Virus record (IMG/VR): IMGVR_UViG_3300044981_000194
Coordinates: 1 to 34,443 of that record
Direction: 5' to 3' (one strand)
From: a virus
Length of the DNA: 34,443 nucleotides
The translations under genes were made by a program, and so were the position numbers. How positions within the stretch are numbered: position 1 is the stretch's first letter; the number at the start of each line of letters is the position of its first letter. Shown here piece after piece: positions 1 through 34,443 of the stretch. Under the pieces are notes generated by a model. That model was not told the origin of the DNA. It made no database searches and saw only the letters and a list, made by a program, of their open reading frames with translations.

Positions 1-127
1 AATTCAATAGCTGCTTTGTCGTTTCCTCCTCGAGTAAAGGCATGCTCTAGCATGTTCTTCAGAAAATCTCCTTCATTACGAGCCATATTCATGCCACGCT
101 CTTCAGTGCCTTTTGCGGTTTTAATAG
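1..127. repeat. Terminal direct repeat, left copy
   Basis: Bases 1-127 are identical to the last 127 bases of the window. The repeat lies inside a long minus-strand gene whose frame is preserved across the join. It is therefore the overlap of a circular or circularly permuted molecule, and the unique genome is 34,316 bp. A length of exactly 127 bp also matches a common assembler k-mer, so it is probably an assembly overlap and not a biological terminal repeat. Confidence 0.95.
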
Positions 128-1625
128 TAGGTGGTCCCATTAAGTTTTTAAATAATAAACGCATGGCCTTAAGATTTTCAGCTGCCTCAGGTGCATTCTT
201 AAGATGGCCAAGTACTTCGTCAAATTTCTTTTGGGACGCGAGGGCCCTGTAAAAGTTTGTCCCATTAATTTCTTTTTGGTCAAATACTTTTTCAAGTCCC
301 TGGCGTACCATTTTACGCTCATACAAGGCTCTTGCTTCTTTGTATTCCGGGTAGGCTTCGTCCATTTTGTCCCGAATTTCAGCTCTGGTATTCGATATAA
401 TCCTTGCTTCGTTGCTATTGCCTGCTCGCTCAGCCTTGTTGACCATATCATCCATGGCTCGTTTAACATGGTCCCAGTAAACAAGGCTCGTAGCCTGAGG
501 ATCCATTTGACTTGGCTCAAGTTTAATATTCTTGGGCATCAATGATTTTAAGCTTTCCTTGTAAGCGGGAGTGCTTTCAACCATTTTTTTGGCTTCATTA
601 ATAATTTCATTGTCTTTATATTGCAAAGGAAATTCCTGGGGTAAATTAGCGCCTCCAAGGCCTTCGTAGGCCTCTTTGACCTGCTTGTCCATCGTTCCTG
701 GAGAATAAATTTGATTAAGGGTTCTTTCAATAGCCTCTCGTTCGGTAGCCTCGCGATGTTTACTGCGTTCATTAATAAGTTTTGCACCTTCTGGAGTTCT
801 TCCTAAAGATCCTTGTGCTTTGGCTGCAAGTTGACTTATTCCTGCTTCTGCGGGAGTTAGATAAGCTAACCCTAATTTATTGGCAGCTTTAATCCTTGGG
901 TTTGCAATATCCGGGTGAACGCCCTCAACAAGCCCCCGCTTAACTTCCGTGGGTGACTTATAACCTCTTCCGCCCAAAGCCCCTCCTATCAAGGCTGCTA
1001 TATCTGCTCCGGTTTCTCCGAATCCCGCGGTTTTAGCGCCTTCACGTCCCAAATAAGCGCTACCAGCTGCTGTTAATCCACGGGCAAGATGGCGAGCAAC
1101 AGGATTGTTTCCTTGCATTATTTGCCCAAGAACACTAAAAGGAACCATGGTGGCCCCAGCTTCAACTCCGGCCTTAATATTATTTTGTGGTGCTTGGCTA
1201 GCTCCATATAGCGCTTGAGGAATGGCTTGTGATAGCGCCTTGGGTAAATATTTTCCTGCTCCTGGTATTTTTGATAACAGTTGCCCTGCTTTTCCAATAT
1301 TAGCACCTGGAATGGCAAATGCTGGCGCGTACTGAGTCAGCCCCTGGATTAGCTTATCCGCAGATTCTGGGCGCTCAACTCCCAATGCTTCGCCGAAGTT
1401 GTATTCTGAAGGAGAAAACTCAGGTATACGGCCACCGGATATTTTATGGGGTAAGTTAGCAAACTCACGACCCATGTTTAAAAGTCCAATGGCGGGATCT
1501 TTAATTCCGTATCGAGCAACTTTTTGCAATAAGTTTTCGTTATCTTCTGGCTCTTGCATCTGTTGACGTCTGGCTAATTCACGTCTGGCTAATTCTGCTC
1601 TAGCCTGAGCGGGCGTAAGCGCCAT
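1..1625 (-). CDS. Ejection (DNA transfer) protein, gp16-like, N-terminal part
   Basis: This gene starts at 1625 (ATG overlapping the previous stop as TAATG), runs off the left edge and resumes at 34316, ending at 34148. The whole protein is 597 residues. I recognise no catalytic domain. The N-terminus is Ala/Arg/Gln-rich. Residues about 90-220 are rich in Gly and Ala and mildly hydrophobic. The second half is charged and alpha-helical, with a DEAYPEYKEARALYERK stretch of the kind seen in podovirus internal virion proteins. It is the last of three consecutive ejection-type genes after the gp10-like gene, the position of gene 16 in P22. Those proteins leave the capsid with the DNA and help it cross the envelope. 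The function rests on position and composition, not on a motif. Confidence 0.8.
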   Translation of the reverse strand, partial: MALTPAQARAELARRELARRQQMQEPEDNENLLQKVARYGIKDPAIGLLNMGREFANLPHKISGGRIPEFSPSEYNFGEALGVERPESADKLIQGLTQYAPAFAIPGANIGKAGQLLSKIPGAGKYLPKALSQAIPQALYGASQAPQNNIKAGVEAGATMVPFSVLGQIMQGNNPVARHLARGLTAAGSAYLGREGAKTAGFGETGADIAALIGGALGGRGYKSPTEVKRGLVEGVHPDIANPRIKAANKLGLAYLTPAEAGISQLAAKAQGSLGRTPEGAKLINERSKHREATEREAIERTLNQIYSPGTMDKQVKEAYEGLGGANLPQEFPLQYKDNEIINEAKKMVESTPAYKESLKSLMPKNIKLEPSQMDPQATSLVYWDHVKRAMDDMVNKAERAGNSNEARIISNTRAEIRDKMDEAYPEYKEARALYERKMVRQGLEKVFDQKEINGTNFYRALASQKKFDEVLGHLKNAPEAAENLKAMRLLFKNLMGPPTIKTAKGTEERGMNMARNEGDFLKNMLEHAFTRGGNDKAAIE

Positions 1626-2671
1626 TAACCACCTCCAGCTATAGAATGTAATTCGGCATCGCTCATGTGTGACAAGTCTTCCATAGGCTCCGTGTTTATC
1701 TTTCGGTTCTTAAGGACTGATTGTGACTTACCTCGACGACTTAACAAGTCCTTTCTTAAATCTTTCAGGCGCTCAATATAAGATCCATTGGATTCATTTG
1801 TACCGCGTCGTATTTGTTGCTCAACCAAATCTATACTCGCCTGAACTTTAGGTAATGACTGCGCAGCTACCAAAGTATCTATCATGCCGCTTGTTTTAGC
1901 GTTATACGCTGCTTTCTTGGATGGACTAAAATCATACTTTCCATATACTTTACCTGGTTGTTCAATTAGTTCATCCAGCATAGGTAATACAGTGTCAATG
2001 CCTTGTAACGCTTGTTGATTTTGAGTCAAAACAGCATTGGTAGGTGTTTCTCCTCCTTTATTTTGAGCCTTTATTCTTTCTTTTTGTTTGAACAGGTCAA
2101 TGGCTGCCGCTTGTTTTTCTTCGGGAGTTTGTAGAGCTTGGGCCACGGGATCGATTCCAAAGTGTTTTTTGAAATATCCGCGCAATATAGGGCTGTTCTT
2201 AATGGCTTCCATATCGATTTCGCCATTACCTGAAACTTCAGGAGCTTGTTGTGCACGTCCCAAGCCTTCAGGAGAATACATTCCCATGCCTTCACCCATT
2301 TCCTCATTGGGAACTGGAACATTATCGACTGGCCTTCGACCTCCAAAAGCATTCTGAATATTTTTTAGATTGTTTATTTCCCACATGGGATCGTTTCTAT
2401 GCTGAATTCCCAATAACTGTTGTTGCATTAATTGTCTTTGAATATCAGCATTCTGACCACCACGTGCAAACTGAGCCTTCCTTAACCCCATTTGTTCAGC
2501 AAACTGATCAGCCTGACGTTGATTGGAAATTCCAAACTGACTTGCCTGTTGCTTCTGCCTTTCACGCTCAAGGATTGGTTGCATGATGCGAGAATACATA
2601 GATCCACCCGATTCAATGCCTCTTAGCAATGCATCCAGACCATTACCTACATTAGGAATATTAACGGCCAT
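1625..2671 (-). CDS. Ejection (DNA transfer) protein, gp20-like
   Basis: A protein of 348 residues. I choose the ATG at 2671 because it overlaps the preceding stop as TAATG, like most junctions in this operon; an upstream extension to 2695 has no such support. The sequence begins MAVNIPNVGNGLDALLRGIE, then has a Gln/Arg-rich helical stretch (about residues 30-90), a low-complexity Gly/Met/Pro segment, and a helical C-terminal half. This Gln/Ala-rich composition and the slot between the gp7-like and gp16-like genes match P22 gene 20, which encodes a protein ejected with the DNA. No enzymatic motif is visible. Confidence 0.75.
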   Translation of the reverse strand: MAVNIPNVGNGLDALLRGIESGGSMYSRIMQPILERERQKQQASQFGISNQRQADQFAEQMGLRKAQFARGGQNADIQRQLMQQQLLGIQHRNDPMWEINNLKNIQNAFGGRRPVDNVPVPNEEMGEGMGMYSPEGLGRAQQAPEVSGNGEIDMEAIKNSPILRGYFKKHFGIDPVAQALQTPEEKQAAAIDLFKQKERIKAQNKGGETPTNAVLTQNQQALQGIDTVLPMLDELIEQPGKVYGKYDFSPSKKAAYNAKTSGMIDTLVAAQSLPKVQASIDLVEQQIRRGTNESNGSYIERLKDLRKDLLSRRGKSQSVLKNRKINTEPMEDLSHMSDAELHSIAGGG

Positions 2672-3279
2672 TACGCACCCCCCGTCGTATTCCATTTACC
2701 AGGATTCTGACCGCCAAGGTATCCTCCAACAAGGCCAAGTCCTTGACCAATCAAGCCACCTAACATATTGCCACCAGCATTCTGACGGTTATAGGCCATC
2801 TGAGCCGAATTCTGACCCATATTCATGGCATTATTGCTTTGACCTGAAGCCGCATTAGCTCCAGTCCCATAAACTCCCTGAACGAGCCCAGCACCCGCCA
2901 AATACTTCTGCATAAGGTCATTCAGATAATTCTGTCGGTCTTCCATACCAATCTGGGATGTTCCGCTCTGAATAGCATTAATGGCTGTATTTGAGCCTCC
3001 AAGACCCATAGAAGTGGCCGCATTAAGTCCATGCTCTTGCGCCATCTTCTGGGCTTGTATGGCCGCAGGACTTGTTTCATAGCCTTGTGTCCATTTGGCT
3101 TGTAATTCCTGGGGGTTCATCAGGCTTCGGATATAATCATTCAGATTCCCGTATTGCTCTTGCCCATGCTGATTGTAAGGCTGCAATGCTTCCTGGGATT
3201 GCCGGTAATACTTGTCCAGTTGTTCCTGACCTTTTTGGTACCCCTTTTGAGGGTGTAAAAAACTTGATAGCCAGCTCAT
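2671..3279 (-). CDS. Ejection (DNA transfer) protein, gp7-like
   Basis: A protein of 202 residues. The start is supported by AAGGAG seven bases before the ATG. The N-terminal half is Gln/Tyr-rich and helical; the C-terminal third is Asn/Gly/Gln-rich and ends in a GGLIGQGLGLVGGYLGG stretch that could insert into or lie on a membrane. It is the first of three ejection-type genes downstream of the tail-stem genes, as gene 7 is in P22. The assignment comes from order, size (P22 gp7 is about 230 residues) and composition. Confidence 0.72.
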   Translation of the reverse strand: MSWLSSFLHPQKGYQKGQEQLDKYYRQSQEALQPYNQHGQEQYGNLNDYIRSLMNPQELQAKWTQGYETSPAAIQAQKMAQEHGLNAATSMGLGGSNTAINAIQSGTSQIGMEDRQNYLNDLMQKYLAGAGLVQGVYGTGANAASGQSNNAMNMGQNSAQMAYNRQNAGGNMLGGLIGQGLGLVGGYLGGQNPGKWNTTGGA

Positions 3280-3290
3280 TTTCCAACTCC

Positions 3291-3584
3291 TTATGGATAG
3301 GCCGTGGTCGTGAATTTAACCAAAGCTCCGCTTTGCATTCCTACGTATTCGTTATTAGTTGTGTCATACAACAAAATACCGTTATCAAAATCACCTGCTG
3401 TAAACATGGCAGCAATCTCTGCTGCTGTTAAATTGGGGGCTGATAAAAAATTAAATGAATCCTGAATATCGCCAATGACTTCATTTAACGTATCTATCAA
3501 TACCCAAAGCCATTGTAAAAACTGGGGATCGAAATCACTCTCGGCAATGGGTGCGGAATCAATACGCTCCAAAAATATAGCCAT
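3291..3584 (-). CDS. Small virion protein at the gp26/gp14 position
   Basis: A protein of 97 residues. The ATG at 3584 overlaps the gp10-like stop as TGATG, so translation is probably coupled. The N-terminal half is predicted helical with hydrophobic heptad-like spacing (the QWLWVLIDTLNEVIGDIQDS stretch). The C-terminal half looks like a small beta domain. In P22 the gene after gp10 encodes the gp26 tail needle, which is much longer (233 residues). This could be a minimal needle or plug, or an unrelated small virion protein. I do not recognise it. Confidence 0.65.
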   Translation of the reverse strand: MAIFLERIDSAPIAESDFDPQFLQWLWVLIDTLNEVIGDIQDSFNFLSAPNLTAAEIAAMFTAGDFDNGILLYDTTNNEYVGMQSGALVKFTTTAYP

Positions 3585-5380
3585 CAATTAGCCCCTCCAC
3601 TTACCCTTTTTGTATTTCGTACCCCGCCCAAAACAACTATAGGCGCAGAACTCACGCAAATGAGTTTGTAGCAACGATTACGACTTACCCCTAGCTCATA
3701 CCACCTCATGCGCCACCTATAGGCTCCCAGTGGGCTGAATTCGCGTAAATCAGCGGTCAGGAAAGTCTCGCCGCCGTCATCAGAATAATAAAGCTCAACA
3801 TGAGGCTTAAAGAGAGCATAATAATGGTTATCATCAAAAGTGGGCGTGTTCGTGCCCTCCTCAATAATAAATTTATCGTCCTCCGTAAGGAGGTAGACCG
3901 GAATAGTGTCCGTGCTAGCCTCACTAACAACAAAAACGGTATTAAGAAATGGAGCGGAGCTCTTATAGAAAGTCTTATTACCAAAGACAAAATCAATTTC
4001 AACGTATTCATCCATGAACTCCGAATAGTCAGGCAGAAAAATCTGCTGGGTCACAAGCTCATAGCGCATGGGAAACTTTAAAAATGCGTCAGGAGCCTGC
4101 ACGTTGGGTTGATCGGGATTTATAAGTTCATTGTGATAAATATTTCCGGCCATCTGATATACGGCAGGATCGAGTAAGACTGTCACCAGATGAGCGTTAT
4201 TAAAGTAAACGTGCTTTTGTATACGGCAACGCTCACCGTTAAGCTCAATACATCGCCCCCATTTTCCGGTATCAAAGTTATACTCAATAGAATTTGAGTT
4301 ATCCACGACATCCAAATCCCCAAAGTTAACAAATTGCCCTGCTGACGCCCGGTAAAAAATAGTGTTCTCATACTGATATAAAAATCCGTCTACTTCATTA
4401 ATCAGAAAAGGGCTTAAACTGTTATCGTGAGTCGAATTCTCAAGAAGCACGTTAATGGCTTGTGATGATATAGCCTGAGGCTTTTGCCCTCCGCTCATCA
4501 TAAAAGTCACAAGACCATTCGCATTTCTGGCAAGCCACACCATCATGCCAAAATCAACGGACAAACTATTGGGATCGGCAATTCCGTAATCAAAGTTATA
4601 GGATGAATTGGTTTTCCAGGGAAATTCCCGGATCACACCACCAACCGATATCTGCGTAATAATATTAGCCCATACATCTGTAGTAAAGTCGCACATAATA
4701 TAAAGCTGATTCTGCAATACACAAAATTGTCCAATAACACCGGAAGCAAAGGCATTCAGAGCGGCGTTAAGAACAGGATCGGTAAAATAGGTGTTTACAT
4801 TTCCGGACAAGTTAATCTGGGACAAATAAAAATCAGGAGTGCCAGCCACACTCACTACAAACCGGTTTCCGAAAGCTGCTACATACAAAGGCTTTCCTCC
4901 CGTTGTAGCACCACCAGGAGCATTAGGATCGGTAACGACTGCTGAAGTAACGGATGTTCCATTTTCAGTAATAACAAATATGCTTTGCCCATCCGTCATC
5001 ATATTATAAACCGTGGAACCCACGGCCAGAGTTGCCCACCATACAGGGCCTCCCAATGACACATTGATTAACAAGGTTTTCTTATTATAAAACCGGTCAA
5101 ACTGGAAAACAGACGTCCCATCTATTACGTATAAATAATTAATGGACTTGTATATAGCACGGGGTTGGGAATTAAATATAAGCCTGTTCTGATTCAGAAA
5201 ATTAACATGCTCACGACCCATAACAGGATATAAAGCCTGCTGCTTTTTCCCGGATTCAACCTGTATTCCATACCAGTTTGCACAATCCATGGCGCCAAAT
5301 TGTTTAAAACGCTGTTGATCGTAATAGCAAAAAATAGGCAATTGCTCTATGGATGCCGATTCTGGTGCGCGCGCAGCCAT
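3584..5380 (-). CDS. Packaged-DNA stabilisation protein, P22 gp10-like tail hub
   Basis: A protein of 598 residues, against 472 for P22 gp10. The start overlaps the gp4-like stop as TAATG. The sequence is a long series of beta strands, consistent with the beta-propeller-rich gp10 family, and the C-terminus (DDGGETFLTADLREFSPLG, then RMRWYELGVSRNRCYKL) resembles the family's end region. gp10 hexamers form the tail hub under the gp4 adaptor ring and keep packaged DNA from leaking. Flanking genes (gp4-like upstream, ejection proteins downstream) agree. The extra length probably reflects an additional beta domain. Confidence 0.85.
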   Translation of the reverse strand: MAARAPESASIEQLPIFCYYDQQRFKQFGAMDCANWYGIQVESGKKQQALYPVMGREHVNFLNQNRLIFNSQPRAIYKSINYLYVIDGTSVFQFDRFYNKKTLLINVSLGGPVWWATLAVGSTVYNMMTDGQSIFVITENGTSVTSAVVTDPNAPGGATTGGKPLYVAAFGNRFVVSVAGTPDFYLSQINLSGNVNTYFTDPVLNAALNAFASGVIGQFCVLQNQLYIMCDFTTDVWANIITQISVGGVIREFPWKTNSSYNFDYGIADPNSLSVDFGMMVWLARNANGLVTFMMSGGQKPQAISSQAINVLLENSTHDNSLSPFLINEVDGFLYQYENTIFYRASAGQFVNFGDLDVVDNSNSIEYNFDTGKWGRCIELNGERCRIQKHVYFNNAHLVTVLLDPAVYQMAGNIYHNELINPDQPNVQAPDAFLKFPMRYELVTQQIFLPDYSEFMDEYVEIDFVFGNKTFYKSSAPFLNTVFVVSEASTDTIPVYLLTEDDKFIIEEGTNTPTFDDNHYYALFKPHVELYYSDDGGETFLTADLREFSPLGAYRWRMRWYELGVSRNRCYKLICVSSAPIVVLGGVRNTKRVSGGAN

Positions 5381-6312
5381 TATATACCCGCCCGAATACG
5401 CCAGGCTCCGTTTAACAGAGACTGCTCATCCCCTGCAATTGAAAGATTAACTTCAGATGAGGCCTCCATATTATCCTTGAGCTCCCGGTAATCGGCTTCC
5501 AAATCAGGAGTCCACGCAGCCCCACGCCCTTTAAACTTGCAGACGTATTTTGCCACTGCGTATAAAAAATACAGTTGCCAGTAATCTGGTACCAGACTGA
5601 AATCATCATCTACTGTCAAGGCCGGTAACTCAAATTTACCCCGACAGTTAAAAATAAAAAATTGACTGGGAGCCGGGTATAATTGCAAGCTTACAAAATT
5701 GGTTTCAGGATAAGTAATAGCAAATCTTGGAAGACCCTGAAGAGGCTCGTATTTCCAGGCAGCCAGATATTCATCCCTTGATTTTTGTATCAGGGGATAA
5801 GTAACGCCACTTAAAAGTAACCATGAGTTATCAAGATTGGCAAGACGTCCTTTTTTAATATAAACCGAGTCGGCATCCGCACCAAAAGTTAAAGTGGAAG
5901 GCCCCGTAAATGTCGCATTACTGGAAATGGTAACGAGGCTATCTTCTATTGAGAATATAAAGGTATCCGGCAATATTCCAATACCGGTTACCATCTCACC
6001 TGCGGCATAAACGGAGCCATCCGCTACAGTAAACGTATCAGTTCCAGCCGTTAAAACCACTACTTCACTCTGGGAGTTGGTAGGATAGGACGGATCGCAA
6101 AATACAATGTTGCGAATGCCAATATTTATGGGGGCTGATACGGTATGCGCAATAGTCAGCATCAATCCGGAAGAAGCATAGGATTGCATTATCTGGTTTA
6201 ATACCCGTACCGCAAGCTTTTCATCGTCCCCATGCAAGGGGATAGTCGGGTTTGATGCGCTTATCAGGCGATACATTTGTAGCACAAATTCACGGACCGT
6301 TAAGGGTGGCAT
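5380..6312 (-). CDS. Tail accessory/adaptor protein, P22 gp4-like, with insertion
   Basis: A protein of 310 residues, nearly twice the length of P22 gp4 (166). The N-terminus (EFVLQMYRLISASNPTIPLH) and the helical stretch ending QSYASSGLMLTI match the gp4-type fold, and the C-terminal part (SLVPDYWQLYFLYAVAKYVC, then helices) completes it. Between them, about residues 75-140, lies a Thr/Ser/Val-rich beta segment (TDTFTVADGSVYAAGEMV...) that looks like an inserted Ig-like or jelly-roll domain. gp4 binds the portal and receives gp10. Start and stop overlap both neighbours by single bases. Family assignment is strong from order, less so from sequence. Confidence 0.82.
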   Translation of the reverse strand: MPPLTVREFVLQMYRLISASNPTIPLHGDDEKLAVRVLNQIMQSYASSGLMLTIAHTVSAPINIGIRNIVFCDPSYPTNSQSEVVVLTAGTDTFTVADGSVYAAGEMVTGIGILPDTFIFSIEDSLVTISSNATFTGPSTLTFGADADSVYIKKGRLANLDNSWLLLSGVTYPLIQKSRDEYLAAWKYEPLQGLPRFAITYPETNFVSLQLYPAPSQFFIFNCRGKFELPALTVDDDFSLVPDYWQLYFLYAVAKYVCKFKGRGAAWTPDLEADYRELKDNMEASSEVNLSIAGDEQSLLNGAWRIRAGI

Positions 6313-6626
6313 TATTTTCTCACTTTGGATGCAAGTTCACTGCCTGATTTCCTGGGCCTTGTGCTACGTATTTTTATCTTGTCAACGGTGCTATCTTTTA
6401 TTTCCCCTGACTTTTTAACCAATTCTTCAATGACATCGTTTTCAGGAACTACAAGGCTTGATTTGGCATCCTCGCTGGTTGCAAACCACAGGCCAGATCC
6501 CATGAGACGGTCAAAATCATCCCATGTGTTAACGAGCTTCATGCTGCCATCTGGCGCGTATATAAAAACCCTGAAATTATCTTTGGATACTATTTTCCCC
6601 AGATACATTGCTGGAACGCTACTCAT
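6312..6626 (-). CDS. Small protein between coat and gp4-like genes
   Basis: A protein of 104 residues. The N-terminal 55 residues look like a small beta domain (KIVSKDNFRVFIYAPDGSMK); the C-terminal 40 are basic and end in KIRSTRPRKSGSELASKVRK. Its stop overlaps the next start as TAATG. It lies just after the coat-gene terminator, so it is expressed by read-through or from an unseen promoter. The basic tail may bind nucleic acid or the head interior; a head decoration or completion role is a guess from position. Confidence 0.75.
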   Translation of the reverse strand: MSSVPAMYLGKIVSKDNFRVFIYAPDGSMKLVNTWDDFDRLMGSGLWFATSEDAKSSLVVPENDVIEELVKKSGEIKDSTVDKIKIRSTRPRKSGSELASKVRK

Positions 6627-6640
6627 AGCTTAACTCCCGT

Positions 6641-6676
6641 AAATAAAGGAGCTCTTCGAATAGCAGCAAGAGCTCC
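6641..6676 (-). terminator. Rho-independent terminator after the coat gene
   Basis: Read on the minus strand, GGAGCTCTT (6676-6668) pairs perfectly with AAGAGCTCC (6656-6648) around an 11-base loop and is followed by TTTATTT. It sits 15 bases after the coat stop. It would let coat mRNA accumulate while limiting read-through into the tail genes. Confidence 0.8.
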
Positions 6677-6690
6677 CCGATTAGCAATAA

Positions 6691-7929
6691 TTACGACATT
6701 ATCCTTACGGCAAACTCAGGGTTAATGGCCACACCGCATATAACATCAATACGATCCAGCTGTTCGTAGTTACGAATATCCGCACCCAGAGAGTAGGTCA
6801 TTGCTAACTTGTACAAGTCTGAGTAACGGGTAACCGCTTCTACACCACCACGAAGTTCTTTTATAGGAGGAGCTGCAAACACCACGGCTTGCGTATGATA
6901 AGCAAGGGATACGTTGTGAGATGCGTACAGCAATACCTGGGCACCATTAGGAATGGCAGCAGAGATATTTTGACGGGCACCATCAACAACTATAGTAGGA
7001 TTAACCGGTATATCCGCTGTACCGCCTGCTGAAGCAATTACAGTAGCTGTCACTACGAACTGCGCAGTTTGCTGCAAAGGCTGATAAGTCAGGGGGTTAA
7101 CCATAAACACGCCGGAACTTTCATCAATCGTTATGACATCACCTACATTAAACGGAACAGAGAAAGGCACAAGACCTGCTACCGATATGATGTTTCCGCT
7201 TGTGATAGGGCCATTAGTAACAAGACCTGCTGTTATAAATCCAGCAGCCACTGAGCTACCATCCCCAATTCCAGCTACTTGTCGAGCCAGGAAGTTAGTC
7301 TTGAAAAAGTCAAAACCGGATAAATGACCCACGAAACCATCAATCAAGGCCCCAGTATTAACCGTAGTATTGAATGTACTGAACAAGTCATTAGACAAGT
7401 TGGCAGCAATTCTTGGGCCAACTCCGCAATAGCGCTTGCCGTCTTCTGGTATTGCAAGTTCTGTCATGTAAGCATCAGCAGTCAATATAGTATTGAAGTC
7501 GACCGGCACTCCAGGAGTTCCAACGGATTGATAAGTTTGTTGCTGGAAATTATCCTGGGCAATAAACTTTTCAACAAGGTTAGCCAGACGTTTGGCACGA
7601 GGAGCGTTCGCCATTTCCAGATAAGGCTCATCACGGGCACGATCAAATGTCAGGTTAAAACCTGTGTATTCGATCATGGTTCTGAACTGTTTGGTAATAG
7701 ATAAAGGACGTATTATCTGAACGCGCGCCTCAGCAGTAGCGGACGCACCTTCACCTGCCAGATATCTTTCTTCCAGACGGTAATCAAGGGTTTGACCGGT
7801 TGCAAAACGCAAGTTCTTGAAGTCCCCCTCAAGATTTCTGTTGGCGGTACGAGCGAAACTTAATGAGTTCCAGAATCTTACGAACACGTCGTCGAGGACG
7901 TATTGCGTTTCTTGAAAAACGTTAGCCAT
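6691..7929 (-). CDS. Major coat (capsid) protein, P22 gp5-like
   Basis: A protein of 412 residues (P22 coat is 430). It opens with MANVFQETQYVLDDVFVRFW, then the SLSFARTANRNLEGDFK and RVQIIRPLSITKQFRTMIEYTGF regions typical of the P22 coat family, which has an HK97-like fold. Residues about 215-290 are beta-rich and probably form the inserted surface domain. The start is preceded by AGGGAG at good distance. It follows the scaffold gene as in P22 but is separated from it by 319 bp holding a strong promoter, and a terminator follows. The gene is therefore set up to be transcribed at a higher level than its neighbours. Confidence 0.93.
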   Translation of the reverse strand: MANVFQETQYVLDDVFVRFWNSLSFARTANRNLEGDFKNLRFATGQTLDYRLEERYLAGEGASATAEARVQIIRPLSITKQFRTMIEYTGFNLTFDRARDEPYLEMANAPRAKRLANLVEKFIAQDNFQQQTYQSVGTPGVPVDFNTILTADAYMTELAIPEDGKRYCGVGPRIAANLSNDLFSTFNTTVNTGALIDGFVGHLSGFDFFKTNFLARQVAGIGDGSSVAAGFITAGLVTNGPITSGNIISVAGLVPFSVPFNVGDVITIDESSGVFMVNPLTYQPLQQTAQFVVTATVIASAGGTADIPVNPTIVVDGARQNISAAIPNGAQVLLYASHNVSLAYHTQAVVFAAPPIKELRGGVEAVTRYSDLYKLAMTYSLGADIRNYEQLDRIDVICGVAINPEFAVRIMS

Positions 7930-8026
7930 TTTATGTACTCCCTGTACGAAAATGAATGAATAAAATTAAAGTAATTTCCCATTCGTCTTCGCGGAGAGAC
8001 ATAAATACGCGCGATGTGTTTTATTT

Positions 8027-8048
8027 TTTTCGGAGATGGAGCCGAAAA
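8027..8048 (-). other. Hairpin near the 5' end of the coat mRNA leader
   Basis: On the minus strand TTTTCGG (8048-8042) pairs with CCGAAAA (8033-8027) around an 8-base loop. It lies about 14 bases downstream of the predicted start of the coat transcript. A 5'-proximal hairpin of this kind commonly protects mRNA from decay; that role is inferred. Confidence 0.5.
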
Positions 8049-8068
8049 TTTATACGCATCTAATTCTC

Positions 8069-8097
8069 ATACTAGAGAGGCTTGTAATATTTGTCAA
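8069..8097 (-). promoter_or_regulatory. Strong sigma70-type promoter for the coat gene
   Basis: On the minus strand a perfect -35 TTGACA (8097-8092), 17-base spacer and -10 TAGTAT (8074-8069). Predicted start is near 8062, giving a leader of about 130 bases before the coat ATG at 7929. Confidence 0.75.
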
Positions 8098-8115
8098 ATA
8101 GTAGTAAAAAGCGAT

Positions 8116-8165
8116 TGCCTGGCTCGACGGAGTAAAAGAACGGCTCATCACCGTTGCAGGCACCA
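8116..8165. other. Nested hairpin resembling a tRNA acceptor/T-arm minihelix
   Basis: On the plus strand TGCCTG (8116-8121) pairs with CAGGCA (8157-8162), which is directly followed by CCA. Inside, AACGG and CCGTT (8139-8155) form a 5-bp stem with a 7-base loop, the geometry of a T-arm, one base from the 3' acceptor strand. There is no room for full D and anticodon arms, so it is not a normal tRNA. The 319-bp gap 7930-8248 otherwise holds the coat promoter, its leader and the long inverted repeat. Confidence 0.4.
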
Positions 8166-8190
8166 AATCAAAAAAGGGAATTTTTGTTAG

Positions 8191-8235
8191 ACTATGCTTC
8201 ACAAAATAATAAAATAATTATCTGTGAAGCATAGT
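8191..8235. repeat. Perfect 13-bp inverted repeat with AT-only-type loop
   Basis: ACTATGCTTCACA (8191-8203) and TGTGAAGCATAGT (8223-8235) are perfect complements around a 19-base, almost pure A/T loop. It begins 13 bases after the scaffold stop (minus-strand reading). No U-run follows on either strand, so it is not a standard terminator. It could be an RNA-processing or mRNA 3'-end stabilising stem, or a protein-binding dyad. Confidence 0.75.
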
Positions 8236-8248
8236 GGTATCAGGAGTA

Positions 8249-9163
8249 TTACCGGTTTCCTCGTAATCGTGTTTTAACAGTAGACAGACGTTTTTGGTCT
8301 GCTCTGGCTAATAAGTCATCGCCACTTAATTCTTTCTTTTTGGACGTTACTTTAGTGGTTGCATCGTCAACATCTCGTCCCAATGGTCTTGGGGCTTTTG
8401 TAGTAGGCTTGTTCTTTCGCATGCGTTCTTCAAGTTTTCCCATTTCCGTCATTTGCGCATAGGGATCGCGTATTTTTGAAATACGCTCCAAATCCTGAGG
8501 ATTTCTTTTGGCGGCAGCGTACAAGAATGCCGCTGGATTTTCCATGCCGCGCGTTGCCAGAGTCATGGGATTGGATATTTCAAAAGGAAGGTTTGAAACT
8601 ACTTCACGAAAGTCATCAAAGCGTTGCATGCCGTCCCGAAATTTAGACTCAAATTCTTGCTGGGCATTTATTTCCCGTTGTCTTGTTTGCGCTTCTTCCT
8701 GTTCACGGGACATGGAATTTACGGTCTGTTTTACGAAGGAAGCGAGTTGTTGCTGCCAGTCTCCAGAGCTTTCAGGATCGTACTCAAAGTCTTTAGCTGC
8801 CTTCTGGATTTGCGCGCTAGCTCCCTGATTGGCAAGTTGGGCACGCAAATCATCAATTTCCGCCTGGTGCTTTCTGGCTTGTCTTGCAAGACGTTCCCGA
8901 ATGGCTTCGTTTTCTGGCTCTTTTTCATTTCCGTATTCATCAGCTTCCGGTTCTTTACTTTTTTGTTTTTCATTCCCTTCTTTTTCTTCGGGGTCACTTA
9001 GTGACCTTGTGTCGTCATCGGAATTATCCTCATTATCCTGTTCTTCCGCTCCTATTTCTTCTACAGGTTCTGGCTCATCCTGATACTTTTGCTCTGGTAC
9101 GTCGGGTTGAAGCGAATTACCGCCACCGCCCATTAGTAGATCGTCAATACTGCTTATAGTCAT
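8249..9163 (-). CDS. Scaffolding protein, P22 gp8-like
   Basis: A protein of 304 residues (P22 gp8 is 303). The first 85 residues are extremely acidic (many Glu, Asp and Ser); residues about 85-160 are helical and charged (a RERLARQARKHQAEIDDLRA coiled-coil-like stretch); the C-terminus is strongly basic, ending KTRLRGNR. A basic helical C-terminus that binds coat is the hallmark of P22-type scaffold. The gene sits between portal and coat as expected. GAGAGGG precedes the ATG. The protein directs procapsid assembly and leaves before or during packaging. Confidence 0.88.
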   Translation of the reverse strand: MTISSIDDLLMGGGGNSLQPDVPEQKYQDEPEPVEEIGAEEQDNEDNSDDDTRSLSDPEEKEGNEKQKSKEPEADEYGNEKEPENEAIRERLARQARKHQAEIDDLRAQLANQGASAQIQKAAKDFEYDPESSGDWQQQLASFVKQTVNSMSREQEEAQTRQREINAQQEFESKFRDGMQRFDDFREVVSNLPFEISNPMTLATRGMENPAAFLYAAAKRNPQDLERISKIRDPYAQMTEMGKLEERMRKNKPTTKAPRPLGRDVDDATTKVTSKKKELSGDDLLARADQKRLSTVKTRLRGNR

Positions 9164-9194
9164 AGTTCCCTCTCTCTTTTGTGTTTAAATCCTT

Positions 9195-9434
9195 TTACTT
9201 ACTAATTGTTTCAATACTTACTATCATTTTCTTAGGTATTACTATCGTGCAGGCATATGAGTTGCCATCTTCCAAATCAATAGCAGCACAAGCCGAAACA
9301 AAAATAGCCTCGGCGTTTTCTTTCACCAAATATCCTGCACTATGAATAAGCGATAAATTTTCTTCGAAATCACGCCCCTCACACCACCCATCAATACTGC
9401 GCGCGTCCTTCCATTCAACTTTCACTATTTCCAT
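9195..9434 (-). CDS. Conserved small protein between portal and scaffold
   Basis: A protein of 79 residues beginning MEIVKVEWKDARSIDGW. This opening, followed by a hydrophobic core and an IVIPKKMIVSIETI end, resembles a widespread family of small phage proteins found next to portal or terminase genes, whose function I do not know. The gene lies two bases after the portal stop and is read in the same operon. Confidence 0.8.
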   Translation of the reverse strand: MEIVKVEWKDARSIDGWCEGRDFEENLSLIHSAGYLVKENAEAIFVSACAAIDLEDGNSYACTIVIPKKMIVSIETISK

Positions 9435-9436
9435 AA

Positions 9437-11797
9437 TTAAACCACCTTATGAGTTAAAATCCTAACCATGTTATCGGCGTGAGAAATAGCGGCATCACTT
9501 TCAGTCCTTTGTGTTTCTGCCATGTAACGCATTTTTGCTTCTTCAACGTTGCCTGCTAATTCCATCTGGGCTATTTCCAGCTTCATTTGTTCTATTTCAA
9601 TTTCAGCCTGCGTTTGTTTTTCCTTCAATATCAGTTCCTGCTTTTTAATCATAAGGTCTTGCTGCTTGAACTGCATATCTATCTGCATTTGTTGCTGTTG
9701 CATTTGCATCTGCATTTGAGCTGCCTGCTCTTCAGGAGATGGCGGCTGGTCCTGCGGCATCTTTCCAGTCTTTCCGGCTTCAATAATAGCGGGAGGCACG
9801 CGAGTCTTAAGTCTGTTCTTAATCTCAATAGTATTGGATAAGGGCAGATTCTCGGCATACAAATCGGCTATCAGGTTGAAAGCCGTAGGATCGGCCTGCA
9901 AGACTTCTCGTAATGACAATAGGGCTTGCTCTTTTTGGCCCTCATAACTGGGTCCTGGCTTTAATCGAACCTCATAGGTTCCTTTTCGTATATCATTCTC
10001 AATATGCTCTCCGTACTCATCATTTTGCTTGTTGATAGTAACGTTTTTCATGCCTTCATCAGGCGTCATCAACGCCATAACGCGTTCAGTATCATAAACA
10101 CGCGGTATCATCTCATTTACGATAGAACCACCGGTTGCTCTGGCTCTGTTGATAGAATTAAAAAATACATAGGTTGTATAGGAGCCCTGTCTTGTACGTG
10201 AATCAATAGCCTTGCCGGAAGCTTCATCGCCGTTATTTCCCATGCGAGCAGGATACAATCCGGTTGACGTGTATAAATCTTCGACAGCCAACTGATACTG
10301 CTGGAACAGGGATGCTGATAATTCAGGAGCTCTGATTTGCTCAGGGCGTGCGCCTGAAGGAGATTCGTCATAGGTAAGCATACCTTGAGTATTATTAGGG
10401 TCTCTCCAGTTTCTTTGGGTATCCGGGCTGGCTACGTTCTTTTTACTTCCAATCCATTGATCGTATCTGGATACTTTAATGATATAAGCCGATTGAGTTC
10501 TCAGGTAATTAATGTAACGCTGGGTGTCTTTGGCATCTCCGAAGAAAGATCGGCAAATCTGACGTCCTGTCTTGTCGTAATAGCTGTTGTTATCAACAAA
10601 TACTAAAGGCAATTGCTCGCTGGGGAATTCAGTTCTGTCAAGTTCGTGATCGCCTGCAATCTTGTAATGAATAATCTTGTGTCTTTTGGAAGGTCTTTTA
10701 TCTTCTATACGGACAATCTCCCCGTCTTGCCACACGGTCATCCTTTCAAGATCTTCTTCCTCTTCAATTTCTATTATGACAGGCTCTTTTTTAGTTATTG
10801 GCAGTCCGTTTTCCCGAGGAAGAATTTCTTCATTACCTCCCATTCCAAATCCATTGCTGCCTTCTGGTGCCATCATTTGTGGCGAACCATCCATCCCAAT
10901 TTCCTGCGTATTTCCAGGATTCATCTCCTGTGGGGTTGGCTCACCCATCAGAGATTGCTGCATCTCCATCATCTGATTGCGTTCATTGACTTCACGGGAA
11001 TATTCAATCAGATCATCCATTTCCTCCTGATTAAGAATATTTCCATTGGATAGTTTATAAAGCATATCCTTTTCGTATTTTCTTACGTAGTGATCGATAA
11101 TAGTAATGGATTCCGAATCCGACCAGGAAAAGGGATCGTCTCCTTCATTAGGCTCTACCGCTAAAGCCACCTCTTCCTGGGTAGCTGCTATCTTGTCATT
11201 GCCTGCAATCTTTTGCTCGAGATCTCTACCGTACACCTCCCGGAATTTTGCGCGCGTCATTCTCGATATAAATCCGCATAAGGTGCCGTCTGTTTTGTTA
11301 ACCGTTTCAGCCCCTATATCCCAGTAACAACGTGTAGCATCCTTGAAGTATCGGTAAACGATGTCAAGGTCGAATGATTTTGAATGCGAGTATTCCGTGT
11401 CTACCAGAAAAGCACCAAATCCTCCTATAGCCGCTTGGGATGCTGCTACCTGATAAACCGTGGCCGTGTTATTGGAAAACATGATGTCTTTAATGATGAG
11501 CTCCCGCAAATTAGCCACTTCCTCATCGCAATTGGTCATGGGAACCACTTCTAATTGAGGAGTATTTTGCTGTTGCTCACCAAGCAGGCAATTGGCCATG
11601 GTGCCAAGCTTATTGGAAACAAGCGGAGTCTTTCGGAAGGTTTTAATCATGTCGTCTTCTTCATCAGCTGTCCATTGCTGACCAAGCACGAAAGTATGCA
11701 TAAGATGGTATTCATCAATGTTGTGCCTGAAATACCCTCTCCATTTTTCACAGGCTACACGCGCTTGACGCGCCACCTTCTCGTTAAGTTTGGCCAT
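9437..11797 (-). CDS. Portal protein, P22 gp1-like
   Basis: A protein of 786 residues from the ATG at 11797, which has AAGGGAC four bases upstream; an upstream ATG-type extension to 11839 lacks this. P22 portal is 725 residues. The N-terminal region (EYHLMHTFVLGQQWTADEED, then KLGTMANCLLGEQQQNTPQLE) is typical of P22-type portals. A Met/Gln/Gly-rich low-complexity insertion lies at about residues 265-330. The C-terminal 110 residues are a long Gln-rich coiled coil (repeated MQMQQQQMQ), the equivalent of the P22 portal barrel helix. The dodecameric portal is the vertex for packaging and ejection; the large terminase gene precedes it. Confidence 0.93.
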   Translation of the reverse strand: MAKLNEKVARQARVACEKWRGYFRHNIDEYHLMHTFVLGQQWTADEEDDMIKTFRKTPLVSNKLGTMANCLLGEQQQNTPQLEVVPMTNCDEEVANLRELIIKDIMFSNNTATVYQVAASQAAIGGFGAFLVDTEYSHSKSFDLDIVYRYFKDATRCYWDIGAETVNKTDGTLCGFISRMTRAKFREVYGRDLEQKIAGNDKIAATQEEVALAVEPNEGDDPFSWSDSESITIIDHYVRKYEKDMLYKLSNGNILNQEEMDDLIEYSREVNERNQMMEMQQSLMGEPTPQEMNPGNTQEIGMDGSPQMMAPEGSNGFGMGGNEEILPRENGLPITKKEPVIIEIEEEEDLERMTVWQDGEIVRIEDKRPSKRHKIIHYKIAGDHELDRTEFPSEQLPLVFVDNNSYYDKTGRQICRSFFGDAKDTQRYINYLRTQSAYIIKVSRYDQWIGSKKNVASPDTQRNWRDPNNTQGMLTYDESPSGARPEQIRAPELSASLFQQYQLAVEDLYTSTGLYPARMGNNGDEASGKAIDSRTRQGSYTTYVFFNSINRARATGGSIVNEMIPRVYDTERVMALMTPDEGMKNVTINKQNDEYGEHIENDIRKGTYEVRLKPGPSYEGQKEQALLSLREVLQADPTAFNLIADLYAENLPLSNTIEIKNRLKTRVPPAIIEAGKTGKMPQDQPPSPEEQAAQMQMQMQQQQMQIDMQFKQQDLMIKKQELILKEKQTQAEIEIEQMKLEIAQMELAGNVEEAKMRYMAETQRTESDAAISHADNMVRILTHKVV

Positions 11798-11849
11798 GTC
11801 AGTCCCTTGTAATGTATTTAAGCAATCCTTGCTTACCACTTAATTTTTG

Positions 11850-13373
11850 TTAAATCAGCATTCCTGAAAATCGGTCTGGTAAGGTATTTACCCGAAAACC
11901 ACCTTCACTTACATACTCTCCGCCGTAGAACGTTAGCATAAACGCATCTCCGCAATCCGGAGATAATAAACCACGCTTCTTGGCGTCCTCTTTACTCTCT
12001 ATTTGCAATTTGTCACTTGAATCGTATTTATATCCCAATGCGCATAAATCGGTTTGCAACTCATCGCTATCAGGCAATTCCACGGCCATATCCTGTATTA
12101 ACCACAAGCGACCTCTATCCCAAAGTTCAGCGCGACAATTTTTATAAGTATCCGGCTCTTCGGCTCGAGTAGCAACATTAACACCGATTACTATATCAGT
12201 GTACCCCAATTCGTGCAGTCTATCGACAACACCTGCTCCTATTCCTATGCAATCTATGCATACTCTTTTGGGATGCTCTTTTTCTATGATGCGTTTAACG
12301 ATGCCTGCGAGCTCCATGGTATCAATATTGTAATGAGTTTCAAGACCATAAGCCCTGCGTCCACGTCGTCTTATTATTCCCGTTCGGTCATCACCCTTGC
12401 GTGCCGGATCGACTCCAATCACCAGATTTGACTGACTTTCAACTTTTGTTTTACGAGCCCTGATAACATGATCAGCGTGGATAAAAGTATCAGTAATTGA
12501 GGATAGGAAGGCCTCATCATCAGTAAACGGATATTCCTGCCTGAACTTACGACACTTTTGTTCATAATCCCCTTTAAAATCCTGGAGTTTAATGCGCCTC
12601 CAGTTAAGATGACCGGCCTTTAGTCCGTTATCACCAAATTGTTCAAGCCACTCTTTCTCTTCATCATGAGGGATGAAGGATGAATCATCAATGCAGTATT
12701 CATCCTGCCAATACCATGGGACAAATATAGCCTGATAACGAGAAGAACCGTTTTTGGCAGCTTGCCAGTCAGCATAAAAATCATTGGATTGTCCGTTTGC
12801 TGTAGACTCTTTGATGATTTCAGTATCCGCCATTTCAGCCACTGTCTGCAAGAGACCAAGACTTATGCTGGCAGCATCCTTGTAGAAGGCGTATTCGGAC
12901 AAATGCAGGTATTGATTGGTCATGGAACGTCCTATCTCAGCGCTTCCTGCTGTTCCTACGCGGTACCCTGAACCCAATCCTTCGTACATCAGTGTATTGT
13001 CGTTCTTTTTGTCAGGCTGCGGAAACAATTCTTTTTCAAGATTCTCGCTGTAACGCTTGGTCATTTCGAAAATGGCACGTGTGGCGTCTGCAAGGTGTGT
13101 AAGGATGAAGGCCTTCTTTCCGCGTTTTGTGACTATTTTATGGAAGTAACGCGCCTGTACATAAGTTGAAACACCTTGTTGACGGCCTTTAAGGATTAGG
13201 GCGCGCACCATACCTGTGACTAAATATTGAGCTTCAAGTCGGTCGTCAATGTATTGTTGGGCTCGATTTAATTCGAATTTTCGTTCTGCACCGGATTTGT
13301 CGTGGATTATAAGAAAGTTTTTGGCGAAGAGGCGAAGGGATTTCAGGATTCGTATGAGCTTGTCTTCATACAT
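11850..13373 (-). CDS. Terminase large subunit
   Basis: A protein of 507 residues. The ATPase Walker A is the deviant KGRQQGVST (residues 62-70), with a Walker B-like QYLHLSEYAF region near residue 155. The nuclease half begins near LVIGVDPARKGDD, with a second acidic strand (CIDCIGIGAG) and a late GDAFMLTF, giving the three acidic positions of the RNase H-like nuclease. AAGGGA precedes the ATG. It pumps DNA through the portal and cuts it. P22-type relatives package by headful from a pac site, which agrees with the circularly permuted assembly; no cos ends are visible. Confidence 0.95.
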   Translation of the reverse strand: MYEDKLIRILKSLRLFAKNFLIIHDKSGAERKFELNRAQQYIDDRLEAQYLVTGMVRALILKGRQQGVSTYVQARYFHKIVTKRGKKAFILTHLADATRAIFEMTKRYSENLEKELFPQPDKKNDNTLMYEGLGSGYRVGTAGSAEIGRSMTNQYLHLSEYAFYKDAASISLGLLQTVAEMADTEIIKESTANGQSNDFYADWQAAKNGSSRYQAIFVPWYWQDEYCIDDSSFIPHDEEKEWLEQFGDNGLKAGHLNWRRIKLQDFKGDYEQKCRKFRQEYPFTDDEAFLSSITDTFIHADHVIRARKTKVESQSNLVIGVDPARKGDDRTGIIRRRGRRAYGLETHYNIDTMELAGIVKRIIEKEHPKRVCIDCIGIGAGVVDRLHELGYTDIVIGVNVATRAEEPDTYKNCRAELWDRGRLWLIQDMAVELPDSDELQTDLCALGYKYDSSDKLQIESKEDAKKRGLLSPDCGDAFMLTFYGGEYVSEGGFRVNTLPDRFSGMLI

Positions 13374-13545
13374 CTTGCAATTCCCTTAGGCGTTCAACCT
13401 GTTCTTGTGCTTTATATATAACATTCAAAATATCGCGCTGTTGCCGGGCATTTAAAGTTCCCCTATGGTCTTCCAGAAACTTCTGTTTGTCTTGAATTAA
13501 ATACTCAAGGGACTTTATTTTTAATTCAATGTCGGTATCTGTCAT
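13366..13545 (-). CDS. Small helical protein overlapping the large terminase start
   Basis: A protein of 59 residues (MTDTDIELKIKSLEYLIQDK...) ending in a KAQEQVERLRELQDV helix. It overlaps the first eight bases of the large terminase gene, so the two are probably translationally coupled. The whole sequence is charged and helical, consistent with a small coiled-coil dimer. Function unknown. Confidence 0.7.
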   Translation of the reverse strand: MTDTDIELKIKSLEYLIQDKQKFLEDHRGTLNARQQRDILNVIYKAQEQVERLRELQDV

Positions 13546-13555
13546 TATTTCCCAG

Positions 13556-13718
13556 TCACTTTTTAATAAAATTACTCAGAACTGAATGCAGTACTTCGTC
13601 TTTGGAAGCATAGACGTTATCAATCAATGCCCAAATTTCTAGTGGACCCGAAATTTTCTGATTCTGTATAACCCAAGTACTCAAAGACCCATACGCAATC
13701 ATTTACTTTGAATTTCAT
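13556..13718 (-). pseudogene. Small gene apparently split by a +1 frameshift
   Basis: From the ATG at 13718 the frame reads MKFKVNDCVWVFEYLGYTES and stops at 13620. The +1 frame carries on with a protein-like sequence (PLEIWALIDNVYASKDEVLH...) to a stop at 13556, just before the next gene at 13545. Together they fill exactly the gap between two genes. A single-base indel (real or from assembly) near 13650 or a programmed shift would explain it. No function is recognised. Confidence 0.45.
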
Positions 13719-13730
13719 TCTTGATGTTTT

Positions 13731-13946
13731 CTAATAACACTTATTATTTTTCAAGAATTTTTGTAGAGACATACTTCCGGACATAACAATGTTCCCAGTT
13801 CTTTCGTCAATAAGATCGTAACACCCATGTTTATTTTTAACATTTTTTAAGTATTTTTTCATTTCAGGATGTTCTGCGTAATGAGACCAGGAAAATTTAA
13901 CGGACTCATCTTTCTTTGCATCAAATATTAAAGATACTTTGCTCAT
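13731..13946 (-). CDS. Hypothetical protein downstream of small terminase
   Basis: A protein of 71 residues from the ATG at 13946, one base after the small terminase stop (TGATATG). It contains a compact mixed alpha/beta sequence with a CYDLIDERTGNIVMSGSMS segment. The product is basic at its C-terminus (LKNNKCY). No family recognised; it is co-transcribed with the packaging genes. Confidence 0.65.
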   Translation of the reverse strand: MSKVSLIFDAKKDESVKFSWSHYAEHPEMKKYLKNVKNKHGCYDLIDERTGNIVMSGSMSLQKFLKNNKCY

Positions 13947-13947
13947 A

Positions 13948-14340
13948 TCACTCAACCAACCTTTCAATTAATTTCTCAACAATGCTCTCGCTAATACTCT
14001 TTGGCTCTTTATCTTCCTGGTAGTCATCACGGAAACGATTTTTCATGACAAACATCCATGCAGTAGCAGAAAAACCCTTCCTGTCTCCGCATATACCTTC
14101 ATAACCAATGTCTTCCCAATGCTCCTGGGACGCCTCTTTGCCCCTCTTCAAGGCCTGAGCGAACTCCGGATGCTTGTCTCGCCAATCGTAAATAGTATCG
14201 CGACAAACACCCAGCCTAAAGGCAACCGAAGCAATGCTTTTTCCCTGCGCTAAAAGACTCTCAGCCTTTGAGCACGTGGACTCATTGTAGATTTGATTCG
14301 GTTGAATTCCGCCAATGACCATTTTATTGTCGACCCCCAT
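13948..14340 (-). CDS. Terminase small subunit
   Basis: A protein of 130 residues. Residues about 25-60 form a helix-turn-helix of the terminase small-subunit type (SIASVAFRLGVCRDTIYDWRD), followed by a helical oligomerisation region (FAQALKRGKEASQEHWED) and an acidic, Ser/Glu-rich tail that may contact the large subunit. The start overlaps the upstream stop as TAATG; an internal ATG six codons in is an alternative. Small subunits recognise the packaging site and stimulate the large subunit, whose gene follows three small genes later. Confidence 0.88.
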   Translation of the reverse strand: MGVDNKMVIGGIQPNQIYNESTCSKAESLLAQGKSIASVAFRLGVCRDTIYDWRDKHPEFAQALKRGKEASQEHWEDIGYEGICGDRKGFSATAWMFVMKNRFRDDYQEDKEPKSISESIVEKLIERLVE

Positions 14341-14525
14341 TATGGACCAGCTTGTTCATTTCTTTTGTCACCGCGCATCTCATCACCAGCAGCTCCAGGC
14401 TCGCAATATTTAGGCTGCATCCTGTTCTGCATTTCAACACGCTTGCCGTAAGCTGATGGAACGCCCTGATAATGCGTATTGCCTTCATCGCCATCGCTAG
14501 TTGTATAATCTTTGACATCTATCAT
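14340..14525 (-). CDS. Small hydrophilic protein heading the virion operon
   Basis: A protein of 61 residues from the ATG at 14525, which has AGGGAG at good distance; the upstream in-frame extension to 14609 has a non-phage-like hydrophobic sequence and no ribosome-binding site. The product is polar and Gly/Asp-rich (DYTTSDGDEGNTHYQGV) and probably disordered. Its stop overlaps the small terminase start. Function unknown. Confidence 0.7.
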   Translation of the reverse strand: MIDVKDYTTSDGDEGNTHYQGVPSAYGKRVEMQNRMQPKYCEPGAAGDEMRGDKRNEQAGP

Positions 14526-14535
14526 TTTAAACTCC

Positions 14536-14551
14536 CTGTAATTAGTAGAAG
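14536..14551 (-). repeat. 16-bp repeat in the virion-operon leader, copy 1
   Basis: CTTCTACTAATTACAG on the minus strand, in the leader of the gene starting at 14525. An identical copy is at 17469-17484, also in a minus-strand leader. Confidence 0.6.
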
Positions 14552-14562
14552 TAACTATTACT

Positions 14563-14591
14563 ACCATAGCATAAAGTTTATTCATAAACAA
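14563..14591 (-). promoter_or_regulatory. Candidate promoter for the packaging/virion operon
   Basis: On the minus strand an extended -10 TGCTATGGT (core 14568-14563), 17 bases from a weak -35 TTGTTT (14591-14586). It would start transcription about 30 bases before the gene at 14525. The TGC extension is shared with three other promoters in this genome. Confidence 0.4.
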
Positions 14592-14635
14592 AACACAAAA
14601 TAAAATCAATACAAAAATAAATTAAATTATTTTAA

Positions 14636-14672
14636 TGCAACACTTGACGCATAGTGCAACACTTGCTATAGT
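14636..14672 (+). promoter_or_regulatory. Strong promoter with paired 11-bp direct repeats
   Basis: -35 TTGACG (14644-14649), 17-base spacer, extended -10 TGC-TATAGT (14667-14672). TGCAACACTTG occurs at 14636-14646 and again at 14655-14665, so one copy runs into the -35 and the other sits in the spacer. Such placement is typical of operator half-sites. A near match, GCAACTCTTGAC, lies over the -35 of the promoter at 18642. Confidence 0.75.
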
Positions 14673-14705
14673 CTAATTGTCAATAACAACAAGGAGACAG
14701 AAAAA

Positions 14706-14876
14706 ATGACGAGAGATAACTTCCAGGCAGAGGAAGCCGAATGGTTTACTCAAGAAGAGCTGGACTACCATAACAGAGCCTTTAATGATTATCTGAATTT
14801 ACATAGAGTAAATCGTATGGATGAGCAGGCCGTACAGGTTTACAAAGACAAGTACTTCAAAAAGTTTATGGGTTAA
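14706..14876 (+). CDS. Small acidic protein, first gene of a plus-strand mini-operon
   Basis: A protein of 56 residues (MTRDNFQAEEAEWFTQEELD...) preceded by AAGGAG. It is helical with an acidic, aromatic-rich N-terminal half and a basic C-terminus (KDKYFKKFMG). It is first behind the strong 14644-14672 promoter and opens a run of five tiny genes. Unrecognised; early phage proteins of this size often bind host factors, but nothing specific is visible. Confidence 0.7.
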   Translation: MTRDNFQAEEAEWFTQEELDYHNRAFNDYLNLHRVNRMDEQAVQVYKDKYFKKFMG

Positions 14877-14899
14877 TAATTTAACTAAAGGAAAAAATC

Positions 14900-15127
14900 A
14901 TGAAGACTATAAACAATATAACGCTATACGATTTGATGTCTGAAGATCTCGACATATGGATAAGTAAAGACAAGGTATTTGGATTCAACATAGAAATTGA
15001 TGATGAAAATGGTGATCCTCTGATGGAAGAAGAGAATGTCCACTCTTATGCAGCAGACGCCTTCGCAGACTTTTGCAAGCGTTATTTACACAGCTATGAG
15101 AAAGCAACTAACCGAGAGGCCGCATAA
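14900..15127 (+). CDS. Hypothetical small acidic protein
   Basis: A protein of 75 residues. The middle is strongly acidic (IEIDDENGDPLMEEENVHS), followed by a helical AADAFADFCKRYLHSYEKA stretch. Its stop overlaps the next start as TAATG. AAAGGA lies upstream. The net negative charge could suit a DNA-mimic or inhibitor role, but that is only a possibility. No family recognised. Confidence 0.75.
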   Translation: MKTINNITLYDLMSEDLDIWISKDKVFGFNIEIDDENGDPLMEEENVHSYAADAFADFCKRYLHSYEKATNREAA

Positions 15128-15312
15128 TGGAAAAGCACGGAAACTACGAATACGACATTATTGTTTTTCACGGAAAATACTCCTATCTTATCATGAGCAA
15201 GGAAGTAAAAGGGAGGGTAAAAGTATATTCAAACGAATGGTTTGAAGAGAAGTCCAAAGCCTATTTTGCAGCCATTGGGCATATTCAATTACTGGAACAG
15301 GGAGTTAACTAG
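15127..15312 (+). CDS. Hypothetical small protein
   Basis: A protein of 61 residues (MEKHGNYEYDIIVFHGKYSY...), with a beta-rich N-terminal half and a helical C-terminal half (SKAYFAAIGHIQLLEQG). It overlaps the previous gene by one base, which indicates coupled translation. No family recognised. Confidence 0.72.
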   Translation: MEKHGNYEYDIIVFHGKYSYLIMSKEVKGRVKVYSNEWFEEKSKAYFAAIGHIQLLEQGVN

Positions 15313-15313
15313 C

Positions 15314-15448
15314 ATGAAGCTACCAAGATTATTAATACGAATATTGTCCTGTATGCCGTTGCGCAAGCACGACTGGATGTTTACCATCTGCAATAATCAG
15401 AAAACGGCACGCTGTAGCAAGTGCCAAAAACATAAGGTGACCGCATGA
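15314..15448 (+). CDS. Small basic protein with a zinc-ribbon-like cysteine pair
   Basis: A protein of 44 residues from the ATG at 15314, one base after the previous stop; a longer frame upstream is less likely because it overlaps that gene. It has a hydrophobic/basic N-terminus (MKLPRLLIRILSC), a His/Trp segment, and cysteines in FTICNNQKTARCSKCQKHK, the look of a single small zinc ribbon. The stop overlaps the next start as ATGA. Confidence 0.6.
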   Translation: MKLPRLLIRILSCMPLRKHDWMFTICNNQKTARCSKCQKHKVTA

Positions 15449-15621
15449 CTGGAATGGATAAAGACTATGAAGAATCTTGTTTACTGAGAAAACTTCATGG
15501 CCTGATAATGTCTGAAGAAACAGGCATCGAAAAGACCATGAAGCTCAAGGAACTAGAAGAAGAAGTTAAGTCAGAGTTAATCCGGCTTAATTTATCTTGT
15601 GACCCAAACTCAATAAAGTAG
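15445..15621 (+). CDS. Small acidic coiled-coil protein
   Basis: A protein of 58 residues. It starts inside the previous gene's stop (ATGA). The sequence is charged and helical ([20 protein letters not shown]), so it is probably a coiled coil. Its last 35 bases overlap the 3' end of the cold-shock gene on the opposite strand, so the two transcripts converge. Unrecognised. Confidence 0.62.
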
Positions 15622-15805
15622 CTATTGGTCCCTTGGGAGACTGGGAGGGGGTGAAATGAACCTTGTCACCTTCTTTCAGACTTTTAAATCCTTCCGTCTG
15701 AATTTCCTTGTAATGCACAAAATAATCCTTGCCACCACCTTCTACAAATCCATATCCCTTCTGGTCGTTAAACCATTTAACCGTTCCATTTATCATTTTT
15801 GTCAT
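15587..15805 (-). CDS. Cold-shock-domain protein (CspA family)
   Basis: A protein of 72 residues, the usual length for the family. It aligns with CspA from the start: [20 protein letters not shown], with RNP1-like KGYGFV and RNP2-like DYFVHYK, a five-strand OB fold. These proteins bind single-stranded RNA or DNA and melt RNA structure. The second Met (15796) is an alternative start. It lies downstream of the initiator gene in the same direction. It may help phage mRNA translation, act as an antiterminator, or serve in replication. Csp genes occur in some prophages but are uncommon in P22-like genomes. The C-terminus ([16 protein letters not shown]) diverges from cellular Csps. Confidence 0.92.
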
Positions 15806-15853
15806 CCGTTACAGGTTATTAAAAATCACATTAAAGGCACCAAATCTTCGATT

Positions 15854-16123
15854 CTAGACATTTTTTCCAATTCCCCTATACCTTCGCATGGGTAAATCAA
15901 AAGATTGCTTATAGAGCTCCTGAGAGCCTTCTGCGTAATTTGGCATTCCAGCCTCTACCCAGATTTTAACTGAAGTTACCAGAGAGTCGTCTGGTATCAG
16001 TCCATTAACCATATCGTGTTTATCTTCCTCACTCAATAGCCTTGTAGCAATAAGTTTTGGGCTTACTCCAAGCTTTATTCCGAGGGTGAAGAGTTTACGC
16101 TGGCATTCTTGTTTGGTTAGCAT
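15854..16123 (-). CDS. Hypothetical protein overlapping the initiator gene
   Basis: A protein of 89 residues (MLTKQECQRKLFTLGIKLGV...), with GGAG before its ATG. It overlaps the last 29 bases of the initiator gene, so it is probably coupled to it. It occupies the place of lambda P (helicase loader) but is far too short, and I see no P-loop. It is helical in the N-terminal half and basic at the end (FDLPMRRYRGIGKNV). An initiator cofactor is possible. Confidence 0.75.
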   Translation of the reverse strand: MLTKQECQRKLFTLGIKLGVSPKLIATRLLSEEDKHDMVNGLIPDDSLVTSVKIWVEAGMPNYAEGSQELYKQSFDLPMRRYRGIGKNV

Positions 16124-16991
16124 TTTTTGCGCTCCATGCTTTAAATGACAAAGGTTCTTTTCCTTGAACTGATGGTATTTTCAAATAATCACGGTCATTA
16201 AGAAACTGGCTAAAATACAGTTTGTAGTCGTACATCAGTAAATCCGAAGTTTTTTGTACTTCTGTTTTTTTTGGAGAATATTTATCACCACTATCATTTT
16301 TGCCGCCAACCATAAAAACAATGTTCTCGGATTTTAGTTTTTTAAGAAGCTTTACTGCAGCTCCGGCTCTCTGAAGCCTTGGGTAGGATTTTTCGCTGCA
16401 TTCGTCGATGTGTTTCACCACATCTTCCATAAATTCATTATCTGTTCGTGAATCTATTGTAAGCTTTTGATTCAATATGTTCTTATCGGTGGTTTCTGAG
16501 AAAATAAAACTACTACTACTGCAGTTAGTTAGTTTCTTATCTGGATTAGTATCTGGATTAGTATCTGGTATAGGTGTCACCGATCGGTGAAATTGATTTC
16601 TCCATTCGGTGAAATCCATTTCACCGTTTGGTGAAATGGACAAATAAAGGGTTTCAAGGTATTTATCCTTATTCAGGTGGGGGAAATAGTGATAAGCTTT
16701 TGGGGTGAGGGCATACCAAACTGTCCTGTCGTATTTGTTTTTATTATAGTTTCCTCTTATTACCAATCCTTCTTTTACGGCAGTGTTTATGATGCGCTCT
16801 CGTTGTCTCCTGGAAAAATAGGGGAATATGTCTCCCATGGCCTCAAGAGTGTCGTAAGTCCAGCAAAGGCCGTCGTGAATATTTTTTTTGTTAGCGAGAT
16901 TTTTGAAGGTCCAGTGATCCAGATGACCTAAAAACAAGGCAATATAAACAGAAAAATCCTTGGCAAGGTTTACATCGAATGCGTGGTTCAT
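16095..16991 (-). CDS. Replication initiator, lambda O-like winged-helix protein
   Basis: A protein of 298 residues. Residues 1-120 look like a winged-helix replication protein: MNHAFDVNLAKDFSVYIALF, then a recognition region FPYFSRRQRERIINTAVKEG and a wing LVIRGNYNKNKYDRTVWYAL. A linker follows (TPIPDTNPDTNPDKK), encoded by 12-bp tandem repeats. The C-terminal part is helical (DLLMYDYKLYFSQFLNDRDY) and may contact the helicase or its loader. The DNA encoding residues about 118-139 carries five iteron-like repeats, as the lambda O gene carries ori. The promoter of an opposing RNA starts two bases from the ATG. GGAG precedes the start. Confidence 0.75.
   Translation of the reverse strand: MNHAFDVNLAKDFSVYIALFLGHLDHWTFKNLANKKNIHDGLCWTYDTLEAMGDIFPYFSRRQRERIINTAVKEGLVIRGNYNKNKYDRTVWYALTPKAYHYFPHLNKDKYLETLYLSISPNGEMDFTEWRNQFHRSVTPIPDTNPDTNPDKKLTNCSSSSFIFSETTDKNILNQKLTIDSRTDNEFMEDVVKHIDECSEKSYPRLQRAGAAVKLLKKLKSENIVFMVGGKNDSGDKYSPKKTEVQKTSDLLMYDYKLYFSQFLNDRDYLKIPSVQGKEPLSFKAWSAKNANQTRMPA
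16539..16568. repeat. 12-bp tandem repeat inside the initiator gene
   Basis: ATCTGGATTAGT is repeated at 16539 and 16551, with a half copy at 16563. On the minus strand it encodes DTNP-type repeats in the linker. It lies next to an A/T-rich tract and beside the iteron cluster. Confidence 0.8.
16577..16637. repeat. Iteron-like cluster: candidate replication origin
   Basis: Five copies of a CGGTGA(AAT) element lie in 61 bp. There are forward copies at 16585-16593 and 16607-16615 (22 bp apart, two helical turns), a near copy TGGTGAAAT at 16629-16637, and inverse copies at 16577-16582 and 16618-16626. The first two form the perfect palindrome TCACCGATCGGTGA. The cluster lies in the middle of the initiator gene, beside A/T-rich sequence at 16480-16560, as in lambda ori. 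Confidence 0.65.
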
Positions 16992-16999
16992 GCTATAAT
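16969..16999 (+). promoter_or_regulatory. Extended -10 promoter opposing the initiator gene
   Basis: TGC-TATAAT with the core at 16994-16999, a weak -35 TTTACA at 16969-16974 (19-base spacer), the TGC extension compensating. It starts two bases from the initiator ATG and points away from the gene, the position of lambda pO (oop promoter). Confidence 0.6.
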
Positions 17000-17005
17000 G
17001 GCTCC

Positions 17006-17090
17006 GTTGTGTTCTCGGTGAAAAGAACTATTGTTGTATGGACGCACCCGCTTGCTTGAACAAGCAGGGCTAAGGGCCGGATGCCCTAAA
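17006..17090 (+). ncRNA. Candidate structured RNA opposing the initiator leader (oop-like)
   Basis: From the promoter above, the transcript would contain hairpins GTTCT/AGAAC (17011-17028), GCTTG/CAAGC (17050-17065) and AGGGC/GCCCT (17073-17087). No U-run follows closely, so the 3' end is unclear; read-through would reach the terminator at 17205-17240. It would be antisense to the initiator mRNA leader. The ends are approximate. Confidence 0.4.
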
Positions 17091-17101
17091 CTTAAATTAT
17101 T

Positions 17102-17173
17102 TCATAAATGATAACTCATCTTTATTCCCTTTATTTTCTGTGCTATATTCTTTCCGTCGATAATTTTAGACAT
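17102..17173 (-). CDS. 23-codon ORF resembling the FolD N-terminus
   Basis: The ORF encodes MSKIIDGKNIAQKIKGIKM plus four residues and has an excellent AAGGAG eight bases before the ATG. The first 15 residues closely resemble the start of FolD (methylenetetrahydrofolate dehydrogenase/cyclohydrolase), whose family begins with a KIIDGK-IAQ-type stretch. Full FolD is about 285 residues, so this can only be a captured 5' fragment, a leader peptide, or chance. It lies just upstream of the initiator gene. Confidence 0.5.
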   Translation of the reverse strand: MSKIIDGKNIAQKIKGIKMSYHL

Positions 17174-17204
17174 ATGATAGTCTCCTTTGTGAGTTATTGA
17201 CCCT

Positions 17205-17240
17205 AAAAGCCCGCTGCCTTGAAATTCCTTGCGGGCTTTT
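17205..17240. terminator. Bidirectional terminator
   Basis: AAAAGCCCGC (17205-17214) pairs perfectly with GCGGGCTTTT (17231-17240). On the plus strand it is followed by a further T; on the minus strand it also ends in TTTT. It directly follows the minus-strand gene ending at 17241, so it ends or attenuates the Cro-side transcript before the initiator. It could also end plus-strand transcripts from 17000. Confidence 0.8.
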
Positions 17241-17414
17241 TCATTCCTTGTGTTCTTGTATTTCCAATAAAAATTCCTTAATCCATTTTTCTACAATATG
17301 AACCTCATTGGCGCTAAAGCAAAACTGGTTTGGATATCTTGGCTCGCGTTCTATGATTGAATTAGCGACACGCTCCAGAAGTTGCATCGCTTTGGCATGA
17401 GGGGTTAAATACAT
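17241..17414 (-). CDS. Small helical protein
   Basis: A protein of 57 residues (MYLTPHAKAMQLLERVANSI...) with AAAAGGAG before the ATG. The ending NEVHIVEKWIKEFLLEIQEH is amphipathic. The stop touches the terminator stem. No family recognised; position in a pR-like arm suggests an early regulator or host-interaction protein. Confidence 0.68.
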   Translation of the reverse strand: MYLTPHAKAMQLLERVANSIIEREPRYPNQFCFSANEVHIVEKWIKEFLLEIQEHKE

Positions 17415-17468
17415 GATGAGCTCCTTTTATTTTTATTAATCCTTTCGGATATCATATACCTGAAAGGA

Positions 17469-17484
17469 CTGTAATTAGTAGAAG
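17469..17484 (-). repeat. 16-bp repeat, copy 2
   Basis: Identical to 14536-14551 on the same strand. It lies between the genes at 17495 and 17414. Confidence 0.6.
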
Positions 17485-17494
17485 GGAATGATAT

Positions 17495-17719
17495 TCAGTG
17501 GGGATATACTTTATTTTCTGTGTCGTTCATGGCTTTTTCTATATCACTCACAAGTCTGTCATTCATATATCTGTGCAAGCACCATGATGCCCATCCGGCT
17601 CTGTCCTGCAAGATAGGATCGGCGCCATTAAGATGCTTTAAAAGAGCCTGAAGAAATTTAATGTGATATTTTATGGATTTTTTTGCCTCCACGATATTAT
17701 CTTTCTGTTTTTCACTCAT
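17495..17719 (-). CDS. Hypothetical small helical protein
   Basis: A protein of 74 residues with GGGAGAT before the ATG. The sequence is Lys-rich and helical at the N-terminus (VEAKKSIKYHIKFLQALLKH), with a Trp-rich centre (DRAGWASWCLHRYMNDR). No family recognised. It belongs to the same minus-strand early arm as the Cro-like gene. Confidence 0.72.
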   Translation of the reverse strand: MSEKQKDNIVEAKKSIKYHIKFLQALLKHLNGADPILQDRAGWASWCLHRYMNDRLVSDIEKAMNDTENKVYPH

Positions 17720-17773
17720 TGCTAATCTCCCGGAATGGTTTTTTATTTAGATAGCCTATGGCCTTTAGACATT

Positions 17774-18106
17774 TTATTTTCCGCAAATCATATTTTTAAG
17801 TTCTTCTTTAGAAAATCCAAGCCAATTAGGAGTTTCTGAAATTGCAAAACTTTTATTCCAGTGCAAATACCATTCCCCTATCTTGCAACAGATATGCTCT
17901 ATTTGATATTTTGTGTAGGGTGATTTTCTGCCAATTTTTTGCTCGATGTCGGAAACCGATTCATATAATACCAATTGCATAATGCAATCTGCCTGGTAAC
18001 CGGTGTCTCCGGCACCATGAAAATATTTTTCTTCAAAATCCCCCAGTACTTTGGAAATGGAATTTTTTAGATCATCACGGGCCTGCGCTATTTCTCTTTC
18101 ATCCAT
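17774..18106 (-). CDS. Hypothetical protein of the early arm
   Basis: A protein of 110 residues (MDEREIAQARDDLKNSISKV...), helical, with several cysteines including a CCKIGEWYLHWNK segment. Its ATG follows the preceding stop directly (TAAATG). The C-terminus (SKEELKNMICGK) is polar. No family recognised. Confidence 0.75.
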   Translation of the reverse strand: MDEREIAQARDDLKNSISKVLGDFEEKYFHGAGDTGYQADCIMQLVLYESVSDIEQKIGRKSPYTKYQIEHICCKIGEWYLHWNKSFAISETPNWLGFSKEELKNMICGK

Positions 18107-18187
18107 TTAACTGCCCCATAAAGAATAGACAGTAAAACAAATAACGGCAAAGCAATAAATTATAGTTAATGATGTGCAAGGATCCAT
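18107..18187 (-). CDS. 26-residue single-span membrane peptide
   Basis: MDPCTSLTIIYCFAVICFTV plus a short tail. Nearly the whole peptide is one hydrophobic span. AGAGGT precedes the ATG, and the TAA abuts the next ATG, so it fits the operon exactly. Tiny membrane peptides in phages may be toxins, holin partners or superinfection factors; which of these is unknown. Confidence 0.5.
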   Translation of the reverse strand: MDPCTSLTIIYCFAVICFTVYSLWGS

Positions 18188-18196
18188 GATATACCT

Positions 18197-18421
18197 CTAG
18201 ACCAATTTTAATACGTGCAAGAATATAGGTAGCATCATCCCACCGACAAGCAAGCTTATTATCCAGTTCAATTTGGATTCCAGTTTACAAAATCTTTCAT
18301 GATTAACACCAAAACGTTCTTCATGAACCCTTATTTTAACTTCATGCTCTATATATTGTTCGTTAGTCATCATCCATCCGCCTTTTAATTTTCCGATCAT
18401 ATTCTCAACTTGCGCTTCCAT
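18197..18421 (-). CDS. C-tail-anchored small membrane protein, holin/XhlA-like shape
   Basis: Up to 74 residues, or 57-58 from the internal MMTNEQYIEH start, which has AAGG upstream. A charged helical N-terminal part (EVKIRVHEERFGVNHERFCK) leads into a C-terminal span (WIISLLVGGMMLPIFLHVLK). This shape is common to XhlA-type lysis accessory proteins and to other small phage membrane proteins. It lies beside the Cro-like gene, far from the lysozyme at 25.5 kb. No holin is seen near that lysozyme, so this is a holin candidate. Confidence 0.65.
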   Translation of the reverse strand: MEAQVENMIGKLKGGWMMTNEQYIEHEVKIRVHEERFGVNHERFCKLESKLNWIISLLVGGMMLPIFLHVLKLV

Positions 18422-18593
18422 CGCTCCATTCCGTCTTTAATAATCCGTTAGTAATGCGCTCAAGCTTGTATTGAGCGGCCTCTGGAACGTAACCCCAAGT
18501 CTGCCAATTACGTAGTGTATTCGCAGACATCTTTGTTTGCTTGTGAAAATTATATTTTGTTCTATAAAATTTAATAACATCTTCTGGCGTCAT
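18405..18593 (-). CDS. Cro-like transcriptional regulator
   Basis: A protein of 62 residues (lambda and P22 Cro are 61-66). It opens MTPEDVIKFYRTKYNFHKQT; the turn and second helix KMSANTLRNWQTWGYVPEAA fit the YdaS/P22 Cro type of helix-turn-helix, in which a Tyr/Trp-Gly-xxP motif follows recognition. GAGGGG precedes the ATG. It is divergent from the plus-strand recombination operon, across a 110-bp region with overlapping promoters and a palindromic operator. It probably represses both arms, including its own promoter. No cI-like partner gene exists between the arms. Confidence 0.78.
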   Translation of the reverse strand: MTPEDVIKFYRTKYNFHKQTKMSANTLRNWQTWGYVPEAAQYKLERITNGLLKTEWSDGSAS

Positions 18594-18626
18594 GCAGTTA
18601 CCCCTCGTTAAGATTAATTAAAAAAT

Positions 18627-18655
18627 ATTATAAAGCAACTCTTGACTTAGAGCAA
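18627..18655 (-). promoter_or_regulatory. Promoter of the Cro-like gene (pR-like)
   Basis: On the minus strand -10 TATAAT (18632-18627), 17-base spacer, -35 TTGCTC (18655-18650). It overlaps the opposing promoter at 18642-18670, so the two should exclude each other. Confidence 0.6.
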
Positions 18656-18670
18656 GATATGACGTAATCT
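18642..18670 (+). promoter_or_regulatory. Promoter of the recombination operon (pL-like)
   Basis: -35 TTGACT (18642-18647), 17-base spacer, -10 TAATCT (18665-18670). GCAACTCTTGAC over the -35 differs by one base from GCAACACTTGAC at 14637-14648. Confidence 0.55.
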
Positions 18671-18682
18671 CAATTTACGTCA
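18660..18682. promoter_or_regulatory. Palindromic operator between the two arms
   Basis: TGACGTAA (18660-18667) and TTACGTCA (18675-18682) are perfect inverted arms around seven bases. The left arm covers part of the plus-strand -10. Size and placement fit a dimeric Cro-type repressor site. Confidence 0.65.
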
Positions 18683-18719
18683 ATACCGACGCAGACTACA
18701 TAAAGTGAAGAGGTATAAA

Positions 18720-19142
18720 ATGCAAGATTACGATCATACTCATGAGCAAGAACATTGTCTTTCTGATAATGTGCAAGAACTAAAAAAAATAAATATCAAG
18801 ATAGCGCAGCTTTCCTTGCGAAAAGAAGAGTTAACGAAAAATATAATCTGTGCCCTTGAGCATAATCACGAAGGGCAGAAATCTTATGATTATGGTTTGT
18901 GGCGAATTGAGATTAAGACGCCTTTTGTTTATTCATTGAACAAGAAACGCTATGAATCTGGTGAAATTAATTTGCCTTCCAATTTCAATCCTGTGAAAGA
19001 ATCTATATCGTATTCCATAGACAAGAGGTTGTGTGATCAATATATGACGGATGCGCCTGATGATGTACGTGATGCTCTTATAGAGTTAATTGACAAGAAA
19101 CCTGGAAAAGCTGCGGTTACTATCAAGGAGCGTATATTATGA
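18720..19142 (+). CDS. First gene of the recombination operon, unknown function
   Basis: A protein of 140 residues from the ATG at 18720, which has GAAGAGG at good distance; an in-frame start at 18705 lies upstream of that site. Residues 15-45 form a charged coiled coil (QELKKINIKIAQLSLRKEEL), followed by a beta-containing region (GLWRIEIKTPFVYSLNKKRY) and a basic C-terminus. Its position before a P-loop ATPase and SSB suggests a role in recombination, perhaps like host-nuclease inhibitors of pL operons. The stop overlaps the next start as ATGA. Confidence 0.8.
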   Translation: MQDYDHTHEQEHCLSDNVQELKKINIKIAQLSLRKEELTKNIICALEHNHEGQKSYDYGLWRIEIKTPFVYSLNKKRYESGEINLPSNFNPVKESISYSIDKRLCDQYMTDAPDDVRDALIELIDKKPGKAAVTIKERIL

Positions 19143-19804
19143 GCAATACGGTATTAATTATAGGTCAATCAGGAAGCGGTAAATCCACAGCTCTTCGTAA
19201 TCTTGATCCAAAAACTACATTCATAATTAATGTTCTGGATAAACCACTTCCTTTTCGTTCCTTCAAGAAAAATTATCATGCTTTCACTAAAGAAAATAAA
19301 ACCGGAAATTATTACACGACCAATGATTGGGCTTTGGTAGTGCGCTGCATAGAAATGGTAAATAAGGAGAGAGAAGAAATAACTACGCTTGTTATCGATG
19401 ACTGGCAGTATATTTTGGCTTATGAGTTCATGAGGCGAGTATCTGAAAAAGGTTTTGACAAATTTTCGGAATTGGCTAATCACGGATGGAGTACCATAAA
19501 TTCTTGTCTTGGAACGAGACCTTCCCTGACTAACTTTATTTTGGCTCACAGTGATGTAGATAGTACAGGTAGATCCAAGTGCAAAACCATAGGAAAGATG
19601 CTGGATGAGAAAATTACCATAGAAGGGTTGTTTACTACTGTGTTGCATTCCCGGGTTGTAGATGGCCAATATCTTTTTCAAACTCAGTATGATGGAGAGT
19701 ATCTGGCAAAGTCACCAATGGGGATGTTTGAAGAGTTTCTTATACCAAACGATTTGTTAACGGTGAAAGAGGCGGTTGAAAATTACTTTAACGATGAGGA
19801 ATAA
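19139..19804 (+). CDS. P-loop ATPase, likely recombination (Sak4/RecA-like AAA)
   Basis: A protein of 221 residues. Walker A is GQSGSGKST at residues 9-17; a hydrophobic Walker B strand ITTLVIDDWQYILAYEF lies near residue 85-100. The size and the layout (short N-terminus, early Walker A, neighbouring SSB) fit phage AAA_24/Sak4-like ATPases, which promote single-strand annealing or strand exchange with a phage SSB. AAGGAG precedes the ATG, which overlaps the previous stop. A DNA-packaging or helicase role is less likely. Confidence 0.82.
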   Translation: MSNTVLIIGQSGSGKSTALRNLDPKTTFIINVLDKPLPFRSFKKNYHAFTKENKTGNYYTTNDWALVVRCIEMVNKEREEITTLVIDDWQYILAYEFMRRVSEKGFDKFSELANHGWSTINSCLGTRPSLTNFILAHSDVDSTGRSKCKTIGKMLDEKITIEGLFTTVLHSRVVDGQYLFQTQYDGEYLAKSPMGMFEEFLIPNDLLTVKEAVENYFNDEE

Positions 19805-19809
19805 ATAAA

Positions 19810-20400
19810 ATGAGCGATTTTTGGATAAGTGAATTAGGAGAAGTAACGGGTTCTGCTTCGGATGCATTTGCCAGGACATTCACGCAAATACCGGATGGGA
19901 CAATGGCTTTGGCTAGAATTGAGGCATTCGTTAACTCTGAGTATAACGGAAATAAATTTTTACTTATCAATTGGATTCTTACAGAAGGCGAATTTAAAGG
20001 CTCTAAAGTAGAGCAGAAGCTTAAAGTGTTTGGAGATCCCAGTGCTAAAGACTCAGCTAAAGCACGTCACCGGGCCCTTAATATGCTAAAGCTTATTTAT
20101 CAGCTGTATAACGTCAAGCCCAAGCATGCTGGAGATCCAACGGACCAGGATTTATCTGTGTTTAATTCCAAGATTGCAGGTATTAAAATAAGAGAAACAG
20201 AGCCAAATGAACAAGGTCGACAATACAACTGGGTAGCTGAAATTCATTCAGCCAAAGATTTTAAATGTGAGACTGGTGTAAGCCTTGTTGTTACTCATAA
20301 TAATTTTATGAATAGCCCCCAAGGGAATCTGGATAGCGCCTTTAGTAGACAAGCACAACTGGCATTAGAGCCAAGTTTGTCAGACGACATACCATTTTAA
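19810..20400 (+). CDS. SSB-like single-stranded DNA-binding protein
   Basis: A protein of 196 residues. The body is OB-fold-like (beta strands around ARIEAFVNSEYNGNKFLLIN and GVSLVVTHNNF). The C-terminus ends SLSDDIPF, the acidic tail with terminal Pro-Phe by which SSBs recruit partners; seeing it exactly at the end is strong support. It lies five bases after the P-loop ATPase gene, a common phage pairing. It protects single-stranded DNA in replication and annealing. Confidence 0.85.
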   Translation: MSDFWISELGEVTGSASDAFARTFTQIPDGTMALARIEAFVNSEYNGNKFLLINWILTEGEFKGSKVEQKLKVFGDPSAKDSAKARHRALNMLKLIYQLYNVKPKHAGDPTDQDLSVFNSKIAGIKIRETEPNEQGRQYNWVAEIHSAKDFKCETGVSLVVTHNNFMNSPQGNLDSAFSRQAQLALEPSLSDDIPF

Positions 20401-20494
20401 TTTCAATAAGAGCAAATTTTTCTCCGTTGATGTCAGGAATGTTTTGTGAAGGATGTTGTTTGTTATTTTATCATATAGGAAAATAGGGGTAATT

Positions 20495-20650
20495 ATGATT
20501 AATACTTTTGATGATTCTAGAATCCGTGAATTAAAGGAATTATTTCCGAATGCAAGAGAATGCAAGATAAGGGAAATGGCTCAATATATATGGGAAATAA
20601 TTCCAAGGATTTATAGTGAAGCTGCTAATGACAAAAAATACATTAACTAA
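20495..20650 (+). CDS. Hypothetical small protein
   Basis: A protein of 51 residues from the ATG at 20495, which has TAGGGG upstream; the longer frame from 20453 lacks a site. It is helical and charged (DDSRIRELKELFPNARECKI). Its end overlaps the next gene by 35 bases. No family recognised. Confidence 0.65.
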   Translation: MINTFDDSRIRELKELFPNARECKIREMAQYIWEIIPRIYSEAANDKKYIN

Positions 20651-21278
20651 AATAATTGAAGATCATCAGTCTACTATACAAGATGATGTTAGGGATTACA
20701 TAGGAGCCAGCAGCATTGGCTCCGATTGTTTAAGACAAATTTGGTATAAATATAAAGGAGTAAGTGAAGAAGCGGTTCCTGCAAAAACACGCAGGACTTG
20801 GGCTATTGGTAAGCGCCTTGAGGGATTGGTTATTGAATGGCTTATGGATTGCGGGGTGTTGATTGATTTAGATCCGCAAACGTATCGTGCAAGAAACGTG
20901 CCAATTTTTCAGGGTCACTTCGACGGAATCATATTTTTAGGTAAATTAAAGGCTATTTTAGAGGTAAAAACGGCCAAAGATGCCAGCTTTAAGATATTTG
21001 TTAAAAAGGGTTTGAAGGTTTGGAATCCACAATATTACGCGCAAGTGCAGTCGTATATGGGCATGAGCGGGATAAATAGTACATATATACTTGTACTAAA
21101 TAAGGATAATAGTGATCTTTCCGATGAATTAGTGACTTTTGATGCAGAATTTTACGAAAAGCTCGAGCAAAAAGCGCAAATGATATCTAACGCTGTCGTT
21201 GAACCCCCGCGCGTACACGGTTCACCGCTCTGGTATCAATGCAAGATGTGTAATTTTAACAAAGTTTGCCATAAATAA
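20616..21278 (+). CDS. Cas4/RecB-like PD-(D/E)XK exonuclease
   Basis: A protein of 220 residues from a GTG at 20616; AAGGA lies six bases before it, whereas the next ATG (20628) is too far from that site. Catalytic residues are D103 (QGHFDGI), E116 and K118 (ILEVKTA), followed by QVQ at 143-145 (YYAQVQSYM). One cysteine at 38 (GSDCLRQ) and three at the C-terminus (CKMCNFNKVC) match the Cas4/AddB-type iron-sulphur cluster. Such phage enzymes make single-stranded ends for annealing recombination, in line with the neighbouring ATPase and SSB. There is no CRISPR array, so an adaptation role is unlikely. Confidence 0.87.
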   Translation: MKLLMTKNTLTKIIEDHQSTIQDDVRDYIGASSIGSDCLRQIWYKYKGVSEEAVPAKTRRTWAIGKRLEGLVIEWLMDCGVLIDLDPQTYRARNVPIFQGHFDGIIFLGKLKAILEVKTAKDASFKIFVKKGLKVWNPQYYAQVQSYMGMSGINSTYILVLNKDNSDLSDELVTFDAEFYEKLEQKAQMISNAVVEPPRVHGSPLWYQCKMCNFNKVCHK

Positions 21279-21289
21279 GGATGTACAAC

Positions 21290-21604
21290 ATGAGTGATTA
21301 TAAAGAATTAACCGATATAGAACGGTCTGAATTACAAAAAATGTTTTGGAAAAATAATGAAGAAATCCAAAAACAAATAAAAGAAGAATTAACCATTTTG
21401 TCGAAATATAAAGGTGAATTAGCTAAAAACTATGAACAAGTAGGCGCTTATCAAAATACATTGGTAGGGTGTATGAAAGATATTATTGAAAATCAAGAAG
21501 AAATATTTCATATGTTTCGTGAGGTGATTAAGGTTATTAGCGGTAACTACCCAAAAACAAGCGATAGGATTGATGCTGTAGAAGAGGAGGCGCCTTGGAA
21601 ATGA
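21290..21604 (+). CDS. Coiled-coil protein of unknown function
   Basis: A protein of 104 residues from the ATG at 21290, with AAGGAT nine bases before; the in-frame ATG at 21281 lies inside that site. Residues 10-90 are almost wholly helical and charged (NNEEIQKQIKEELTILSKYK). The C-terminus is acidic (DAVEEEAPWK). Its stop overlaps the next start as ATGA. No family recognised. Confidence 0.72.
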   Translation: MSDYKELTDIERSELQKMFWKNNEEIQKQIKEELTILSKYKGELAKNYEQVGAYQNTLVGCMKDIIENQEEIFHMFREVIKVISGNYPKTSDRIDAVEEEAPWK

Positions 21605-21822
21605 AAAAAATTAAATTTGATAACGCGCCAAGTATGACGGCTTTAACCGTTGAAATGTGTATCACAGGGCCGTCCATGATATCGGACACAGAAATGTTAA
21701 AAAAAATTCTTAATGGTGAGAGCATAGAATTATTGCCTGCACCAGGAAATGGATATAGATATATACTTAATGAAGATGGAACTATTTTAAAAGTTCCGGT
21801 GGCAGGCGTGATTTATGAATGA
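21601..21822 (+). CDS. Hypothetical small protein
   Basis: A protein of 73 residues from the ATG at 21601, overlapping the previous stop, with GAGGAGG ten bases upstream. A TTG two codons earlier is a weaker alternative. It is Met/Thr-rich at the start (NAPSMTALTVEMCITGPSMI) and ends in a small beta hairpin (NGYRYILNEDGTILKVPV). Unrecognised. Confidence 0.7.
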   Translation: MKKIKFDNAPSMTALTVEMCITGPSMISDTEMLKKILNGESIELLPAPGNGYRYILNEDGTILKVPVAGVIYE

Positions 21823-21910
21823 CTTAACCAACCCACAAAAACATTCTGAAATTGCAGCGCTCGACCAAGTCATTAATGCACACAAATTTCTAAAGATTTG
21901 TCATAGATGA
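21815..21910 (+). CDS. 31-residue hypothetical protein
   Basis: MNDLTNPQKHSEIAALDQVI plus eleven residues. It starts inside the preceding gene, and its stop overlaps the next possible start (ATGA), so it fits a tightly packed operon. Helical; function unknown. Confidence 0.5.
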   Translation: MNDLTNPQKHSEIAALDQVINAHKFLKICHR

Positions 21911-21999
21911 AAGTGATGCCAAAACAAAAAACCTATCATGAAATGCAAGTAATGGCAATTAATTATTGAGACGGACGAGATATAAGGAAAACATCGTGA
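21907..21999 (+). pseudogene. Small ORF interrupted by an in-frame TGA
   Basis: From 21907 the frame reads MKVMPKQKTYHEMQVMAINY, hits TGA at 21967-21969, and then continues DGRDIRKTS to a TGA that overlaps the next gene's GTG start as GTGA. A TGG-to-TGA change would explain both the protein-like continuation and the coupling overlap. Confidence 0.35.
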
Positions 22000-22106
22000 A
22001 TAAAGAAGAGATTTTATGTCAAATTAAGGAAGCAGAAAATTTAATAAATAAATTAGATGGAATTATGACGAGCAAATGTTACGACTTTAATATTAAAGTT
22101 TATTGA
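21996..22106 (+). CDS. 36-residue helical protein, GTG start
   Basis: The GTG at 21996 has AAGGA eight bases upstream. The product starts MNKEEILCQIKEAENLINKL and is mostly one charged helix. Unrecognised, one of several tiny genes before the helicase. Confidence 0.5.
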   Translation: MNKEEILCQIKEAENLINKLDGIMTSKCYDFNIKVY

Positions 22107-22162
22107 TATTGAAAAAATGAAAAACATATATTATTACTGATAAACAAACAAAGGTCATCAAG

Positions 22163-22366
22163 ATGAAATGGTATAGCAATAAAAAATATATTCCTGTTCA
22201 ATGCGGTAAATATGTAGTTTATAGTAAAATTACTGGATATTGTTACATTGCCTATGCTGAATTTATGAACGACGGTTCTTTTGTTTTTTATAATGATGAT
22301 GACGATAAGTCCATTGATGATGCAACACATTTTATGTTTATACCTCCAATTGAAATTGAGGAATAA
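22163..22366 (+). CDS. DUF551-like small protein, copy A
   Basis: A protein of 67 residues beginning MKWYSNKKYIPVQCGKYVVY and ending THFMFIPPIEIEE. The pattern (a W-x-S-x-K start, beta core, and a T-H-[FW]-x-P-x-P end) matches DUF551-type phage proteins, whose role is unknown. A diverged paralogue of equal length lies at 24722-24925. AAGGTCATCAAG precedes the ATG. Confidence 0.75.
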   Translation: MKWYSNKKYIPVQCGKYVVYSKITGYCYIAYAEFMNDGSFVFYNDDDDKSIDDATHFMFIPPIEIEE

Positions 22367-22375
22367 TTTTCAACA

Positions 22376-24085
22376 ATGAAGCCATTAAGACGTTATCAGC
22401 AGAAAGCTGTGCAGGAATGCTGGGAATCATTAAAGACTAATGATGATCCCGTTTTACTCATGGCAAGCGTAGGGGCTGGTAAAAGCTTGATGCTTGCCAA
22501 TATACTTGTAACTATACAACAAGCTGGCAAAAGAGCATTATGCCTGGTTAACAATGCTGAGCTCGTAAGAAATAATTGCGAAACGTTTCGTCAAGAAGGA
22601 GGTTTGTCCTCTATTTACTGTGCAGCTCTGGGGGAAAAGGACGCAAGCGCCCCAATAATATTTGGCACCCCTAAATCAATACTAAATGGAATAAATAAAA
22701 ATGAAGCCATTGGAAAAATTAGATTCAATCTTATCGTCGTGGACGAAGCTCATGCTATTAATTATCTTGATAACCGCTCTTGTTTCATGCGTATTTTACG
22801 TCATTACAAACAGGATTACCCAGGAATGCGTTTACTGGGTGCTACAGGAACAAATTTCAGATTCAAAGGTGCTTCCATCGTCGGACCAGATTGCCTCTTT
22901 AAATCTCAAGTCGGCAATATCACCACTGAGCAGTTAATTAAAGAAAACTATCTCATTCAACCTAATTTTGAAGTAGATGAAAATCTCATTCTGGATTTCT
23001 CAAAAGTTAAAATAAAACAAAATGGCCAGTTCGACCATAAACAACTTGAGTTAGTAATAGAGAAAAGCGCTCGACTAACAGAGCTAATTTGTCATCAAGT
23101 AGTTCATATCATGGAAACACAAAAACGATTTGGTGTATTCTTCTTTGCTACCACCAAAAAACATGCCTATGAAATATTAAGCCATCTACCGGTAAATCAA
23201 TCAGCTATAATATTAGGAGATACCCCCCAAGATGAGCGCACTAAAATTCTTGAAAACGCTCGTAACGGCACGATCCGTTATTTGGTTAATATCGCTATCA
23301 TCAGTGTGGGCGTTGATATTCCTGCTTATGATACTATTGCCTATTTAAGACCAACTGAAAGCTTGGTTCTTTTGGTTCAGACTATGGGAAGGGTTTTACG
23401 TTTATCACCAAACACTAACAAAACAGAGGCGCTTGTATTGGATTTCGCTGGTAATATAGAGCGTCACAGGGACTGGGATAATCCATTGTTACTTGAGGCC
23501 TTAAAACAAACCGTTGACAGAGATAAGCCTCTAGTAATTCAATGCCCAGCCTGTAATGACATGAATACAGAGCACGCAAGACGTTGCATAGGAGTTGCAA
23601 ACGAAAGACGCTGTGATTACTACTTTGAATTTAAAGCGTGCCCTGATTCGTCCTGTGGGGCTCAGAATGATATTGCCGCCAGACTTTGCCATAAATGCGG
23701 GCATGAGATTATAGATCCTAATGCAAAATTATCGTTATCTCATGTTAAAAATCAATTATTTCAGGTAAATGTACTCGAGGCTCGCTATGGAGTATCAGAA
23801 ACCCAAAATGGTTTTCGTATCAATTGCGCCTACAAATGTCAGGACGATTCTGGACGCATTGGCTCTGTCTTTGAAAATTACTCACCCATAAGTGAAAAAG
23901 CAGCAAGAGTATTCTACGGGCAGTTCGTCAAAAAACATTGTTCGGATGCCAGTAAATGGTATATTCACCTTGGCAATAGATCGAAAGTAGAGTCCATGCT
24001 GCAAACAGCTGATACGCCTTTGTCATTATTAATATCCAGGGAACAGGAAGGCATGCGCATCAGGAAAAAGATTTTTGTAACTTAA
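22376..24085 (+). CDS. DEAD/DEAH-box (SF2) helicase with C-terminal zinc fingers
   Basis: A protein of 569 residues. Motifs in order: Q-type start LRRYQQKAVQE; Walker A ASVGAGKS (30-37); motif II VVDEAH near 120; motif III LGATGTN near 153; motif V IAIISVGVDIPAYD near 310; motif VI QTMGRVLRLS near 335. Residues about 390-450 hold Cys pairs (CPACNDMNTEHARRC, then CPDSSCGAQ and CHKCGHE), two probable zinc ribbons. A C-terminal OB- or DNA-binding-like region follows. It resembles phage SSL2/UvsW-like helicases used in replication start or branch migration. It is the main enzyme of the right half of this operon. Confidence 0.92.
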   Translation: MKPLRRYQQKAVQECWESLKTNDDPVLLMASVGAGKSLMLANILVTIQQAGKRALCLVNNAELVRNNCETFRQEGGLSSIYCAALGEKDASAPIIFGTPKSILNGINKNEAIGKIRFNLIVVDEAHAINYLDNRSCFMRILRHYKQDYPGMRLLGATGTNFRFKGASIVGPDCLFKSQVGNITTEQLIKENYLIQPNFEVDENLILDFSKVKIKQNGQFDHKQLELVIEKSARLTELICHQVVHIMETQKRFGVFFFATTKKHAYEILSHLPVNQSAIILGDTPQDERTKILENARNGTIRYLVNIAIISVGVDIPAYDTIAYLRPTESLVLLVQTMGRVLRLSPNTNKTEALVLDFAGNIERHRDWDNPLLLEALKQTVDRDKPLVIQCPACNDMNTEHARRCIGVANERRCDYYFEFKACPDSSCGAQNDIAARLCHKCGHEIIDPNAKLSLSHVKNQLFQVNVLEARYGVSETQNGFRINCAYKCQDDSGRIGSVFENYSPISEKAARVFYGQFVKKHCSDASKWYIHLGNRSKVESMLQTADTPLSLLISREQEGMRIRKKIFVT

Positions 24086-24111
24086 TTTTATTTTAATAAC
24101 AAGGATGTTAT

Positions 24112-24345
24112 ATGAATGGAAATTTTTCAGACTTCAGGTTCTTTATTCAACCAACAATTAATAATTGTCCGGATTTGATAAATTTGAATATGGTAGGAGT
24201 TCATATAGAAACTGACATAAATTCCAGTATTTTGATTAACCCCATTAAACTCGAAGAGTTCGGAATAACCTATCTTTTTGAGTTAATGAAGGATTTGACG
24301 TATGTGTTGAAGTCTAAACTTAAATATAAAGATCATCTGGAATAA
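24112..24345 (+). CDS. Hypothetical small protein
   Basis: A protein of 77 residues with AAGGATG before the ATG. The N-terminal half is Asn-rich (MNGNFSDFRFFIQPTINNCP); the C-terminal half is beta then helix (EEFGITYLFELMKDLTYVLK). No family recognised. Confidence 0.7.
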   Translation: MNGNFSDFRFFIQPTINNCPDLINLNMVGVHIETDINSSILINPIKLEEFGITYLFELMKDLTYVLKSKLKYKDHLE

Positions 24346-24386
24346 GTAAAATAAAATTCTGGAAGCTTTATCAAAGGAGTATCCAA

Positions 24387-24440
24387 GTGAAATTTGAAGA
24401 AGTATTGCCGCTTATGCGATACATGGGAAATAACAGATGA
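24387..24440 (+). CDS. 17-residue ORF, possible remnant of a DUF2829-like gene
   Basis: A GTG start with AAGGAG upstream encodes MKFEEVLPLMRYMGNNR. The first ten residues match how many DUF2829 (Tad2-type) phage proteins begin. The stop overlaps the next ATG as ATGA, so it is at least positioned to be translated. It may be a truncated relic or a coupling leader. Confidence 0.35.
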   Translation: MKFEEVLPLMRYMGNNR

Positions 24441-24673
24441 ATAACTTAACGAAAGAAGATCTAATATGCGGATTTACAATAGATCCAGAAACTTGTTATC
24501 CCTATGGTCACATTCCACTGACAAAAAAAGAGAAGAGAGAAATATTTATTTATAAAGTTAAGGAAATGATCGTTGAGTTGTTATGGTTGGTGCCTATTAC
24601 GATAGGAATAACTTTACAAATAAGTGGATTTGCTTATTTGGCAGGGATATTCTTCAAAATGGGTGCGTCATAA
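24437..24673 (+). CDS. Small membrane protein
   Basis: A protein of 78 residues. The N-terminal 45 residues are polar with a basic helix (KKEKREIFIYKVKEMIVE); a strong membrane span follows (LLWLVPITIGITLQISGFAY), perhaps with a re-entrant Gly-rich end. Its ATG overlaps the 17-codon ORF. No family recognised. Confidence 0.7.
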   Translation: MNNLTKEDLICGFTIDPETCYPYGHIPLTKKEKREIFIYKVKEMIVELLWLVPITIGITLQISGFAYLAGIFFKMGAS

Positions 24674-24721
24674 TAAATGACTTCACGGCAGAAATAATTT
24701 TAATTTCACGGAAACTAAAAT

Positions 24722-24925
24722 ATGAAATGGTATTCTTCTAAAAGATATAGACCGGGACAGACTGGAGATCAAATAATATTTCGTTTATTAAGTGGAGATA
24801 TACACGGCGGAATTTTAGATCGACAAAAAGACATAGGACTTTTTTTTGAAACTCATTCAGGAGAACGATTTACATATCAAGAAATAACACACTTCTGTAT
24901 TCCAGATCCAATTGAAATAGAATAG
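24722..24925 (+). CDS. DUF551-like small protein, copy B
   Basis: A protein of 67 residues beginning MKWYSSKRYRPGQTGDQIIF and ending THFCIPDPIEIE. The start and end are shared with copy A at 22163-22366 (MKWYS-K-Y-P-Q-G; THF-IP-PIEIE), while the middle has diverged. It is the last gene of the plus-strand arm. The 107 bases that follow hold only a weak hairpin (TCTTG/CAAGA near 25001-25014). Confidence 0.75.
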   Translation: MKWYSSKRYRPGQTGDQIIFRLLSGDIHGGILDRQKDIGLFFETHSGERFTYQEITHFCIPDPIEIE

Positions 24926-25032
24926 GTCTAATTAGTATAATAACCAGATTTAGAGATTTTTTAGTATATTAAAGTATCATGTAAATATATTTGTAGTCGT
25001 CTTGATGACAAGAGTTTCTGTGAAAAATTGAG

Positions 25033-25446
25033 TCAACAAATTGGAAATGATTTATACAGATTTATTTGGTCATTTTGGTAGCATAGGGTTTCATTGCTTT
25101 TTAAATAGGACTTTATTATTTCAATTGCAGGTTCCACCCCCCAAACAGCAGCTGCCATATAGCCCCTGGATTTTTTTCGCTCTAAAAACTTTATTTGTTC
25201 GGCTGATAGTTTACCTTTTCCAGTTTTAAGTTCTACCCATAAACCATGATATTGCCCGCAGGCAACTCCAAGGAAAAAATCAGAAACCCCTCTTTTTACT
25301 CCCATGCGTTTTAATAGTCTTCCCTGCTGAGCAGAGCAACTACGTTCATTGGCAAAATGATGAAAGTCATCCGAAAGTTCAGGGAAGTTATAGGAAAACC
25401 AGTTTACCAGATTAATATGATCAACCTGTTCTGGATTCAAGCTCAT
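25033..25446 (-). CDS. VRR-NUC domain endonuclease
   Basis: A protein of 137 residues from the ATG at 25446, which has AAGGAG seven bases upstream; the extension to 25464 lies across that site. It shows the VRR-NUC pattern: GVSDFFLGV with D56, GLWVELKTGKG with E72 and K74, then Q84 (SAEQIKFLE). In phages such enzymes act as Holliday-junction or branched-DNA nucleases, useful for clearing DNA before packaging. It overlaps the small gene downstream of lysozyme and ends the fibre/lysis operon. Confidence 0.88.
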   Translation of the reverse strand: MSLNPEQVDHINLVNWFSYNFPELSDDFHHFANERSCSAQQGRLLKRMGVKRGVSDFFLGVACGQYHGLWVELKTGKGKLSAEQIKFLERKKSRGYMAAAVWGVEPAIEIIKSYLKSNETLCYQNDQINLYKSFPIC

Positions 25447-25528
25447 GCTTAATCTCCTTGGCACTTGCTCTTAATTCATCAAGCCTGAAGTCATTAATTT
25501 TTTCTATTTTTATCAGATAGGCCTGCAT
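25421..25528 (-). CDS. 35-residue protein between lysozyme and nuclease
   Basis: MQAYLIKIEKINDFRLDELR plus fifteen residues. AGAAGGA precedes the ATG, which is three bases after the lysozyme stop. Its 3' end overlaps the nuclease start and contains that gene's ribosome-binding site, so it probably couples translation. No membrane span, so it is not a spanin. Confidence 0.6.
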   Translation of the reverse strand: MQAYLIKIEKINDFRLDELRASAKEIKHELESRTG

Positions 25529-25531
25529 CAT

Positions 25532-25936
25532 TCATCCTTCTCTAATCATCAGGGCCACATCCTTGGCACGCTGACCTACTTGTCGAGCCCATAGGCTATC
25601 AAGGGCCTCAATAGCGGCATTGGTATAATCCCTTGATTTTAGGGCCTCTATCATTTTTCTGAATTTCAATAATTTAGGGATCCCCAAATTAAAATTCATA
25701 TTAACGAGGGCGTTTTTGACGTGTTCTGGTTGTATGGTATACCAGGATAATTCTTCTAATTCATGTATGGCATGCGCTAAATCGTTTTGAAACATTAATT
25801 CAGCTTCATCAAGCCTTATTCCGTTTTCAAGATTTCTACCCCATCCAATAGTCAGGTGACCGGTAGTGTCTGTATACGGTTTAAACTGCAAGGATTCGCA
25901 TTTTTTAATCCATGCCTGCGTTTGTGGGTCTACCAT
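25532..25936 (-). CDS. Endolysin, T4-type lysozyme (GH24)
   Basis: A protein of 134 residues with the GH24 signature CESLQFKPYTDTTGHLTIGW. The catalytic triad is E14, D23 and T29, the same spacing as E11, D20 and T26 of T4 lysozyme. There is no signal peptide or SAR anchor, so it needs a holin. It cuts peptidoglycan to release progeny. A terminator lies just upstream of it, so expression may depend on read-through or antitermination late in infection. No holin or spanin is seen beside it. Confidence 0.94.
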   Translation of the reverse strand: MVDPQTQAWIKKCESLQFKPYTDTTGHLTIGWGRNLENGIRLDEAELMFQNDLAHAIHELEELSWYTIQPEHVKNALVNMNFNLGIPKLLKFRKMIEALKSRDYTNAAIEALDSLWARQVGQRAKDVALMIREG

Positions 25937-25950
25937 TTTACAATCCTTGT

Positions 25951-25971
25951 AAAATGGCCCCGAAGGGCCAT
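25951..25971 (-). terminator. Terminator with UUCG loop upstream of lysozyme
   Basis: On the minus strand ATGGCCC-TTCG-GGGCCAT is followed by TTTT (the extra Ts come from the plus-strand A-run at 25951-25954). The 7-bp stem with a UUCG tetraloop lies between the fibre gene ending at 25977 and the lysozyme start. Confidence 0.72.
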
Positions 25972-25976
25972 GGGAT

Positions 25977-26831
25977 TTACGCTACAGACAATATACGATA
26001 TTGCACATACAAAGTAGCTGTGCTGTTACCGGTTGTGAATGGACCTGTAGTATTGGACAAATACACTGCTGTGTTTTTACTGGCAGAAGCAAGAACGTTT
26101 AAAGTGGCTTCTCCCGATCCATTAGCTATGAATGAACTAGCGGCAATGGAGTTCAATGTACCGGCAGTTATTTCATCAGTAGCCTGTCCACCAGCACCGT
26201 GAGCAGTATTAGTGTACTGGGCAATGATAGGGCCACCGCCTGCGTATTGCGTGGAAACAAAGGCCACATCCCAAATTATGCTATCAACAATAACGATTTT
26301 TCCAGCACCGGGAGCTGCGACCAGCAGAACTGGTGTGGCATACATTCCCAGGATTTGAGCTGCTGTCAAGCTAATAGTTGCAAGTGCTGAAACGTCTGGA
26401 GCCAACTGGGTAAAATCAACGGCATTATTGGCTATCTTGGATCCTGTTACCGCTCCTGGCTGAATAGTAGTAGCTCCAGTATCGTCTATATGTACATCTC
26501 CAGACATGGTTACGGCAGTTGCTATATTGGAAGAATTTCCTACAATTATATCTCCGGCAGGAAGTGCATTTGAAATTCCGCCATTGGCAGGAACAGGCAC
26601 AAACGTATCCAGAGAAGGGTCATAAGTAAACCAGCCAATTTGATTGGTAGCGTAATAAATTAAAACGATGTCTTCAGGTTCCCATTGCCAAACTCCGTTA
26701 TTTAACAATTCGACAGTGGTCATATTGGCACCAAAATAACCTGACGTGGTAATGTTGGTAAGGTCATTATTAGTTGTAATGCCTACGATATTGGGAAACA
26801 AGTTAAATTCCCTTTTAATAGATAGAATCAT
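25977..26831 (-). CDS. Tail fibre/head fibre-like structural protein
   Basis: A protein of 284 residues, Thr/Ala/Gly/Asn-rich. The N-terminal part includes NLTNITTSGYFGANMTTVEL; a shaft-like central region has GDVHIDDTGATTIQPGAVTG and GSKIANNAVDFTQLAPDVSA, short repeats common in trimeric fibres; the C-terminal 130 residues look like a beta-sandwich (AAPGAGKIVIVDSIIWDVAF). It belongs to the fibre operon read from 32.9 kb. It is probably an accessory receptor-binding or head-fibre protein. CGGAGAT precedes the ATG. Confidence 0.72.
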   Translation of the reverse strand: MILSIKREFNLFPNIVGITTNNDLTNITTSGYFGANMTTVELLNNGVWQWEPEDIVLIYYATNQIGWFTYDPSLDTFVPVPANGGISNALPAGDIIVGNSSNIATAVTMSGDVHIDDTGATTIQPGAVTGSKIANNAVDFTQLAPDVSALATISLTAAQILGMYATPVLLVAAPGAGKIVIVDSIIWDVAFVSTQYAGGGPIIAQYTNTAHGAGGQATDEITAGTLNSIAASSFIANGSGEATLNVLASASKNTAVYLSNTTGPFTTGNSTATLYVQYRILSVA

Positions 26832-26853
26832 TTTTTATCTCCGTATAATTAAT

Positions 26854-27060
26854 TTACCTGGTTTTATGTTTAAGGTTTTTACGCCTTATCCGGTCAATAT
26901 CATCTACACCTAAATAGTCACAACCTTCAGCTGCTGCGTCTGTTCTTACGCAATATCGTCCGGCGTTTCCTGCTTGCTCAATCAGCTCATCGTGATCGGC
27001 GTAACCTCGGCCACCATCGCGAACCTCTATCTTTTTACGTGGAACCTCATCGTACGCCAT
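26854..27060 (-). CDS. Hypothetical small charged protein
   Basis: A protein of 68 residues with AAGGGG before the ATG. It is hydrophilic (KIEVRDGGRGYADHDELIEQ), has two cysteines, and ends very basic (RIRRKNLKHKTR). One of several small basic proteins grouped after the large fibre gene. Function unknown. Confidence 0.68.
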   Translation of the reverse strand: MAYDEVPRKKIEVRDGGRGYADHDELIEQAGNAGRYCVRTDAAAEGCDYLGVDDIDRIRRKNLKHKTR

Positions 27061-27070
27061 GATTATCCCC

Positions 27071-27184
27071 TTAGTATTTGCAATCTTTTTTCATAGGCTT
27101 TTTCTTTTCCATTTTTTTAACATCTTTCTTATCCACGTTGCGGATATTTTTCTCTTCCATTTTCCTTTTTTCTTTAACTGCCAT
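27071..27184 (-). CDS. 37-residue lysine-rich protein
   Basis: MAVKEKRKMEEKNIRNVDKK followed by a Lys-rich tail. CGGAGAA precedes the ATG. The extreme Lys content suggests nucleic-acid binding or packaging inside the head, but this is inference. It fits exactly between neighbours. Confidence 0.6.
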   Translation of the reverse strand: MAVKEKRKMEEKNIRNVDKKDVKKMEKKKPMKKDCKY

Positions 27185-27187
27185 TTT

Positions 27188-27367
27188 TTATTCTCCGGTA
27201 GAATTGTTTGTGTGTATTAGTTTTTCATTAATCCAGGTCAGAACTTCGCTGGCAAAGCTTTCCAGTTCTTTAACAAACAAGGCCTGGAGATCTGGCGCAT
27301 GCGCTACAAACTCAGCTTCCAGGGACTTGATTAACTGATTTTTAATAAATGAAGATAAAAGACTCAT
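27188..27367 (-). CDS. Small helical protein
   Basis: A protein of 59 residues (MSLLSSFIKNQLIKSLEAEF...) with amphipathic helices (ALFVKELESFASEVLTWINE). The start overlaps the previous stop as TAATG. No clear membrane span. Unrecognised; an amphipathic helix would suit a pinholin-like or assembly role only speculatively. Confidence 0.68.
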   Translation of the reverse strand: MSLLSSFIKNQLIKSLEAEFVAHAPDLQALFVKELESFASEVLTWINEKLIHTNNSTGE

Positions 27368-27591
27368 TAGCCTTTGCTCCCACGATCGCCGCCATCCAGA
27401 ATACGATTAGCCTTGGCATCAATTTTAGCTTTCGATGATTCTGAAAGCTTTCCTTTTTTTTCCATTTCACTAGCCCGTGCTTTCGCGTTTTTAGCATGTG
27501 CTTTATCAGGCATAGGATACGCTTCTCTTCCTGGTAATCCGAAATCTGATTTAGGAAGCTTATTCCTCTGTTTGGTTGTCAATATCGCCAT
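27367..27591 (-). CDS. Small conserved phage protein (KSDFGLPG...AYP type)
   Basis: A protein of 74 residues from the ATG at 27591 (MAILTTKQRNKLPKSDFGLP). The KSDFGLPGREAYPMPDKAHA stretch recurs in a group of small phage virion or unknown proteins with DxxHA ends. It is Ala/Lys-rich and ends DGGDRGSKG. The start lies within the end of the upstream gene; a longer frame to 27606 is possible. Function unknown. Confidence 0.7.
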   Translation of the reverse strand: MAILTTKQRNKLPKSDFGLPGREAYPMPDKAHAKNAKARASEMEKKGKLSESSKAKIDAKANRILDGGDRGSKG

Positions 27592-27790
27592 CTTCACTCT
27601 CCACAAGATTTGTTTCCGCTAAATTTTCAGATCCCGATACAACTGATTCATTGGATTTTCTGTCAAATTCTGAAATCCAGAACAGGGCTTCAGATAAATG
27701 ACCTTCAAGTTTTGCATAAGTTGCTTTTGTTTGTTCTATTTCCATTTTTATCTTTTCTATTCTGTCACATACTTCTTGTTTCGTAAGCAT
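27560..27790 (-). CDS. Coiled-coil small protein with acidic tail
   Basis: A protein of 76 residues (MLTKQEVCDRIEKIKMEIEQ...) with a coiled-coil N-terminal half and a disordered acidic tail (VESEDGDIDNQTEE). AGGAGAAGG precedes the ATG. It follows the large fibre gene and could be a small chaperone for fibre assembly, by position only. Confidence 0.68.
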   Translation of the reverse strand: MLTKQEVCDRIEKIKMEIEQTKATYAKLEGHLSEALFWISEFDRKSNESVVSGSENLAETNLVESEDGDIDNQTEE

Positions 27791-27822
27791 TAAACCTTCT
27801 CCTGAAAATTAAATAAATTGTT

Positions 27823-30405
27823 TCACGAAAATTCCCAGACAATTATTAGTCCAGAGCTTCCGTTACCTCCAGCCAGGCTTACGGTAGTTCCAGAAGCTCC
27901 ACTGCCACCACTTCCATAAGAACCGGCATTATTTCCAGCTCCTGTTGCATTTACTACCCCTACAGCTCCACCTCCATAAATACTGGATCCTCCGTTTCCA
28001 GAGGCCAGATTTCCAAGAGATGCCGATCCATACGACCCAGGATTTCCACTGGAGTTTATGTCGCCATTAGATCCAATTCCGGAAACTCCACCTTGAGAAA
28101 AGGAAGTGCTGTTAACCAGAGCAGGGGTGTTATCAGGAAGCCCACCAGAACCACCGGTTGCTTGCAAAGATGATGCGCTAAATGTTGTTGTGCCACCTGA
28201 TGACCCTGTATTAGCTCCAGCCAGACCTCCTGCGCCTCCCGCTCCAACTGTATAAGTATAAGTGCTGGATGCTGAAGCCACATATAATCTGGCATAACCT
28301 CCTGAGCCTCCTCCAGCTGCAGCAGAGAATGAGCCGGCAGCACCCAGAACTCCACCTCCACCACCTCCTCCTCCCATTACTTCCACTAAAATAGAAGTAA
28401 CATTCGCAGGTTTTGTATAGGTTGCCGAAGTTCCAGAAGTAAATATTTGAAAGCTTCTAAGTCCACCACCCCCGGTAGTATTCGTCAAAACTCCAGCGCT
28501 TGGAGTTCCTATATTAATATTTGGTAATGTAGTTCCCAGACTTGGAACACCACCGGAACTTGTAATTAATACGGCGCTATTTGCTGTGGCAAGTGCTGCC
28601 ATGGTATTTGCTGATGAAGCATATAACAGTGTATTAGCCGCATTAGTTGCAGGATAGGTAGAGGTAGTCCATATCGGGGCGCTTGTTCCCTGGGAAATTA
28701 ATAATTGCCCTGATGAGCCAGCCGAATTTATAGCCATGGCACTTGCTGTTGAATAAACTATACCACCTGCTGCTGCTGTCAAACTCGCATTACTTCCGCC
28801 TCTTGTTAAGCTTAATTGGCCTGACCAGCCTGCGGTTATTGAAGTTGCTTGCAGAAGAGCGGTTGCCGGAGTGCCGCCTAAAGTTAATGTAACATTGGTA
28901 TCGTTGACTTCTGTCAGTGCAGCAGGAGTTGGCAATTGACCTGTGGTGGCTAAAGTTCCAGAGGTTGGAAATGTAACATTTGTAGCAGCTGTCATTGTAA
29001 ATGTTGATGCAAAGCTTCCTGATGTTGCCAGAGATCCTGCCATGGTTAAAGTATTAGCGCCGTTGTTAACCCCTGTACCCCCTCTTGTTGGACTTAATGT
29101 TCCAGTCCATCCTAAAGTTAAACTGGTAGCTTGCAATAAAGCTGTGGCAGGTGTTCCTCCCAGCGTTAAAGTAACATTAGTATCGTTTACTTCGGTTAAT
29201 GCTGCTGGAGTAATTCCATTACCTGGTGTTGCCCAAGTCCCGTCTCCTCTCCAGAAAGTTGTTGATCCAGCCGCAGTTCCTGAATTTAAGTGACTTACCG
29301 CTAAATTTCCGGTTACATACATGGAAAGATCGATATCAGTTCCTTGCCAAACTCCAGTTCCTATTGTGCCAAGCGTAGTAATGGAGCTTTGACCTGCGTA
29401 ACTGGCAGAAATATCAATAACCGGAGTTAAGCCACCAGTTGATGTAATACGATTACTGGTTCCTGATACACTGGAAACCCCTGTTCCTGAAGGAGTTACC
29501 CAGGTTCCATCTCCTCGCCAGAATGTAGTGGCACTTGCTGAGGTTCCGGAATTTAAATTAGTAACGGGAAGATTTCCAGTAAAGCCAATGGTTATGGATC
29601 CAGATCCATTTCCTACTAGAATATTTTGACCGGAATTAATGGCTGCTGCCGAATAAATTCCACCGCTAGTACCAATAAGGACCTGACCCGCTGTAGGAGG
29701 AGTTGCAGTACCCGATCCTCCATCGGCTGGTAATAACGGTGATGTCAATGTTAATGCCGCAAAGGTTGGGGAACTTCCTGTTGCAATATCCTGTGGCAAT
29801 GAAGCCGTAACATGCCCTGTTGATGATGAAAATATAATCTGATTGGTAGTCCCGGTTAAAGACTGAACACCCGATCCAAATAAGCCGTCAGCATACGTTT
29901 TATTAACAATATCAGTACCTGAGACGGGAGCCGCTACCACTGATCCCGATGAAAGAGCCGCTGTTGATGCTGTAATGGAGGCACCAGGAATCGATAGACC
30001 TGTTGGCAAAGTAGTGCTTAATGACGGCAATCCACCACTACCAGTAACCAGAACTGAATTGTTTCCAGAAGGGATAGGCGATACGGCCTGTCCGCTTGAG
30101 GCATAATAAGCTATATCGTTAACGCTTCCAGGATTTACAGTCCCTGAGCCACTTCCCGATAATTCTACCCAGGTTGCAGATAAGGTGTCGTAATATTCAT
30201 AGGTCAGGTTATCCGTATTAAAACGCAATCTTCCGTCTATGGCTATGCTGGGTACAGGACGGGATGCGGTCGAACCAGGAGCAAGGAAAGTCCATGGATT
30301 ATTGAATAATACATTTCCACCCGATAGTAATCCTGGGGTCTGGTTATTATTCCCCAAATCTCCACCGGCTGTCATCTGGCTAAACTTGATGGTCTCAATT
30401 GCCAT
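27823..30405 (-). CDS. Large tail fibre with repeats and glycine-rich C-terminal domain
   Basis: A protein of 860 residues from the ATG at 30405 (AAGGA nine bases upstream; a GTG two codons earlier is too close to it). Residues 1-90 contain [20 protein letters not shown], a virion-attachment-like start. The shaft has two sets of repeats: [20 protein letters not shown] and [20 protein letters not shown], each present twice or more. The last 200 residues begin [20 protein letters not shown], the start of a phage Gly-rich adhesin-like domain, then Gly/Ser/Ala loops resembling a polyglycine-II receptor-binding tip. It probably contacts the host surface. Confidence 0.82.
28846..29216 (-). repeat. 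Diverged internal repeat of the fibre shaft
   Basis: The segment encoding [20 protein letters not shown] and the next 15 residues occurs twice (about 28846-28935 and 29115-29216). The proteins are almost identical while the DNA differs at many third positions, so the repeat is old and kept by selection. Confidence 0.8.
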
Positions 30406-30432
30406 TTTCACAAATCCTTGTGAGTATGAATA

Positions 30433-30768
30433 CTATCCCTGTAACTGTCTTAATGAGACACCGATATAAGCAATAGCATCTGGTGTAATAAAGTGTAGCA
30501 CATCTCCACCCCGAACATAGCGTTTTAAAGGCTTAAATTCATTGAATGGCTGCGTTCCAACGCTTCCACCAGCCGGTATCACAGGGGTGGCATTAGGGCA
30601 CACAAATACATTAGAATTTGAGGCGTATTCAAAGTAGGCCTGAAATTGCATGATATCTGTTCCAGGAACGGTCCAGGTTTGTTCGGAATTAACTGTGCAG
30701 GCAACTTGTGCGCACGTATCACTAAAAGGCATTGTTTCAATATAGTTTGCATTGTATTGAATGGTCAT
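30433..30768 (-). CDS. Small structural protein of the fibre operon
   Basis: A protein of 111 residues, beta-rich (DTCAQVACTVNSEQTWTVPG, ending DAIAYIGVSLRQLQG). AAGGAT precedes the ATG. The composition and size look like a head-decoration or fibre-associated beta-sandwich, and it lies between two fibre genes. No family recognised. Confidence 0.72.
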   Translation of the reverse strand: MTIQYNANYIETMPFSDTCAQVACTVNSEQTWTVPGTDIMQFQAYFEYASNSNVFVCPNATPVIPAGGSVGTQPFNEFKPLKRYVRGGDVLHFITPDAIAYIGVSLRQLQG

Positions 30769-30783
30769 TTTTTATCCTTGTTA

Positions 30784-32889
30784 TTAGGTATAGGGTACAA
30801 CACCAATTCTGGATTCAACTATATAGTTAAAGGCTATATAGGCTTCATCTTTTGAGTTATTTGCACTTGCAAACGTTAACAGGTTATTAACATTCTGGGC
30901 TGGATAGAAAACTCCTGTACGACCAAAGTTAGGCGTCCAATTTCCTGAAACCAATATATTTCCAGATGCAACCTGGCCTCCTCCGATTGCTCCAGAATTC
31001 AAGTATCCTGTAACATTGTCTACGGTACCATCCTGAGCGTATAAATGACAAACACCGCTACTGCTCCACTTTTGCGTATTAAATCTAACGTCAAACTGTC
31101 GGGCCACAAGATTTTGACTTATGCCACCAGATGGAAGCATGGTAGCTGAAGTAGAACCATCTGCTGTGTTAGTTCCTGGTAATACTGTGGATGGATAGCT
31201 TTTCTCATAATAGCGTTGGCAGGCTGACAAGATAGTAGAATAACTTTGAGGAGCTGGAATTGTTGGTATATCTCCTGGTACCACTGAGACTGAATGAAAG
31301 GAAAGACCTTTGTTATCAGGTATTGGCGCTGTTCCGACAACAATAGCAAAATAGGTTGCTGTATTAACAGCGCTTGTGGCCCGCATATCCCAGCCGTTAA
31401 ATCCATAGGATGCCAGATTAGTCTGCAAGGTAAATTGAGCAGGACCCAAATTATTTTGACGTTTTATTTCATTCCAGCCGGATACTACGGCAGAAGGATG
31501 CCCTTTTATATCCAGGGTAGTTATAAGGCTTAACGGTAGTGTTGGGACATTTGCATTGGTGGAATACCATAAAGATACTGTTCCAATCAGACCTGCTGGT
31601 ACATTACTATCTCCTTCAACATTTACAGATAGCCTGTGATTTAAAAGATCGCGCGCTTCAGCTTGTGGTAAATATTGAACAATGGCGGCCTGGGATGAAT
31701 TGGTAACATCTGTTGAATAAAGGGCCATAGCGCCGTCCATGGCTCTTTGCATGCCAATGGTTGAAACAATACTTTGAAATAAAATGGTTTGATCCATCAC
31801 ATAAGTATTGGCGGTGGATGGAGGCGCCAGGCTATCTCCATTTACCTGGGATGGATTTAACGGGAAGTCCCATCCTATCAAGTAACTGGGTATAGGCTTG
31901 AAGAACAAAGGACCTTTATAGGCGTTAAATGTATGGTCTAGTTGCCTGTTAATGGAATCTTGTTCGAAAGCAGGCTCTAGCGGTAAATCCTGTACTACCA
32001 ACTGGATGCTGGTCACATAAATATCTATGTTACTGGGTAGCGCAAGTTTATAATCAATATAAGATGCTGGAGGAATATCTGGATTAGTAGTAGCTGGTAA
32101 TTGGCCATATCCTGTAAATTCATTGAAATCCTGATCTATACTTGAATTATCCAGAACTTGAGCCAATACAGAGGCATTGGAATCTATTAATGAAGCGCTC
32201 ACTGATTGTGGCGAGCCATTTAACTTGGCTGTCAAAGTAGATGAAACAATTTTATTAGCCCACAACATGCCATTCTGATAAAACCTCTGGCGTAAAAATA
32301 CCCCGTCACTACTCCATCCGTTTAATGTCAAACGCAGAGCATACGGAGCATTAGAGGGGTTCTGGCTAGTGTCGTTTAACGGGACTTGCTGAATGGTGGC
32401 GCTTCCAGTTCCCTGAAGCTCCAAATACCATCCTGGGCCTATTCGTACCGGGTCTGGATTCGTCAGACTTGTTAGCACTAAGGGAATAGTAAAATCTAAA
32501 AAGGCAAATTGGGGGTTGGTTATTTGATTAGTGGATGAAAAAGCCAGTGTGTCAATAGGGGTTGATCCGCCTTCACCAGCTACATAGTTTTCAACTAAAT
32601 AGATTAATGGGTCGCTTTGAGTTGGTGGGCCTAGTCCTATATGTTGACGAAACTCAAGACGGTAAACAACCTCTGATTCAAAGTATATGTCGTTTGGGAG
32701 GGTTCCGTTTCCAAGGAACTGGATAGGAGTGGTCCATGGAGTATCCAAATCAGGATCGTGATAAACAGTGGCTGGAATATAGGGGATCTGATTCTCAAGA
32801 ACCCACATGTAATAGGTATCATCGAATAACTTACCAGCCAGATTAACCAGAACCCATATTGGATTCGCACCCCTGATGCCTAAGGCCAT
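30784..32889 (-). CDS. Tail fibre/tailspike-like receptor-binding protein
   Basis: A protein of 701 residues from the ATG at 32889 (GGAG upstream; extension to 32910 lies in the promoter leader). Residues 1-110 (MALGIRGANPIWVLVNLAGK, then NDIYFESEVVYRLEFRQHIG) form an N-terminal domain common to phage fibres. The rest is beta-rich with Asn/Thr/Ser/Pro content; residues about 560-690 (SQNLVARQFDVRFNTQKWSS) may be a carbohydrate-binding sandwich. No depolymerase or lyase catalytic motif is visible. It is first in the fibre operon behind a consensus promoter, the place of a main receptor-binding protein. Confidence 0.78.
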   Translation of the reverse strand: MALGIRGANPIWVLVNLAGKLFDDTYYMWVLENQIPYIPATVYHDPDLDTPWTTPIQFLGNGTLPNDIYFESEVVYRLEFRQHIGLGPPTQSDPLIYLVENYVAGEGGSTPIDTLAFSSTNQITNPQFAFLDFTIPLVLTSLTNPDPVRIGPGWYLELQGTGSATIQQVPLNDTSQNPSNAPYALRLTLNGWSSDGVFLRQRFYQNGMLWANKIVSSTLTAKLNGSPQSVSASLIDSNASVLAQVLDNSSIDQDFNEFTGYGQLPATTNPDIPPASYIDYKLALPSNIDIYVTSIQLVVQDLPLEPAFEQDSINRQLDHTFNAYKGPLFFKPIPSYLIGWDFPLNPSQVNGDSLAPPSTANTYVMDQTILFQSIVSTIGMQRAMDGAMALYSTDVTNSSQAAIVQYLPQAEARDLLNHRLSVNVEGDSNVPAGLIGTVSLWYSTNANVPTLPLSLITTLDIKGHPSAVVSGWNEIKRQNNLGPAQFTLQTNLASYGFNGWDMRATSAVNTATYFAIVVGTAPIPDNKGLSFHSVSVVPGDIPTIPAPQSYSTILSACQRYYEKSYPSTVLPGTNTADGSTSATMLPSGGISQNLVARQFDVRFNTQKWSSSGVCHLYAQDGTVDNVTGYLNSGAIGGGQVASGNILVSGNWTPNFGRTGVFYPAQNVNNLLTFASANNSKDEAYIAFNYIVESRIGVVPYT

Positions 32890-32917
32890 AACGTACACTC
32901 CATGTATCAATTATTTA

Positions 32918-32946
32918 ATTATAGTAGCACGTTATTTATTACTCAA
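32918..32946 (-). promoter_or_regulatory. Consensus promoter of the fibre/lysis operon
   Basis: On the minus strand -35 TTGAGT (32946-32941), 17-base spacer, perfect -10 TATAAT (32923-32918). The -35 overlaps the stop of the winged-helix gene. It would transcribe all genes to 25 kb. Confidence 0.72.
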
Positions 32947-33460
32947 ATAGATAGGCATCCTCTTTAGAGATTTTAATTTCAGGATTTAATCTATACCAAT
33001 TAATTTGTTGAATTTCAGATTGAGAGAAAACACCGGTTTCTTTATGTTTTAAAGAAGAAGATGTTTTCTTGTATCCGGAATCCGGACTAGTTGGAGAAAA
33101 CTCCTCCGGAATACGGACTAGAGAACTATTTTTATTCAGTTCATTATTTATTCTATTCAGGACTAGTGTGCAAATTAGTTTCAGTATTTTTCCTTTCTGG
33201 AATTTAACTCTTGATGTAAAACCTACGCGTTCGATAATCCTTAATTTTTCCAAGGTGTTTAGGCATTCGTAAATAGGGCTTTGTGAATACCCTGTATTTG
33301 CTGAAAGAGATTCAATTGAATATGGAAATGGGTTGTCATTACGGATGAGAAATCCTAGCAACCTATAGAATATAATTTTTTCGCGTCTTTTGAGTTTTAA
33401 TCGATTGCAAGCCAAGGAATATACTTGAGAATTAAATGTTTTGGCTTTTTTAATGCTCAT
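32939..33460 (-). CDS. Second winged-helix protein, replication or plasmid-Rep type
   Basis: A protein of 173 residues. Residues 20-85 form a winged helix (LKRREKIIFYRLLGFLIRND, then SIESLSANTGYSQSPIYECL and EKLRIIERVG), of the HTH_36 kind seen in phage O-like and plasmid Rep N-termini. The C-terminal half is basic then polar, with no further domain. The gene is isolated upstream of the fibre operon. An opposing extended -10 promoter begins four bases from its ATG, and its own promoter is at 33559-33587, so its leader should be covered by an antisense RNA. It could be an initiator paralogue or a late regulator. Confidence 0.72.
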   Translation of the reverse strand: MSIKKAKTFNSQVYSLACNRLKLKRREKIIFYRLLGFLIRNDNPFPYSIESLSANTGYSQSPIYECLNTLEKLRIIERVGFTSRVKFQKGKILKLICTLVLNRINNELNKNSSLVRIPEEFSPTSPDSGYKKTSSSLKHKETGVFSQSEIQQINWYRLNPEIKISKEDAYLFE

Positions 33461-33470
33461 TTGCTATACT
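33441..33470 (+). promoter_or_regulatory. Promoter of the oop-like antisense RNA
   Basis: -35 TTGGCT (33441-33446), 18-base spacer, extended -10 TTGC-TATACT (core 33465-33470). It faces away from the winged-helix gene that starts at 33460. Confidence 0.65.
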
Positions 33471-33476
33471 GCCCTT

Positions 33477-33558
33477 GTTGTTCGTGAAGGTTCAACATTG
33501 CGTGATTGTAATTAGAAGCCGAACGGGTTGACGCCCATATGTTCGGCTTTGTTTTTTC
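33477..33558 (+). ncRNA. ~80-nt antisense RNA with intrinsic terminator (oop-like)
   Basis: From the predicted start near 33477 the RNA has a first hairpin with GTTG/CAAC arms around 33478-33496, then a terminator: AAGCCGAAC (33516-33524) with GTTCGGCTT (33541-33549), 9 bp, and TGTTTTTTC. The length is close to lambda oop (77 nt). It is complementary to the leader of the winged-helix mRNA. Confidence 0.6.
33516..33558 (+). terminator. Rho-independent terminator of the small RNA
   Basis: Perfect 9-bp stem with a 16-base loop that itself holds GGG/CCC, followed by seven U in nine positions. Confidence 0.8.
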
Positions 33559-33587
33559 AGTATACCTTTAGAGAATTATTATGTCCG
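33559..33587 (-). promoter_or_regulatory. Promoter of the second winged-helix gene
   Basis: On the minus strand -35 CGGACA (33587-33582), 17-base spacer, -10 TATACT (33564-33559). The start near 33552 would give a leader of about 92 bases, nearly all complementary to the plus-strand small RNA. Confidence 0.6.
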
Positions 33588-33708
33588 ATATTATTTGTCT
33601 TTTTTTGTAGCCCTAGGATTGTTCCTTCATTATGGGCTTTCAGACGACTAATCCAGTAAGACATAGAACCATAGCAACTCTATTTCTTCAGCTACCAGGA
33701 TAATCAGG

Positions 33709-33909
33709 ATGCTAGACATAAAACATATATTAGATTTACGCCTACATCATCTTGAAGGAATAGAGCGACAAGGAATAATTCCTAGCGAACAAAGTCAGCT
33801 GCAATTAATAGCAATACAGGGTAGAATTAAGGAGCTGAAGTTTATTATGAAGCTCCTGGAAGAAAATATTACTTCCTCTTCGTTTTCTCAGCAGCCAAAG
33901 AGTAACTAA
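33709..33909 (+). CDS. Small helical protein
   Basis: A protein of 66 residues (MLDIKHILDLRLHHLEGIER...) with AGGATAATCAGG before the ATG. It is helical with an IQGRIKELKFIMKLLEENI coiled-coil-like end. It overlaps the 47-residue gene on the other strand by 41 bases, tail to tail. Unrecognised. Confidence 0.6.
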   Translation: MLDIKHILDLRLHHLEGIERQGIIPSEQSQLQLIAIQGRIKELKFIMKLLEENITSSSFSQQPKSN

Positions 33910-34012
33910 TAGCCACTGCTTGCTTAACCGGCTTTCCTTCATTTACTTCCCTGCGAACATTTTCAGAAAAACCTGCTCTGGTCTTTGCCTTCTTCCCTTT
34001 GATTAATGGCAT
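33869..34012 (-). CDS. 47-residue basic phage protein (MPLIKGK type)
   Basis: MPLIKGKKAKTRAGFSENVR, then REVNEGKPVKQAVAISYSLA and a Lys-rich end. This pattern (M-P-L-I-K-G-K, then E-x-G-K-P-x-K-Q-A-V-A-I-x) recurs in a family of short basic phage proteins of unknown role, often beside virion genes. CAGGGAG precedes the ATG. It directly follows the gp16-like gene in the direction of transcription. Confidence 0.75.
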   Translation of the reverse strand: MPLIKGKKAKTRAGFSENVRREVNEGKPVKQAVAISYSLAAEKTKRK

Positions 34013-34088
34013 TTTCTATTCTCCCTGTTATTTAATGTTTGCTTTTTGTTCATTATTATGATCATAATCCTTTTTTAGGAGATTCATT

Positions 34089-34169
34089 ATGATGCTTTTT
34101 ATTATTGTTTTTGTACTATACATGGCTCATTCTTGCATAAAAGAAAGTTAACGATGACCTCCAGTTAAC
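34089..34169 (+). CDS. 26-residue hydrophobic peptide
   Basis: MMLFIIVFVLYMAHSCIKRK plus six residues, preceded by TAGGAG. One membrane span with a basic tail. Its 3' end overlaps the gp16-like stop on the other strand. Could be real or chance. Confidence 0.35.
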
Positions 34170-34443
34170 TCAATCTCCATGGGCTTGGATTCTTGTTGTC
34201 CAGCAGCCTGTGATATTCCTTTGCTTAATAAAAGTCCGAATGCAACTGCTTTCATTTGTTTATTTGGAATGCTATTTATTTTATCCAGTTGTTTGGCCCA
34301 GTCTTTGCTAGTAATAAATTCAATAGCTGCTTTGTCGTTTCCTCCTCGAGTAAAGGCATGCTCTAGCATGTTCTTCAGAAAATCTCCTTCATTACGAGCC
34401 ATATTCATGCCACGCTCTTCAGTGCCTTTTGCGGTTTTAATAG
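34148..34443 (-). CDS. Ejection protein, gp16-like, C-terminal part
   Basis: Right-edge portion of the 597-residue gene that begins at 1625. Bases 34317-34443 repeat bases 1-127, and the unique C-terminal part is 34316-34148. The C-terminus contains a helical segment with a QMKAVAFGLLLSKGISQAAG stretch and ends in a short polar tail before a TAA stop. Treated alone it would look like an 86-residue hypothetical gene, which would be an artefact of the linear cut. Confidence 0.85.
   Translation of the reverse strand, partial: IKTAKGTEERGMNMARNEGDFLKNMLEHAFTRGGNDKAAIEFITSKDWAKQLDKINSIPNKQMKAVAFGLLLSKGISQAAGQQESKPMEIELTGGHR
34317..34443. repeat. Terminal direct repeat, right copy
   Basis: Second copy of the 127-bp terminal identity. 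Joining base 34316 to base 1 restores one uninterrupted reading frame on the minus strand, which is independent support for circularity. Confidence 0.95.

Follow-up and report, generated by a model that had tools for sequence, protein, structure and literature searches.

The analysed window, i.e. the whole stretch of 34,443 nucleotides of the IMG/VR record IMGVR_UViG_3300044981_000194, contains a gene predicted to encode a replication initiator. Its genomic surroundings, with a portal, coat and Cro of P22 type, correspond to a P22-like phage. The gene, the relevant parts of its product and the adjoining open reading frame (ORF) are located as follows.

16095..16991, minus strand: replication initiator gene, 298 aa (PHROG 11233 replication initiation protein, E 7.9e-21, residues 3-101)
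16692..16991, minus strand: N-terminal winged-helix domain, residues 1-100 (AlphaFold model)
16773..16811, minus strand: predicted recognition helix, residues 61-73 (AlphaFold model)
16806-16808, minus strand: R62 of the initiator, start of the predicted recognition helix
16797-16799, minus strand: E65 of the initiator, start of the predicted recognition helix
15854..16123, minus strand: ORF of 89 aa overlapping the 3' end of the initiator gene and retained behind it in close relatives

Predicted initiator and its genomic neighbourhood

Further family matches of the initiator were obtained to phrog_6493 (DnaD-like) and phrog_428, and a Pfam search returned no family match. The AlphaFold model of residues 1-100 reaches a pLDDT of about 85-98 per 10-residue block and comprises the elements H15-33, E42-46, H49-55, H61-73, E77-80 and E92-95. 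The C-terminal part was modelled with low confidence. The C-termini vary among the relatives, some of them carrying a Phg_2220_C, DnaB_2 or DnaT-like domain, and the same domain search recognised no domain in the C-terminus of the window initiator.

Homologues of the 89-aa ORF were detected by tblastn in the related contigs L001/L020, L021, L022, L024/L025, L028/L029, L032 and L042/L044, sharing 40-59% identity. No family match was obtained for it in profile searches. The ORF is kept downstream although the C-termini of the initiators differ between relatives, and it is possibly a replication partner of the initiator. No phage helicase or helicase loader adjoining the initiator was recognised among the ORFs scanned.

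Just downstream of the replication genes a phage cold-shock-domain protein is predicted (15587-15805, minus strand; PF00313, E 1.8e-22). A P22 Cro-like protein (18405-18593, minus strand; E 3.9e-6, below Pfam's cut-off) is located at the point of divergent transcription, from which the rightward genes include those of a Sak4-like annealing protein, an SSB, a Cas4-like exonuclease and a helicase. A perfect 15-bp tandem duplication ACGTCTGGCTAATTC was furthermore detected at 1566-1595.

Iteron array within the initiator gene

Directly behind the region encoding the winged-helix domain, the initiator gene contains an array of iterons followed by AT-rich repeats.

16619..16636, minus strand: iteron unit 1, TTTCACCAAACGGTGAAA in gene sense, 0 mismatches to TTTCACCN4GGTGAAA, gene codon 118 onward
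16597..16614, minus strand: iteron unit 2, TTTCACCGAATGGAGAAA in gene sense, 1 mismatch to TTTCACCN4GGTGAAA
16575..16592, minus strand: iteron unit 3, TTTCACCGATCGGTGACA in gene sense, 1 mismatch, containing a 14-bp perfect palindrome
16536..16574, minus strand: 12-bp AT-rich repeats CCTATACCAGATACTAATCCAGATACTAATCCAGATAAG, candidate unwinding element (Tandem Repeats Finder and conservation in relatives)
16392..16574, minus strand: AT-rich DNA behind the iterons, 34% GC over 183 bp (base composition)

The array (16575-16636) consists of three units of 22 bp, all of them hyphenated palindromes of the form TTTCACC-n4-GGTGAAA, and corresponds to aa 118-139 of the protein, about 355 bp into the coding sequence. 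Due to the unit spacing of 22 bp its six half-sites follow one another every 11 bp in alternating orientation. The array received the top score of Tandem Repeats Finder in the window (73; period 22, 2.8 copies), and the 12-bp repeats CCAGATACTAAT, which lie with the AT-rich DNA immediately downstream of the iterons in the gene, were reported at 16538-16568 with 2.6 copies at 100%.

The repeats had been noticed in the original prediction, and the array proved to be larger than described there. Four of the five copies of CGGTGA or its inverse counted at 16577-16637 are exact (16577, 16585, 16607 and 16621), while the fifth has one mismatch (TGGTGA). The perfect 14-bp palindrome (TCACCGATCGGTGA, 16577-16590), the two direct copies 22 bp apart (TCGGTGAAA at 16584 and 16606), the position inside the coding region just after the winged-helix domain and the adjoining 12-bp tandem repeats and AT-rich DNA were all found as predicted.

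One half-site-like copy, TTTCACCGA (TTTCACC-type, minus strand), is present at 17015-17023, preceding the initiator start codon by about 25-35 bp. It possibly reflects autoregulation, or chance.

Conservation of the array in related phages

Exact matches to TTTCACCN4GGTGAAATN2ATTTC were detected in 14 viral contigs, ten of which carry the iteron in a homologous initiator just behind the winged helix, some of these initiators being only about 26-33% identical overall. The contigs L005, L007, L011 and L013 were rejected as relatives, since all four contain the same unrelated gene, in which only one unit occurs. Since the TTTCACC unit occupies the same place in other phages, the iteron sequence is not unique to the window, which corrects the original prediction of a novel sequence.

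An alignment-query scan of IMG/VR yielded 465 relatives that passed the tblastn check, the best 80 of which were fetched. When up to 3 mismatches were allowed, the initiator ORFs (82.6 kb) contained 106 occurrences of the motif and their flanks (478 kb) contained 22, a count that includes loci fetched by the motif itself; within the initiator ORFs it is always located at aa 84-146. Relatives without TTTCACC carry another palindrome at the same place and spacing (e.g. TTTCCGA, TTTGCCC, TTTCCCC, TTTGACA or TTGTTCA).

Two more scans brought the collection to 148 non-redundant genes, of which 103 could be aligned by a P[IL]P codon anchor that sets the register independently of the repeat search. 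On average, 3.83, 4.28 and 4.47 of 7 pairs are palindromic in these 103 genes at offsets 0, -22 and -44, respectively, against a background of about 1.85, and the between-unit dyads at -11 and -33 show means of 4.13 and 3.82 compared with about 1.85 elsewhere. The consensus unit of the family is TTTGCCC-AAAA-GGGCAAA. The iteron lattice is followed by a near-invariant CCTATACCAGATAnTAA element in about 100 non-redundant relatives (103 aligned), the relatives' consensus after the iteron unit being CCTATACCAGATAnTAAACCAGATAnTAAA. The winged-helix domain, the iterons and the 12-bp element travel together while the C-termini change. The array and its conserved lattice are shown at the sequence level.

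Relatives encoding the same protein without repeats had been named beforehand as a finding that would refute the origin; instead, most relatives were found to keep the lattice, with other arm sequences that follow the recognition helix of the protein. No clear 22-bp array was detected in several relatives, e.g. L002, L003, Staphylococcus P954, phiSP44-1 and phiLdb. Arrays are present in the distant phages BcepMigl, Vibrio 1.247.A, 1.091.O and 1.213.O, Flavobacterium elemoF, Bacteroides B124-14 and BF3-TP1, Listeria FHC174 and Pseudoalteromonas H6/1. The contig L032 (ORF 1-867) contains a mixed array with one TTTCACC unit upstream of three TTTCGGA units, as if a switch of type had been caught part-way.

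Selection at the DNA level

As 22 is not a multiple of 3, the units of the array are read in three frames (SPNGEMD / FTEWRN / FHRSVT), and a repeated peptide therefore cannot explain the array. None of 1000 synonymous-codon shuffles of the window gene reached the array score of 38.0 (mean 24.7, maximum 34.5). In a shuffle scan of 69 genes, comprising 68 non-redundant relatives and lambda O as control, the array exceeded the synonymous shuffles at p<=0.01 in 54. The search for a fixed 22-bp array fails on lambda O, the positive control (p 0.055), because the lambda spacings are uneven, which means that arrays with irregular spacing escape the method; lambda was compared by its annotated iterons instead.

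Conservation at synonymous sites, which had been set beforehand as a test of the prediction, was evident in the two closest relatives (about 60% identical in the domain) when conserved degenerate amino acids were counted. L001 shares identical codons with the window at 17 of 17 positions in the array compared with 24 of 66 in the adjoining upstream domain (Fisher 7e-7), and L021 at 16 of 16 compared with 29 of 67 (Fisher 1e-5). The shuffles and the codon comparisons show that the array is under selection at the DNA level.

The 12-bp element shows a similarly restricted codon usage: Ile is encoded by ATA in 91 of 93 cases (30% in the remainder of these genes), its Pro codon is CCA in 94 of 103 (33% elsewhere) and its Asp codon is GAT in 63 of 63 (59% elsewhere). 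Judging from this codon usage the element is fixed at the DNA level across the relatives, and it presumably represents the unwinding element.

Covariation between half-sites and the recognition helix

Half-sites within one array agree in 4.28 of 7 bases, compared with 3.04 (sd 0.025) when half-sites of the same index are exchanged between genomes, the excess agreement being greatest at half-site positions 2-6. According to this comparison the six half-sites of one array change together between phages. Each protein column was then tested by regression as a predictor of half-site agreement, overall protein identity being included as a covariate. Only column 62 (coefficient 1.50) and column 65 (1.05) exceeded the 95% permutation level of 0.77, and the next column reached 0.38.

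Mutual information relates residue 65 to half-site position 3, with the pairings E-C (11/12), R-G (46/50), K-G (6/6) and Q-T (3/3); E65 goes with TTTC and R65 with TTTG. Residue 62 is related to half-site positions 4-6 (z 10-15), K being paired with CCC, R with AC(A/C), S with nGA, N with TnA and D with GCA. Arginine or lysine opposite G and glutamate opposite C are chemically usual contacts. The window combines R62 and E65 with TTTCACC, while relatives about 60% identical in the domain combine S62/E65 with TTTCCGA, N62/R65 with TTTGTGA, K62/R65 with TATGCCC and H62/E65 with TCTCGGA. Across the aligned genes, half-site variation is thus seen to correlate with residues 62 and 65.

A weaker covariation (z 7.7) was observed between residue 49 (16845-16847 in the window) and half-site position 2, and residue 49 may be a third specificity residue. 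In the model residues 49, 62 and 65 are located at the starts of the helices H49-55 and H61-73, the latter being the predicted recognition helix.

When the half-sites were taken in shifted registers, the correlation dropped from z 14 to background, with isolated values up to 4.9. A few rows are anchored in the wrong register (e.g. L006, L021 and L059), which weakens rather than creates the covariation signal. The residue code was found by exploration and then tested on held-out loci, i.e. loci unused in making the rule, motif-fetched loci being left out. The rule for residue 65 was right in 18 of 28 of these loci (permutation mean 10.5, p 0.0006) and the rule for residue 62 in 15 of 27 (mean 4.2, 0/5000 permutations as high); part of the failures stem from an array read in a wrong register, and the remainder are genuine.

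Independent pairs were drawn from the supported branches of a tree built without columns 62 and 65. In five tests they point in the predicted direction with averages of 4.6, 4.5, 5.4, 2.3 and 4.0, the opposite direction being represented by about 0, and are too few to reach p 0.05 reliably. In the distant named phages the code is right for residue 62 in one of seven cases and for residue 65 in three of five, and is therefore to be taken as a rule within the family.

Comparison with known replication systems

By sequence the window protein and its relatives belong to the PHROG 11233 / 6493 / 428 / 678 initiators (DnaD-like, ‘O-like’): phrog_11233 was matched by 63 of the 63 relatives tested and phrog_678 ‘O-like’ by 49 of them. 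In the open-access papers searched, neither an iteron lattice embedded in the gene nor a specificity code was found described for this group.

The layout of the window resembles lambda ori, in which palindromic iterons lie in the middle of gene O (PMC7466680). In lambda and the lambdoid phages including the Stx phages P27 and 933W (PMC7466680) the iterons likewise occupy the middle of the initiator gene (aa about 116-144 in lambda, aa 118-139 in the window), they form a hyphenated palindrome around an A-rich centre (lambda TCCCTC-AAAAC-GAGGGA, window TTTCACC-AAAC-GGTGAAA), and an AT-rich region is located on their downstream side. However, lambda has four iterons spaced at 20, 24 and 23 bp whereas the window has three at exactly 22 bp, and the AT tract of lambda is replaced by the 12-bp repeat element. 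Moreover, no gene P was recognised beside the window initiator, the adjoining 89-aa ORF being without a family match. An hhalign comparison of the family profile A4 with the single lambda O sequence gave a probability of 0.1% and thus no detectable relationship of the proteins.

A second likeness is to the RepA_N plasmids. In pSK41 the Rep boxes are located centrally in rep and bound by the N-terminal domain, the linker being encoded by ori (PMC5703833); typical RepA_N iterons are semi-palindromic and centred on a poly-A tract (PMC7145576), and covariation of the RepA_N domain with the origin is known from the PLE satellites (PMC8263062). The window family shares with pSK41, pTZ2162 and PLE RepA (PMC5703833, PMC7145576, PMC8263062) a predicted N-terminal winged helix and semi-palindromic iterons converging on a poly-A tract, as seen in its consensus unit. 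The linker in the middle of the pSK41 protein and its C-termini, which differ by host, also count among the likenesses. In contrast to RepA_N, the window family has an invariable lattice of 3 x 22 bp, and its 12-bp element is universal. RepA_N initiators bind the DnaG primase with their C-terminal domain; in the window the model of the C-terminal part is of low confidence.

PF06970 (RepA_N) was listed at E<=0.01 for none of the 63 relatives. The best functional fold matches of the window domain are 4pql and 5kbj with weak E-values of 0.03-0.13; 4pql_A reaches a probability of 1.00, a TM (target) of 0.55 and E 0.032, and generic winged helices score alike. A sequence search against PDB chains gave no useful homology for the initiator. 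The array is best read, by analogy, as working like lambda ori/O and the RepA_N plasmids without detectable sequence membership of either.

The array as a candidate replication origin

Taken together, the array very probably represents the replication origin of a P22-like phage, located inside the initiator gene and bound by the winged helix of the gene's own product. The analysis supports the original prediction in this respect. The residue-to-base covariation argues strongly for a binding of the initiator to the array, and the analogy with lambda and RepA_N suggests that the array functions as an origin. The GC skew changes its sign near 18.7 kb, about 2 kb from the array, and is uninformative on the origin because transcription diverges at this point.

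According to the proposed mechanism the N-terminal winged helix would bind the six half-sites of the three palindromic 22-bp iterons, probably as one dimer per palindrome, and the variable core of the half-sites would be read by residues 62 and 65 in the recognition helix. Once assembled, the initiators would open the AT-rich 12-bp repeats next to the iterons, and the variable C-terminal part may recruit the host or phage helicase machinery.

Alternatively, the initiator may bind the array as an operator or a copy-number handcuffing site, the true origin being located elsewhere. The covariation speaks to recognition only and not to the action of the bound protein, and the half-site-like TTTCACC at 17015-17023, upstream of the initiator start, is what autoregulation would need. 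However, the array lies in the middle of the gene, and in nearly all relatives the near-invariant AT-rich element follows directly after it, which is the layout of lambda ori and RepA_N; this alternative therefore seems unlikely. It appears even less likely that the palindromes act as RNA hairpins in the initiator mRNA, controlling its translation or decay. The array region does fold well as RNA (-33.6 kcal/mol, z -5.0), but so does any palindrome, and hairpins require neither a common arm sequence across three units nor the 22-bp (2 x 11) phase and leave the tracking of recognition-helix residues 62 and 65 unexplained.

The conservation of the peptide SPNGEMDFTEWRN in the closest relatives could suggest that the repeats merely result from a linker peptide that is itself repetitive or conserved. 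This explanation has practically no probability left, being already refuted by the synonymous shuffles and the frozen synonymous codons in the array, in addition to the 22-bp period being read in three different frames. A chance repeat or an assembly artefact is more improbable still and is likewise refuted, as the same array recurs in contigs obtained independently from other samples, L001 and L021 among them. The phage origin bound by its own initiator is thus the preferred reading.

Beyond the window, the winged helix, the 3 x 22-bp iterons and the 12-bp unwinding repeats are likely to form a portable cassette mounted on changeable C-terminal domains. Its specificity would be reset mainly by residues 62 and 65 via a readable residue-to-base code, giving rise to many mutually incompatible replication types.

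The analysis identifies the likely origin for a large and mostly metagenomic group of phage initiators (465 relatives in one IMG/VR scan), in which the origin can be located by rule and the iteron type predicted from the protein sequence by the two-residue code. The group represents a natural experiment on how initiator and origin change partners. Sharing or hijacking of replication among phages, plasmids and satellites would be governed by such replication types, for which PLE and ICP1 provide a known case (PMC8263062).

Follow-up and report, generated by a model that had tools for sequence, protein, structure and literature searches.

The window analysed here, that is, the whole stretch of 34,443 nucleotides of an IMG/VR virus record, closes on itself, its first and last 127 bases (1–127 and 34317–34443) being identical, and in this respect the complete circle of the preliminary description stands. 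The length of this end repeat, and likewise that of the 55-base repeat in the bacterial contig discussed below, matches the word lengths commonly used by assemblers, and because of this agreement in size the 127 bases probably reflect a circular assembly graph and not true terminal repeats. The window matches P22-like virion families (portal, E = 7.9e-87; major head protein, 2.1e-36; Hc3 head closure, 6.4e-19), a tRNA search of it found none, and the Rfam covariance models gave 0 matches at gathering score; in a relaxed Rfam search the best match was a snoRNA with 23.3 of 47 bits, under threshold.

Two arms of genes, one comprising cro and replication functions and the other recombination functions, diverge from a short intergenic region that has no cI within it (Table 1). 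By sequence match, the 62-aa gene that heads the leftward arm is a P22-type Cro: it matches PHROG 409 (transcriptional regulator) with E = 9.4e-9; as a single sequence it reaches Pfam P22_Cro with E = 3.9e-6 and 27.0 bits, under the cut-off of 30.2; and a profile of 37 of its relatives matches the solved structures of P22 Cro (1rzs, 9.1e-9) and N15 Cro (2hin, 1.7e-5). Behind it lie small genes without assigned function and the replication initiation gene. On the right arm, a helicase gene is found downstream of the g7–Sak4–SSB–exonuclease series. DUF7173 is matched by 13 of the 38 members of the g7 family at E ≤ 0.05, the g7 of the window not being among them; against PDB sequences this protein found no match (best E 0.1), and its predicted fold (pLDDT 90.1) retrieved nothing at E ≤ 0.001 with Foldseek. 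The PHROG, Pfam and PDB profile matches thus agree with the divergence of a Cro-like gene and a recombination operon that had been noted before. Elsewhere, the stretch that separates the terminase from the replication arm holds a series of small overlapping ORFs (14706–15621, plus strand), none with a PHROG match, which is possibly an accessory region, and a terminator-like stem of 8 pairs (20703–20723, plus strand) lies within the exonuclease reading frame.

Table 1. Position of genes and of observed or predicted elements in the window (sites of promoters, operators and pseudoknot are predictions).
Feature	Coordinates	Strand	Remarks
Replication initiation protein, cro arm	16095–16991	-	PHROG 11233, E 7.9e-21
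cro, P22/N15-type Cro-like repressor, 62 aa	18405–18593	-	First gene of leftward arm
Divergent intergenic switch region	18594–18719		126 bp, without any gene
Left promoter -10, TATAAT	18627–18632	-	Read from sequence, relatives aligned
Predicted Cro operator array, CAA-N3-TTG-N8-CAA-N3-(A)TG	18636–18661		Spans both -35 boxes
Right promoter -35, TTGACT	18642–18647	+	Read from sequence; relatives TTGACA/TTGCTA
Left promoter -35, TTGCTC	18650–18655	-	17 nt from -10; inferred +1 ~18620
Palindrome TGACGTAA-N7-TTACGTCA	18660–18682		Overlaps right -10 and leader hairpin
Right promoter -10, TAATCT	18665–18670	+	3/6 consensus match; 17-nt spacer; inferred +1 ~18677
H1 hairpin	18678–18691	+	CGTC 18678–18681, loop AATACC 18682–18687, GACG 18688–18691
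H2, weak embedded hairpin	18695–18706	+	ACT 18695–18697 / AGT 18704–18706
GGTAT, g7 Shine-Dalgarno region	18712–18716	+	Complements H1 loop ATACC 18683–18687; candidate pseudoknot stem 2
g7, DUF7173-like, first gene of recombination operon	18720–19142	+	PHROG 2480, E 2.1e-4 (weak)
Sak4-like ssDNA annealing ATPase	19139–19804	+	PHROG 2872, E 5.3e-74
Single-strand DNA binding protein (SSB)	19810–20400	+	PHROG 9002, E 1e-13
Cas4-domain exonuclease	20616–21278	+	PHROG 1990, E 1e-53

This layout is common to the relatives, where cro stands opposite g7–sak4 across 41 distinct intergenic regions; the relatives compared are all uncultured, and the evidence drawn from them is sequence computation. Another group of loci (L003, L006, L008, L009 and L010) carries the same Cro, but its opposite operon opens with another gene, and its intergenic region is longer and contains two separate promoter/operator sets. 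When the Cro profile was run against 84,980 bacterial species genomes it found one locus, on contig 39 of the single-cell genome BBSC-SA01, a complete-looking contig of 36,484 bases (L185–L188) whose ends share 55 identical bases and whose portal has about 70% identity to that of the window. The source paper of this genome classes the cell as Legionellales, which is a host lead for a clade whose g7 has no relative among 50,697 phage records (two queries, E ≤ 0.01). Thus, the search of host genomes for integrated or plasmid copies, proposed in the preliminary description, yielded one separate contig and no integrated copy: this single bacterial relative is a contig of its own, not integrated in the assembly, and lytic infection, carriage in a plasmid-like form or a virion attached to the cell would each present the same picture.

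The lack of an integrase and of a CI repressor holds at the level of profiles, and is supported by searches of different scope. The integrase family PF00589 was found in 0 of 47 records, the window included, while the control gave its signal in 14 of 14 genomes; over 29 of these 47 records, the S24 repressor and the resolvase families were each found in none, and HTH_3 exceeded its cut-off in none, with sub-threshold matches in 5. A Pfam scan of 52 ORFs of the window returned Cro, weak HTH-type matches and one weak mannosyltransferase match, and neither an integrase nor a CI. Both absences, which had been claimed from the gene-less 126 bp between the arms and from the circle as a whole, are thereby upheld, and the profile search among the small genes, named as the way in which a homologue of either could come to light, found none; a repressor of unrecognised type is nevertheless conceivable. 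As for lineage, the closest Cro of an isolate is that of Vibrio phage Vb_VaM_Valp1 (L233), with 36.8% identity and E = 2e-3, and because Valp1 carries an S24 repressor (9.2e-17), together with an annotated protelomerase and a CII-like protein, this Cro lineage is one that is also found in temperate phages of the plasmid type.

Within the intergenic region, the alignment of the relatives predicts two promoters that point away from each other, their -35 boxes being interleaved. The transcripts would diverge because the boxes of the right promoter run from 18642–18647 to 18665–18670 and those of the left one from 18655–18650 to 18632–18627, and the face-to-face arrangement formerly attributed to them is not what is seen across the relatives. 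A generic promoter scan gave no excess (8 matches vs 12.5 in shuffled sequence) and does not list the proposed boxes, its nearest match being TTGACG-18-TATCTT on the minus strand at 18683–18654. A conserved TTG-N8-CAA joins the -35 cores of both promoters in inverted order, its CAA side being the left -35; it occurs in 34 of 59 distinct regions vs 1.0 expected from shuffles that, like those used for H2 below, preserve letters only and not dinucleotides, and in 17 of the 59 a further CAA and TTG flank it at equal distances on both sides. In the copy of the window the last TTG reads ATG. These CAA-Nk-TTG repeats over both -35 boxes are likely, as putative sites, to be those of Cro. The perfect palindrome TGACGTAA-N7-TTACGTCA, previously put forward as the operator, is indeed present at 18660–18682, but its role as an operator did not hold, since arms of at least 7 bp are found in only 3 of the 59 distinct regions, the window being one of the 59; moreover, it is at chance level, with 8 distinct 8-bp inverted repeats of its kind in the window against a shuffled mean of 5.9 (range 2–9). 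The palindrome shares bases of its left half with the right -10, and its right arm doubles as the 5′ arm of the conserved leader hairpin.

The most conserved element is ACGTCAATACCGACG, which begins close to the inferred start of the recombination transcript (about +1) and contains the hairpin H1. The full set of 59 leaders comprises 41 placed by Cro/g7 homology and 18 picked out for matching H1 exactly, and because of this selection the frequency of H1 is given only for the 41 and for a separate g7 scan: it is intact in 40 of the 41, whose start was located with a motif list drawn up after reading them, and in 40 of 42 in the g7 scan, the misses being L195 (one broken stem base) and L221 (start mis-set), bearing in mind that the two sets have contigs in common. 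In a scan with the exact H1 15-mer, loci with cro or g7 nearby carry the motif at the promoter, while those without them resemble chance matches in coding sequence. H1 persists even at loci whose Cro and g7 retain an identity of only about 30% (e.g., L154, L156, L173). A model of the leader (R1) matches in 32 of 47 records, with one strong copy apiece in 31; the match in the L063 record, inside the sak4 reading frame, and a weaker second match in the L046 record (19.6 bits) were taken as chance. The model was absent from all four records that have cro, no g7 and a different recombination operon (G002, G005, G007, G008), and therefore the leader travels with g7; it did not match L003, L006, L009 or L010 either, L008 being outside that search. 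Searched without a filter, the window yields no second copy, the next match being at 33449–33487 (11.9 bits, E = 0.26). This weak match lies at the start of a minus-strand gene (32939–33460), distant from the switch, whose protein has weak replication-initiator/DnaD-like PHROG matches.

The H1 stem is a conserved and covarying RNA element, so far unannotated. Over 41 distinct rows 97.0% of its cells are paired, the third pair appearing as UA, CG, GC or UG and having changed at least 5 times on the g7 tree; the covariation score is 0.133 vs 0.070 for shuffled alignments, a value that 0 of 500 shuffles reach. RNAalifold recovers only three H1 pairs, at -0.76 kcal/mol. The loop reads AATACC in 41 of the 58 leaders with an intact stem, a set of which 18 were picked by exact match, and it may resemble the boxB of phage 21. 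H2, a hairpin of 3–5 bp adjoining the Shine-Dalgarno (SD) sequence, occurs in 40 of the 42 distinct segments, where shuffling gives a mean of 9.4, and alone in the window it amounts to -0.1 kcal/mol. As for the antisense RNAs that had been imagined to take part in the decision, no evidence for them was found; the candidate site CGGTATTG, complementary to the H1 loop and its closing pair, is absent from the plus strand.

There is complementarity between the H1 loop AAUACC and the GGUAU(U) of the g7 SD, and this SD is itself unusual: of the g7 starts, restricted to the 18 distinct ones at loci matched from residue 1 onward, 16 have GGTA, vs 14 of the 177 starts in a control set made up of cro, sak4, ssb, hel and p57, from which p74, p110, p74b and rep (GGTA in 0 of 13) were left out. 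A loop with TACC goes together with an SD with GGTA in 26 of 27 leaders, against 8 of 14 for other loops (p 0.004, kinship uncorrected), one of the positives, L043, being scored as such owing to a GGTA upstream of its SD. When the loops were permuted among the SDs, only 2 of 1000 permutations reached the observed sum of pairing, and among the 21 variant loops the advantage of the own SD was weak (68 of 1000); in both the pairing and the permutation tests some start codons are mis-set, and thus certain SD windows are shortened. There are examples in which loop and SD vary together, UCCU/AGGA in L043 and L064 and AACC/GGUU in L061, and there are leaders in which good pairing is missing (L012, L031, L039, L050, L053, L055). 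In the minimum-energy nested folds of the 59 leaders, the loop–SD pairing appears in 28 and H1 in 31; since each helix uses different bases, the two could coexist as an H-type pseudoknot. On the other hand, in the nested ensemble the SD is paired less than with a dinucleotide-shuffled upstream sequence (0.57 vs 0.69), the real value being above the mean of the leader's own shuffles for 18 of the 54 leaders (Wilcoxon p 0.999 for “greater”; L134 and L168 dropped, sequence duplicates merged). This low value is partly to be expected if H1 competes with the loop–SD pairing, because the model forbids pseudoknots; still, as this control argues against masking of the SD beyond composition, the pseudoknot that the sequences suggest, gating the translation of g7, is likely yet unproven.

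From all of the above we infer promoter and operator function, binding by Cro, a pseudoknot and translational control, in an arrangement that would operate as follows. The interleaving of the -35 boxes would make the occupancy of the two divergent early promoters mutually exclusive; Cro, as the first product of the left arm, would bind the CAA-Nk-TTG repeats over both boxes and repress both arms once the replication proteins and the recombinases had built up, so that the circuit would be one of negative feedback and not a decision between lysis and lysogeny. The recombination transcript would open with a structured leader of 43 nt that has H1 at its extreme 5′ end, and the loop of H1 would pair with the SD of g7 to form an H-type pseudoknot in whose long loop H2 would be embedded. 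In other words, the leader would be a second brake, at the level of translation, on the g7–Sak4–SSB–exonuclease operon, perhaps released or reinforced, if a guess be allowed, by a nucleic-acid-binding product of the operon itself. On balance we lean towards this whole, Cro feedback without CI together with a pseudoknot leader, and with it towards a non-integrating podovirus of a virulent type or at least one without CI. More tentative, plausible though somewhat short of probable, is the wider proposal of a phage RNA switch not described so far: a 5′-terminal pseudoknot leader of about 43 nt, with the SD in stem 2, which would control the DUF7173–Sak4–SSB–exonuclease operon autogenously in place of a CI circuit, throughout a wide clade of uncultured podoviruses of which at least one is linked to Legionellales.

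Other explanations of the leader have to account for the same features. Hairpins at the 5′ end that stabilise mRNAs are known, for example in ompA, and H1, which starts at the inferred +1 and has a covarying stem, could be one of these, protecting against mRNA decay, with its complementarity to the SD being incidental; the nested folding, in which no masking of the SD beyond composition is seen, would agree with this, but neither the strong conservation of the AATACC loop (41 of 58 intact-stem leaders) nor the difference between the g7 SD and those of other genes would be expected, so that we regard it as unlikely. That the leader acts on RNA polymerase as an antiterminator of the put type, and not on translation, is unlikely: H1 and H2 are placed like the two stem-loops that the accessible part of the HK022 literature describes just past PL, and there is the terminator-like site within the operon at 20703–20723, but the putRNA is said there to have about 70 nt and a second copy on the PR transcript, as against about 30 nt in a single copy here, and the GGTA of the SD would be left unexplained. 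It is very unlikely, finally, that H1 is a DNA dyad serving at +1 as the operator of a second regulator; every hairpin is also a dyad in DNA, and H1 does sit at a promoter, but its conserved loop is strand-asymmetric, its stem varies in length (CGC/GCG) and passes through U-G wobble states, and it is not repeated at other promoters of the window.

A separate matter is the way of life of the phage, to which we would give a small but real chance of being temperate, its prophage being plasmid-like and its repressor of a type that goes unrecognised. The sole relative among the bacterial genomes is the single-cell contig that stands by itself and has identical ends of 55 bp; such a state would account for it, as would an ordinary infection of the lytic kind or a virion attached to the cell, and this relative was found in only 1 of 84,980 genomes. 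Likewise, Valp1, the isolate whose Cro is nearest, has a protelomerase in its annotation, and the published account of VvAW1, a phage alike in layout, speaks, in the part available, of turbid plaques and a suggested plasmid lysogeny; against these parallels stand the absence of S24, resolvase, integrase and over-cut-off HTH_3 from the records searched and the 52 ORFs of the window without a relevant Pfam match.

If the whole were true, a leader placed before the recombination operon in dozens of uncultured phages would offer a compact and testable model for the way in which phages limit the dosage of their recombinases, and the lambdoid early layout would be shown to run without CI; and if only H1 were real, it would still be a strongly conserved RNA element that has gone unannotated.

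In lambda, the arm of cro and replication and the arm of recombination are transcribed apart, and the same divergence, proper to the immunity region of lambda and P22, is seen in the window; in contrast to those phages, there is no cI, rex or integrase, and the predicted promoters abut, with their -35 boxes interleaved. Valp1, N15-like by its annotated protelomerase, has the closest isolate Cro and differs from the window in possessing the S24 repressor, the CII-like protein and the protelomerase itself. A similar layout is that of Vibrio phage VvAW1 and Thalassomonas phage BA3, in which, as in the window, a small HTH gene heads the arm opposite the recombination arm, the virion genes are P22-like and neither an integrase nor a cI is annotated; in BA3 the HTH_26 gene is directly divergent from a RecE/Erf operon, and in VvAW1, according to the portion of its description available, the HTH gene stands at the point of divergence, the authors noted that an integrase was missing, and they suggested plasmid lysogeny on account of turbid plaques. 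Because of these two phages, a divergence without CI and integrase is not new. Their regulators belong, however, to HTH_26 (E = 2e-7 and 6.8e-9), unlike the P22-type Cro of the window, and the R1 leader model found no match at the VvAW1 locus.

The new part is the leader RNA, which merits follow-up, and in the accessible portions of the literature on Sak4-leader pseudoknots and on phage autoregulation by pseudoknots no description matches it. The preQ1 riboswitches, in the available extracts, are also compact pseudoknots that involve the SD, but the leader of the window has no Rfam match and no metabolic gene downstream. In HK022, putL follows closely on PL and forms two stem-loops, the putRNA being about 70 nt long with a copy, putR, on PR (PMC9378689, in the part accessible), whereas the leader of the window has about 30 nt, is single, and carries after its inferred +1 two hairpins of which H2 is very weak. 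In T4 and RB69, gene 32 has a 5′-terminal pseudoknot on the mRNA of a ssDNA-binding protein, which in T4 precedes the ribosome binding site and lies about 67 nt ahead of the start codon, as far as the consulted portions of those reports go; it differs from the leader of the window in that here the SD itself would be one strand of the candidate stem 2. As far as these partial sources allow, T4 gene 32 is the closest functional parallel of the leader, and HK022 putL the closest positional one.

Follow-up and report, generated by a model that had tools for sequence, protein, structure and literature searches.

In phage lambda, the promoter pO lies at the start of the replication initiator gene O: in the lambda record its -10 box occupies positions -3 to +2 of the sense strand of O, overlapping the start codon. 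The oop transcript, with the ends known for it, is a terminated RNA of 77 nt. The iterons of O are located inside the gene (codons 117-144 in the lambda record) and are followed by AT-rich DNA. The established RNA target of oop is cII, not O. The oop RNA did not destabilise the O mRNA or otherwise change its stability; pO lowered transcription from pR, and the effect on replication was put down to promoter or transcription interference (PMC3985674). A lambda fragment containing oop and the iterons, carried on a plasmid, silences the replication of related phages (PMC3349717).

In P22, the antisense RNA sar is 70 nt long, is preceded by a TATACT -10 box and covers the leader of the antirepressor gene ant. 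It is encoded between gene 16 and the tailspike gene, in a slot that was named the 'ant moron' in a published comparison (PMC2629481). Small antisense RNAs are also found in plasmids: RNAII of pMV158 is a countertranscribed RNA to the leader of the rep gene (PMC4485353). Extrachromosomal mycobacterial prophages carry plasmid-like replicons, either RepA or RNA-based, some of which have a non-coding RNA (PMC7157519).

The window analysed here is the whole of a 34,443-base IMG/VR virus record. A direct repeat of 127 bases is present at both ends (1-127 and 34317-34443), so that the genome in this record is probably complete and circularised; we propose, from its sequence, that it belongs to a podovirus-like phage. 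The late genes are on the minus strand. Among them, the cassette described below has the end of the ejection-protein gene, close to which is a small gene whose product includes MPLIKGKK (33869-34012, minus strand), on one side and the tail-fibre gene (listed as 30784-32910, minus strand, with a likely start at 32889) on the other. A plus-strand open reading frame of 66 aa (33709-33909) overlaps the small gene; it has no family match and is probably not a gene.

The cassette contains an O-like wHTH gene of 173 aa (32939-33460, minus strand). An antisense promoter, TTGGCT-18-TATACT with a TG before the -10 box, is located on the plus strand at 33441-33470, exactly where the initial annotation had placed a promoter four bases from the ATG. 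Its -10 box (33465-33470) covers positions -10 to -5 of the wHTH gene and is four bases from the complement of the start codon (33458-33460). The transcription unit of about 80 nt ending in a 9-bp terminator, which had also been described, corresponds to a predicted RNA of ~81 nt (33477-33557, plus strand; 5' end inferred, ± 2 nt). The predicted terminator hairpin (33516-33549, plus strand) has a 9-bp outer stem, AAGCCGAAC/GTTCGGCTT, between the arms of which are an inner GGG/GCCC stem, a loop of about UUGACG and a 3' AUAU bulge; the U-run TGTTTTTT follows on the same strand (33550-33557). A terminator scanner missed this hairpin because of its long loop. The fold of the 81-nt RNA has a z-score of -3.15, which was equalled by one of 200 shuffled sequences.

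The opposing, sense promoter is CGGACA-17-TATACT (33587-33559, minus strand). The 5' leader of the wHTH mRNA would run on the minus strand from ~33552 (inferred 5' end) to 33461 and, as claimed before, it is complementary to nearly the whole antisense RNA. It has a hairpin near its 5' end and a Shine-Dalgarno-like AAGGG at 33476-33472. Promoter-like sites number 17 in 4.4 kb of the window, compared to 12.6 ± 3.8 in shuffled sequences. In the window alone, the promoter match is within chance, and the evidence beyond chance is only partial.

The predicted structure of the protein shows a wHTH domain (residues ~9-114), a low-confidence linker (115-142) and, in the ~30 residues after the linker, short C-terminal helices. 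The protein is HTH_36-like, with Pfam matches that stay under the curated cut-offs. It matches the O-like family phrog_678 with an E-value of 1.6e-4, and phrog_186, a DnaD-like loader family, is matched by 12 of 14 members of the wHTH family at E ≤ 0.01. The PHROG matches of these two kinds, loader and initiator, are weak but repeated, and make the protein a candidate initiator. Alignment of the family with lambda O alone by hhalign is not significant (probability 2.8%). The structure search returned generic wHTH matches, including initiator and DnaD N-domains, and no specific family.

Relatives were found through the terminase. Among 50,697 phage records, neither the DNA of the locus nor the protein (tblastn) has a match; a plasmid search returned two weak GntR-type matches, and two scans of 84,980 bacterial and archaeal genomes returned none. 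A single-sequence protein search gave no relatives, and an alignment built from terminase-related phages was needed. It started from two terminase-related contigs and led to 17 loci, near-duplicates included. One more unit, L099, whose wHTH protein is strongly diverged, was added from the tail-fibre slot. The comparison set consists of 16 non-redundant units, from the window and 14 other phage contigs. Two units stand in tandem at the locus L070 (G019:C1, about 3200-3770): the first combines a hairpin, inverted relative to that of the window, with a gene broken after 14 codons, and the second has another hairpin and a longer gene.

The antisense -10 box is exactly at positions -10 to -5 of the wHTH gene in 14 of the 16 units, and is shifted by one base in L117 and by three in L104. 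The antisense promoters score higher than 574 control gene starts in the compared contigs (P = 6e-10, a value which is indicative only, because the 16 units are related and not fully independent). The promoter of the window is in the top 0.5%, on a scale that assumes a sigma-70 consensus for the host. In the sense direction, -10 boxes are likewise over-represented just ahead of the hairpin (P = 3e-8; with AT-rich controls, 1e-4). The predicted antisense RNA is 55-64 nt long in 15 units and 81 nt in the window. The leaders are otherwise diverged, with a median identity of 56% compared to 50% for shuffled sequences. Because at least 13 further phage contigs show this layout, it is very likely that the regulated module is real.

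The leader hairpin is present in all 16 units. When 11 hairpins are aligned, 98.4% of the cells of the outer stem are paired, and three of its six pairs have changed on both sides. L115 and L119 differ by two compensatory pair changes and have an identical loop. The window, L111, L113 and L114 keep the stem and a CATAT bulge and differ in their loops, and the same holds for L099 and L120. In these last two units, genes for very dissimilar proteins have leaders that are 76% identical; the leader thus behaves like a module. The initial annotation had suggested a covariance search in related phages: over 765 kb, the matches at E < 1e-3 are in wHTH leaders only, with higher scores in the antisense orientation. 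The sequences on which the model was trained match by construction, hence it is the lack of strong matches elsewhere that is informative. We considered that the hairpin might be a dispersed repeat, and rejected this idea, as both a simple pattern and the covariance model found it in wHTH leaders only. The exact DNA pattern of the hairpin has no occurrence in IMG/VR. The window has no gathering-level match to the covariance models of Rfam, and eight loci searched at E ≤ 1 gave a weak Trp_leader match in L115 and nothing else.

The coding frame of the wHTH gene contains iteron-like direct repeats. In the window, three copies are found on the minus strand: a degenerate one, CTAGTCCTGAATAGA (33152-33166), then CTAGTCCGTATTCCGGA (33105-33121) and, 31 bp from the second, CTAGTCCGGATTCCGGA (33074-33090). 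They are followed on this strand by an AT-rich segment with the inverted repeat TTCTTTA AAACA TAAAGAA (33038-33073). Direct repeats are present inside the frame in all 15 genes tested, around codons 97-129, mostly with a spacing of 31 or 45 bp and with 15-17 of 17 bases identical. They exceed codon-shuffled controls (P 0.000-0.03), and their sequence varies between members. They cannot be explained as protein repeats, because a spacing of 31 bp is not divisible by three, and the stretch that they encode is the linker, which is predicted with low confidence. In most members, the repeats are followed by AT-rich DNA that includes TTCTTTAAAACATAAAGAA or a closely similar sequence; L097 and L120 have no clear segment of this kind at this position. 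Binding of the protein to the repeats and a function of the repeats as an origin are putative.

The similarity to the tO-oop-pO, O and ori region of lambda is that an antisense promoter overlaps the start of a wHTH gene of O type, here a candidate initiator, and reads away from it, and that iterons and then AT-rich DNA are found inside this gene. The cassette differs from lambda in several respects. It has no cII upstream: no complementarity to cII was found, the nearest upstream gene in the window (that of MPLIKGKK) is more than 300 bp away, and the genes upstream of the cassette in the relatives are structural or without assigned function. The leader is instead the gene's own, with its own convergent promoter. 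The cassette has about three iterons spaced by 45 and 31 bp, compared to four at 20-24 bp in lambda, and its protein has 173 aa compared to 299, most of the C-terminal half of lambda O being missing. Of the C-terminal part, which in O-like initiators includes the domain that binds the helicase loader, about 30 residues are left here beyond the linker. It is in a late operon and seems accessory to another initiator. The initial annotation had called the locus oop-like; this holds for the geometry (promoter overlap, RNA size and iterons) but not for the target, since that of oop is cII, which is absent here.

The similarity to P22 sar is of another kind. In both cases, an antisense RNA (predicted here) covers the leader of the gene that it would control and ends at an intrinsic terminator predicted from the sequence, the -10 box is TATACT, and the variable slot between ejection and tail genes is the same. 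However, the target of sar is the antirepressor gene ant, whereas that of the cassette would be an HTH_36-like or O-like wHTH gene; the sense RNA of P22 starts at a promoter further upstream that also serves arc, and iterons are not annotated in P22. The 5' end of sar adjoins the start codon, whereas that of the predicted antisense RNA of the window is ~17 bases before it. By its layout, the predicted cassette is thus the lambda oop-O-ori gene architecture in the genomic position of P22 sar-ant, and, with neither cII nor ant, it is part of neither system.

The proposed mechanism is as follows. The initiator-like wHTH gene would be transcribed from its own sense promoter, and the opposing promoter over its translation start would make a terminated antisense RNA of ~81 nt covering the leader. 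The hairpin loops of the two RNAs would kiss, and a duplex would then form along the leader up to the Shine-Dalgarno site. The antisense polymerase would also obstruct the sense polymerase, and expression of the wHTH gene would be kept low. In the absence of cII, the RNA would target the 5' leader of the wHTH gene itself, as P22 sar does with that of ant. Taken as a whole, the locus is probably an accessory O-type initiator/origin cassette, the expression of which is lowered by antisense RNA pairing together with a convergent promoter. We infer both the production of the antisense RNA and its repressive action from the arrangement of the predicted elements. Pairing is plausible, as the antisense RNA would cover the leader from about -17 upwards and could begin by loop contact; the variable loops fit such a contact but fit equally well an absence of constraint.

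The initial annotation had proposed that the gene is under antisense RNA control. Control from the opposite strand is very likely, because the antisense unit is conserved at the gene start in every relative found, but the role given to the RNA is less firm, since lambda pO acted by promoter interference rather than by pairing. For this reason, the antisense RNA and the convergent promoter have to be treated separately. By analogy with lambda, interference by the convergent promoter has to be taken as seriously as pairing, the two may act together, and pairing may not be the main effect, given that oop left the O mRNA stable (PMC3985674). In its strict form, this alternative says that the promoter acts by transcription interference and makes the short RNA only incidentally, in line with the proposal for lambda pO, where transcription from pR is lowered (PMC3985674). 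The antisense -35 and -10 boxes overlap the gene start in all units, so that a bound polymerase would be a roadblock. On the other hand, interference alone needs no particular RNA hairpin, whereas a covarying stem and a U-run are found at a constant position, and genes with very different proteins, those of L099 and L120, have the leader module in common. We regard the strict form as a serious candidate with a less than even chance of being correct.

The next alternative concerns the purpose of the cassette and depends on its genomic context. The terminase of the window has 67 related loci, among which the slot before the tail-fibre gene varies: some loci have nothing there, others an HNH-like gene, and others again a wHTH gene, of which there are several. 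Open reading frames judged by eye to be HNH-endonuclease-like fill it in L090, L098 and L100. In L095 (G032), it holds a different wHTH gene of 121 aa, which lacks the hairpin and has three TAATCTTCCAGTTAT-type repeat copies upstream. In other phages (L104, L107 and L118), the cassette is among head genes (portal, scaffold, capsid and protease).

The window has another initiator gene (16098-16991, minus strand) with three tandem 22-bp iterons (16570-16635), the sequence of which differs from those of the cassette. This gene has its own antisense promoter, TTTACA-19-TATAAT, with the -10 box at positions -8 to -3 of the gene, which makes a second pO-like arrangement in the same phage. G052 likewise has an O-like gene and a DnaB-like gene outside the cassette. 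The cassette therefore looks accessory where this can be judged, that is, in the phage of the window and in G052, which have separate replication genes. The idea that it copies the phage's own origin is not supported: no further copy of its iterons is present in the window, and the same is true of three related, near-complete contigs, each contig being compared with its own cassette.

A replicon-like role in plasmid-prophage maintenance was also considered. No PF00589 integrase was found in 13 genomes, window included, and no PF13614 ParA-type ATPase in the window or any searched genome with a cassette; a PF13614 ATPase was found only in G008, where no cassette was found. Some contigs are fragments, in which the absence of a gene shows little. 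These searches speak against plasmid-prophage maintenance. The initial annotation had also suggested that the RNA might set copy number; this role is speculative in the phage of the window, which has another initiator gene with its own iterons and in which neither of the two protein families was found. The cassette resembles plasmid countertranscribed RNAs in that a small antisense RNA, predicted here, is complementary to the leader of an initiator-type gene, but the signs of plasmid-like maintenance were not found for the phages that carry it. Similarly, the replicons of the mycobacterial prophages are linked to parABS, whereas no ParA-type gene was found in the phage of the window.

By analogy with the silencing lambda fragment, the antisense RNA, the iterons and the initiator domain might instead titrate or silence related phages that enter the same cell, which would make the cassette a device of superinfection exclusion. 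Its location in a variable slot, the separate replication module of the two genomes (window and G052) and the variation of iterons and loops between members would suit such a function. It is nevertheless doubtful: the iterons are unique within their own contig in the window and the three near-complete contigs, no phage was found that uses cassette-type iterons at its main origin, and most members keep an AT-rich segment which interference would not need.

A reading in which the hairpin acts in cis within the mRNA leader (as a stabilising 5' stem, a translational operator or a protein-binding site) and antisense transcription is incidental is improbable. The hairpin is near the mRNA 5' end in many units, given the predicted sense start, sense promoters are present, and covariation cannot tell which strand folds. 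Other features do distinguish the strands. Five or more T within the nine bases after the antisense stem are found in 10 of the 16 units, and the mean T count after the stem is 4.9 in the antisense direction compared to 2.9 in the sense direction (paired Wilcoxon P = 0.006). The antisense U-run is weak in the other six (L070u2, L104, L107, L115, L116 and L119), and their RNA may therefore end elsewhere or be processed. One stem pair in L113 and one in the first unit of L070 (L070u1) can form as G-U in the antisense RNA, whereas the sense RNA would have A-C there, the covariance model favors the antisense orientation, and the antisense promoters are conserved in position.

That the elements are promoter-like and terminator-like strings which lie in an AT-rich leader by chance is a very remote prospect: such promoter strings are common in the window, but the same layout, with fixed spacing and diverged sequence, is predicted in 16 units, far beyond chance, and this comparison contradicts a chance origin.

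An accessory initiator/origin cassette controlled from the opposite strand, which we prefer, would unite the oop-O-ori architecture of lambda with the sar-ant slot of P22 in uncultivated phages. It offers a natural, compact and many-times-repeated set of sequences for an old question, whether RNA pairing or promoter interference acts at an initiator gene, and each of the readings is open to a direct plasmid test in E. coli. It also raises the question of whether an extra origin cassette serves its own phage or harms rivals. Our most speculative suggestion, which we think unlikely to be right, is that miniature oop-O-ori cassettes are widespread phage 'morons' that block the replication of competing phages, their loops and iterons diversifying into incompatibility-like specificity groups. 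If this were true, the phage would be armed against its competitors with three parts of another replicon type: its antisense RNA, its DNA-binding domain and its iterons.
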